DNA of 35,241 nt from an uncultured Bacteroidia bacterium (GTDB lineage Bacteria > Bacteroidota > Bacteroidia > Bacteroidales > Prolixibacteraceae), in contig CAIVMQ010000096.1 in assembly GCA_903907075.1 (NCBI GenBank), forward strand, positions 1-35,241, read 5' to 3'. Both the position numbers and the translations under genes were made by a program. Below the pieces are notes generated by a model that ran no database searches, had not been told where the DNA came from, and saw nothing but the letters and a program-made list of their open reading frames with translations. Shown one piece after another: positions 1-35,241 of this stretch. Within the stretch, counting starts at the first letter, position 1. Each line of letters begins with the position of its first letter.

Positions 1-8
1 TCAGGCAT

Positions 9-34
9 AAAAAAACCCGGACTAAACGCCCGGG
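9..34 (-). terminator. Rho-independent terminator after the leftmost minus-strand gene
   Basis: Read on the minus strand, CCCGG pairs with CCGGG (positions 34-30 with 20-16) around an eight-base loop, followed by seven T residues (15-9). It lies about 30 bases past the stop codon of the Gfo/Idh/MocA gene that ends at 63, so it probably closes the four-gene minus-strand run. The stem is short but GC-rich and the T tract is good. Confidence 0.8.
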
Positions 35-62
35 CTAAACTATTAAATTACTAAAATGGCCC

Positions 63-1478
63 TTATTTTTCTTTTTTAGCTCGTGCAAGTGCCGATGTTG
101 TAGTATAATATTTAGTAATCATATTGGTAACCTCCCATTCAGGAAGTTTTCCCGCTTTGAGGTACTCGAGATATTTGATCGTTACCTGGGCAAAGTGAGC
201 CTCATGACCGATTTTTAATTGATCAGGAATAATAAGTTTCCATTTTGAGGGAGTGATCTTTTCAAGTTTCATACCGATCTGAGGCAGCGCTTTTACCGCG
301 TTCTCAAGCTCTGTAGCGAAACCGATTAAGTCGATTCCTTTAGCAGCCTCCACATACAGTGTAGGATCAAATTTCTCTTCAACACCTTGGCAGATTTCTA
401 GATTTGCCATCGACCCACGCATGATAGCGTAATGGGTGTCACCAGCCCCTTCAGCAGCTTTAAAATCCCAGATTGCGGTAACTTTTGCTAGTGCCCCTTT
501 TAATTTGTACAAGATCTCGCCATTGGCGTAGACGTTAAGTTTATCATCTTTTACATCTTTTAAAAGATATTCGGGATAGCTCTCCAAACGGGTGACAGCG
601 GTAAACTGCTCCTTCGAAAACGTCGTTGGCCAACGTTTAGCTCCGATGATCTGAACATCCTTTTTCTTCAAGATCTGATCCGGGAAACACTCCCATTGGA
701 CAAGATCAACAAGGTGGGTGGTCACATCAACAATCCCCTCCCCTTGTTGATTCACATCGAAAAACCATGCCGGACGAACCAAGATATTTCCCGATACATT
801 TTTATAAAAATAATGGACACTGATCATCTCTATTGCAGGCTGCTCATTGGTTCCTGGCTGCAGTGATCCAAAGATCTTAGGATTCTGGGAGAGCTCGCGT
901 TGCAGCAATGTTGTAACAGAAAACCGCTCTGTCATAATATCATAGAGCAACACTCCCTTTTTCTTTGCTGTTTCAAAAGCCTTTTCCAATATAGAAAACT
1001 GCTCCGAGGTTGTTACCATAGGCTTATCGGCCAATACATTCAGACCGGCCTCAACAGATCGCAGAATATAGTCGCTCTTAATTTTATTATTACCCGATAC
1101 GACAACCACATTTCCCTTTTTTTCTGTGAGCATCTTATCGAGAAAATCGTCGCCGGTATAAACCTGTTCTTCCCAATGCGTTGGGTTTTCAAGACGTTTA
1201 TTGTACCCATTAATTCTTTGGAGATGCTCATTCAGGTCGCTTCCCGAGGGTGCATAGACAAATACTTGCGCGCTAATCTGGTCGTAATTATTCTTCTGAA
1301 CCAATGCTGCATGAAAATGACCCGGATCAAGAGTTATTAACTTCACCTCCCCTTTTAATCCATTAAATGGGGAGGATTTATTTTTTTTGTCGGAGCCGGA
1401 TGCCTCTTTAGTGCCTAATGAGAGTAAAATAAGTGGAATAACAGTTGTCATAATTAACAGGAATGATCTCTTCATCAT
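63..1478 (-). CDS. Secreted Gfo/Idh/MocA-type oxidoreductase with the Bacteroidota 'putative oxidoreductase' C-terminal domain
   Basis: A 471-residue protein with an N-terminal hydrophobic export signal (about residues 4-22). A Rossmann-type NAD(P) domain begins near residue 43. DKP at 151-153 sits where family members carry the E/DKP motif with the catalytic lysine, and a conserved stretch at 246-259 contains GEGIVD and a histidine (THLVD) expected in the substrate pocket. By family knowledge such proteins oxidise or reduce sugars, or use bound NAD in a redox-assisted reaction; the substrate cannot be read from sequence. The gene starts directly after the stop codon of the DUF6807 gene upstream (stop 1479-1481, ATG at 1478), so the two are co-transcribed. 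A second ATG lies at 1475. Unlike the other two Gfo/Idh/MocA proteins in the window it has no twin-arginine motif, so Sec export is more likely. Confidence 0.85.
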   Translation of the reverse strand: MMKRSFLLIMTTVIPLILLSLGTKEASGSDKKNKSSPFNGLKGEVKLITLDPGHFHAALVQKNNYDQISAQVFVYAPSGSDLNEHLQRINGYNKRLENPTHWEEQVYTGDDFLDKMLTEKKGNVVVVSGNNKIKSDYILRSVEAGLNVLADKPMVTTSEQFSILEKAFETAKKKGVLLYDIMTERFSVTTLLQRELSQNPKIFGSLQPGTNEQPAIEMISVHYFYKNVSGNILVRPAWFFDVNQQGEGIVDVTTHLVDLVQWECFPDQILKKKDVQIIGAKRWPTTFSKEQFTAVTRLESYPEYLLKDVKDDKLNVYANGEILYKLKGALAKVTAIWDFKAAEGAGDTHYAIMRGSMANLEICQGVEEKFDPTLYVEAAKGIDLIGFATELENAVKALPQIGMKLEKITPSKWKLIIPDQLKIGHEAHFAQVTIKYLEYLKAGKLPEWEVTNMITKYYTTTSALARAKKEK

Positions 1479-2381
1479 TTATTTTTGATTTTTATATTCT
1501 TCAAAATACTTCTTAACATTAGCCTCCTCAGTTGTCCCGCCATGGATAATTACACGATACCGCAAGGTTAAGACCTCCCCCTTTTTTAACGAGGTGTCTG
1601 TTCCGTTTGTGGGCCAGTACATGGGTGTAGGGGAGATAAAACCATAATCGCGGGTAAACCATGGTGAGGGATACCACGGATTTGAAGGGTGCTGCATAAT
1701 GGCTAACCCTTCATTAAAAGCTCCACGTCTGCCTGAATAATCGATCCATGCCGATGGCTTTCCAAAGGTCTCCTTCTCGCCAGATGCCCCTTCTGCGTTG
1801 ATCATCACTCCGCCATTTTTTACGCTGAGATCTGCAGCCATCCGGGCACTAAACAGGGAGTGATTGGTTTTTAAGATCTGTACATCCATAAGCATCTCCA
1901 GCGAGAGTACCACATCAATCTGGTAAACTGAAGGTGAAGGAGCCGTTATCGTTATTTTACGCTGATCCTTTATTGGAGATGAGACCCCCGGGCGACTCCA
2001 GATGCACTCATCCGTGATCACAGCCGTGTCGCCTGATTGCTTTACTACCTCTGCATTTACCGAGATTATCCTACCCCGCTCGAGACCCTCCTGCCAATAA
2101 TTCCCCCCATTAACCTGGTCGAGGCCGAAGAAAAGGGAGCTATGATGCGGGTATTCCCCATTACGCATTGAGGTTACCGAGCCTCCTGTGAGAGGTCCGT
2201 TTACCGGATAAAAAAATGGATACTTCTCATCCGATGAGAAGATATAACTGGTAAAAAACTTACCATCTATCGTGACATTAATCTTAGATCCCACCTTGAC
2301 AGCATCTATTTTAGCAGCCTCTACAGGGGCAAAACCACTAAATAAAAGGATAAGAATGATCTGAGTTAATCGTTGTTGCAT
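1479..2381 (-). CDS. Secreted DUF6807 (PmoA-like) family protein, shorter paralogue
   Basis: A 300-residue protein with a signal peptide (about residues 1-22, ending near EAAK). It matches the DUF6807 family, formerly labelled 'methane oxygenase PmoA', a beta-rich fold common in Bacteroidota carbohydrate clusters. A PHHSSLFFG motif near residue 97 resembles the HHVGIW of the larger paralogue at 3959-5245, and the tail (MYWPTNGTD, then LTLRYRVIIHGG) is typical. The 'PmoA' name is historical and gives no reason to infer methane oxidation. It lies 80 bases downstream of one Gfo/Idh/MocA gene and abuts another. Its function is unknown; a role beside the dehydrogenases on the same substrate is an inference from their repeated pairing. 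Confidence 0.82.
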   Translation of the reverse strand: MQQRLTQIILILLFSGFAPVEAAKIDAVKVGSKINVTIDGKFFTSYIFSSDEKYPFFYPVNGPLTGGSVTSMRNGEYPHHSSLFFGLDQVNGGNYWQEGLERGRIISVNAEVVKQSGDTAVITDECIWSRPGVSSPIKDQRKITITAPSPSVYQIDVVLSLEMLMDVQILKTNHSLFSARMAADLSVKNGGVMINAEGASGEKETFGKPSAWIDYSGRRGAFNEGLAIMQHPSNPWYPSPWFTRDYGFISPTPMYWPTNGTDTSLKKGEVLTLRYRVIIHGGTTEEANVKKYFEEYKNQK

Positions 2382-2461
2382 AAATATAATTTAATATTCT
2401 CCTGAAAAATCAATTAATCTCTGAGTTTCCAAAATTTGATTCAAACAAATATTTTTCATTC

Positions 2462-3841
2462 TCAACCTTTAATATAAGTTGTTCCATATGGAAATCGCTG
2501 TGAACGAGAGAGCAACTTATTCGCCTCATCATCATTAACAAACAGTTCGGCCTGAGGATTCCACTGCAATTTACGCCCTAATTTCATGGAGATATGGGTA
2601 ATCAGACACACCGAGCATGCACGATGACCAATCTCCACCGGTGAGATCGGTGCTTTCCGGCTTTTTATACAGTCAAGCCAATTGCCATGTTGATTTTCAA
2701 TCGTATATAAATTAATTTCACTCTCTTTAATTACCGAGGTTAATATTTTTGGATCAGAGGCATCGAGAGCTCCGCTGTTATTTTTCAGAGAGGCGGGATC
2801 GCTCGCGGTGGCTGAATAATTGCCACGTGATACAAATATCCACCCCTCGCTCCCTTCGTATCTTATCCCATTGGTAAATCCGCCACTGGTGATCATAGTA
2901 ATTCCATTTTGGTATTCGGCGACGGCAACAAAATCACCGTGTACGTCCCATAGCCCCGATTTTGGGAATTGTGTCATTGCGTTTATGGTAATTGGACCTG
3001 TATATTCGGTGTCCATGCCCCAGGCTGCCGAGTCAAAATGGTGTTGGCCCCAGCCCGTAATCATCCCTGCTCCAAACTGCTCGCACCGCAACCATCCCGG
3101 ACGATCGGTTATACTGCTTTGGGAGTGGACACGCATCTCGGTATAATACACTTCGGGTGTTGAACCAAGCCACATCTCATAATTAAGATTCGAAGGTACA
3201 GGCATCTGTGGAGCCGCAGGACCCGACGGATCACCCGGTAGACCAATCTTCACGGTATGGAGTTTCCCTATTCGGCCATTGCGGACCCATTCTGCAGCAA
3301 CACGAAACTGTGCCATCGCACGCTGTTGTGTTCCCATTTGAAGAATTGTCCCCTTGCGTTTAACCACATCGGCGAGCATCCTTCCTTCGGCAATGGTAAG
3401 CGATGTTGGTTTCTGAAGATAGACATCCTTACCAGCAAGAGCCGCCTCAATGGCTGGTTGTGCATGCCAATGATCAGGTGTCGAGATCATCACCGCATCA
3501 ATATCTTTTCGCATCAGCATCTCCCGGTAATCACCATACGTCTTCACCTCGACAGCCGATTTGCTGCCTGATTGTTTCGAATAAAAATCCTCAATAAACT
3601 GCTTTCCCTTTTTCACCCGGTTGGAGTCAAGGTCCGCCACTGCAATCACACGAGCCTGATCAAAAGGGAGCGTCTCGGCGAGATCGTGGCTCATAGCAAT
3701 CCGTCCAAAGCCAATCTGAGCGATATTTATTTTATTACTCGGGGCATCTTTACCAAAAACTGAAGCCGGCACAATCGTAGGGAGCACTATAGACCCGGCA
3801 ATTGCTGCTGATGAATTTTTTAAAAAATCTCTCCGTTCCAT
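2462..3841 (-). CDS. Tat-exported Gfo/Idh/MocA family oxidoreductase
   Basis: A 459-residue protein that opens with a twin-arginine signal (MERRDFLK, then a hydrophobic stretch to about residue 28), so it is probably folded with its nicotinamide cofactor before export. The Rossmann glycine motif is GFG at 44-46. DHWH at 123-126 and QKP at 143-145 mark the cofactor and substrate site; the usual EKP is QKP, a common variant among exported Bacteroidota members. The C-terminal alpha/beta domain includes GWGQHHFDSAAWGMD, carrying histidines typical of the sugar site. Likely reaction: NAD-linked oxidation or reduction of a sugar or glycoside. Substrate unknown. It lies between two DUF6807 genes on the same strand (gaps 117 and 80 bases). 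Confidence 0.88.
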   Translation of the reverse strand: MERRDFLKNSSAAIAGSIVLPTIVPASVFGKDAPSNKINIAQIGFGRIAMSHDLAETLPFDQARVIAVADLDSNRVKKGKQFIEDFYSKQSGSKSAVEVKTYGDYREMLMRKDIDAVMISTPDHWHAQPAIEAALAGKDVYLQKPTSLTIAEGRMLADVVKRKGTILQMGTQQRAMAQFRVAAEWVRNGRIGKLHTVKIGLPGDPSGPAAPQMPVPSNLNYEMWLGSTPEVYYTEMRVHSQSSITDRPGWLRCEQFGAGMITGWGQHHFDSAAWGMDTEYTGPITINAMTQFPKSGLWDVHGDFVAVAEYQNGITMITSGGFTNGIRYEGSEGWIFVSRGNYSATASDPASLKNNSGALDASDPKILTSVIKESEINLYTIENQHGNWLDCIKSRKAPISPVEIGHRACSVCLITHISMKLGRKLQWNPQAELFVNDDEANKLLSRSQRFPYGTTYIKG

Positions 3842-3958
3842 ACTAAAATCTTTTGGTTGCTGGTTGACATTTAATAGCTAATTCGATGCTTTAATATAAA
3901 ATTAAAGCTCACTAAGGCTCCCTATTTAAATGGGCTAATCGTTAGTATAACGTAAATT

Positions 3959-5245
3959 CTATTTTTCAATTGTTACGATTGGAGGATGTGCAAAATCATT
4001 CCACAACCGTTCGGCTAGCTGAGACTCTATCTTCCCATCATAGACTAACATCCGGTATTTTAAGACATATTCATTCCCCGGTTTAAGATCCCAACTTTTA
4101 TCCCGTATGGGGCAGAACTCAAAGAAGAGATCACCTCTCCCATTATTGGAATTCTCAGGCCACACGCGCATGGGCTCGGGGAACTCGCGATTCGAAGGAT
4201 TTGACATAAACAAAATTCCGGAGCTACCATTGCCCGAAAATGCCCCACCCACATCGCACCACCGGGCACGCGATCCATCAGCATCCTTGCGCTCTTTTCC
4301 CTCGGAAGTGAGTACCCAACTATTATTATTGGTCCACTCTTCATTGGCACGAAAACCAATCCCACCACCATAACGGTAGGCTCCAAGGGTAATTGGTGAT
4401 GCTGAGGCACAACTCAATGTCGTGGTTAAATCCCATACCCAGACTTTTACCCCATCGTAAGATCCAATATTCCAAATCCTCACATCCCAAACTTCATTCA
4501 TGGCTACTTTATCGCCCCCCTTACATTGGAAATCGACATGCTCTTGTCTGGCCTTAAATCCGCCAAAGACAGGGCCGCTGATCAAGGCATTAAAACCTCC
4601 AAATCTCACCGTTCCTTGACCTTCATATAGATTCCAGAAATCGGTGCTATGCCCTTCGAACGTAGTTTTAGTCCATGGATTCCATATCCCGACATGATGC
4701 CGATGATCGGGGGGATTAATGCGCGTTAACACATTCCCGGATGGGGACCATAAGGGATGAATAAATGCGCTACGCCGGTAAATGGCACTTACCGTATCGG
4801 GAGGAAATACCTCTGCAACATTATATTGCATGACCCGTTGGCTGTTCACACTTAAGGTCAAGGCTTTGGCATTTAGTTCTGTGGTGATCACATTTGCAGC
4901 TACAAATGTTGAATCTCTGACCAAAATAAATTTGCGAGATTGAGCTCCTGCTTTTCCTTCTGCAGGAATCCAATAGAGGCGAGGGGCAATTCCAGCCTCA
5001 AGCTGACAAGGAACTTCAATTCGAGTCTTGCCACTTTGTTCAAATAAACGAAGAGCCCCTTTATCTGTATTATAATCCAACCCATCCAAAGGTGCTGATA
5101 CGACTGTCCCCCCTTGAATAAACCGCTTCGACTCGATCACAAATTTACCCACAATCCGCTCCTGTGCAGAAACAGCCGATTCGAAGAGGATCAAAGAGAA
5201 AAACAGTGTCTTTAGAATGCGCATTAGAAAACTAATTCCATCCAT
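3959..5245 (-). CDS. Secreted DUF6807 (PmoA-like) family protein, longer paralogue
   Basis: A 428-residue reading frame; the better start is the ATG at 5224, which gives 421 residues and an ordinary signal peptide ending near SAVSA. It has an extra N-terminal beta-rich region compared with the 300-residue paralogue. The DUF6807 core includes DHRHHVGIW near residue 182, a glycine-rich YRYGGGIGFR stretch, and the C-terminal LKYRMLVYDG also seen in its relative. It is the first gene of the minus-strand run toward position 63. Function unknown; family members are found beside exported dehydrogenases and sugar isomerases, as here. A -7-like box (TAATTTTG on the minus strand) lies about 100 bases upstream. 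Confidence 0.82.
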   Translation of the reverse strand: MDGISFLMRILKTLFFSLILFESAVSAQERIVGKFVIESKRFIQGGTVVSAPLDGLDYNTDKGALRLFEQSGKTRIEVPCQLEAGIAPRLYWIPAEGKAGAQSRKFILVRDSTFVAANVITTELNAKALTLSVNSQRVMQYNVAEVFPPDTVSAIYRRSAFIHPLWSPSGNVLTRINPPDHRHHVGIWNPWTKTTFEGHSTDFWNLYEGQGTVRFGGFNALISGPVFGGFKARQEHVDFQCKGGDKVAMNEVWDVRIWNIGSYDGVKVWVWDLTTTLSCASASPITLGAYRYGGGIGFRANEEWTNNNSWVLTSEGKERKDADGSRARWCDVGGAFSGNGSSGILFMSNPSNREFPEPMRVWPENSNNGRGDLFFEFCPIRDKSWDLKPGNEYVLKYRMLVYDGKIESQLAERLWNDFAHPPIVTIEK

Positions 5246-5327
5246 ATTTCTAAATCTATTTAACGGTAAATTGGTGATAAACTATTCGCCACGCCGCTGA
5301 TTTAGCTAAGTTTGGTTAAAGGTTATC

Positions 5328-5335
5328 CAAAATTA
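5328..5335 (-). promoter_or_regulatory. Possible -7 box for the DUF6807/dehydrogenase run
   Basis: On the minus strand this reads TAATTTTG, a full match to the Bacteroidota -7 consensus TAnnTTTG. It lies 83 bases before the longest start (5245) and 104 before the preferred one (5224). I see no TTTG at the expected -33 distance, so the call is weak. Confidence 0.35.
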
Positions 5336-5400
5336 AGATTTTAATTCTATTCTTCCCTATTTCCTTGTCGGGAGGACAAATGTTTTTATTCAATCTCTAA

Positions 5401-5431
5401 ATTGTCTAATGAAAATAAAAATCTACATTTG
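5401..5431 (+). promoter_or_regulatory. Bacteroidota-type promoter for the GH106-like gene
   Basis: ATTG at 5401-5404 is followed after 19 bases by TACATTTG at 5424-5431, matching the TTTG / 19-21 / TAnnTTTG pattern of primary-sigma promoters in this phylum. Transcription would start near 5438, leaving about a 30-base leader before the ATG at 5469. The promoter overlaps the in-frame ATG at 5409, which argues against that upstream start. Confidence 0.6.
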
Positions 5432-5468
5432 CCTATTAGAGCTTCCTAAAATCCTGAAAAATAAAATT

Positions 5469-8400
5469 ATGAACAGCCGTATATTATCCCTGCTTATTAT
5501 CCTGTTAGTTTCTTTTAAATTAGATGCACAAACTGCCCTGCCCCCCGGATACCCTGACAGAACTGCTTCTTTCGATGCCTTACCCGGATTTGTTAATCCA
5601 CCTAAGGGGTATGGGGAGGTTCCATTTTTTTGGTGGCAAGGCGATACCCTAACTCATGAGCGGCTTCTCTGGCAGTTAGACCAACTAAAAAACAAAGGGA
5701 TATCCAGTTTGCAAATCAACTATAGCCACAGGGATACAGGAGGTCTAATCTATGGCTGGTCAAATCCGAGCAAACCGGCACTTTTTACCGATGCGTGGTG
5801 GAAACTGTTTAAATGGTTTGCAGCAGAAGCCCAAAAACAAGGGATGACAGTGAGTCTAAGTGATTACACCTTGGGAATTGGTCAAGGTTTTGCTATCGAT
5901 GAGGCTATAAGCAGTAACCCCGATCTTAATGGCTCCGAATTAAAAGGAGGGGTGAAAATTGTAACTGGATCGATAACACTCGAGATGCCCGACAATATAC
6001 TAACCCTTAATGGCTATCAAATTCGTGCTGACAGTTCAATAATTACAGAAAGTAAAAAAGAGTTGCTGGCTCTGATCAAAGATGGCAAGTTAAAATACAC
6101 CTTTGGATCTGAAAAATGGAAGCTTATCACCGTATATTCACAACGTCTGATCCCCTCCTATGACCCGATGCACCCAGAGAGCGGAAAGGCATATAACCAC
6201 TTCTTCTTTGACAAATTCGAGAAAGCCTTAAAAGAGAGCGGATCAGGAGCGCTGAACTTCTTCTTCTCAGATGAGCTTAACTTCAGAGTTAGTGGTAATC
6301 TGTGGGATAACCTTTTTGCTGCGCAATTTAAAAAACGAAAAGGGTATGATGTAGTTCCATATCTGGATGCCCTCTATGAGAATATTGGTCCAATCACCCC
6401 AAAGATAAGGCTCGACTACAATGATGTTATGGTGAGTCTAAGCGAAGAGAATTTCTTTGAGCCTGTTTATCAATGGCACCAAGACCGTGGATTGATTTTT
6501 GGTTGTGATCATGGTGGTCGCGGAAGGGAGGTTGCCGAATTTGGCGACTATTTCAGAACCCAGCGTTGGAATCAGGGCCCCGGATCAGATCAGCCGCGCG
6601 TATCCAAAGATATCGTAAAGGCTAAAATTGCCTCCTCTATCTCACACTTATACGATCGTCCACGTGTTTGGCTCGAAGGGTTTCATAGCAGTGGCTGGAG
6701 CACCTCATCATCAGATGTTACCGATGCCATATTTGGTAATTTTGTGGCTGGATATAACCTGCTCTCGTTTCATGGGTTATATTACTCAACCATGGGTGGC
6801 TGGTGGGAATGGGCACCTCCCTGCAACCATTTCAGAATGCCTTATTGGAAACAGATGGATCCGCTAATGAACTGCGTTCAACGAATTTCGTTCCTCCTCT
6901 CGCAAGGGATTCATAATTGTGATGTAGCCATACTATATCCAACAGAGCCTGTAATTGCCTATCCGGACGGTCAGAAATCTGTAGATATCGCCTTTGAAGC
7001 AGGCGAACGGCTTTATGACAAAGGGGTTGACTTCGACTATATCGATTATGAGTCATTGGCAAGGGGTGCTGTAAAAGAGGGAGCCTTACAAGTTTCCGGC
7101 GAAAAATATAAAGTCCTTGTAGTTCCATCAATGAAGGCTATCCGCTATGCATCACTTCAGAAACTCGAGGCCTTTAAAAAAGGGGGCGGCATTATTGTCA
7201 ATATGGGACAAGTGCCTGAGGCGACAGAGAAGGGTGGTTCTAACGACCCGGAAACAAAACAGCTCGTATCTGCTCTTTTCGCTAATGGGAAAAATATGAT
7301 TCAGTGCGATGATCCCAAAGTTATTGTTTCGGCAATTGCGGACAAATACAGCCCTAATTTTAAAATACTAACCCCGATAACTGAGCGGCCTTACGTGATG
7401 CACCGGGTCATTGGGAAACGAGATATTTATGCCCTGTATAAAGTTCCGCAAGGGGCAAGGTGTTTTTTCAAGGCAAAAGGGGCCGTGCAACTCTGGAATC
7501 CATGGAATGGGGAGACCTCATCGATAGCCAAATTTGCAACACCAACCAACGATGGGACGGAGGTTATACTACCTATTTCGGGCAACGATCTTCAGTTAAT
7601 TATTTTTGATCCAGACAACACCACATGCACGAATGAGTTAAAACCGGAAAAAACGATCAGGGAATCAGACCTGGGTTCTACCTGGAACTTTGAATTAAAA
7701 CCGTCGCTCGACAATCAATGGGGCGATTTTCAGCTTCCTGCAAAACCTGAAATGCTCGGAGCACAAGTTCGTCAGCTCCATTTTTCTGAGAACGATACTT
7801 ATACCGGTGGAGATCTAAAGAGAGACGCTAGCTGGAGATCTGTAACATGTGGCTATGGCAAACAATTTCTTAAAATCGGAGGATTAGAAAGTGCCCCTTC
7901 GGAACAGGATCTAGTAAACCTAAACCCTGACGGCGACGACGAGCAGGTTTCATTATCAGGGAAACTTCACCATTGGACCCCCTATGGCTTCTCCTGGAAG
8001 CAGGGTGTTGAGGGTGACCCGGGGCATCAGGGTTATCATGGCCTTAAAGGGGAGATGTATGATAATTTCATCCGCTTGGGTGCTTTTAAGGATATACGAA
8101 TGTCGAACAAGAGAGTGGATGAAGCCACCGGCAAGTACTATGTGCTCTACACTACTGTTATTGCACCTTCCGACGGCAAGTACGATCTGTTAACTGGAGA
8201 GATAAAACCGGGTATGTTAATCGTTAATCACACCAAGATAGATCCCAATAGCAAAACAATCGGGCTAAAGAAAGGGGCTAATCCCATCGTAATACGCTAC
8301 GATCAAGGGTGTGAGACCTATCTGATTATGCGTAAACCCGGAGCCCCACGACCCAAGAAAGTCGAAGTTGCCATGAGCTGGTATACTGATTCGGGAATAT

Positions 8401-9059
8401 TACCTTTTGATTGCTCATTTAACAAAACCTCGTCAGCCCTATACACCTTTAATTCTGCACCGGGATTAGAGACCTTTACATTTGGGGCCTACGGAAAAGT
8501 CACCGTTTGGATCGATGGGATAAAAACAGAACTAAACACATCAGAAAAGATACAGGATGGGATTAACAGATATTCAGTAACACTGAAAAATCATAAACAA
8601 ACAACCACCCCTGTCGTGATTAAAATTGACTACCAGAAGGGATTTCAAGGAGGGGGAGCAATTCCTGAATATATCGAACAGCATTGCATTCAGGGGTCTA
8701 TTAATTTAGGTGATTGGTCAATGATTGATGGTATGAAGGCTTACTCCGGCGGAGCATGGTATCGGAAGTCGATTCAGTTAAACAGTGCTGATTTAAAGGA
8801 AAAGCTCTTAATCGACTTAGGTGATCTGGTTTCATCTGCAGAGTTACGTATTAATGGCCAAAGTGCCGGAGTCCGACTTTCACCTCCGTGGAAATTCGAT
8901 ATCACCCTGTTTGCCAAACTGGGAGAAAACACTATTGAAATTTTGGTATACAATACCATCGCCAATAATTACACCACCGTTCCGACTAAATACCTGGGAA
9001 GCATCAAGTCGGGATTAATTGGACCGGTACGACTGCTGGTGAATCATTACAACGAATAA
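5469..9059 (+). CDS. GH106-like glycoside hydrolase (alpha-L-rhamnosidase family), secreted
   Basis: From the ATG at 5469 this is a 1196-residue protein with a signal peptide ending near KLDAQ. An in-frame ATG at 5409 would add 20 residues without signal character and overlaps a good promoter, so I reject it. The N-terminal half matches the GH106 (alpha-L-rhamnosidase) family: FFWWQGDTLTHERLL near the start, then SDELNF (D268, E269) and WLEGFHSSGW (E403), whose acidic residues are the natural catalytic candidates. A beta-sandwich region follows. The last 120 residues form a galactose-binding-like jelly roll (WYRKSIQL, then LRINGQSAGVRLSPP). Family chemistry is inverting removal of terminal alpha-L-rhamnose from plant or algal polysaccharides. 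Many divergent Bacteroidota members have unproved specificity, so 'GH106-like' is safer than a named substrate. It converges with the response regulator gene 11 bases away. Confidence 0.85.
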   Translation: MNSRILSLLIILLVSFKLDAQTALPPGYPDRTASFDALPGFVNPPKGYGEVPFFWWQGDTLTHERLLWQLDQLKNKGISSLQINYSHRDTGGLIYGWSNPSKPALFTDAWWKLFKWFAAEAQKQGMTVSLSDYTLGIGQGFAIDEAISSNPDLNGSELKGGVKIVTGSITLEMPDNILTLNGYQIRADSSIITESKKELLALIKDGKLKYTFGSEKWKLITVYSQRLIPSYDPMHPESGKAYNHFFFDKFEKALKESGSGALNFFFSDELNFRVSGNLWDNLFAAQFKKRKGYDVVPYLDALYENIGPITPKIRLDYNDVMVSLSEENFFEPVYQWHQDRGLIFGCDHGGRGREVAEFGDYFRTQRWNQGPGSDQPRVSKDIVKAKIASSISHLYDRPRVWLEGFHSSGWSTSSSDVTDAIFGNFVAGYNLLSFHGLYYSTMGGWWEWAPPCNHFRMPYWKQMDPLMNCVQRISFLLSQGIHNCDVAILYPTEPVIAYPDGQKSVDIAFEAGERLYDKGVDFDYIDYESLARGAVKEGALQVSGEKYKVLVVPSMKAIRYASLQKLEAFKKGGGIIVNMGQVPEATEKGGSNDPETKQLVSALFANGKNMIQCDDPKVIVSAIADKYSPNFKILTPITERPYVMHRVIGKRDIYALYKVPQGARCFFKAKGAVQLWNPWNGETSSIAKFATPTNDGTEVILPISGNDLQLIIFDPDNTTCTNELKPEKTIRESDLGSTWNFELKPSLDNQWGDFQLPAKPEMLGAQVRQLHFSENDTYTGGDLKRDASWRSVTCGYGKQFLKIGGLESAPSEQDLVNLNPDGDDEQVSLSGKLHHWTPYGFSWKQGVEGDPGHQGYHGLKGEMYDNFIRLGAFKDIRMSNKRVDEATGKYYVLYTTVIAPSDGKYDLLTGEIKPGMLIVNHTKIDPNSKTIGLKKGANPIVIRYDQGCETYLIMRKPGAPRPKKVEVAMSWYTDSGILPFDCSFNKTSSALYTFNSAPGLETFTFGAYGKVTVWIDGIKTELNTSEKIQDGINRYSVTLKNHKQTTTPVVIKIDYQKGFQGGGAIPEYIEQHCIQGSINLGDWSMIDGMKAYSGGAWYRKSIQLNSADLKEKLLIDLGDLVSSAELRINGQSAGVRLSPPWKFDITLFAKLGENTIEILVYNTIANNYTTVPTKYLGSIKSGLIGPVRLLVNHYNE

Positions 9060-9070
9060 GTTTTAAAACC

Positions 9071-9676
9071 CTACTTCTTCAATAGGCTAAACAGTTCTGC
9101 TTTACTATTGATATTTAATTTGCGGTAGATACTCTTGATGTTCATCCGTACGGTGTCGATTGCGATATCTAGTTTGTCTGCGATTAATTTGTAGCTTAAA
9201 CCCTCGAGTATTCCGCTGGCAGTCTCACGCTCTCTTTCCGATAGTTGATCAATTATATTATTGGTAGTTTTAAAATAGTCAAATACCTTTCTAGCTATTT
9301 CTGTTGACATATATGCTCCACCGGAACTAATATCATCAAGGACTTTATTTAATTCAGTGCTGTTACTTTGCTTATTTATATAGCCAACGGAACCTAATTT
9401 TAAGGCAGTAAATAGGGAATCAAGTTCCTCGATACTGGTATGCATCACAATACTTGTCTGTGGATATTTCTTTAGCAGAAGAGGGATCGCCTGGAGTCCG
9501 TCCATCTCAGCCATCCGGATATCAAGTAAGATAAAATCTGCTTGTTTTCCTGTGGATAAATAGGTTACAGGACCAGGGTATTTGCCAATACAACTATAAC
9601 CGTCAAAATTTTCGATGTGATCACTGAAAAGATCCGCAATCAACGGATCATCTTCAATAATAACGACTGTTTTCAT
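9071..9676 (-). CDS. NarL/FixJ-type response regulator, orphan
   Basis: A 201-residue two-domain regulator. The receiver carries the acidic pair D9-D10, the phospho-acceptor D52 (FILLDIRM), T80 and K102 in their expected places. The C-terminal LuxR-type helix-turn-helix starts near residue 140 (LSERERETASGILEG, then IAIDTVRMNIKSIYRKL). It would bind DNA as a dimer after phosphorylation by a sensor kinase, but no kinase gene lies within the window. It converges on the GH106-like gene and is divergent from the GH38 gene 559 bases away. Local regulation of these glycan genes is possible but only a guess. Confidence 0.93.
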   Translation of the reverse strand: MKTVVIIEDDPLIADLFSDHIENFDGYSCIGKYPGPVTYLSTGKQADFILLDIRMAEMDGLQAIPLLLKKYPQTSIVMHTSIEELDSLFTALKLGSVGYINKQSNSTELNKVLDDISSGGAYMSTEIARKVFDYFKTTNNIIDQLSERERETASGILEGLSYKLIADKLDIAIDTVRMNIKSIYRKLNINSKAELFSLLKK

Positions 9677-10235
9677 CCTAATAATAAATATTTATTGAAT
9701 TTAAATACTCCCGTTGGATTTGAATTATACTTACTATATTTAGCTAAGCAAAATTCCTTAGTAGATATAGCTGATCTTGTAGAGATTCATCTTTTATCCT
9801 TTAAGTTGATCCAAAATTACTATTAATCATACCATTGTAGTCATTAGTCGTAAATATTTAGTTCTCATTATCAATATTTAGAACCAAAACGAATAACAGA
9901 TTCTTCAATACGGCCTCATGACGTTTAAATAAACTATTTTATTCCTGATGGGCGATACTGTTAAACAGGATAAAGGAACTGGCAATTGAAGACTAACTAA
10001 ATTAATAGTACCGGGGTGTCGAAATTTGAATTCAACAAAAGTAGTTTTCGCTAATAAATGGTGGTCATTTAAAATTTTATGAGATAAAATACCATTAAGA
10101 GTGGTCAATATTTGAGTTGGATAATCTCTTTTTTTCACCCTATTTTGCTTGTCTCTTTCTATGAGCCAACCAGGAGTTGATTTACGGCTTAACTCAACTC
10201 CGAATAGGGATTAATATTAATTGTAATTTTTCACC
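9677..10235. other. 559-base intergenic region between the response regulator and GH38 genes
   Basis: AT-rich region between divergently transcribed genes, so it should hold both promoters. I find no convincing TTTG / 19-21 / TAnnTTTG pair, no hairpin of note and no RNA gene. A GTG-started 77-codon frame on the minus strand (9905-10138) has no recognisable motif and is not called. Confidence 0.5.
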
Positions 10236-13200
10236 ATGAATAAAAGTTCACTCCTCCTCTTGTTACTAGTTCTTCCGTGGATGGCATTTGCCCAACCCCT
10301 TGAAAGACGCGCAAAATATGATATCTCGACAGAGCGTATCCTTTATGCCGTAGGATATACTCACTTGGATACACAATACGAGTGGGATTATAAGACTACT
10401 GTAAGTGAGTATATTAAAAATACCATGGAGGAGAATTTTCGGTTATTGGATAAATATCCCGATTACGTCTTTAATTTCACAGGCTCACGGCGCTATCATA
10501 TGATGAAGGATTACCATCCCGAATTGTATGCCAAACTCAAAGGATATATTGCAAACGGAAGATGGTTTGTCGCAGGTTCTTCTGTTGATGAGGCAGAGGT
10601 TAATATTTCGTCTTCTGAGTCAGTGCTTCGTCATGTGCTCTATGGCAATAATTTTTTCCGCAAAGAATTTAATAAAGAGAGTGTCGATTATATGCTTCCC
10701 GATTGCTTTGGCTTTGTGGCGAACTTACCCTCCGTGCTTCATCACGCCGGGATGATTGGTTTCTCGACTCAGAAGTTAACAGTTCCAAACCTTGCTCGTG
10801 CACTGCCATTGCCTTTTAATGTGGGGGTTTGGAACGGTCCCGATGGGAAAGGATTGGTTTCCGTTTTAGATGCCACCGACTACGATGGCGATCTTATGCC
10901 TCGTTTGGATATTGATACCTATTGGGACAATCGACTACTGGATGATTTTAAAAGGTATGGGATATCCTTCGACTATCGGTATTACGGCTGCGGTGATATG
11001 GGGGGTGGTCTGCGTGAAAGAGATGTGATCAATGCTGAAGGGAGTTTGAAAAACCCGGACAGTAAAATTAAGGTGATTTTAACCTCCTCGGACCAGATGT
11101 ATAAAGATATCACACCCGAGATAAAACAAAAGCTCCCTGTATTTATCGGTGATCTTTTTTTGGTAGAACATAGTGCTGGATCATTATCATCTGAATCGTA
11201 TATGAAACGGTTGAACAGGAAGAATGAAATCCTGGCTTCTGCTTCTGAGCAGATGGCAACGATGGATAGCTATTTAAATGGGACTAACTACCCATTTGAG
11301 AAACTGAATAATGCCTGGGAACTAGTGCTGGGAAGTCAGATGCACGATGTGGTTACCGGAACAGCTATTCCAAGTGCGTTTAAACTTGCCTGGAATGATG
11401 AATTTATTGCACAAAACGGATTCTCACAAGTTTTAAAAGATGCCTTTGGAGGTGTTACACAACAGTTAAACACCCAAACGAAAGGGAGAGCTATCTCGGT
11501 TTATAATCCGGTCGCTATTGAGCGTGAAGATGTCTGCACGGCAGAGTTGGAATTTGTTAATGCACCGGCTCATCTTCGTGTTTTTGATGCAAAAGGGAAA
11601 GAGGTTGTCGTTCAGATTATCTCGCGAAAAGCGAATCGGGTAAAATTTATTTTCTTAGCTAAAATGCCAGCAATTGGATTATCGGTATTTGATGTGCAAG
11701 AATCGCAAAGCGCGTCAACAGTAAATACTCCCGCCTTGGCTATTGAGCCTAACACTTTAGATAATGAATACTATAAGGTTAAGCTCAACGACGAAGGTGA
11801 TATCTCCAGTATATTTGATAAAAAAGGGAATCGCGAAATTCTTTCAAAACCTTCAAGATTGGAATTTCAACATGAGATACCAACTAAGGAACCCGCGTGG
11901 AATATGTTCTGGTACGACCGTAAAAATCCACCGTTTGCTTTTATGAATAAAGATGTCACAATAAAAATGGTAGAAAATGGTCCTGTTCGAATAGCTTTTG
12001 AGGTAACACGTAAGGGACAAAATTCTGCCATTACCCAAATCGTTAGTCTGTCGGCTGGTCAGGCAGGTAAACGTGTTGAGGTGGCTAATGCCATTGACTG
12101 GCAATCGACAGGCGTAAGTCTAAAAGCTTCGTTCCCACTTGTGGCATCAAACGAAAATGCCACATATAACCTGAGTGCCGGTGCCGTTCAACGCAATACC
12201 AATCACGAAATGAAATTCGAAGTACCGGCAAAACAGTGGTTCGACTTAACCGATAAATCAGGCAAATTTGGCGTCTCTATATTGGAAGATTGTAAGTACG
12301 GTTCTGATAAGCCAGATCAAAATACGGTTCGTCTGACATTGCTTTTCACACCTGCCGCAAATCTTTGTCCAACATGGCTTTATCAAACTACTCAAGACTG
12401 GGGTATTCAGCAAGTAAAATATGGACTGTATAGCCATTCAGGCGATTGGTCTCAAAGTGAGACTCCTTGGCAAGCTGAATTTTTAAATAAACCGTTAGTG
12501 GCTGTTGAAACTCCAAAGCATAACGGTATTAAAGGAACATCATTCTCGATGCTCACCCTGAATACCCCTAAGGTTGGGGTTATGGCACTTAAAAAAGCCG
12601 AGAATAGTGACTATTTTATTGTACGTGTTAATGAATTAACTGGCCACGATCAGACACGCGTGAGTTTGAAATTCCCATCTCCAATTGTGGAGGCGTATGA
12701 GGTAAACGGACAAGAGCAGAAAATTGGTGCCGCAACTATTGTCGGCAATAGCTTGAATTTTGATTTATCCCATTATACCATTCGATCATTTGCTTTTAAG
12801 CTCGCTACTCAAAGTCAGCAGGTGGTTAAGCAAGAGCCAGTAAAGCTTGATTACGACCAGGATGTTGTAAGTTTCGATATCAATCGTACAGATGGAAATA
12901 TGATGCCTGTTTACGATCCTACCGATCATGGTAATGTCTGCAACTATCCTGCAGAGCTTGTCCCTGCGGAGATCGTTAGCGAGGGTATTCGATTTAAGAT
13001 GGGAAGTGTTCAGGATTTGCAAAAGAATGTAGTGACTTGCAATGGTCAGACTTTACCGTTGCCTGAAGGAGATTATAATAAGGTTTATATCTTGGCTTCT
13101 GCAACGGAGGAGACTTCTGGTGCGTTTAATGCGGATGGTTTAGTCTCTAATCTTACCATTGCTAATTGGAAAGGTTTTATCGGTCAGCATTACGACAGGC

Positions 13201-13517
13201 AGATTGATCTGGATGGCTACACCGTGCGCAGTATTAAAGAGCCGTATTTAAAAAATGATAACATCGCGTGGTTTGCATCACACTGGCATTTTGGTTATCC
13301 GACACGGAATGAGCCGTATAGCTATTCGTATATTTTTAAGTATGCCTTATATGTACCTGCTCATGCCACAACCATTACATTGCCAAGGAATAATAAGATT
13401 AAGATATTTGCAATTACGGCTGCTCAAAATACACGTGATGAACTCAAGGTATTGCAGCCACTTTCCGATGATTTTTCTGAGGCAAAACCCTATGCATTAA
13501 GGAAAGCGGATGATTGA
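10236..13517 (+). CDS. GH38 alpha-mannosidase, secreted
   Basis: A 1093-residue protein with a signal peptide ending at AFAQ (residue 20). The GH38 catalytic domain is complete in its key positions: HLD at 43-45 supplies zinc ligands, LPDCFG carries the nucleophile and zinc ligand D156, and QMHDVVTGT supplies the last zinc-binding histidine at H370. A helical linker and beta-sandwich domains follow, as in the family. The protein is longer than a minimal GH38; the extra C-terminal 200 or so residues look like an accessory beta domain. Family chemistry is retaining hydrolysis of alpha-mannosides, for example N-glycan-type mannose or mannose-bearing plant and algal glycans. The neighbouring GH106-like, DUF4838 and GH20 genes suggest use of complex extracellular glycans. 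Confidence 0.92.
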   Translation: MNKSSLLLLLLVLPWMAFAQPLERRAKYDISTERILYAVGYTHLDTQYEWDYKTTVSEYIKNTMEENFRLLDKYPDYVFNFTGSRRYHMMKDYHPELYAKLKGYIANGRWFVAGSSVDEAEVNISSSESVLRHVLYGNNFFRKEFNKESVDYMLPDCFGFVANLPSVLHHAGMIGFSTQKLTVPNLARALPLPFNVGVWNGPDGKGLVSVLDATDYDGDLMPRLDIDTYWDNRLLDDFKRYGISFDYRYYGCGDMGGGLRERDVINAEGSLKNPDSKIKVILTSSDQMYKDITPEIKQKLPVFIGDLFLVEHSAGSLSSESYMKRLNRKNEILASASEQMATMDSYLNGTNYPFEKLNNAWELVLGSQMHDVVTGTAIPSAFKLAWNDEFIAQNGFSQVLKDAFGGVTQQLNTQTKGRAISVYNPVAIEREDVCTAELEFVNAPAHLRVFDAKGKEVVVQIISRKANRVKFIFLAKMPAIGLSVFDVQESQSASTVNTPALAIEPNTLDNEYYKVKLNDEGDISSIFDKKGNREILSKPSRLEFQHEIPTKEPAWNMFWYDRKNPPFAFMNKDVTIKMVENGPVRIAFEVTRKGQNSAITQIVSLSAGQAGKRVEVANAIDWQSTGVSLKASFPLVASNENATYNLSAGAVQRNTNHEMKFEVPAKQWFDLTDKSGKFGVSILEDCKYGSDKPDQNTVRLTLLFTPAANLCPTWLYQTTQDWGIQQVKYGLYSHSGDWSQSETPWQAEFLNKPLVAVETPKHNGIKGTSFSMLTLNTPKVGVMALKKAENSDYFIVRVNELTGHDQTRVSLKFPSPIVEAYEVNGQEQKIGAATIVGNSLNFDLSHYTIRSFAFKLATQSQQVVKQEPVKLDYDQDVVSFDINRTDGNMMPVYDPTDHGNVCNYPAELVPAEIVSEGIRFKMGSVQDLQKNVVTCNGQTLPLPEGDYNKVYILASATEETSGAFNADGLVSNLTIANWKGFIGQHYDRQIDLDGYTVRSIKEPYLKNDNIAWFASHWHFGYPTRNEPYSYSYIFKYALYVPAHATTITLPRNNKIKIFAITAAQNTRDELKVLQPLSDDFSEAKPYALRKADD

Positions 13518-13544
13518 TGGTGTTTGTGAGTTAAAAGCTACTTA

Positions 13545-13574
13545 GTTGATTTTTGAATAAATTTGGTATTTTTG
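13545..13574 (+). promoter_or_regulatory. Probable promoter of the Old Yellow Enzyme gene
   Basis: GTTG at 13545-13548 is followed after 18 bases by TATTTTTG at 13567-13574, a good -7 match with a slightly short spacer. Transcription would start near 13581, giving about a 70-base leader to the ATG at 13652. A TTG start at 13553, inside the promoter, is therefore unlikely. Confidence 0.5.
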
Positions 13575-13651
13575 AACCTATTCGATGGGGCTTTATCAAA
13601 TTGATCATAATTCTATCAATACTTTATCTTTTACTCTCAAAGATTAGATCT

Positions 13652-14716
13652 ATGTCAAGGTTATTCTCTCCTTTAACTATTAAATCGGTTGAGTTAAGAA
13701 ATAGAATTGTTATCTCTCCGATGTGCCAGTATTCTGCTGTCGATGGGTTTGCCAACGACTGGCATTTAGTCCATCTGGGGAGCCGGGCTGTTGGTGGTGC
13801 CGGGCTAATTATTCAGGAGGCAACGGCAGTAGCTCCTCAGGGACGCATCACCCCGGGAGATCTGGGTTTATACCACGAAGGTCATGTTGAAAAGCTGAAA
13901 TCGATCACCCGTTTTATTCATGAACACGGGGCTATTGCGGGCATTCAGCTTGCCCATGCCGGGAGAAAGGCCAGTTGCGCCTTGCCCTGGAATGGAGGGG
14001 TTCAGCTGCAAGAAAACGAAGGCGGCTGGAAGACTGTATCAGCCTCAGTACTTCCATTTAATGCGACTGATCAGGCACCAGTGTCGCTAGATCTGGCAGG
14101 TATTTCAAAAGTAGTTTCAGATTTCAGGGTAGCAGCCCAACGAGCCTTGGAAGCCGGTTACCGCGTAATTGAGATCCACGCCGCTCACGGATATCTTATT
14201 CATCAGTTCTTTTCGCCCCTAAGTAATTTTCGCACCGATCATTATGGGGGGAGATTTGAAAACCGAATACGGCTGCTGCTCGAGATTATCGGGAGTGTAA
14301 AATCGGTGTGGCCTGATAATCTTCCACTCTTTGTGCGCATCTCAGCTACCGACTATGTCGAAGGTGGCTGGAACCTGGACGAAGCAGTGCATCTTGCCGC
14401 AATCTTAAAAATGGTGGGTGTCGATCTTATTGATTGCTCCTCCGGCGGGATGGTCCCCTATGCTAAAATCCCCTTCGCACCAGGTTATCAGATCCCCTTT
14501 GCTGCACGAATTAAAAAAGAGGCTGAAATATTAACAGGAACAGTAGGACTTATTACCGAACCGAAACACGCTGAAGAGATATTAGATAATGGTGAGGCAG
14601 ACCTAATTTTACTCGGACGTGAATCGTTACGCGAACCCTACTTTGCCTTAAAAGCAGCTTCTGATCTCAAGGCTGAAATTGAGTGGCCACTCCAATATTT
14701 AAGGGCTAAATTGTAA
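13652..14716 (+). CDS. NADH:flavin oxidoreductase, Old Yellow Enzyme family (YqjM/NamA-like)
   Basis: From the ATG at 13652 the product has 354 residues, close to the family's usual 340-360. The frame is open back to a TTG at 13553, but that would add a hydrophobic 33-residue prefix not found in this family and would overlap the promoter. The FMN-binding TIM barrel is recognisable: SPLTIKSVELRNRIVISPMCQYS at the start, HAGRKAS near residue 110, EIHAAHGYLIHQF with H176 and H179 in the active site, then the YGG..ENR segment. The MCQYS cysteine and the HxxH arrangement are of the thermophilic-like/YqjM subgroup. It reduces activated C=C bonds of enones or xenobiotics with NAD(P)H in the cytoplasm. 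The physiological substrate is unknown. It follows the GH38 gene on the same strand. Confidence 0.9.
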   Translation: MSRLFSPLTIKSVELRNRIVISPMCQYSAVDGFANDWHLVHLGSRAVGGAGLIIQEATAVAPQGRITPGDLGLYHEGHVEKLKSITRFIHEHGAIAGIQLAHAGRKASCALPWNGGVQLQENEGGWKTVSASVLPFNATDQAPVSLDLAGISKVVSDFRVAAQRALEAGYRVIEIHAAHGYLIHQFFSPLSNFRTDHYGGRFENRIRLLLEIIGSVKSVWPDNLPLFVRISATDYVEGGWNLDEAVHLAAILKMVGVDLIDCSSGGMVPYAKIPFAPGYQIPFAARIKKEAEILTGTVGLITEPKHAEEILDNGEADLILLGRESLREPYFALKAASDLKAEIEWPLQYLRAKL

Positions 14717-14769
14717 TACTTAAAAGCTTCGATTGGCATCGCAATCTCAGACTTTTTTAAAAAGTTTCA

Positions 14770-16992
14770 ATGAAGAAAACTAAACTTAACTTAACGCAAC
14801 TATTCAGTCTGATCGTAATTACGGCATTATCGGAAATTGTAATTTCATGCCATACTACGAATACCTCCTCTGCTGATTACAGTGGATGGGACACCTACGC
14901 GGGGTCAAAAGATGGGTTGCGTTATTCTTCTAATGATCAGATTAATAGCGGGAATGTTTCAACATTAAAGGTCTCTTGGTCGTTTTGTACTGGAGACAAA
15001 GATACCAACAATCGCACTCAGATTCAATGTAATCCGATTATGATCGACGGCATTTTATATGGCACAACAGCCAGGGTAAAGTTATTCGCTTTAAATGCCG
15101 CAACAGGAAAACCGAAATGGATTTATGATCCTGCCCTCGAAGATTCAACGGCAAAGAGCAATCCCGCTTCATTTTTTAAAGTCTCGCGTGGTGTTGTGTT
15201 CTGGAAAGATGACAAAGGGGATAATCAGCGAATCCTGTATAGCGTCGGATCAAAGGTTTATGCTATCAATGTTAGCGATGGAAAGCCGATCCGATCGTTT
15301 GGACACAATGGGTATTTCGATCTAACCAAGAACCTGGAGCGGGAAGAGGGTTCTTATGATCCATACCTTACCAATAATACCCCGGGAATTATCTATAAAG
15401 ATCTATTGATTATTGGGATGCGCGAAAGTGAAAGTGCTGATGCTGCGCCCGGAACAATCCGTGCCTATGACGTGCGCACGGGAGATCTTCGGTGGAGGTT
15501 TCATACCATTCCCCGTCCGGGAGAAAAAGGTTATGAAACATGGCCCGATAAGGATGCCTGGAAAAAACTGGGTGCTGCCAATAACTGGGCCGGGATGGCC
15601 GTTGATGAGAAGCGTGGGATCGTATATGTCCCTACAGGTTCTGTAGGAGGCGATTTTTATGGAGGTGTCCGCAAGGGACAAAATCTATATGCCAATTCAT
15701 TGTTAGCCCTTGATGCTGCTACCGGCAGTTATATATGGCATTACCAAACCATACACCACGATTTATGGGACCGTGATTTGCCCGCGAATCCTAATCTGAT
15801 AACCCTGCATCATAACGGAAAAGTAATTGATGCCGTAGCTCAGATTACCAAACATGGATATATCTTCATCTTTGACCGCACCAATGGAGAGCCACTATTT
15901 CCGATTAATGAGGTGCCTGTGCCGGCATCTGACTTACCCGGTGAAGAGGCTTGGCCTACACAGCCAATTCCAACATTGCCGGAACCTTTTGCTCGTCAGA
16001 AATTTGGCCCCGAAGACATTACCGATCGTACCCCTGAGGCACACGCTGAGATAAAAGAGCGGTACGAGAAGGTTAAATATCATGGTCTGTTTGATCCGCC
16101 AAGTAAATCAAGTTCCATCGTATTCCCTGGTTTTGATGGCGGTGGTGAGTGGGGCGGCGCCGCTGTTGATCCTGCCTCCGGGATATTGTATGTCAATAGT
16201 AGTGAGATGCCATGGCTCTTAACGATGATCGATAAAATAAAAGGGGATAATACCACCGTAAAAGGGATGGGACAGACTGTTTATGGCAAATATTGCATTG
16301 CCTGTCATGGCCCCGAATTAAAAGGCAACGGTAGTTCGTTCCCTTCGCTGGTAGATATTCAGAAGAAATATAATCAGGAGCAGATTCTGAGTCTATTAAG
16401 TACCGGGAAAAATATGATGCCTTCCTTTAAACAGATTGGAGAAAAGGATAAAAAGGCGCTGGCGTCATTCTTATTAAATGCTTCTCCAAAGAGTTTAGGC
16501 TCATCAGCAGAAAAAGGAAAACTAAATGAGAAGCCTCAGAAATATTCAATTCTTGATGATGTTCCCTATTCGATGACCGGATACAATCGTTTTCAAGATA
16601 AAGAGGGCTATCCGGGAATTAAGCCGCCGTGGGGAACATTGAATGCGGTAGATCTAAATAGCGGCAAACTGTTGTGGAAAGTGCCGCTGGGTGAATATCC
16701 GGAGCTTACGGCACGTGGTATTCCGATAACCGGAACTGAATGTTACGGCGGCCCATTGGTAACTAAGGGGGGTATTGTTTTTATTGCCGCAACCAAAGAT
16801 GCCCGTATGCATGGCTATGATAAAATAACAGGGAAACTAATCTGGCAGGCTGATTTGCCGGCCCCCGGTTATGCAACGCCTGCCACCTATGTAATCGATG
16901 GAAAACAATATGTCGTTATTGCCTGTGGTGGCGGAAAAATAGGAAGTAAATCTGGCGACCAGTATATCGCCTTTGCATTACCCGAAAAGTAA
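14770..16992 (+). CDS. PQQ-dependent dehydrogenase lipoprotein with an inserted c-type heme
   Basis: A 740-residue quinoprotein. The N-terminus has a lipobox (VISC, Cys 27), so it should be a lipid-anchored periplasmic protein rather than the five-helix membrane glucose dehydrogenase. Beta-propeller W-repeats run throughout (for example LFALNAATGKPKWIYD, LLALDAATGSYIWHYQT, AVDLNSGKLLWKVPLG, YDKITGKLIWQADLP). The loop at about residues 495-575 is a small cytochrome c domain: CIACH at 509-513 and a methionine near MMPSF that can be the sixth ligand. PQQ would be the primary acceptor from a sugar or alcohol, with the built-in heme passing electrons on. No PQQ synthesis genes are in the window. 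Related proteins are annotated as quinoprotein glucose dehydrogenases; the substrate here is unproved. Confidence 0.85.
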   Translation: MKKTKLNLTQLFSLIVITALSEIVISCHTTNTSSADYSGWDTYAGSKDGLRYSSNDQINSGNVSTLKVSWSFCTGDKDTNNRTQIQCNPIMIDGILYGTTARVKLFALNAATGKPKWIYDPALEDSTAKSNPASFFKVSRGVVFWKDDKGDNQRILYSVGSKVYAINVSDGKPIRSFGHNGYFDLTKNLEREEGSYDPYLTNNTPGIIYKDLLIIGMRESESADAAPGTIRAYDVRTGDLRWRFHTIPRPGEKGYETWPDKDAWKKLGAANNWAGMAVDEKRGIVYVPTGSVGGDFYGGVRKGQNLYANSLLALDAATGSYIWHYQTIHHDLWDRDLPANPNLITLHHNGKVIDAVAQITKHGYIFIFDRTNGEPLFPINEVPVPASDLPGEEAWPTQPIPTLPEPFARQKFGPEDITDRTPEAHAEIKERYEKVKYHGLFDPPSKSSSIVFPGFDGGGEWGGAAVDPASGILYVNSSEMPWLLTMIDKIKGDNTTVKGMGQTVYGKYCIACHGPELKGNGSSFPSLVDIQKKYNQEQILSLLSTGKNMMPSFKQIGEKDKKALASFLLNASPKSLGSSAEKGKLNEKPQKYSILDDVPYSMTGYNRFQDKEGYPGIKPPWGTLNAVDLNSGKLLWKVPLGEYPELTARGIPITGTECYGGPLVTKGGIVFIAATKDARMHGYDKITGKLIWQADLPAPGYATPATYVIDGKQYVVIACGGGKIGSKSGDQYIAFALPEK

Positions 16993-17058
16993 GGATACAA
17001 TTTAAATCTGAAAGCCTTCATAACCTTTAAATCCCCGTCAGAGCTTTTTATATTTTAG

Positions 17059-17066
17059 TATGTTTG
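17059..17066 (+). promoter_or_regulatory. Possible -7 box upstream of the DUF4838 gene
   Basis: TATGTTTG matches TAnnTTTG and lies 55 bases before the ATG at 17122. No TTTG-like -33 element is seen 19-21 bases upstream, so this is a weak call. Confidence 0.35.
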
Positions 17067-17121
17067 CACACGAATATCAATTGCCTCTCAGGGTAAATAA
17101 CTAACTTTCAATATACCGTTA

Positions 17122-19680
17122 ATGAACCGCATTATCACGATTAGCCTTTTAATGGCACTTCTCCTTTCTACAGGACTGAGGGGGCAAACATTTAATCAGC
17201 AACCTGTTATTGCAGGGCAGTGGATTACCGACTGGCTCCTTTGCGGCCCTTTTGAATTGGTTAAGAATGATGATGTTTTTGCCCATTGTACCGGTTTTGA
17301 TACAGATTTTTTAAAAAAATCCGGAGGGGAGCAAGGGCTGAAAGTAAAGGCAGGTGACGTGGTAAAAACCCAGCACGGATCTTGTACATGGAGATTTTAT
17401 TCTTCCCCTGAAAATACCCTTAACCTCGATAAGGCCATCTCCACAAAAGAGCCGCTATGCGCTTATGCCTATACCGAAGTTTATGCTGCCGAGCCAGGAT
17501 TCCGCAAGATATCTTTCGGAAGTAACGATGGAGGACGCCTGTGGGTGAACGGTAAACAAGTATGGGATTATGCTCCAAATCGGGGTATTTATTCCGATCA
17601 GGATCTCTTCCCTGTTTTACTTAATAAAGGTAAAAATACCATTCTGTTCAAGGTTGAAGAGAAGGGGGGGATGTGGAGATTGGCCTTGCGCTTTCTCCCT
17701 TTAGAGGGTCCGAACTTATCTGAAAAGGAAGCTCCTCTGAGACTGAATTATCAAAAGGATGGAACCATCGGACTAACATCGATATCTTCCCTGGTGCAGT
17801 TAAAATCAGTGATTAGCCAGATTCATCTGAAAGTGTCAGATAAAGATTTTGATATAGGGGATGAATATTTTCAAGATGATTTTTTAAAACGAATACCATT
17901 AAAATCGACCCTCTACCGTCCGGTTGTAGCAGCCATTGACCTCACCCTTAAAGATGGGAGAACGTTCCATTCCGAACAGAATCTCTCTGTCGGGGAACGC
18001 AAAGTATACTCTTTATTTGAGAATAACTCCTCGAGTTATGCAATTGTCTTAGGTGCTACTGCCTCTGAATCGGAAAAGTATGCTGCCTCAGAACTTCAGG
18101 ATTGTATTCAAAAGGGGAGTGGGGTATTGATTCCCATTAAATCAACCAACGAAAAGCACGATGGCGGACGAATAATTCTGGGTTTTAATGAAGCTTCACA
18201 CGCGCTGGGATTAGCTGCAGCGCCTGCTATTACCGATGAATCATTTAGTTATAAAAATGTCGGTGGCGACATCCTGATCTATGGTGGAAGCCAGCGTGGT
18301 ACGATGTACGGTGTATTTTCATTTTTAGAGACTGAGCTAGGAGTGCGCTGGTATACCTCTAAGGTAACCGATATTCCGCAACGCTCTGCGTATCATTTCG
18401 ACGCCCTTTATCATACCGAGAAACCCGGCGTTCGTGTACGTAACGATTTTTATTTTGATGCTTTTAAACCGGGTTATGCCGCTCATAACCGAATCAATGG
18501 AGTCATGGGTGGCCGGGAACAACATGGCGGTGTTGAGGGATATTGGGGTGTTCATACCTTTGACGTATTAGTCCCATCCGGAAAATATTTCGACACTCAT
18601 CCCGAATATTTTAGTCTGATAAACGGAAAGAGAACCCGTGAAAATACCCAGCTTTGCCTCACTAATCCTGATGTGCTTCGTATTACAATTGAAAATATAA
18701 AGGATGAGATCAGAAAGGAGCCTGAGTATCTTATTTATGATGTGTCTCAAAACGATCATATTGGTTACTGCACGTGCGATCAATGTCAGAAGATATCGCT
18801 TGCCGAAGGGAGTGAATCGGGACTGATGATCTGGTTCGTGAATCAGGTAGCAGAAGCTATCGAGCAGGAATTTCCGGATAAGTATATCGGCACTTTAGCC
18901 TATGTTTATACCCGCACGCCGCCAAAAACAATCAGGCCTCATAAGAATGTGGTGGTTCGATTATGCAGTATTGAGTGTTGTTTTTCGCACGATTTACACT
19001 CTTGTCCGCAAAATGCATCCTTTCTTAAGGATCTTGAGGCATGGGGAGCGATCGCACCGAACATGTATATCTGGGATTATGTAGTTAGTTATGCCGATTA
19101 TCTCTCTCCATTTCCGAATTTCAATGTCCTTCAATCGAACATCAAGGATTTTCAGCGTAACCATGCAATAGGAATTATGGAAGAGGGGAATTTCCAGTCT
19201 GATGGCGGTGAATTCGCAGAACTTCGTGCGTATGTGTTTGCTAAATTATTTTGGAATCCAGATCTTAATTATCAGGAGTTATTGAATGATTTTTTCTCAG
19301 GTTATTATGGCCATGCCGGCACTTATGTGAGGCAGTATTTCGATTTAGTACAGGGGCTGGTGACTAAAGATGTTCATATTACACCCAATTTATCGGTCGA
19401 AAACACCCTTTTTACAACCGATTTTTTAACTCAGTCGCTCTCTATGTTCGAGAAGGCCGAAAAGGCTGCAACAAATGAGGATCAGATACGCCGTGTAGAA
19501 GTTGCTTCCATAGGTATCTTGTATATGAAATGTATCCGCACACCGGTATTGGCACGTGAAGATGGAACGTATGAGAAGTTTAGTCGCATTGTTGAACGGG
19601 AGAAGGTAATTAACTGGATGGACACCGATTTTCTCCAAAAAACCAAGGCCTTTCATCGTATGATAAAAGATGCGCGTTAA
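17122..19680 (+). CDS. Secreted DUF4838 protein with N-terminal carbohydrate-binding-like domain
   Basis: An 852-residue protein with a signal peptide ending near LRGQ. The first 200 residues look like a beta-sandwich or PA14-like ligand-binding module (FGSNDGGRLWVNGKQVW). At about 300-400 comes an alpha-glucuronidase-type N-terminal fold (YAIVLGATASESEKYAASE, GGSQRGTMYGVFSFLE). The DUF4838 TIM-barrel-like domain follows, with YDVSQNDHIGYC and a cysteine group C550-x-C552-xx-C555, then RLCSIECCFSH. Clustered cysteines are a known trait of the domain and could bind a metal. DUF4838 proteins accompany glycoside hydrolases and resemble GH67/GH20 barrels, but their activity is not established. 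Genes on both sides of this one suggest polysaccharide use. Confidence 0.85.
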   Translation: MNRIITISLLMALLLSTGLRGQTFNQQPVIAGQWITDWLLCGPFELVKNDDVFAHCTGFDTDFLKKSGGEQGLKVKAGDVVKTQHGSCTWRFYSSPENTLNLDKAISTKEPLCAYAYTEVYAAEPGFRKISFGSNDGGRLWVNGKQVWDYAPNRGIYSDQDLFPVLLNKGKNTILFKVEEKGGMWRLALRFLPLEGPNLSEKEAPLRLNYQKDGTIGLTSISSLVQLKSVISQIHLKVSDKDFDIGDEYFQDDFLKRIPLKSTLYRPVVAAIDLTLKDGRTFHSEQNLSVGERKVYSLFENNSSSYAIVLGATASESEKYAASELQDCIQKGSGVLIPIKSTNEKHDGGRIILGFNEASHALGLAAAPAITDESFSYKNVGGDILIYGGSQRGTMYGVFSFLETELGVRWYTSKVTDIPQRSAYHFDALYHTEKPGVRVRNDFYFDAFKPGYAAHNRINGVMGGREQHGGVEGYWGVHTFDVLVPSGKYFDTHPEYFSLINGKRTRENTQLCLTNPDVLRITIENIKDEIRKEPEYLIYDVSQNDHIGYCTCDQCQKISLAEGSESGLMIWFVNQVAEAIEQEFPDKYIGTLAYVYTRTPPKTIRPHKNVVVRLCSIECCFSHDLHSCPQNASFLKDLEAWGAIAPNMYIWDYVVSYADYLSPFPNFNVLQSNIKDFQRNHAIGIMEEGNFQSDGGEFAELRAYVFAKLFWNPDLNYQELLNDFFSGYYGHAGTYVRQYFDLVQGLVTKDVHITPNLSVENTLFTTDFLTQSLSMFEKAEKAATNEDQIRRVEVASIGILYMKCIRTPVLAREDGTYEKFSRIVEREKVINWMDTDFLQKTKAFHRMIKDAR

Positions 19681-19703
19681 ATTGCTACTGTTAAGGGGCT
19701 CTG

Positions 19704-20585
19704 TTACTCCAGAAAAGCCATATCTTCGGGCGTGAGACTAATATCTGCAGCTCTCATATTCTCTTCGAAATGCTTTAAGGATGAGGTTCCCGGAATAGGA
19801 AGCATCCACGACGATCGGTGTAAGAGCCACGCGATATTGATCTGAGCCTCTGTCGCACCATATTTTTGGGCTATTGTAGCGATTCGGGTATCTTTTTTCC
19901 CCAGAGAGTTTAAGAGTGAAAAAAATGGAATCAGCGGAATCTCATGTTTCTCGCACAGATCGAGCACCTCTTCCCCTCCGCGTGTTTCGCCGTAGTGGGC
20001 CTTAATGGTGGTGCGCTGTCCGTGTCCATACATATTCTCGACTGTAGCAATTTCACCCATGCTCATGGCAGTCTCGAGCTCGCTACGGTTAACATTACTT
20101 ACTCCCACATGTAGTATTTTCCCCTCTTGCTGAAGTTCGAACATCGCATTCATCGATTCTTCAAAGGGCACTTTACTCCCCGGCATTACCCTGAAATGGA
20201 CAAGTGCCATCTGCTCTAACCGAAGAGTGCGAAGGTTATTTTCGATACTGGTCCGCAGATTTTCAGCACTGTTAAACGCGATCCAGCTTTTATCCGGTTT
20301 ACGTGCTCCCCCAACTTTACTGCAAATGACTAATTCTTCCGATAGTGGATGTAAGGCCTCTGAAATTAGGCGGTTGGTAACATCTTCGCCATAATAATCG
20401 GCAGTGTCAATAAAGGTAACACCGCTCTTAACGGCTTGCTTTAATATCTCTAATGCTTCAGGTCTGTTTGCCGGTTCACCATAAATCCCTTCACCTGTAA
20501 GGCGCATGGTGCCATAACCAAGGCGATTTACGTTAAGCGGTTTCTTACTCTTTGCTGCAATGACAATCTGTTTTTTCGTTTTCAT
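19704..20585 (-). CDS. Aldo/keto reductase
   Basis: A 293-residue cytoplasmic protein with the full aldo/keto reductase tetrad: D60 and Y65 in DTADYYG, K90 in VICSKVGG, and H130 in LVHFR. The C-terminal IPGTSSLKHFEENM stretch binds the NADP phosphate in this family. Size and layout fit the bacterial AKR group of pyridoxal-reductase-like and general aldehyde reductases. It lies 96 bases downstream of the methyltransferase gene on the same strand and converges on the DUF4838 gene 23 bases away. The carbonyl substrate cannot be predicted. Confidence 0.92.
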   Translation of the reverse strand: MKTKKQIVIAAKSKKPLNVNRLGYGTMRLTGEGIYGEPANRPEALEILKQAVKSGVTFIDTADYYGEDVTNRLISEALHPLSEELVICSKVGGARKPDKSWIAFNSAENLRTSIENNLRTLRLEQMALVHFRVMPGSKVPFEESMNAMFELQQEGKILHVGVSNVNRSELETAMSMGEIATVENMYGHGQRTTIKAHYGETRGGEEVLDLCEKHEIPLIPFFSLLNSLGKKDTRIATIAQKYGATEAQINIAWLLHRSSWMLPIPGTSSLKHFEENMRAADISLTPEDMAFLE

Positions 20586-20681
20586 ACTTATGTTTTTTAC
20601 TACAACATCATTACCTAAAAATTAGTGATGAATTTATTGCAGAACAAGAGATTTAGGTAAAATCACATGACTAAAGTCAAC

Positions 20682-21281
20682 CTATTTTTGTGCAACCAAT
20701 AGAAATATAGGATATATTCGTCCTGATTCCCGTTTCATATTGAACCCTTGTTCAAATCGGGCAGTTTTAAATCCATGAGATTTGAGTTTCAGAACCAGCT
20801 CGGCGGGATCAAATCCCCAATGGACTTTCACTTCGGGGCCATGAAAAGAGCCATCTTCCGGAAACAGATCGGCAATGGCAAGATACCCATCCACGCGAAG
20901 CATTGAATAGAATTTTTCGAAAATAAAATCGATATCGGTCACATGGTGCAAAACCATCTGATTGAAAATTACATCGAATTTACTGTCGTAGTCATTATGT
21001 ACTAGGTCGAACCAAACGGGTTTAACATGACTGGTTTTGAAATGTTCTACCTTCTCGTTGCACACTTTGATCATCTCCCGGGAGCTATCCATAAGGGTGA
21101 TCTCCGCGAATTTATCCCTGAGCAGAAAACCCAGCAGACCCGTTCCTGCGCCATATTCCATTGCACTCATCTGTGGATGAAAGGGGATCATTCGTTCGAG
21201 TCCGGCAGCTATAGCCTCAGAACGTTCCTGATGTATTTTATCTTTGTCCCATTCGCGGGCACGACTGTCAAATTCGCTCAT
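20682..21281 (-). CDS. Class I SAM-dependent methyltransferase
   Basis: A 199-residue protein with the Rossmann-like methyltransferase fold. Motif I is EYGAGTG at 42-48, an acidic LMDSS follows at the end of strand 2, and a VLHHV segment sits at motif IV. The C-terminal half (VDGYLAIADLFPEDG) matches the Methyltransf_11/25 type. It transfers methyl from S-adenosylmethionine to an unknown small molecule. It is 47 bases downstream of the acyl-CoA ligase and 96 upstream of the aldo/keto reductase, so the three may form an operon. Confidence 0.9.
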   Translation of the reverse strand: MSEFDSRAREWDKDKIHQERSEAIAAGLERMIPFHPQMSAMEYGAGTGLLGFLLRDKFAEITLMDSSREMIKVCNEKVEHFKTSHVKPVWFDLVHNDYDSKFDVIFNQMVLHHVTDIDFIFEKFYSMLRVDGYLAIADLFPEDGSFHGPEVKVHWGFDPAELVLKLKSHGFKTARFEQGFNMKRESGRIYPIFLLVAQK

Positions 21282-21328
21282 TTTACGTGTCTTTGTGAAT
21301 CTGACAAAGTTATTCTTTTATCACCGGT

Positions 21329-22966
21329 TCACGAGAATTTTTTACGCAGCGCTACCTTATTTATTTTCCCAACACTGGTTTTATCTATCGCCTCGGCTCT
21401 TTGAACTTTTAATGTGATTGCCTCACGTGGCAGTACACCGTTGTCGACACTGGCCTTAACTAGTTGAATGATCTCCCGGTCTTGGAAGTTGCACCCATCT
21501 TTAGAAACAACAATGGCCATTGGGACTTCGCCCCAATTTGTATCAGGGTATCCAATAACTGCAACCTCTAAAACCCCCTCATGCTTAGCAATGACGTCTT
21601 CAATTTCGAGTGAACTAAGCCACTCACCGCCTACTTTGATTACATCTTTTGTGCGATCTGTAATTCGGATGCTGCCTTTGCTATTCACCACCGCTACATC
21701 ATTGGTATGCATCCATCCACCTTCCCATAGTTTCTCAGAATGAACATGATCTTTGAGATAACCTTGTGTGAGATACGGCGACCGAACAATAATTTCACCA
21801 GGCGTTTTATCATCATTAGGCACATCGTTTCCTTCAATATCGACAACACGCATCTGTGCTAACCCTACCGGATAGCCAGTTCTGCACCTTATGTCGGCCT
21901 GCTCTTCAGGGGTGAGATCCAACTCTTGTTCGGTTATTTGCGCAAGTGATAAGATAGGGCAGGTCTCAGACATCCCGTAACCGCCAAAAATATCAATTCC
22001 CCTCTTTAAAGCCTCAATGGCAAGAGCCTTAGGAAGAGCCGCTCCCCCAATAATACAACTCCACCGCGAGAGATCGTAATTCGCAGAGCCGGGCTCTTTC
22101 AAGAGCATATTTAATATGGTGGGAACACAATGACTAAAGGTGACCTTATGGGTATCCAGAAGCTTGAGTAACATCGCCGGGACATATTTGCCAGGGTAAA
22201 CCTGCTTTGTTCCCAAGAAGGTTGCAACATAAGGAACACCCCACGCATGGACATGAAACATTGGCGTGATCGGCATATAGACAGAATCACGGTGAAACCG
22301 ACCCTGAACAGCCGGAACAGCAAGCGCTGCAGTAGTTGTTAGCGTATGAAGTACCAATTGGCGATGCGAGAAATATACCCCTTTGGGCAGACCGGTTGTC
22401 CCGGTGGTGTAAAATGTCGTGGCTCGTGTGTTCTCATCAAAGTCAGGAAAATCATATGCCGCAGATGCCTCTGACAGTAACTGCTCATATTCGCCTTCTA
22501 AATGAAAATGGTGTTTTGAAACGTCACCACCTTCATCAATAACAATAAATTTTCGCCCCTCCGAAATGCGCCCCCTGATGCCCTCAAGCAACGGAAGAAA
22601 ATCGACATGGCATATTATAACATCATCTTCGGCATGCTCAATGGTGTACATCATTTGTTCGGCGGAGAGTCGAACATTGATCGTGTGGAGTACTGCACCC
22701 ATCATCGGAATGGCGTAATAGGCTTCGAGGTAACGGTGAGAATCCCAATCCATTACCGCAACGGTATTTCCAGGCTTAACACCGATAGAGGTAAGCACAT
22801 TAGCAAGCCGGTGTACACGCTCTTTCCATTCACGATACGAGAGTGTCAACTGATCCCTATAAACGATTTGTTGATCTGGGTTATTCCCGAGTGGCGCGAG
22901 GAAAAGCTGCTTGATAAGCAGTGGGTATTCATACGCTGACTTTGTTTTCTCGATCAAATTACTCAT
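21329..22966 (-). CDS. Fatty acid-CoA ligase, AMP-forming (medium/long chain, AlkK/FadD-like)
   Basis: A 545-residue adenylate-forming enzyme with all core motifs: P-loop TTGTTGLPKG at 187-196, GGYGMSETCP near residue 315, TNDVAVV and ITDRTKDVIKVGGEW in the hinge region, and the catalytic lysine K534 in SVGKINK. It activates a fatty acid with ATP and CoA through an acyl-AMP. Overall it resembles medium-chain ligases of the AlkK group more than classical FadD. It is the first gene of a possible three-gene run with the methyltransferase and aldo/keto reductase. A lipid-salvage link with the acyltransferase at 27769-28527 is possible but the genes are 5 kb apart. Confidence 0.93.
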   Translation of the reverse strand: MSNLIEKTKSAYEYPLLIKQLFLAPLGNNPDQQIVYRDQLTLSYREWKERVHRLANVLTSIGVKPGNTVAVMDWDSHRYLEAYYAIPMMGAVLHTINVRLSAEQMMYTIEHAEDDVIICHVDFLPLLEGIRGRISEGRKFIVIDEGGDVSKHHFHLEGEYEQLLSEASAAYDFPDFDENTRATTFYTTGTTGLPKGVYFSHRQLVLHTLTTTAALAVPAVQGRFHRDSVYMPITPMFHVHAWGVPYVATFLGTKQVYPGKYVPAMLLKLLDTHKVTFSHCVPTILNMLLKEPGSANYDLSRWSCIIGGAALPKALAIEALKRGIDIFGGYGMSETCPILSLAQITEQELDLTPEEQADIRCRTGYPVGLAQMRVVDIEGNDVPNDDKTPGEIIVRSPYLTQGYLKDHVHSEKLWEGGWMHTNDVAVVNSKGSIRITDRTKDVIKVGGEWLSSLEIEDVIAKHEGVLEVAVIGYPDTNWGEVPMAIVVSKDGCNFQDREIIQLVKASVDNGVLPREAITLKVQRAEAIDKTSVGKINKVALRKKFS

Positions 22967-23525
22967 AGTTATGTTTTAGTGATTTTACGGTATATCTCTG
23001 ATTTTCTCTTGTTAATAGTTAAATTAACAAAACATAGGTTTCGTTTAAAAACTAACTGCAAATAACTAAATTTCTCTGAATTAAAACAAAATATTATTAC
23101 TAACTATGATTTTAAATGGTACGTTTTGCGCAAGCCATATTCAAAGAACGATTTTTATTTATGCCTAAATTTTAAAGTTAAAGCTTGTGTTAGTTATACG
23201 CAATAGCCTTTCATTTCAAGGAGGGCACGAACATAGCTAATTTTTTAAATTAACTTCAGAATCTAATCACAAACATTTTTGGTGATTAATGACAATAAAT
23301 TTGATTTTTAGGGATTGCTTAGGGATAAAAATTTATATTTGTAGACTATCTGGTTTTAATTCGGATGTTTTAACCCAGCGTGAATACAATGGTAAAAATC
23401 AAGCAATCATGAGATTTTTATCATTTAGCGTAAAAGCAATAAGGTTAAATTTTTAATGCAAATTAAAATCAGTGTATTACGAAGTCCTTACAGACAAAAA
23501 AATAAATAACTAACAAATATTTCCT
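22967..23525. other. 559-base divergent intergenic region
   Basis: AT-rich spacer between the acyl-CoA ligase (minus) and the TIM-barrel sugar protein (plus), so it holds both promoters. Apart from the -7-like TATATTTG at 23334-23341 I see no gene, RNA or strong hairpin. The leader of the rightward gene may be about 180 bases long. Confidence 0.5.
23334..23341 (+). promoter_or_regulatory. Possible -7 box of the TIM-barrel sugar protein gene
   Basis: TATATTTG matches the Bacteroidota TAnnTTTG box. ATTG at 23314-23317 lies 16 bases upstream (shorter than the usual 19-21) and TTTG at 23300-23303 lies 30 bases upstream (too far). Transcription from here would give a leader of about 180 bases. 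Confidence 0.35.
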
Positions 23526-24425
23526 ATGCAAAACAGACGAGAGTTCTTAAAAATTTCAGCGGCAGGATCATTGAGTATGATGTTACTCGGTGCTGCAGGA
23601 TGCGCCTCAGGTGTTGGTAAATCAAAGAAAAACTATGGAGTGGGCATTCAGCTTTATACTATTCGGGATGCGATGAGTGCCGATATTTTAGGTACGCTAA
23701 AAAAAGTGTCAGATATTGGGTATAAAAATCTCGAATTAGCCGGTTATTCAAACGGTAAATTTTATGGCTATTCCCCTGCTGAATTTAAAAAGATTATCGC
23801 TGATTTAGGAATGGCGGCGATCAGCAGTCACACCCAGGTTGAATCGGCCTCGATATCCTTGGATCAGGCAAAGTTAATGGCCGATGCACATGCGCAACTG
23901 GGCGTAAAATATTGTATCAAGCCTTGGGTTGAAGAGGTAGATCGGAATCTTGAGCAGTACAAGAAAATGGTTGGCGACTGTAATGAGGTTGGGAAGATTA
24001 CCAAAAGTGTTGGAATACAATACGGGTATCACAATCATAACTTTGAGTTTGCCACATTAGATGGAGTTGTCCCATTTTACGATATTCTTATGCCCGGATT
24101 TGATGCTGATTTGGTGACGATTGAATTAGATTTGTTCTGGGCATCAAAAGCGGGGCAAGATCCGGTTGAGATGTTTAAAAAGTATCCGGGTAGATTTCAA
24201 CTTTCCCATATTAAAGATATGCGCACAAAACAAGAGCCTTTCTATGAGGTTAAAAAAGATGATATGATTAGTGCAGGTTCAGGAGTTATTGATTTTAAGA
24301 CTATTCTTGCGTCAAGTGAAATCGGAGGATTGAAATACGCATTTATTGAAGACGATAATCAAAATAACGGAAAACCTTTCGAGGGGATTGAGTCTGCATT
24401 CAAAAACGTAACTGAAAAACTTTAA
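23526..24425 (+). CDS. Exported sugar phosphate isomerase/epimerase-like TIM-barrel protein
   Basis: A 299-residue xylose-isomerase-like TIM barrel (PF01261 type). The N-terminus combines a twin-arginine motif (NRREFLK) with a lipobox (LGAAGC, Cys 26), pointing to Tat export of a folded protein followed by lipid anchoring. Barrel landmarks are IQLYTIRD near 40, GYHNHNFEF near 162, IELDLFWAS, LSHIKDM and AFIEDD, which supply metal-binding Glu, Asp and His residues. Despite the family name, an exported protein is unlikely to act on a phosphosugar. Exported relatives in Bacteroidota work with Gfo/Idh/MocA dehydrogenases and include lyases for 3-keto-glycosides. It converges with such a dehydrogenase (24553-25986) across a shared terminator. 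Confidence 0.87.
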   Translation: MQNRREFLKISAAGSLSMMLLGAAGCASGVGKSKKNYGVGIQLYTIRDAMSADILGTLKKVSDIGYKNLELAGYSNGKFYGYSPAEFKKIIADLGMAAISSHTQVESASISLDQAKLMADAHAQLGVKYCIKPWVEEVDRNLEQYKKMVGDCNEVGKITKSVGIQYGYHNHNFEFATLDGVVPFYDILMPGFDADLVTIELDLFWASKAGQDPVEMFKKYPGRFQLSHIKDMRTKQEPFYEVKKDDMISAGSGVIDFKTILASSEIGGLKYAFIEDDNQNNGKPFEGIESAFKNVTEKL

Positions 24426-24499
24426 GCTGTTTTAGGAAGACTTCGGGAGTTCTCTTCTGATCGCTTCTCCCAATGAATAGATTTAAATAATGGAAACAT

Positions 24500-24533
24500 A
24501 AAAGGGTTCAGATCGCACGATCTGAACCCTTTT
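24500..24533. terminator. Strong bidirectional terminator between convergent genes
   Basis: A near-perfect palindrome: the arm at 24500-24515 (AAAAGGGTTCAGATCG) pairs with 24518-24533, giving a long stem with A and T tracts at the two ends. It serves both the TIM-barrel gene from the left and the Gfo/Idh/MocA gene from the right. Confidence 0.93.
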
Positions 24534-24552
24534 ATATAAATTAGAATATCAA

Positions 24553-25986
24553 TTAAACTGGCATATCGGGTAATGTAAAACCATTGTGATAGGTATGCTT
24601 GATCAACTCCGCAGCAAATTCTTTCGCAGAAATTGAATCCGTTTCGCCTAGCTCCAGTTTGTCCTCATCGGTGATATTGGTAAAGTTCATATTCGGCCCA
24701 TCCCAATTAAGAACTTTGTTTAGCGATTGAAGACGGACAGCGAGAACACCCATAACAACCATTTCATTGAATGGACCGGAGACACTAAAGTCTGATGCGG
24801 CCGGAACACGGCTTTCGGGATTCTCTTTACATGCTCTGATCCAATCTTGCTCATGACTCCCCTCAATACGACGCAGCGTTTTAGCCACGATGGGAACTCT
24901 ACCTGATAGAAGTATCGGATCGGTGCCATATTCACCACATACCAGCGAGTCTTTGGTTCCATGGAAAATAACTCCTGAACTCTGATTTCTAGTAGCGGGC
25001 CAATTCATTGGGTATTCAGGTTTAAGACCACCGTCATACCAGGTAACCTTAACCTCAGGTAGATGGATTTTCATCCCGTTAGATGTTTTGCGTTCCGGAT
25101 AGGTCAAATGCACAATCTCGGCACTCGGCGCACAGTCAGGCATAACCTCAGTCGAACTGCCTATGACATGAATGGGATATTGCAATTTTAAGGCTGTAAA
25201 TATAGGATGCATCACATGGCATGCCATATCGCCGAGGGCTCCGGTTCCATAGTCCCACCAGCCACGCCACACCCATGGATGAAAGGCCGGATTGTAGGCG
25301 CGCATCTTAGCAGGGCCTATAAATAGATCCCACTTAAGCGTGTCGGGAACAGGAACAATCTCTGTCGGTGCTGTTAACCCTTGCGGCCATACCGGTCGGT
25401 TCGTGTAGGCCTCAACACTTTTAATCTCCCCAATCTCACCATTCCAAATCCACTCACAGGCTAACCGCACTCCTTCAGCCGAAGATCCCTGATTACCCAT
25501 CTGTGTGGCTACTTTATGCTTCGCCGCAAGCTTGGTAAGTAATCGCGATTCGTAAACACTGTGCGTTAGTGGCTTCTGACAATAGACATGTTTTCCCAAT
25601 GTTATCGCATGTGCCGAAGGACCGGCATGATTATGATCGGAGGTGGCTACCATAACCGCATCTATCGATTTGCCCATCTCATCAAACATCGTGCGCCAGT
25701 CGTAATACTTTGCCGCCCCCGGATAGGTATCAAAAACCTTGGGCACATTATTCCTTCCAACACCCCAGTCAACGTCGCATAAAGCAACAATATTTTCAGA
25801 GGTCATCTGCGCAAGGTTCCCTTTCCCCATCCCTCCAATGCCAATGCCTGCGATATTAAGCTTGTCGCTCGGAGCTTTATGACCCAATCCAGCAATCGTA
25901 TTCGAAGGGACAATCATAAATCCCGCTGCTACTGCCGACGATGACCCGATGAAGCCCCGTCTGTTAATCTTCTTGTTTTCATCCAT
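24553..25986 (-). CDS. Tat-exported Gfo/Idh/MocA family oxidoreductase
   Basis: A 477-residue protein with a twin-arginine signal (NRRGFIG, residues 8-14) and a hydrophobic stretch to about residue 32. The Rossmann motif is GIGIGGMG at 47-54, DHNH lies at 117-120 and QKP at 137-139. HPWVWRGWWDYGTGALGDMACH near residue 245 is the conserved substrate-site segment of the large exported subgroup found in Bacteroidota and Planctomycetes. Likely NAD-linked redox chemistry on a sugar or glycoside outside the cytoplasm, substrate unknown. The convergent TIM-barrel neighbour is a plausible partner acting on the keto-sugar product. Confidence 0.88.
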   Translation of the reverse strand: MDENKKINRRGFIGSSSAVAAGFMIVPSNTIAGLGHKAPSDKLNIAGIGIGGMGKGNLAQMTSENIVALCDVDWGVGRNNVPKVFDTYPGAAKYYDWRTMFDEMGKSIDAVMVATSDHNHAGPSAHAITLGKHVYCQKPLTHSVYESRLLTKLAAKHKVATQMGNQGSSAEGVRLACEWIWNGEIGEIKSVEAYTNRPVWPQGLTAPTEIVPVPDTLKWDLFIGPAKMRAYNPAFHPWVWRGWWDYGTGALGDMACHVMHPIFTALKLQYPIHVIGSSTEVMPDCAPSAEIVHLTYPERKTSNGMKIHLPEVKVTWYDGGLKPEYPMNWPATRNQSSGVIFHGTKDSLVCGEYGTDPILLSGRVPIVAKTLRRIEGSHEQDWIRACKENPESRVPAASDFSVSGPFNEMVVMGVLAVRLQSLNKVLNWDGPNMNFTNITDEDKLELGETDSISAKEFAAELIKHTYHNGFTLPDMPV

Positions 25987-26500
25987 TTTTTTCGACGATT
26001 TAATGAGTAGTTAGAGTTAGTTATTTAATTCGTGTATGAGTTGGTTCATTGAATACTGGATTAAAAAAATGAATATTACCCTTGATTAAAAGTTGATTCT
26101 GTTGAATAAATATAAAACACTGTTTTCTAATTTATTAAATGTGACAGTACGAATAGTCGTCTTCAAAGGGTTAGCTCCAGCAAGACGTGTAGGGCGAGTT
26201 TAAATTCTCAGGGAAGTTATGAAGAATTATTTTACTCCAACTATTCAAATCTATTTATTTTATTGAAATTTTTATTTTTTTAATTAAATTGCTGATATTC
26301 AAATATTAAAATGCAATATAAGGTTTATAGATTAATATTTTTTCCCTTTTTACTTTTATGTTTTCTTTCTTTTTGTTCTTTTGTATGATATCCTATTAAA
26401 CAAAAATATCAGATGAGTATAAAAATGATCTCTTTAAATTCTTGCTTTACTGGGATAATCGGGATTTTAAATACGTGTTTTAGAATTATAACTATAAGAT
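25987..26500. other. 514-base divergent intergenic region
   Basis: Very AT-rich region between the Gfo/Idh/MocA gene (minus) and the MFS gene (plus). A short less AT-rich patch at about 26145-26220 stands out, but I find no open frame, tRNA-like fold or stable hairpin in it. No confident promoter pair is seen in either direction. Confidence 0.45.
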
Positions 26501-27736
26501 ATGCAGACTACTAATAAATGGCTACCCCTTTTTATTACAAATTTCCTCGGGGTATTTAATAATAATTTTTTTAAGACGTTGATTTGCCTTCTGGCAATTA
26601 AATGGGTCGCAAGCGATAATGCATCCTTAATTGTTTCCCTTGCCTCAGGATTATATGTATTGTCTTATATTTTCTTCTCTCCATTAGCAGGAAGATTAGC
26701 TAAAACAAAGCATAAGAAAAGAATCATCGTTGTTTCAAGGATGTTTGAATTTTCGTTGTTTGTTATTGGAAGCATCGGGTTCTATTTTGAAAATGTCTAT
26801 GTCGTTATGGCAACGATTTTCTTGTTAGGGTTGATAAGCACACTGTTTTCTCCAGCTAAATATGGCCTGATTCGAGATATTGGAGGTAACGAAGGTTTAT
26901 CATTCGGGACTGGTACGCTAGAGATGTTCACCTTTTTTGGTGCCCTCTTCGGTCCACTACTCGCAACAATAATTTCGGATCATTATAATTTCTATCTGAT
27001 GTCCTTCCTGTTTTTGATCCTCTCTATAGCAAGTTTTGTCTCTATTTCCCGATTAAAGGTGGTCGAAAGTGAACCATTGAGCAAATGTGATGACACGATC
27101 ATCCCATTTGTTTTTGAGTACCGAACTTTCCTGTTTGCCTTGTCGATGAAAGGATTAAATCTAATTATTTTAGGGCTTGCCTCTTTTTGGATGATTGGAA
27201 GCTTTCTGCAAATGAATTTATTGGTCCACTGCCCCAAAACCCTCGGAATGACCAATACACAAACCGGCTATGTCCTTACTGCCTCAGCAGTGGGAATTGG
27301 ACTTGGAAGTTATCTGGCAGGAATTATCTCGAGAGGCAAAATTGAATTGGGATTGACCCCTATTGGCGGTTTAGGAATGACTATAACCCTTTTAACACTC
27401 TACCTGCTTCAACCAACCGGAATAATCTTTGGATTCCTGATTTTCCTTACCGCTATGTTTTGCGGAATTTATATGGTCCCTTTAAGTGCCTCTGTCCAGA
27501 GCAGCGTGGAGGGGCGAAAACAAGGGGATATGATCGCCTATTCAAATTTTGTGGTATTCTTATTGATATTCATTTCTGCAGCCTTATTTGCTGTAATAAC
27601 AAAATATTTCGGAACAAACGCCATCTTTATTCTACTTGTTTGTCTAATCTTACTAATGACATTGGCTATGGTTAAGTATGTTCCAACGATGTTTACACGA
27701 GTTCGTGGATTACTAAAACCTGGGGGCAACGACTGA
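26501..27736 (+). CDS. LplT-like MFS transporter (lysophospholipid import or flipping)
   Basis: A 411-residue membrane protein with about 12 hydrophobic helices. The N-terminus (LPLFITNFLGVFNNNFFKTL) resembles the signature of LplT and of the transporter domain of Aas-type fusion proteins, where FND is usual; here it is FNN. The basic loop after helix 2 (AKTKHKKR) is typical of the superfamily. It is followed after 32 bases by a PlsC/Aas-like acyltransferase, the known functional partner: lysophosphatidylethanolamine is brought to the inner leaflet and re-acylated. The role is inferred from this pairing plus similarity. Confidence 0.82.
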   Translation: MQTTNKWLPLFITNFLGVFNNNFFKTLICLLAIKWVASDNASLIVSLASGLYVLSYIFFSPLAGRLAKTKHKKRIIVVSRMFEFSLFVIGSIGFYFENVYVVMATIFLLGLISTLFSPAKYGLIRDIGGNEGLSFGTGTLEMFTFFGALFGPLLATIISDHYNFYLMSFLFLILSIASFVSISRLKVVESEPLSKCDDTIIPFVFEYRTFLFALSMKGLNLIILGLASFWMIGSFLQMNLLVHCPKTLGMTNTQTGYVLTASAVGIGLGSYLAGIISRGKIELGLTPIGGLGMTITLLTLYLLQPTGIIFGFLIFLTAMFCGIYMVPLSASVQSSVEGRKQGDMIAYSNFVVFLLIFISAALFAVITKYFGTNAIFILLVCLILLMTLAMVKYVPTMFTRVRGLLKPGGND

Positions 27737-27768
27737 TCTCTTTCCGTGCATGGACTAAAATTTCCTTC

Positions 27769-28527
27769 ATGAACCTTCTCGCTACTATATGTCGCTTCCT
27801 CCTATCTCTTAGATATCGTATAGTTATCAATGAGAGCGATTTAATGAACAGCAGTTCTCCGAAATTAATTTTGCCGAATCATCAGGCCCTGGTTGACCCA
27901 CTGATAATCTTCTCGCAAATTTACAGACATGCTGCAGCGGTCCCTGTTGTTACAGAATCGTATTTTAAGATTCCAGTGGCAAAGAATTTACTAAAGCGTC
28001 TGGGGGCAGTTTCGGTAAGCGATTTGAGCGCAGGTAACCGCGACTTAACCGTTTTACAGACCATCGTAACCAATGTAATCGCGGCGTTGAAGGATAACAA
28101 AAATGTGGTGTTATATCCCTCCGGACAAATTGCCGGACAAGGGTATGAGAAGATCTTTAATAAGCAAAGTGCCTGGATCATAGTGAAGAGCTTACCCGAT
28201 AACACACAGATAATCGGAGTCCGGATAAGAGGTCTGTGGGGTAGCATGTGGTCGAAAGCATCGAGTGGAAAGTCTCCAAATTTTCTATTAACCCTATTGA
28301 AAGGAATATTTTTTGTGGCTGCTAACCTTATATTTTTTGCTCCACGCCGCAGAGTTACCCTGGAATTCTACGATATCACAGAAGAAGCAAAAACAAAGGC
28401 TCACGAAAGTAAATTAGCCTTCAATAATTTCCTTGAAGAGATCTATAATCAAGGGGGTGAAGAAAATCCACTCTTTTTAAGGCACTTTTTTTACTTTCAG
28501 CAGCGCAAGCGGATCCATCCTAATTGA
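27769..28527 (+). CDS. PlsC/Aas-like 1-acylglycerophosphate or lysophospholipid acyltransferase
   Basis: A 252-residue acyltransferase with the HX4D catalytic motif NHQALVD (H38, D43). The third conserved block, usually FPEG, reads YPSGQIAGQG near residue 122, as in some Aas-like proteins. There are hydrophobic segments at the N-terminus and around residue 175. It transfers an acyl chain to a lysophospholipid or lysophosphatidate at the inner membrane. The LplT-like gene 32 bases upstream favours lysophospholipid repair. In many bacteria the MFS, PlsC and acyl-ACP synthetase parts are fused; here the first two are separate genes and no synthetase gene adjoins them. Confidence 0.87.
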   Translation: MNLLATICRFLLSLRYRIVINESDLMNSSSPKLILPNHQALVDPLIIFSQIYRHAAAVPVVTESYFKIPVAKNLLKRLGAVSVSDLSAGNRDLTVLQTIVTNVIAALKDNKNVVLYPSGQIAGQGYEKIFNKQSAWIIVKSLPDNTQIIGVRIRGLWGSMWSKASSGKSPNFLLTLLKGIFFVAANLIFFAPRRRVTLEFYDITEEAKTKAHESKLAFNNFLEEIYNQGGEENPLFLRHFFYFQQRKRIHPN

Positions 28528-28535
28528 CTAGGATG

Positions 28536-28624
28536 ATTCTTTTGCATCAGGCAAATAATAACCTTGTGAAGGCCACATTTTACCTATGGATGGCACTTTA
28601 ATCTTCTTAAATGTTTTAACTTTT
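28536..28624 (-). pseudogene. Fragment of the DUF3365 cytochrome gene (duplicate of 30917-31005)
   Basis: Bases 28544-28624 match 30925-31005 at 80 of 81 positions in the same orientation, and weaker similarity reaches 28536. On the minus strand the piece encodes the same peptide (KVKTFKKIKVPSIGKMW and the next 11 residues) as the C-terminal part of the DUF3365 protein. The frame then runs into four unrelated codons (KESS) and a TAG at 28530-28528. Upstream the frame stays open for about 28 codons of unrelated sequence without an ATG and then hits a stop. It is a gene fragment rather than a gene. An 8-base inverted repeat (28623-28630 with 28649-28656) starts at the edge of the match. Confidence 0.85.
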
Positions 28625-28712
28625 CCTATTAAAAATGTAACTCCCTGAAATAGGAAGATTACATTTAACTCAGCTTTGACAACTAATATAGAATATCAGA
28701 AAGAAATAGATT

Positions 28713-30311
28713 TTACTTTATCGGACCGTAAACTATTCCTTCAGTATGCCAACGATTCAGAAAATAAGGTAATGCTTGTTCAAATCGGCCAAAATTTTTA
28801 TTCGCTGCAGATGTCCAGCCACACTCGGCATAAGCCGCTAAACGAGGATATACCATTAAATTCATACTTTCGGTTGTCGGGATAAATTCGCCCCACATCT
28901 GGCATCCTAAACCCAATACTTTCGCTTCCATCTCTTTGGAAAGACCTTTGGGTATAGGATTGAAGGAGTAGGCTTTTGACAACGGAATAGATTTATAATC
29001 GTAATCCAAATAAGTGTATTCGTGGTATGAGTTTACAATCTCATAACCTTGTTTTATCGTTTTCAATATTAAAGTTGAGTCTCCCTTCCAAAACTGGACA
29101 ATTGTGCCCTCGGCAAGTTTCTGACTAACCGTTTTGGCGTCAGCATCCGACTGATAATCATGTAATTTATCGCCCGTGATATCATTCCATCCCATCATCC
29201 GTTTATTTTTAGAATGTAACATATTGGATATATTGTTAGTGAAAGATACCTGTAATTCAGCTGGTGTTTTTAGCCCATTTTTAGCCATAAATGATTTTAC
29301 CTGGGCCGAAGCATTCCACTGATTGTATCTAACTTCATCTCCACCGATATGAATTACAGAAGAGGGAAAAAGGGCGATTGCCTCCTCGATTACATCGTTA
29401 AAGAATTCCAAAACCTGAGGATTGGTAACATTAAAGATATCGTATTGAACACCAAATTTACAAGGAACCTTAATCTCTTTTCCTGTCGTTCCAAGCCATG
29501 GATAGGAGGCAATTGCAGCACTCGAATGGCCGGGCATCTCAATTTCAGGAACCACCTGGATATGTCGGTCGGTCGCGTATTCTACAATCTCTCTGATTTC
29601 ATCCTGGGTGTAGAATCCATGATGTGGTTTACCATCATAAACATTACTGTGGAAGTGGTTAATTTCGGTTGAATCTCGAAAAGATCCAATTTCTGTCAGT
29701 TTAGGGTATTTCTTAATCTCGATGCGCCATCCCTGATCATCAGTTAAATGCCATTGAAAAACGTTCATTTTCAACAAAGCCATTTCATCAAGCAATTGTT
29801 TAACAATCTGTTTGCCTTTAAAATGCCTCCCTTCATCGAGCATAAATGATCGCCATTTGAAAGTAGGAAAATCGGTTATTAGGCCTTGTTGCAGTCTAAA
29901 TTCGCCTTCGCCTTCTTTAATGATCTGTCGTAAGGTTTGAACTCCATTGAAAATTCCGGTATTAGAATCTGAAATAATGGTCACTGCATTTTTACCAACC
30001 TCGAGTTTGTATCCACCAGAATTAACCGGTTGAAATCCGCTATCTAAATTCAACAAGATATCTGCCTCACTTTGATTCTCGACCTTTTGGAGTTTAATTC
30101 CAAAATCACTTAGGAGATAATTTTTTAATAATTCTGCCTCCTTAATTACTTCTGCGGGGAAAGCTATATTTATATTCTTCTGTAATTTAAGGAGCCCGCT
30201 AGAATAATTAATCATTTGTGGCTCAGGGATTATTAGATAATCGGAAACTGGAATTTGTTTACAAGAAAATAAAACAACGAATAAAAATACACCTAAAAAA
30301 GTCGATTTCAT
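28713..30311 (-). CDS. GH20 beta-N-acetylhexosaminidase, lipoprotein
   Basis: A 532-residue GH20 enzyme with a lipobox (VLFSC, Cys 17), so probably anchored in the outer membrane or facing the periplasm. The N-terminal GH20b domain covers about residues 25-145. The catalytic barrel begins at FKWRSFMLDEGRHF (151-164) and contains VFQWHLTDDQGWR, the conserved PEIEMPGH and the catalytic pair D325-E326 in HIGGDE. Family chemistry is substrate-assisted retaining hydrolysis of terminal GlcNAc or GalNAc, from chitooligosaccharides, N-glycans or peptidoglycan fragments. It starts 73 bases downstream of the cytochrome b gene and could be read from the same operon, though its role is unrelated. Confidence 0.94.
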   Translation of the reverse strand: MKSTFLGVFLFVVLFSCKQIPVSDYLIIPEPQMINYSSGLLKLQKNINIAFPAEVIKEAELLKNYLLSDFGIKLQKVENQSEADILLNLDSGFQPVNSGGYKLEVGKNAVTIISDSNTGIFNGVQTLRQIIKEGEGEFRLQQGLITDFPTFKWRSFMLDEGRHFKGKQIVKQLLDEMALLKMNVFQWHLTDDQGWRIEIKKYPKLTEIGSFRDSTEINHFHSNVYDGKPHHGFYTQDEIREIVEYATDRHIQVVPEIEMPGHSSAAIASYPWLGTTGKEIKVPCKFGVQYDIFNVTNPQVLEFFNDVIEEAIALFPSSVIHIGGDEVRYNQWNASAQVKSFMAKNGLKTPAELQVSFTNNISNMLHSKNKRMMGWNDITGDKLHDYQSDADAKTVSQKLAEGTIVQFWKGDSTLILKTIKQGYEIVNSYHEYTYLDYDYKSIPLSKAYSFNPIPKGLSKEMEAKVLGLGCQMWGEFIPTTESMNLMVYPRLAAYAECGWTSAANKNFGRFEQALPYFLNRWHTEGIVYGPIK

Positions 30312-30384
30312 AGTATGTTAGTTTGAATGACGATAAGCTGCTGATTATTACTTCAATTTAATAGGCAATATTTTAGCCATTAAT

Positions 30385-30861
30385 TTATTTATACGAAAAG
30401 ACGATCCAAATATGTAACAGTGCTACAAACAAAACAACTACGGACAATAATATATGAAAAAATAACCAGAGAAAATAGTACGTTGAACTTGATTTAAAAT
30501 GTTGAATGTAATTTAAATAGCCGCCAATCAGGTCAAGGAAAAATAGTGATGTTAAAAAAAATAGTAGGCCATACCCCGGTTTAATACTGTGTAAATAAAA
30601 CAAGATAGGAGCAAATGCACCTATCCATTTATGTAAATTAACAATACGTAATTTTGTTTTGTCCTTAATTTCATAGACAATTCTTCCCAATGATAATGAC
30701 CACTGAATCATAATAAGGAGAAAAAGCACTAGCCCACTCCATCTTTTATAACTTTGATCACCTTGGAGTAACTCAAGGCAACTCCATTTCAGTGACAACC
30801 AATATTGTAACAGATAAAGGCAGGTAAGTGTAGGTCCTAATATTTCTTTGATTTTTTTCAC
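30385..30861 (-). CDS. Small membrane protein with two histidine pairs, putative di-heme cytochrome b
   Basis: A 158-residue protein with about four or five membrane helices. H77 and H91 are 14 residues apart in one predicted helix and H136 and H150 are 14 apart in another. This is the spacing used to hold two stacked b hemes in ferric-reductase/NOX-type and other membrane cytochromes b. It starts with GTG, and that GTG overlaps the TGA of the upstream DUF3365 gene (GTGA at 30861-30858), so translation is coupled. I do not recognise a named family. The context (FAD/2Fe-2S/pentaheme protein and monoheme protein in the same operon) supports a quinone- or heme-linked electron path across the inner membrane. 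Confidence 0.78.
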   Translation of the reverse strand: MKKIKEILGPTLTCLYLLQYWLSLKWSCLELLQGDQSYKRWSGLVLFLLIMIQWSLSLGRIVYEIKDKTKLRIVNLHKWIGAFAPILFYLHSIKPGYGLLFFLTSLFFLDLIGGYLNYIQHFKSSSTYYFLWLFFHILLSVVVLFVALLHIWIVFSYK

Positions 30862-31676
30862 TTCAATAATCCCTTAGCGATCTCGTACGATGTTAGTTTG
30901 TATATGGTATCGGCATATTCTGGGGCATCTGGCAAATAATAACCTTGTGAAGGCCACATTTTACCTATGGATGGCACTTTAATCTTCTTAAATGTTTTAA
31001 CTTTTTCGAGGTATCTTTTATAGGTATTGTCAAGTCCATTCAGGTAAACATTAATCATATCCTTTAATTCCTTGGTATTTATTGAGTCGCCCGGGTATGT
31101 CCATGTTGTAGCTCCCATAATATCATTTAAAACCCAATCTTTTTTTGGTGAGTTTTTATTCTCATTATGACATTTTACGCAAGCTCCAGAAATGGCAATG
31201 TCAGGAAACATTCCAACATATCTTTTACTTGACACATCATAAAAGAATTTGGGTTTCCCGTCTTTCCTAAGTTCTTGAAAATTTTCAGCTTGCATCTCCT
31301 TAAAAAGATTAGGTGCTGAAATTGGAAAATCTGATCCCAGATAAAGTCCTAATCCCAAGGGGCTTTTTTCTATAAAGGCTGAAGTTTCGCGAAGAATTTG
31401 TGCCGGTAAAGGTCCGGCTTCAATCTCGTTATCCTGCCAATTCTCATCAAATGATAAGCCTACCTCTAAACCCGTATTAACTATGTTTCTAGTATAAAGG
31501 GATCTGGCTATACTATTGACTCTCGCAATAATTCTAAAGGCGTCCGCTATGGAATAGGTGCTTTTTTCCTTTGGCAAGTCTACTTTTAATGGTACAGGCG
31601 CTGAACTGAATAAATATACATTTAATGTGATAAAACAGAGCATTAAAATGGCTATAAATATATATTTTCTATTCAT
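30858..31676 (-). CDS. DUF3365 (Tll0287-like) monoheme c-type protein
   Basis: A 272-residue protein with one N-terminal membrane segment or uncleaved signal (about residues 5-24) and the rest outside the cytoplasm. It fits the DUF3365/Tll0287-like heme domain: a helical first half, LYLGSDFPISAPNLF near 111-125, YVGMFPDIAISGACVKCH with the single heme motif CVKCH at 166-170, then DIMGATTW. DUF3365 domains occur as heme-based sensors and as stand-alone periplasmic cytochromes; here no kinase or other output domain is attached. It begins 4 bases after the pentaheme gene's stop and overlaps the cytochrome b start, so the three are one operon. Part of its 3' end is duplicated at 28544-28624. Confidence 0.88.
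   Translation of the reverse strand: MNRKYIFIAILMLCFITLNVYLFSSAPVPLKVDLPKEKSTYSIADAFRIIARVNSIARSLYTRNIVNTGLEVGLSFDENWQDNEIEAGPLPAQILRETSAFIEKSPLGLGLYLGSDFPISAPNLFKEMQAENFQELRKDGKPKFFYDVSSKRYVGMFPDIAISGACVKCHNENKNSPKKDWVLNDIMGATTWTYPGDSINTKELKDMINVYLNGLDNTYKRYLEKVKTFKKIKVPSIGKMWPSQGYYLPDAPEYADTIYKLTSYEIAKGLLK
30925..31005 (-). repeat. Source copy of the 81-base direct repeat, inside the DUF3365 gene
   Basis: Same orientation as 28544-28624 and offset by 2381 bases, with one mismatch (30930 T against 28549 A). The GH20 and cytochrome b genes lie between the two copies, so recombination between them would delete both. The repeat is 27 codons long and keeps the reading frame. Confidence 0.9.
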
Positions 31677-31680
31677 TTCC

Positions 31681-33375
31681 CTATTGTTTTATGGTTTTAA
31701 ACATCTTACTAGTAGAATACGGATCATTACCACCCTTAAAATAACCCTCTATTTTTGTTAATGGTATAGTATCTTTAATAAATTTAGCAACCTGCATTTT
31801 ATGATTTCCATGAAAATCATGACACTGCAAACAGGTTTTCCATGAATTTGATTTAATGAGTTCAAAATGTTTTTTATCAAGTGGATCATTATTAATCTTA
31901 GACTCTTTATGACAATTTTCACAGAAACCAGTATTAGGTATAGTCACGCGTAAATTGTTGTGCTCATCATGACAACTGATGCATTTTTCTGGGTGTATTT
32001 TCTCCCTGGCAGCAGAGTATTTTGGTTCATTAAACCGATGCGTCGGATGTCTGTCATTCGGCCGCAGATGGCAAGCTAAACATTGATTATTTGTAACCGC
32101 CTTGTAGTTGAAATCTAAACTCTTATTCTCGAATATATTACGGACATTGAATTGAATTTGTTGTCGCAATGTGCCTTGCGCATTTACATGACAATCCCTG
32201 CACTTTAGATCTGTGTGACCGGTATTGTAATCGCCTTTTGCCAGAAACTTTTCGTTTTTAGAACTTGTAAAACATACTAAAATTAGTAATGCAAAAACTA
32301 AACCTATGATTATCATCCCATTCCTATTCTGAAATATTTGCTCTAATATACTTTTATCAAAATTAATAGTTGTATTTTCTTCCTGAGGATATGACTGACA
32401 CATTAGAACCTTACGCGATTTATCCCAAGTGCTGTCAATAGATTTTACGCTGCCGTTTTCAACTCTTGCCAAACAACTCTTACATTCGCCAACCCTGCAA
32501 CTATAATCTACAGTTATACCTGATGAAAGGGCTCCTTCTAGAATTGTTTGTCCAGCTTTTACAGGTACCGAATAATATTTTCCAGATTTTATAATAGTTA
32601 TGGTAAATGATTGATCGCCTAAATCGCTGTCCGATAATTGACTAAAGAATTTTTCTGATCTAATCTTGTTTGAAGAAACCCCATTGTTCACTAAAAATTC
32701 TTTGGCATTACTAGAGACAATAGGTGGTCCACTCGCATAAAAAATAGTATCGTTAAAAGGAATGTTATACTTTTTAAACAGGACATCTAGCATTTCTACT
32801 GTCAGTCTTCCGGTTTCACAATTTTTTTCATCAGATCCATCTTCCAGAATATGAACTAGTCTCAACTTATTTAAGCATTCTAATTCATTGAGATAGTCGT
32901 AAAAAATGATATCGTTTTTCTTGACATTTCCATATATCAGATATATATTTCCACCATATTTTTGTTCCAGAAGTTGGTCAATTAAAGCCCTTACAGGTGT
33001 TATACCACTACCGCCAACTATAAATAGGATGTTTTTCCCCTTGAATGCATTACCTGACTTTAAGGTGAAATCACCCGTAGGCTCACCGGTTTCAAGCCAG
33101 TCATTTGGCTGATAATTATCACATAATAAATTAGATACGATCCCGTTCGGAATTCGTTTCACAAAGAATGATATACTACAATCGGTATTAGAAAAAATAG
33201 AATAGCACCTGCTTAATTCTACTCCATTATCATCTGTGACAAAAATATTGATATACTGACCTGGAATGAAATTGAATTTTCTTTTTAAATTATTCGGGAT
33301 AGAAAGGGTTATCGCACAACCATTATCGCCAATAAATATTTTACTTGAAATTTCGAGCAGGTGTTTTTTCATCAT
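31681..33375 (-). CDS. FAD/[2Fe-2S] reductase fused to a membrane helix and a pentaheme cytochrome c
   Basis: From the ATG at 33375 the product has 564 residues (a second ATG is at 33372; a TTG at 33393 is less likely). Order of parts: FAD-binding barrel with RCYS near 56; NAD(P)-binding domain with VGGSGITPVRAL near 120 and YASGPP near 213; plant-type [2Fe-2S] ferredoxin with C293, C298, C301 and C326; one membrane helix at about 352-370; then five heme c motifs, CRDCH 392-396, CLACH 432-436, CISCH 465-469, CENCH 485-489 and CLQCH 515-519. The expected topology puts the reductase in the cytoplasm and the hemes in the periplasm, so one polypeptide spans the membrane from NAD(P)H to multiheme. 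The reductase part resembles oxygenase-reductase and Hcr-type proteins. No named family covers the whole fusion that I know of. It is the first gene of the three-gene redox operon. Confidence 0.9.
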   Translation of the reverse strand: MMKKHLLEISSKIFIGDNGCAITLSIPNNLKRKFNFIPGQYINIFVTDDNGVELSRCYSIFSNTDCSISFFVKRIPNGIVSNLLCDNYQPNDWLETGEPTGDFTLKSGNAFKGKNILFIVGGSGITPVRALIDQLLEQKYGGNIYLIYGNVKKNDIIFYDYLNELECLNKLRLVHILEDGSDEKNCETGRLTVEMLDVLFKKYNIPFNDTIFYASGPPIVSSNAKEFLVNNGVSSNKIRSEKFFSQLSDSDLGDQSFTITIIKSGKYYSVPVKAGQTILEGALSSGITVDYSCRVGECKSCLARVENGSVKSIDSTWDKSRKVLMCQSYPQEENTTINFDKSILEQIFQNRNGMIIIGLVFALLILVCFTSSKNEKFLAKGDYNTGHTDLKCRDCHVNAQGTLRQQIQFNVRNIFENKSLDFNYKAVTNNQCLACHLRPNDRHPTHRFNEPKYSAAREKIHPEKCISCHDEHNNLRVTIPNTGFCENCHKESKINNDPLDKKHFELIKSNSWKTCLQCHDFHGNHKMQVAKFIKDTIPLTKIEGYFKGGNDPYSTSKMFKTIKQ

Positions 33376-33493
33376 TGAAATTATGACAGCCAATACTTTT
33401 TTTAACTCTTCCCCGGGATCCAGCTAATCAAGTAAAAGTAAGGTAAACGATAAATTAAATTTTATTAGTTGATTTCTGAAGTTTTTAATGAAT

Positions 33494-33501
33494 CAAAAAT
33501 A
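33494..33501 (-). promoter_or_regulatory. Possible -7 box of the redox operon
   Basis: On the minus strand this reads TATTTTTG, matching TAnnTTTG, about 120 bases before the ATG at 33375. No matching -33 element is seen at the usual spacing, so the call is tentative. Confidence 0.35.
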
Positions 33502-33620
33502 GAGATATTATTTTATGCGACGATCATCACATTGTTGAATTCACGTGTTTTTAAGAATTTTTCCGGCTAAGTTCCTGCGCCATCTTTGCAGTGAGTTGCA
33601 ATTTTTCTTAAGAATTGTGA

Positions 33621-33880
33621 TTATTCATCCCTCACATTTACCTGTTGTACTGAAAATGTCTGGCCCTCTGATATATTATTAAATATAATTTTAAAATATA
33701 CCTGTCCTTTTGGAAATTCCTCAATGGTAGCATTCGCACAAGATTTGGGTACTTCCCATGCGACTATATTAAAACACGAGGATTGCAAAATATCAGGATC
33801 AGAAGAATTCACGGTTTCAAAAGCATATTTGACAACGATTGATTTTACCAATAGTGACCACTTTTCTTATTATTGTTCAT
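33621..33880 (-). pseudogene. Possible frameshifted or remnant small gene
   Basis: A frame of 76 codons (33621-33851) has protein-like composition (for example FNIVAWEVPKSC, then GQVYFKIIFNNISEG) but no ATG; its only upstream start is TTG at 33851, preceded by an in-frame stop. An ATG at 33880 in a neighbouring frame gives MNNNKKSGHYW and stops at 33845. A single-base shift would join the two into about 87 residues. I do not recognise the family. It may be a decayed gene or a real TTG-started one. Confidence 0.35.
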
Positions 33881-33885
33881 AATGT

Positions 33886-34023
33886 ATGAAGATTGAATGC
33901 CATTACAAGAAACCGATCTTCGAGGAGCTTGATCCCACTTCCTCGAATTTTGAGATCTTCCATGATCCGCCGATGAAACGGGGTGCTCCAACCGAAGCAA
34001 ACAACATTCTCATTGCATCATAG
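33886..34023 (+). pseudogene. 45-codon frame, probable 3' remnant of a lost gene
   Basis: ATG at 33886 to TAG at 34023 gives 45 residues (MKIECHYKKPIF, later FEIFHDPPMKRGAPTE). It is less AT-rich than its surroundings and reads like the end of a conserved protein, but no family is recognised. Its start is only 5 bases from the ATG of the opposite-strand remnant, an unlikely arrangement for two live genes. It could instead be a genuine small protein. Confidence 0.3.
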
Positions 34024-34038
34024 TTGAGTGTTTCAAAC

Positions 34039-34497
34039 ATGAAAACTACTTATTTTATTTTGGCATTATTTCTTTTTTCTTCTTGTGCTTCCTTTCAAAT
34101 GATTACAACCCCTAAGGCTGGAGACATTATTGAATTTAAAGGCACAAAAGAAGAACTATATTTAAAAGCCAATGCATGGATGGTGAAATCATTCAGCAAT
34201 TCAAAAAGTGTAATTCAATTTCAAGATAAAGAGGCAGGGAAAATTATGGGTAAATATCTTATGAAATCATTAGCAACAGACAATGAAATTTATTCTTTGA
34301 TCACAATATCAGTAAAGGATAATGCAACTAAAATAGATATTGAACCAATGGGCAATTGGAGAAGTTGCACAAATTGCAGTGGTGGGTATGAGAAGATATT
34401 TGCATATACTTCAGAACAGGCTCAATCTGATATAAAGGTATTGCTTGATAGTTATAGAAAATACATGGTATTAAAGGAAGATGTTTGGACAAAATAA
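34039..34497 (+). CDS. DUF4468-like lipoprotein
   Basis: From the ATG at 34039 the product has 152 residues; a TTG at 34024 only adds a short tail before the signal. The lipobox is FSSC with Cys 16. The body matches the DUF4468 (TBP-like fold) pattern: GTKEELYLKANAWMVKSF near residue 39, IQFQDKEAGKIMGK, then a beta-strand-rich half. Such domains are common in Bacteroidota cell-envelope proteins and have no known activity. A CTNC pair near residue 114 could form a disulfide. It stands alone, with the relic region upstream and the GIY-YIG array downstream. Confidence 0.8.
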   Translation: MKTTYFILALFLFSSCASFQMITTPKAGDIIEFKGTKEELYLKANAWMVKSFSNSKSVIQFQDKEAGKIMGKYLMKSLATDNEIYSLITISVKDNATKIDIEPMGNWRSCTNCSGGYEKIFAYTSEQAQSDIKVLLDSYRKYMVLKEDVWTK

Positions 34498-34581
34498 TTT
34501 TTGATAAAATAAGTCTTTATTATAATTCCAAGTGATAAAAGTGACTAAATATATTTAGTGATCCTTTAGTTGCCAAAAACA

Positions 34582-34614
34582 AAACCCCTGCAAGAAATTA
34601 ACTTACAGGGGTTT
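34582..34614 (-). terminator. Terminator after the GIY-YIG / first tRNA-like unit
   Basis: AAACCCCTG at 34582-34590 pairs with CAGGGGTTT at 34606-34614, a 9-base stem. On the minus strand it is followed by TTTTGTTTTTGG, a usable T tract. It ends the minus-strand transcript that would carry the nuclease gene and the tRNA-like element at 34630-34699, and it may also act on the plus strand behind the DUF4468 gene. Confidence 0.75.
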
Positions 34615-34629
34615 ACTTGTTATTATCTG

Positions 34630-34699
34630 CTCCTCATCCCGAGAGTTCGGGATACGACCTACGGATTAATCCCGAAGTTTCGGGACCGCTCTAACCAAC
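34630..34699 (-). repeat. tRNA-Asn-like element R1 with two arms replaced by hairpins
   Basis: Read on the minus strand this starts in a tRNA-Asn D loop (GTTGGTTA), continues GAGC-GG, and then has the 16-base hairpin TCCCGAAACTTCGGGA where the real tRNA has CGGACTG. Next comes TTAATCCGTAGGTCGTA identical to the tRNA, then TCCCGAACTCTCGGGA in place of the whole T arm, and TGAGGAG matching the 3' acceptor strand. The 5' acceptor strand is missing. It differs from R2 (35050-35119) at 3 of 70 bases. It cannot be a normal tRNA: the anticodon arm and TTC loop are gone. The stop codon of the GIY-YIG gene lies inside it. Confidence 0.85.
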
Positions 34700-34996
34700 A
34701 TTTAAGATATTTTTTATTAGGGTATGAAAGAATTCATAGTTATCCTTTTCTGAAATTAAATAATGAATAAATTTTCTACTTTTTTGGGATTTGATAAATT
34801 TTTCGACTTTCATTGTATCCCCTCTGTCGTGATTTATTGGGAAATAAAGCATTAAATACCAGGGAATGTATTTTGCAGTGAATTTGGAGTTAACAATTGG
34901 GGTATTATGTTCTAATAATCTTCTAGCAACATCTGAGGTTTGCCCGACATAAAACTTGTCAGCTGCTTTCGAATATAAAATATAAACATAAAACAT
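34691..34996 (-). CDS. Small GIY-YIG nuclease, UPF0213-like
   Basis: From the ATG at 34996 the product has 101 residues; a TTG at 35014 is less likely because MFYVYILYS is the usual family start. The GIY-YIG core is present: VYILYS then KFYVGQT, with the catalytic arginine in VARRLLEHN and the metal-binding glutamate in KVEKFIKS. Such single-domain proteins are predicted DNA endonucleases, but the UPF0213 group's role is unsettled. The last codons (NVG, stop) are formed by the D-loop sequence of tRNA-like element R1. R2 and a terminator lie upstream. The gene is thus held between two tRNA-Asn-derived repeats beside a true tRNA-Asn. Confidence 0.88.
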   Translation of the reverse strand: MFYVYILYSKAADKFYVGQTSDVARRLLEHNTPIVNSKFTAKYIPWYLMLYFPINHDRGDTMKVEKFIKSQKSRKFIHYLISEKDNYEFFHTLIKNILNVG

Positions 34997-35015
34997 AGTT
35001 GTAAATATAAACAAA

Positions 35016-35045
35016 AAAGGCCAAAATCTTTCGATTTCAGCCTTT
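35016..35045 (-). terminator. Terminator downstream of tRNA-like element R2 (copy of the tRNA-Asn terminator)
   Basis: On the minus strand a 13-pair stem (AAAGGCTGAAATC with GATTTTGGCCTTT, two G-T pairs) closes on a GAAA loop and is followed by T residues. It is identical to the hairpin at 35134-35163. The 41-base block 35015-35055 that contains it repeats exactly at 35133-35173. Confidence 0.88.
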
Positions 35046-35049
35046 AAAG

Positions 35050-35120
35050 CTCCTCTGCCCGAGAGTTCGGGATACGACCTACGGATTAATCCCGAAGTTT
35101 CGGGACCACTCTAACCAACT
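35050..35120 (-). repeat. tRNA-Asn-like element R2 with two arms replaced by hairpins
   Basis: Same structure as R1: D-loop CAGTTGGTTA, GAGT-GG, hairpin TCCCGAAACTTCGGGA, a 17-base stretch identical to the tRNA, second hairpin CCCGAACTCTCGGG, then AGAGGAG. Its flanking terminator is an exact copy of that of the intact tRNA-Asn, so R2 probably arose by tandem duplication of tRNA plus terminator, after which the two arms were replaced. The 5' acceptor strand is absent. Confidence 0.85.
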
Positions 35121-35133
35121 GCCTAAAAACAGA

Positions 35134-35163
35134 AAAGGCCAAAATCTTTCGATTTCAGCCTTT
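35134..35163 (-). terminator. Terminator of tRNA-Asn
   Basis: A 13-pair stem with GAAA loop on the minus strand, followed by TTTTCTG. It starts five bases after the 3' end of the tRNA, the normal position for a single-tRNA transcript. Confidence 0.9.
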
Positions 35164-35167
35164 AAAG

Positions 35168-35241
35168 CTCCTCAGGTAGGACTTGAACCTACGACCTACG
35201 GATTAACAGTCCGCCGCTCTAACCAACTGAGCTACTAAGGA
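35168..35241 (-). tRNA. tRNA-Asn (GTT)
   Basis: On the minus strand it begins TCCTTAG at the window edge (35241) and ends CTGAGGA plus discriminator G at 35168, 74 bases without encoded CCA. The acceptor stem pairs with one G-T. The D arm is GCTC/GAGC, the anticodon arm GCGGA-CTGTTAA-TCCGT has GTT at 34-36, and the T arm is GTAGG-TTCAAGT-CCTAC. All arms fold, so it is functional, and it is the parent of the two tRNA-like elements to its left. Confidence 0.96.

Follow-up and report, generated by a model that had tools for sequence, protein, structure and literature searches.

From its sequence, the window, a stretch of 35,241 nucleotides from an uncultured Prolixibacteraceae bacterium, carries at its end the right-hand half of a putative small mobile element lodged in a tRNA-Asn gene. 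Such elements are probably free-standing and of the homing type: carrying a GIY-YIG nuclease, they would invade tRNA genes, split them and bring a replacement tRNA. On comparison with relatives, the native tRNA-Asn gene is split into a 5′ half that keeps the native promoter (on a separate contig, C66) and a 3′ half, R2, that keeps the native terminator. Between the native halves lie a full tRNA with its own leader and terminator, assigned as the replacement, and an ORF predicted to encode a GIY-YIG nuclease.

The split tRNA-Asn locus and its uninvaded counterparts

Read on the minus strand, the window carries in order tRNA-Asn(GTT), a terminator-like hairpin, R1, a second terminator-like copy, the GIY-YIG ORF, R2 and a different terminator:

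35167..35241, minus strand: intact tRNA-Asn(GTT), called by ARAGORN and Rfam
35124..35166, minus strand: terminator-like hairpin 3′ of the tRNA-Asn, also in relatives G004 and G014, with a near-copy in G009
35049..35119, minus strand: R1, right-hand tRNA-Asn remnant with anticodon-side and T-arm hairpins
35090..35105, minus strand: R1 anticodon-side hairpin, 16 bases where the anticodon arm would have its 5′ half (7 tRNA bases)
35057..35072, minus strand: R1 T-arm hairpin, with one mismatch
35006..35048, minus strand: second terminator-like copy, 3′ of R1, repeating the sequence after the real tRNA
34691..34996, minus strand: GIY-YIG nuclease ORF, ATG start at 34996 (Pfam, ORF list, structure model)
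34629..34699, minus strand: R2, outermost right-hand remnant, running straight into the native downstream terminator
34670..34685, minus strand: R2 anticodon-side hairpin
34637..34652, minus strand: R2 T-arm hairpin
34575..34621, minus strand: native tRNA-Asn terminator (inverted repeat 34575-34594/34602-34621), matched in the uninvaded G013

With the 5′ end of the tRNA the contig stops; this tRNA is 100% identical in 15 relatives of the genus and is read by us as the element's replacement (rescue) tRNA; the terminator-like hairpin at 35124-35166 is likewise read as brought in by the element. R1 and R2 have a 17-nt block and the D-arm and acceptor blocks in common with this tRNA. A first-pass annotation had described them as nearly identical pieces of tRNA-Asn in which half of the anticodon arm and the T arm are swapped for TCCCGA-N4-TCGGGA hairpins. 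Coordinates and blocks were confirmed, and the two are 96% identical over 71 nt; neither ARAGORN nor Rfam calls a tRNA in R1 or R2. The GIY-YIG ORF between them had been overlooked. Its stop codon is the TAG of the R2 D-arm sequence GGTTAGAGC.

The window palindromes at 34637-34652, 34670-34685 and 35090-35105 are perfect and that at 35057-35072 has one mismatch, making four with at most one mismatch against 0.07 expected in shuffles. A role as intrinsic terminator was rejected, the window hairpins having, in our own reading, no T run behind them.

Within the genus to which the window genome belongs, the gene for tRNA-Asn lies behind an adenosine kinase gene, with the same promoter. At uninvaded Asn loci (e.g. 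L185, L187-L190, L192 and L193) the full tRNA directly follows this promoter. At L182, L183, L186, L194, L195 and L196 the native promoter is followed by a 5′ remnant and a hairpin, and the full tRNA has a different leader. In the window genome, C66 carries 5′-half tRNA-Asn units behind the adenosine kinase gene; C66 and the window contig (C96), which are unjoined, are probably the two sides of one Asn locus. On the right-hand side, the terminator after R2 is identical to that of uninvaded G013 at 49/63 positions, against 47-53% in six other relatives. Since the native promoter and terminator adjoin the remnants and not the full tRNA, it is the remnants that own the native flanks. At L181 and L182 (G006, G016) we also noticed by eye hairpins nested in the T loop and a further GIY-YIG-like frame, apparently located just past the right-hand limit of the tRNA-Asn locus.

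Both sides can be read together at the tRNA-Pro locus of G195 (L292), in the order remnant, hairpin, leader, full tRNA, nuclease, the same hairpin, remnant and yajQ. The left remnant (28 nt) is identical to the start of the intact genes in G198, G199 and G201, and yajQ was read by eye beside the empty tRNA-Pro sites of G201 and G198. At L292 the right remnant lies directly before yajQ, and the insert, bounded by hairpins at 1043 (left) and 1500 (right), measures less than 500 bp and by reading holds only the tRNA and the GIY-YIG ORF. In G172 (L242), three identical 317-bp units, each composed of a 5′ half, a hairpin and a nuclease gene, precede the full tRNA. The 170 nt before the outermost of these remnants match the flank of the intact gene in G192 at 154/173 positions (89%), against 49% for the 170 nt before the full tRNA; the intact G192 tRNA-Pro itself is of a more divergent type. 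As the nuclease gene lies 3′ of the tRNA in G195 and 5′ of it in G172, it can sit on either side. Some elements would supply a whole tRNA and others only one half.

The divergent tRNA-Pro stands before yajQ in both L282 (G192) and L286 (G206), is identical across these two families and differs from that of G172, G198, G199 and G201; it is possible, judging from these sequences, that the tRNA gene was replaced there by transfer. Two other kinds of mobile DNA were rejected: an integrase-borne island (phage or ICE tyrosine recombinase), the L292 insert being too short and limited to the tRNA and the GIY-YIG ORF, and a mobile group I or II intron, since Rfam at gathering score finds only tRNA in the window, L292 and L242.

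Remnants and hairpins across genomes

The 3.59-Mb draft genome of the window carries TCCCGA-N3-6-TCGGGA 27 times, against 0 for the reversed control. By reading, 22 of the 27 are near contig ends in tRNA-derived units, mostly tandem and ~95-130 bases apart, of Asn (C66 and the window), Met (C71, C44), Ala (C6, C131) and Pro (C45) isotype. Replacement affects the anticodon arm and, in some units, also the D or T arm. On another contig of this genome, C81 (L023), a group II intron match (RF02001, 841-1001) adjoins a TCCCGACGCGTCGGGA palindrome at 1059-1074.

The first-pass annotation had allowed for a one-off degenerate duplication, to be recognised by a lack of further copies and of covariation in the stems. 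A search of related genomes for the tRNA-hairpin-tRNA pattern found copies in abundance. The scan of species genomes matched at least 117 stretches; among the matches listed, 94 are from Bacteroidota by NCBI rank and one from Flexibacter, and the remainder from Chloroflexota, Fidelibacterota, Ignavibacteriota, Acidobacteriota, Myxococcota and others, a list of phyla that MAG binning errors may inflate and in which five non-Bacteroidota loci have no copy beside a tRNA. The strict pattern was found in 29/296 genomes (reversed control 0/296), and a search with the nuclease alignment matched 98/148 Bacteroidota genomes at E<=0.001, often in tandem, as counted by protein match with tRNA linkage checked for a part. 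From these counts the element seems common. Its design was seen at 13 tRNA isotypes, mainly in Bacteroidota. The pattern is also carried, together with a GIY-YIG ORF in 4/4 cases, by four IMG/VR contigs classed as viral (L177-L180). The window protein matched nothing in 50,697 phage records or in a plasmid collection at E 1e-5; a phage or plasmid may serve as carrier.

The 117 listed stretches, the four viral contigs and the window made 122 loci, of which 93 hold a total of 160 hairpin copies beside an intact tRNA (among the matches listed). Because the scan pattern demands TCCCGA...TCGGGA directly between D-stem and variable-loop bases, the hairpin sequence and the inner borders (tRNA positions 27 and 44) are largely pre-set and only the outer blocks are free. 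The two end blocks scored, neither of which is in the pattern, are the first 12 tRNA bases (at most 2 mismatches) and the last 14 (at most 3). Among the matches listed, left (upstream) copies keep the 5′ end in 82/92 cases and the 3′ end in 7/92; for right (downstream) copies the figures are 11/68 and 52/68. This asymmetry identifies the copies upstream as 5′ halves and those downstream as 3′ halves, a hairpin standing in for the arm that is lost. In L140, L171 and L088, ARAGORN calls the hairpin copies tRNA-Cys or tRNA-Phe, the gca 'anticodon' of L140 and L171 being the hairpin loop of TCCCGATGCAATCGGGA; public annotations may contain false tRNAs of this kind.

Loci were also collected from the nuclease alone, blind to the hairpin. 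This set of 70 comprises the 30 best places of the protein search (one being the window) and 40 hand-picked regions, a non-random sample that favours tandem and single-contig cases; L235/L241 and L233/L256 were fetched twice. It holds 103 ORFs (98 without double fetches), and a same-strand tRNA is present in the locus for 82/103 (79/98). With ORF positions taken as stop-to-stop limits, the tRNA is upstream within 1.5 kb for 57, only downstream for 25 and absent from the stretch for 21 (57, 22 and 19 without double fetches). Of the 37 rows with left remnants, 15 end at tRNA position 27 and 11 within the D loop (12-16); of the 54 with right remnants, 13 begin at position 44 and 19 at 57-58. A hairpin of at least 6 bp occupies the junction in 28/37 left and 33/54 right rows, compared with 136/3993 random positions; 9/37 and 21/54 rows have none. 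One left and one right row of L272 are genuine neighbouring tRNA-Thr genes, the right one having counted as a hairpin; once these and the double fetches are removed, 25/33 and 32/53 remain. In the rows listed for these loci the hairpins directly abut tRNA sequence; REP palindromes are described with a GTAG or CGTC tag at one palindrome end (PMC3733652). The stems are varied (TCCCGA, CCCCGC, TGGCGC, CTCCGA, TTCCGA, TCCCGC, TCACGC, CCTGCC, TCCTCC and others), and a locus may have matching hairpins on its two sides (L213, L240, L292). Random decay of a tRNA duplicate, which the first-pass annotation had doubted, was rejected, the junctions falling at few positions over many isotypes and families.

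A rival explanation is that tRNA genes were simply duplicated in tandem and that palindromic mini-repeats inserted into those copies that do not function, the nuclease gene being a passenger. Many tandem units do lack a nuclease gene, and TCCCGA palindromes abound, occurring in 35/41 genomes searched with up to 93 each (reversed control 0-3). Already disfavoured, this explanation is improbable in our view: hairpins found blindly sit at the remnant junction and at few tRNA positions, left and right remnants are asymmetric, the native promoter and terminator belong to the remnants, the remnant hairpin of G065 is TTCCGA despite 49 TCCCGA palindromes in that genome, and there is the transfer signal described below.

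The high counts of TCCCGA-N3-6-TCGGGA, which the reversed control matches seldom or never, come from relatives such as G020, G036 and G065. Many of the sites seen there are not in tRNA loci, and some lie inside other hairpins (L034, L035). One, at L049 1501-1518 in relative G009, lies within a full-length RNase P RNA match (1254-1637, RF00010), and such hairpins are thus also present in apparently functional RNA. Remnant T arms at L062 (about 7760) and L094 carry other palindromes, CCTGTCTGCCGACAGGCAGG and CCCCAAAGCTTTGGGG, so more than one palindrome family is in use. Given their presence elsewhere in genomes and in D and T arms, the hairpins need not be owned by the homing step.

Compensatory changes in the stems, for which the first-pass annotation had proposed a test, were found at the orthologous Asn position. 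There, TCCGTC/GACGGA stands in place of TCCCGA/TCGGGA with every pair kept: 3/6 pairs changed on both sides and 42/42 cells are paired. The covariation score was reached by 0/500 shuffles and the number of pairs changed on both sides by 53/500, for 7 sequences that represent effectively one change event. From this single event and the varied stems above, hairpin structure seems to be kept rather than sequence.

Covarying stems at one locus could also fit a functional RNA or decoy, the transcribed remnants mimicking tRNA, for instance against tRNA-cutting enzymes. Folded as single-stranded DNA, R2 is better than 199/200 shuffles and R1 better than 193/200, which also speaks for it. We nevertheless hold this very improbable. 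One acceptor strand and a normal anticodon arm are missing from most remnants; their inner blocks decay, the C block being exact in 13/92 left copies among the matches listed; and a defence-family scan of five proteins gave only a weak partial match, of the window protein to the candidate PDC-S14 (1.7e-4). For an independent structured RNA, one of the guesses in the first-pass annotation, there is no support, as both acceptor strands are rarely found in a remnant. Its guess of a tRNA-targeting insertion unit is supported, and the palindromes may perhaps serve as a nuclease recognition site, its third guess.

The nuclease, apparent movement of the element and a possible mechanism

The window protein (107 aa) matches Pfam PF01541 (GIY-YIG) with E 4.5e-12. 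It is little more than a catalytic domain, Pfam finding the GIY-YIG domain only and no recognised DNA-binding module (NUMOD, HTH) of the kind that I-TevI has. In an alignment of 26 proteins Y18, H32 and E67 are invariant and Y7, G20 and R28 are conserved at >=90%; in the family these are active-site positions. The dN/dS ratio is 0.13-0.36 in the five nuclease pairs with dN <0.25, the only ones used since most of the 268 pairs are saturated. 

Among the matches listed, an HMM built from the window protein finds 66 ORFs in 54/121 hairpin-ascertained loci, and the other 67/121 have no nuclease ORF within the fetched stretch. The end of the ORF is at most 60 nt from the hairpin start in 33/68 right copies and 0/92 left copies, and in 7/92 left copies the ORF lies between copy and tRNA (same matches). 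In the pooled set, the ATG is 1-66 nt past the tRNA 3′ end for 60/73 ORFs with a tRNA at most 250 nt upstream, and the D-arm TAG provides the stop codon for 21/130. L243 (G093) carries a tandem array of up to 8 nuclease genes ~360 bp apart; this array and that of L242, whose three units are identical over 317 bp, are apparently products of recent amplification.

The structure model is confident (pLDDT 92.5). Nearest solved relatives by sequence are UPF0213 (1zg2, 9e-15) and SLX1 (7cq2, 5.3e-8), ahead of I-TevI (1mk0, 2.5e-3), and the Foldseek ranking agrees, with no match at E<=0.001 (best 1.6e-3). This proximity makes cutting of folded DNA a serious rival: an SLX1-like structure-specific nuclease would cut hairpins or branched DNA of single-stranded tRNA genes and palindromes, with insertion and hairpin exchange taking place at hairpins. 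The location of hairpins at tRNA arms and their many different stem sequences agree with such an enzyme. We regard it as rather unlikely, as the clustering of the nuclease tree by isotype (below) fits sequence-specific targets, although homology arms alone could cause this clustering.

Returning to a homing-type element, movement was examined by comparing its segments with their flanks. The 118 bases after the tRNA are identical at 115/118 positions between the window genome and G014, against 74.8% in the kinase flank; the leader is identical at 39/40 positions between the window genome and G004, against 67.8% in the kinase flank and 71/99 in the native promoter. With two element segments 97.5% identical and the adjacent gene at 68-75%, the element seems to move. 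The signal is non-uniform: the G014 leader is identical to that of the window genome at only 33/41 positions (native promoter 79/94), and the G004 right part at only 95/138, the G004 remnant being rearranged. Horizontal movement into cognate sites is thus supported by two segments, the two others not being elevated, and by nucleases that cluster by isotype across host families.

For the 98 nucleases placed on a tree, the tRNA isotype has to change 39 times, against 71 when shuffled. For the 58 rows with host-family codes the numbers are 27 (42 shuffled) for isotype and 31 (39 shuffled) for host family, and for the 18 named rows 8 (11.3 shuffled) and 7 (10 shuffled), about equal clustering; the tree rests on 78 columns and has many unresolved forks. 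Clustering by host family indicates that some inheritance is vertical. Short domains, 26 ORFs without a nearby tRNA, double fetches (L227, L233, L241), tandem duplicates and L088, L140 and L171, whose 'tRNA' is a hairpin copy, had been dropped.

We propose that the GIY-YIG enzyme cuts an uninvaded tRNA gene within or close to the arm due for replacement. Recombination with the element would then repair the break, the two tRNA halves acting as homology arms. The element would thereby be copied in, and the supplied tRNA would keep the cell alive ('homing and rescue'). Cutting and repair are postulated because of the enzyme family and the precedent of SegB (PMC13096335). More speculatively, the hairpins could take the cut site out of the remnants, and tandem arrays might arise by repeated self-invasion or unequal recombination; immunity of the remnants through their hairpins is the role that we prefer, with low confidence. 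A point against homing is that the replacement tRNA, as a presumed target, is expected to be cut itself unless flanks matter; donor alleles of free-standing GIY-YIG enzymes are described as typically cut inefficiently (PMC13096335).

A broader proposal is more tentative and in our judgement has the odds somewhat against it: that these loci represent a large class of natural home-and-rescue selfish elements, in which a nuclease of ~100 residues breaks essential tRNA genes, the element restores a working copy and hairpins immunise the remnants. If true, tRNA-derived arrays would owe their growth to the same process. In many homing elements, an intron or intein ensures removal from the product, which is why they are tolerated. 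The element in tRNA genes, where no intron was found, brings a spare gene and would be a natural counterpart of an engineered home-and-rescue drive. Target sites might be read from the natural pairs in which an intact tRNA accompanies a remnant, which number well over a hundred, and the element offers an explanation of tRNA-like debris and of assemblies that break at tRNA genes.

Comparison with known systems

Among the features of homing endonucleases tested, the GIY-YIG active site, a split target and apparent movement were found, the exception being a DNA-binding module; cutting is presumed. UPF0213 and SLX1 (PDB 1zg2, 1ywl, 7cq2) are the nearest solved relatives by sequence and head the fold list; to our knowledge, their definition includes neither mobility nor association with tRNA genes. 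Searches of the open-licence PMC literature brought up neither GIY-YIG elements that split tRNA genes of bacteria nor hairpin-substituted tRNA remnants.

SegB of phages T4/T6, a free-standing GIY-YIG homing endonuclease, is one of the two closest analogues in that its gene is often beside tRNA genes and it is implicated in cutting tRNA-containing sequence (PMC13096335). In contrast to our element, SegB is phage-borne, and the main text of that paper does not use the word hairpin, nor does the part consulted describe a split native tRNA with 5′ and 3′ remnants (PMC13096335). Engineered home-and-rescue drives share with the element a homing nuclease that disrupts an essential gene and carries a working copy, but they are synthetic, Cas9-based, used in flies and equipped with a re-coded rescue (PMC7968924), whereas the element is natural and its tRNA not visibly re-coded. 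Double-hairpin or repetitive hairpin-forming elements of fungal and sponge mtDNA are short hairpins, apparently spreading, in RNA genes and intergenic DNA; the text consulted describes no tie to a nuclease gene or to fixed split-tRNA positions (PMC2800124).

The other close analogue, alike in way of working with no claim of common descent, is the group of mobile ORFs in fungal mitochondria (Allomyces atp6; Glomus atp6/atp9/cox2/nad3). There an ORF for an endonuclease enters a gene together with a substitute for its 3′ part, and the native 3′ part persists downstream as a remnant (PMC3630166). Remnants of this type are seen in R2, beside the native terminator, and in the right remnant of L292, before yajQ. 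The fungal cases concern protein genes in mitochondria with only the 3′ side duplicated, and the word hairpin is absent from the main text (PMC3630166); the element has a tRNA target in a bacterial chromosome, and a whole tRNA can be supplied. What sets the element apart from SegB and the mobile ORFs is the bacterial chromosomal tRNA target, the two-sided remnants, the supplied tRNA and the hairpin arms, and of the whole element the substitution by hairpins is the strangest part.
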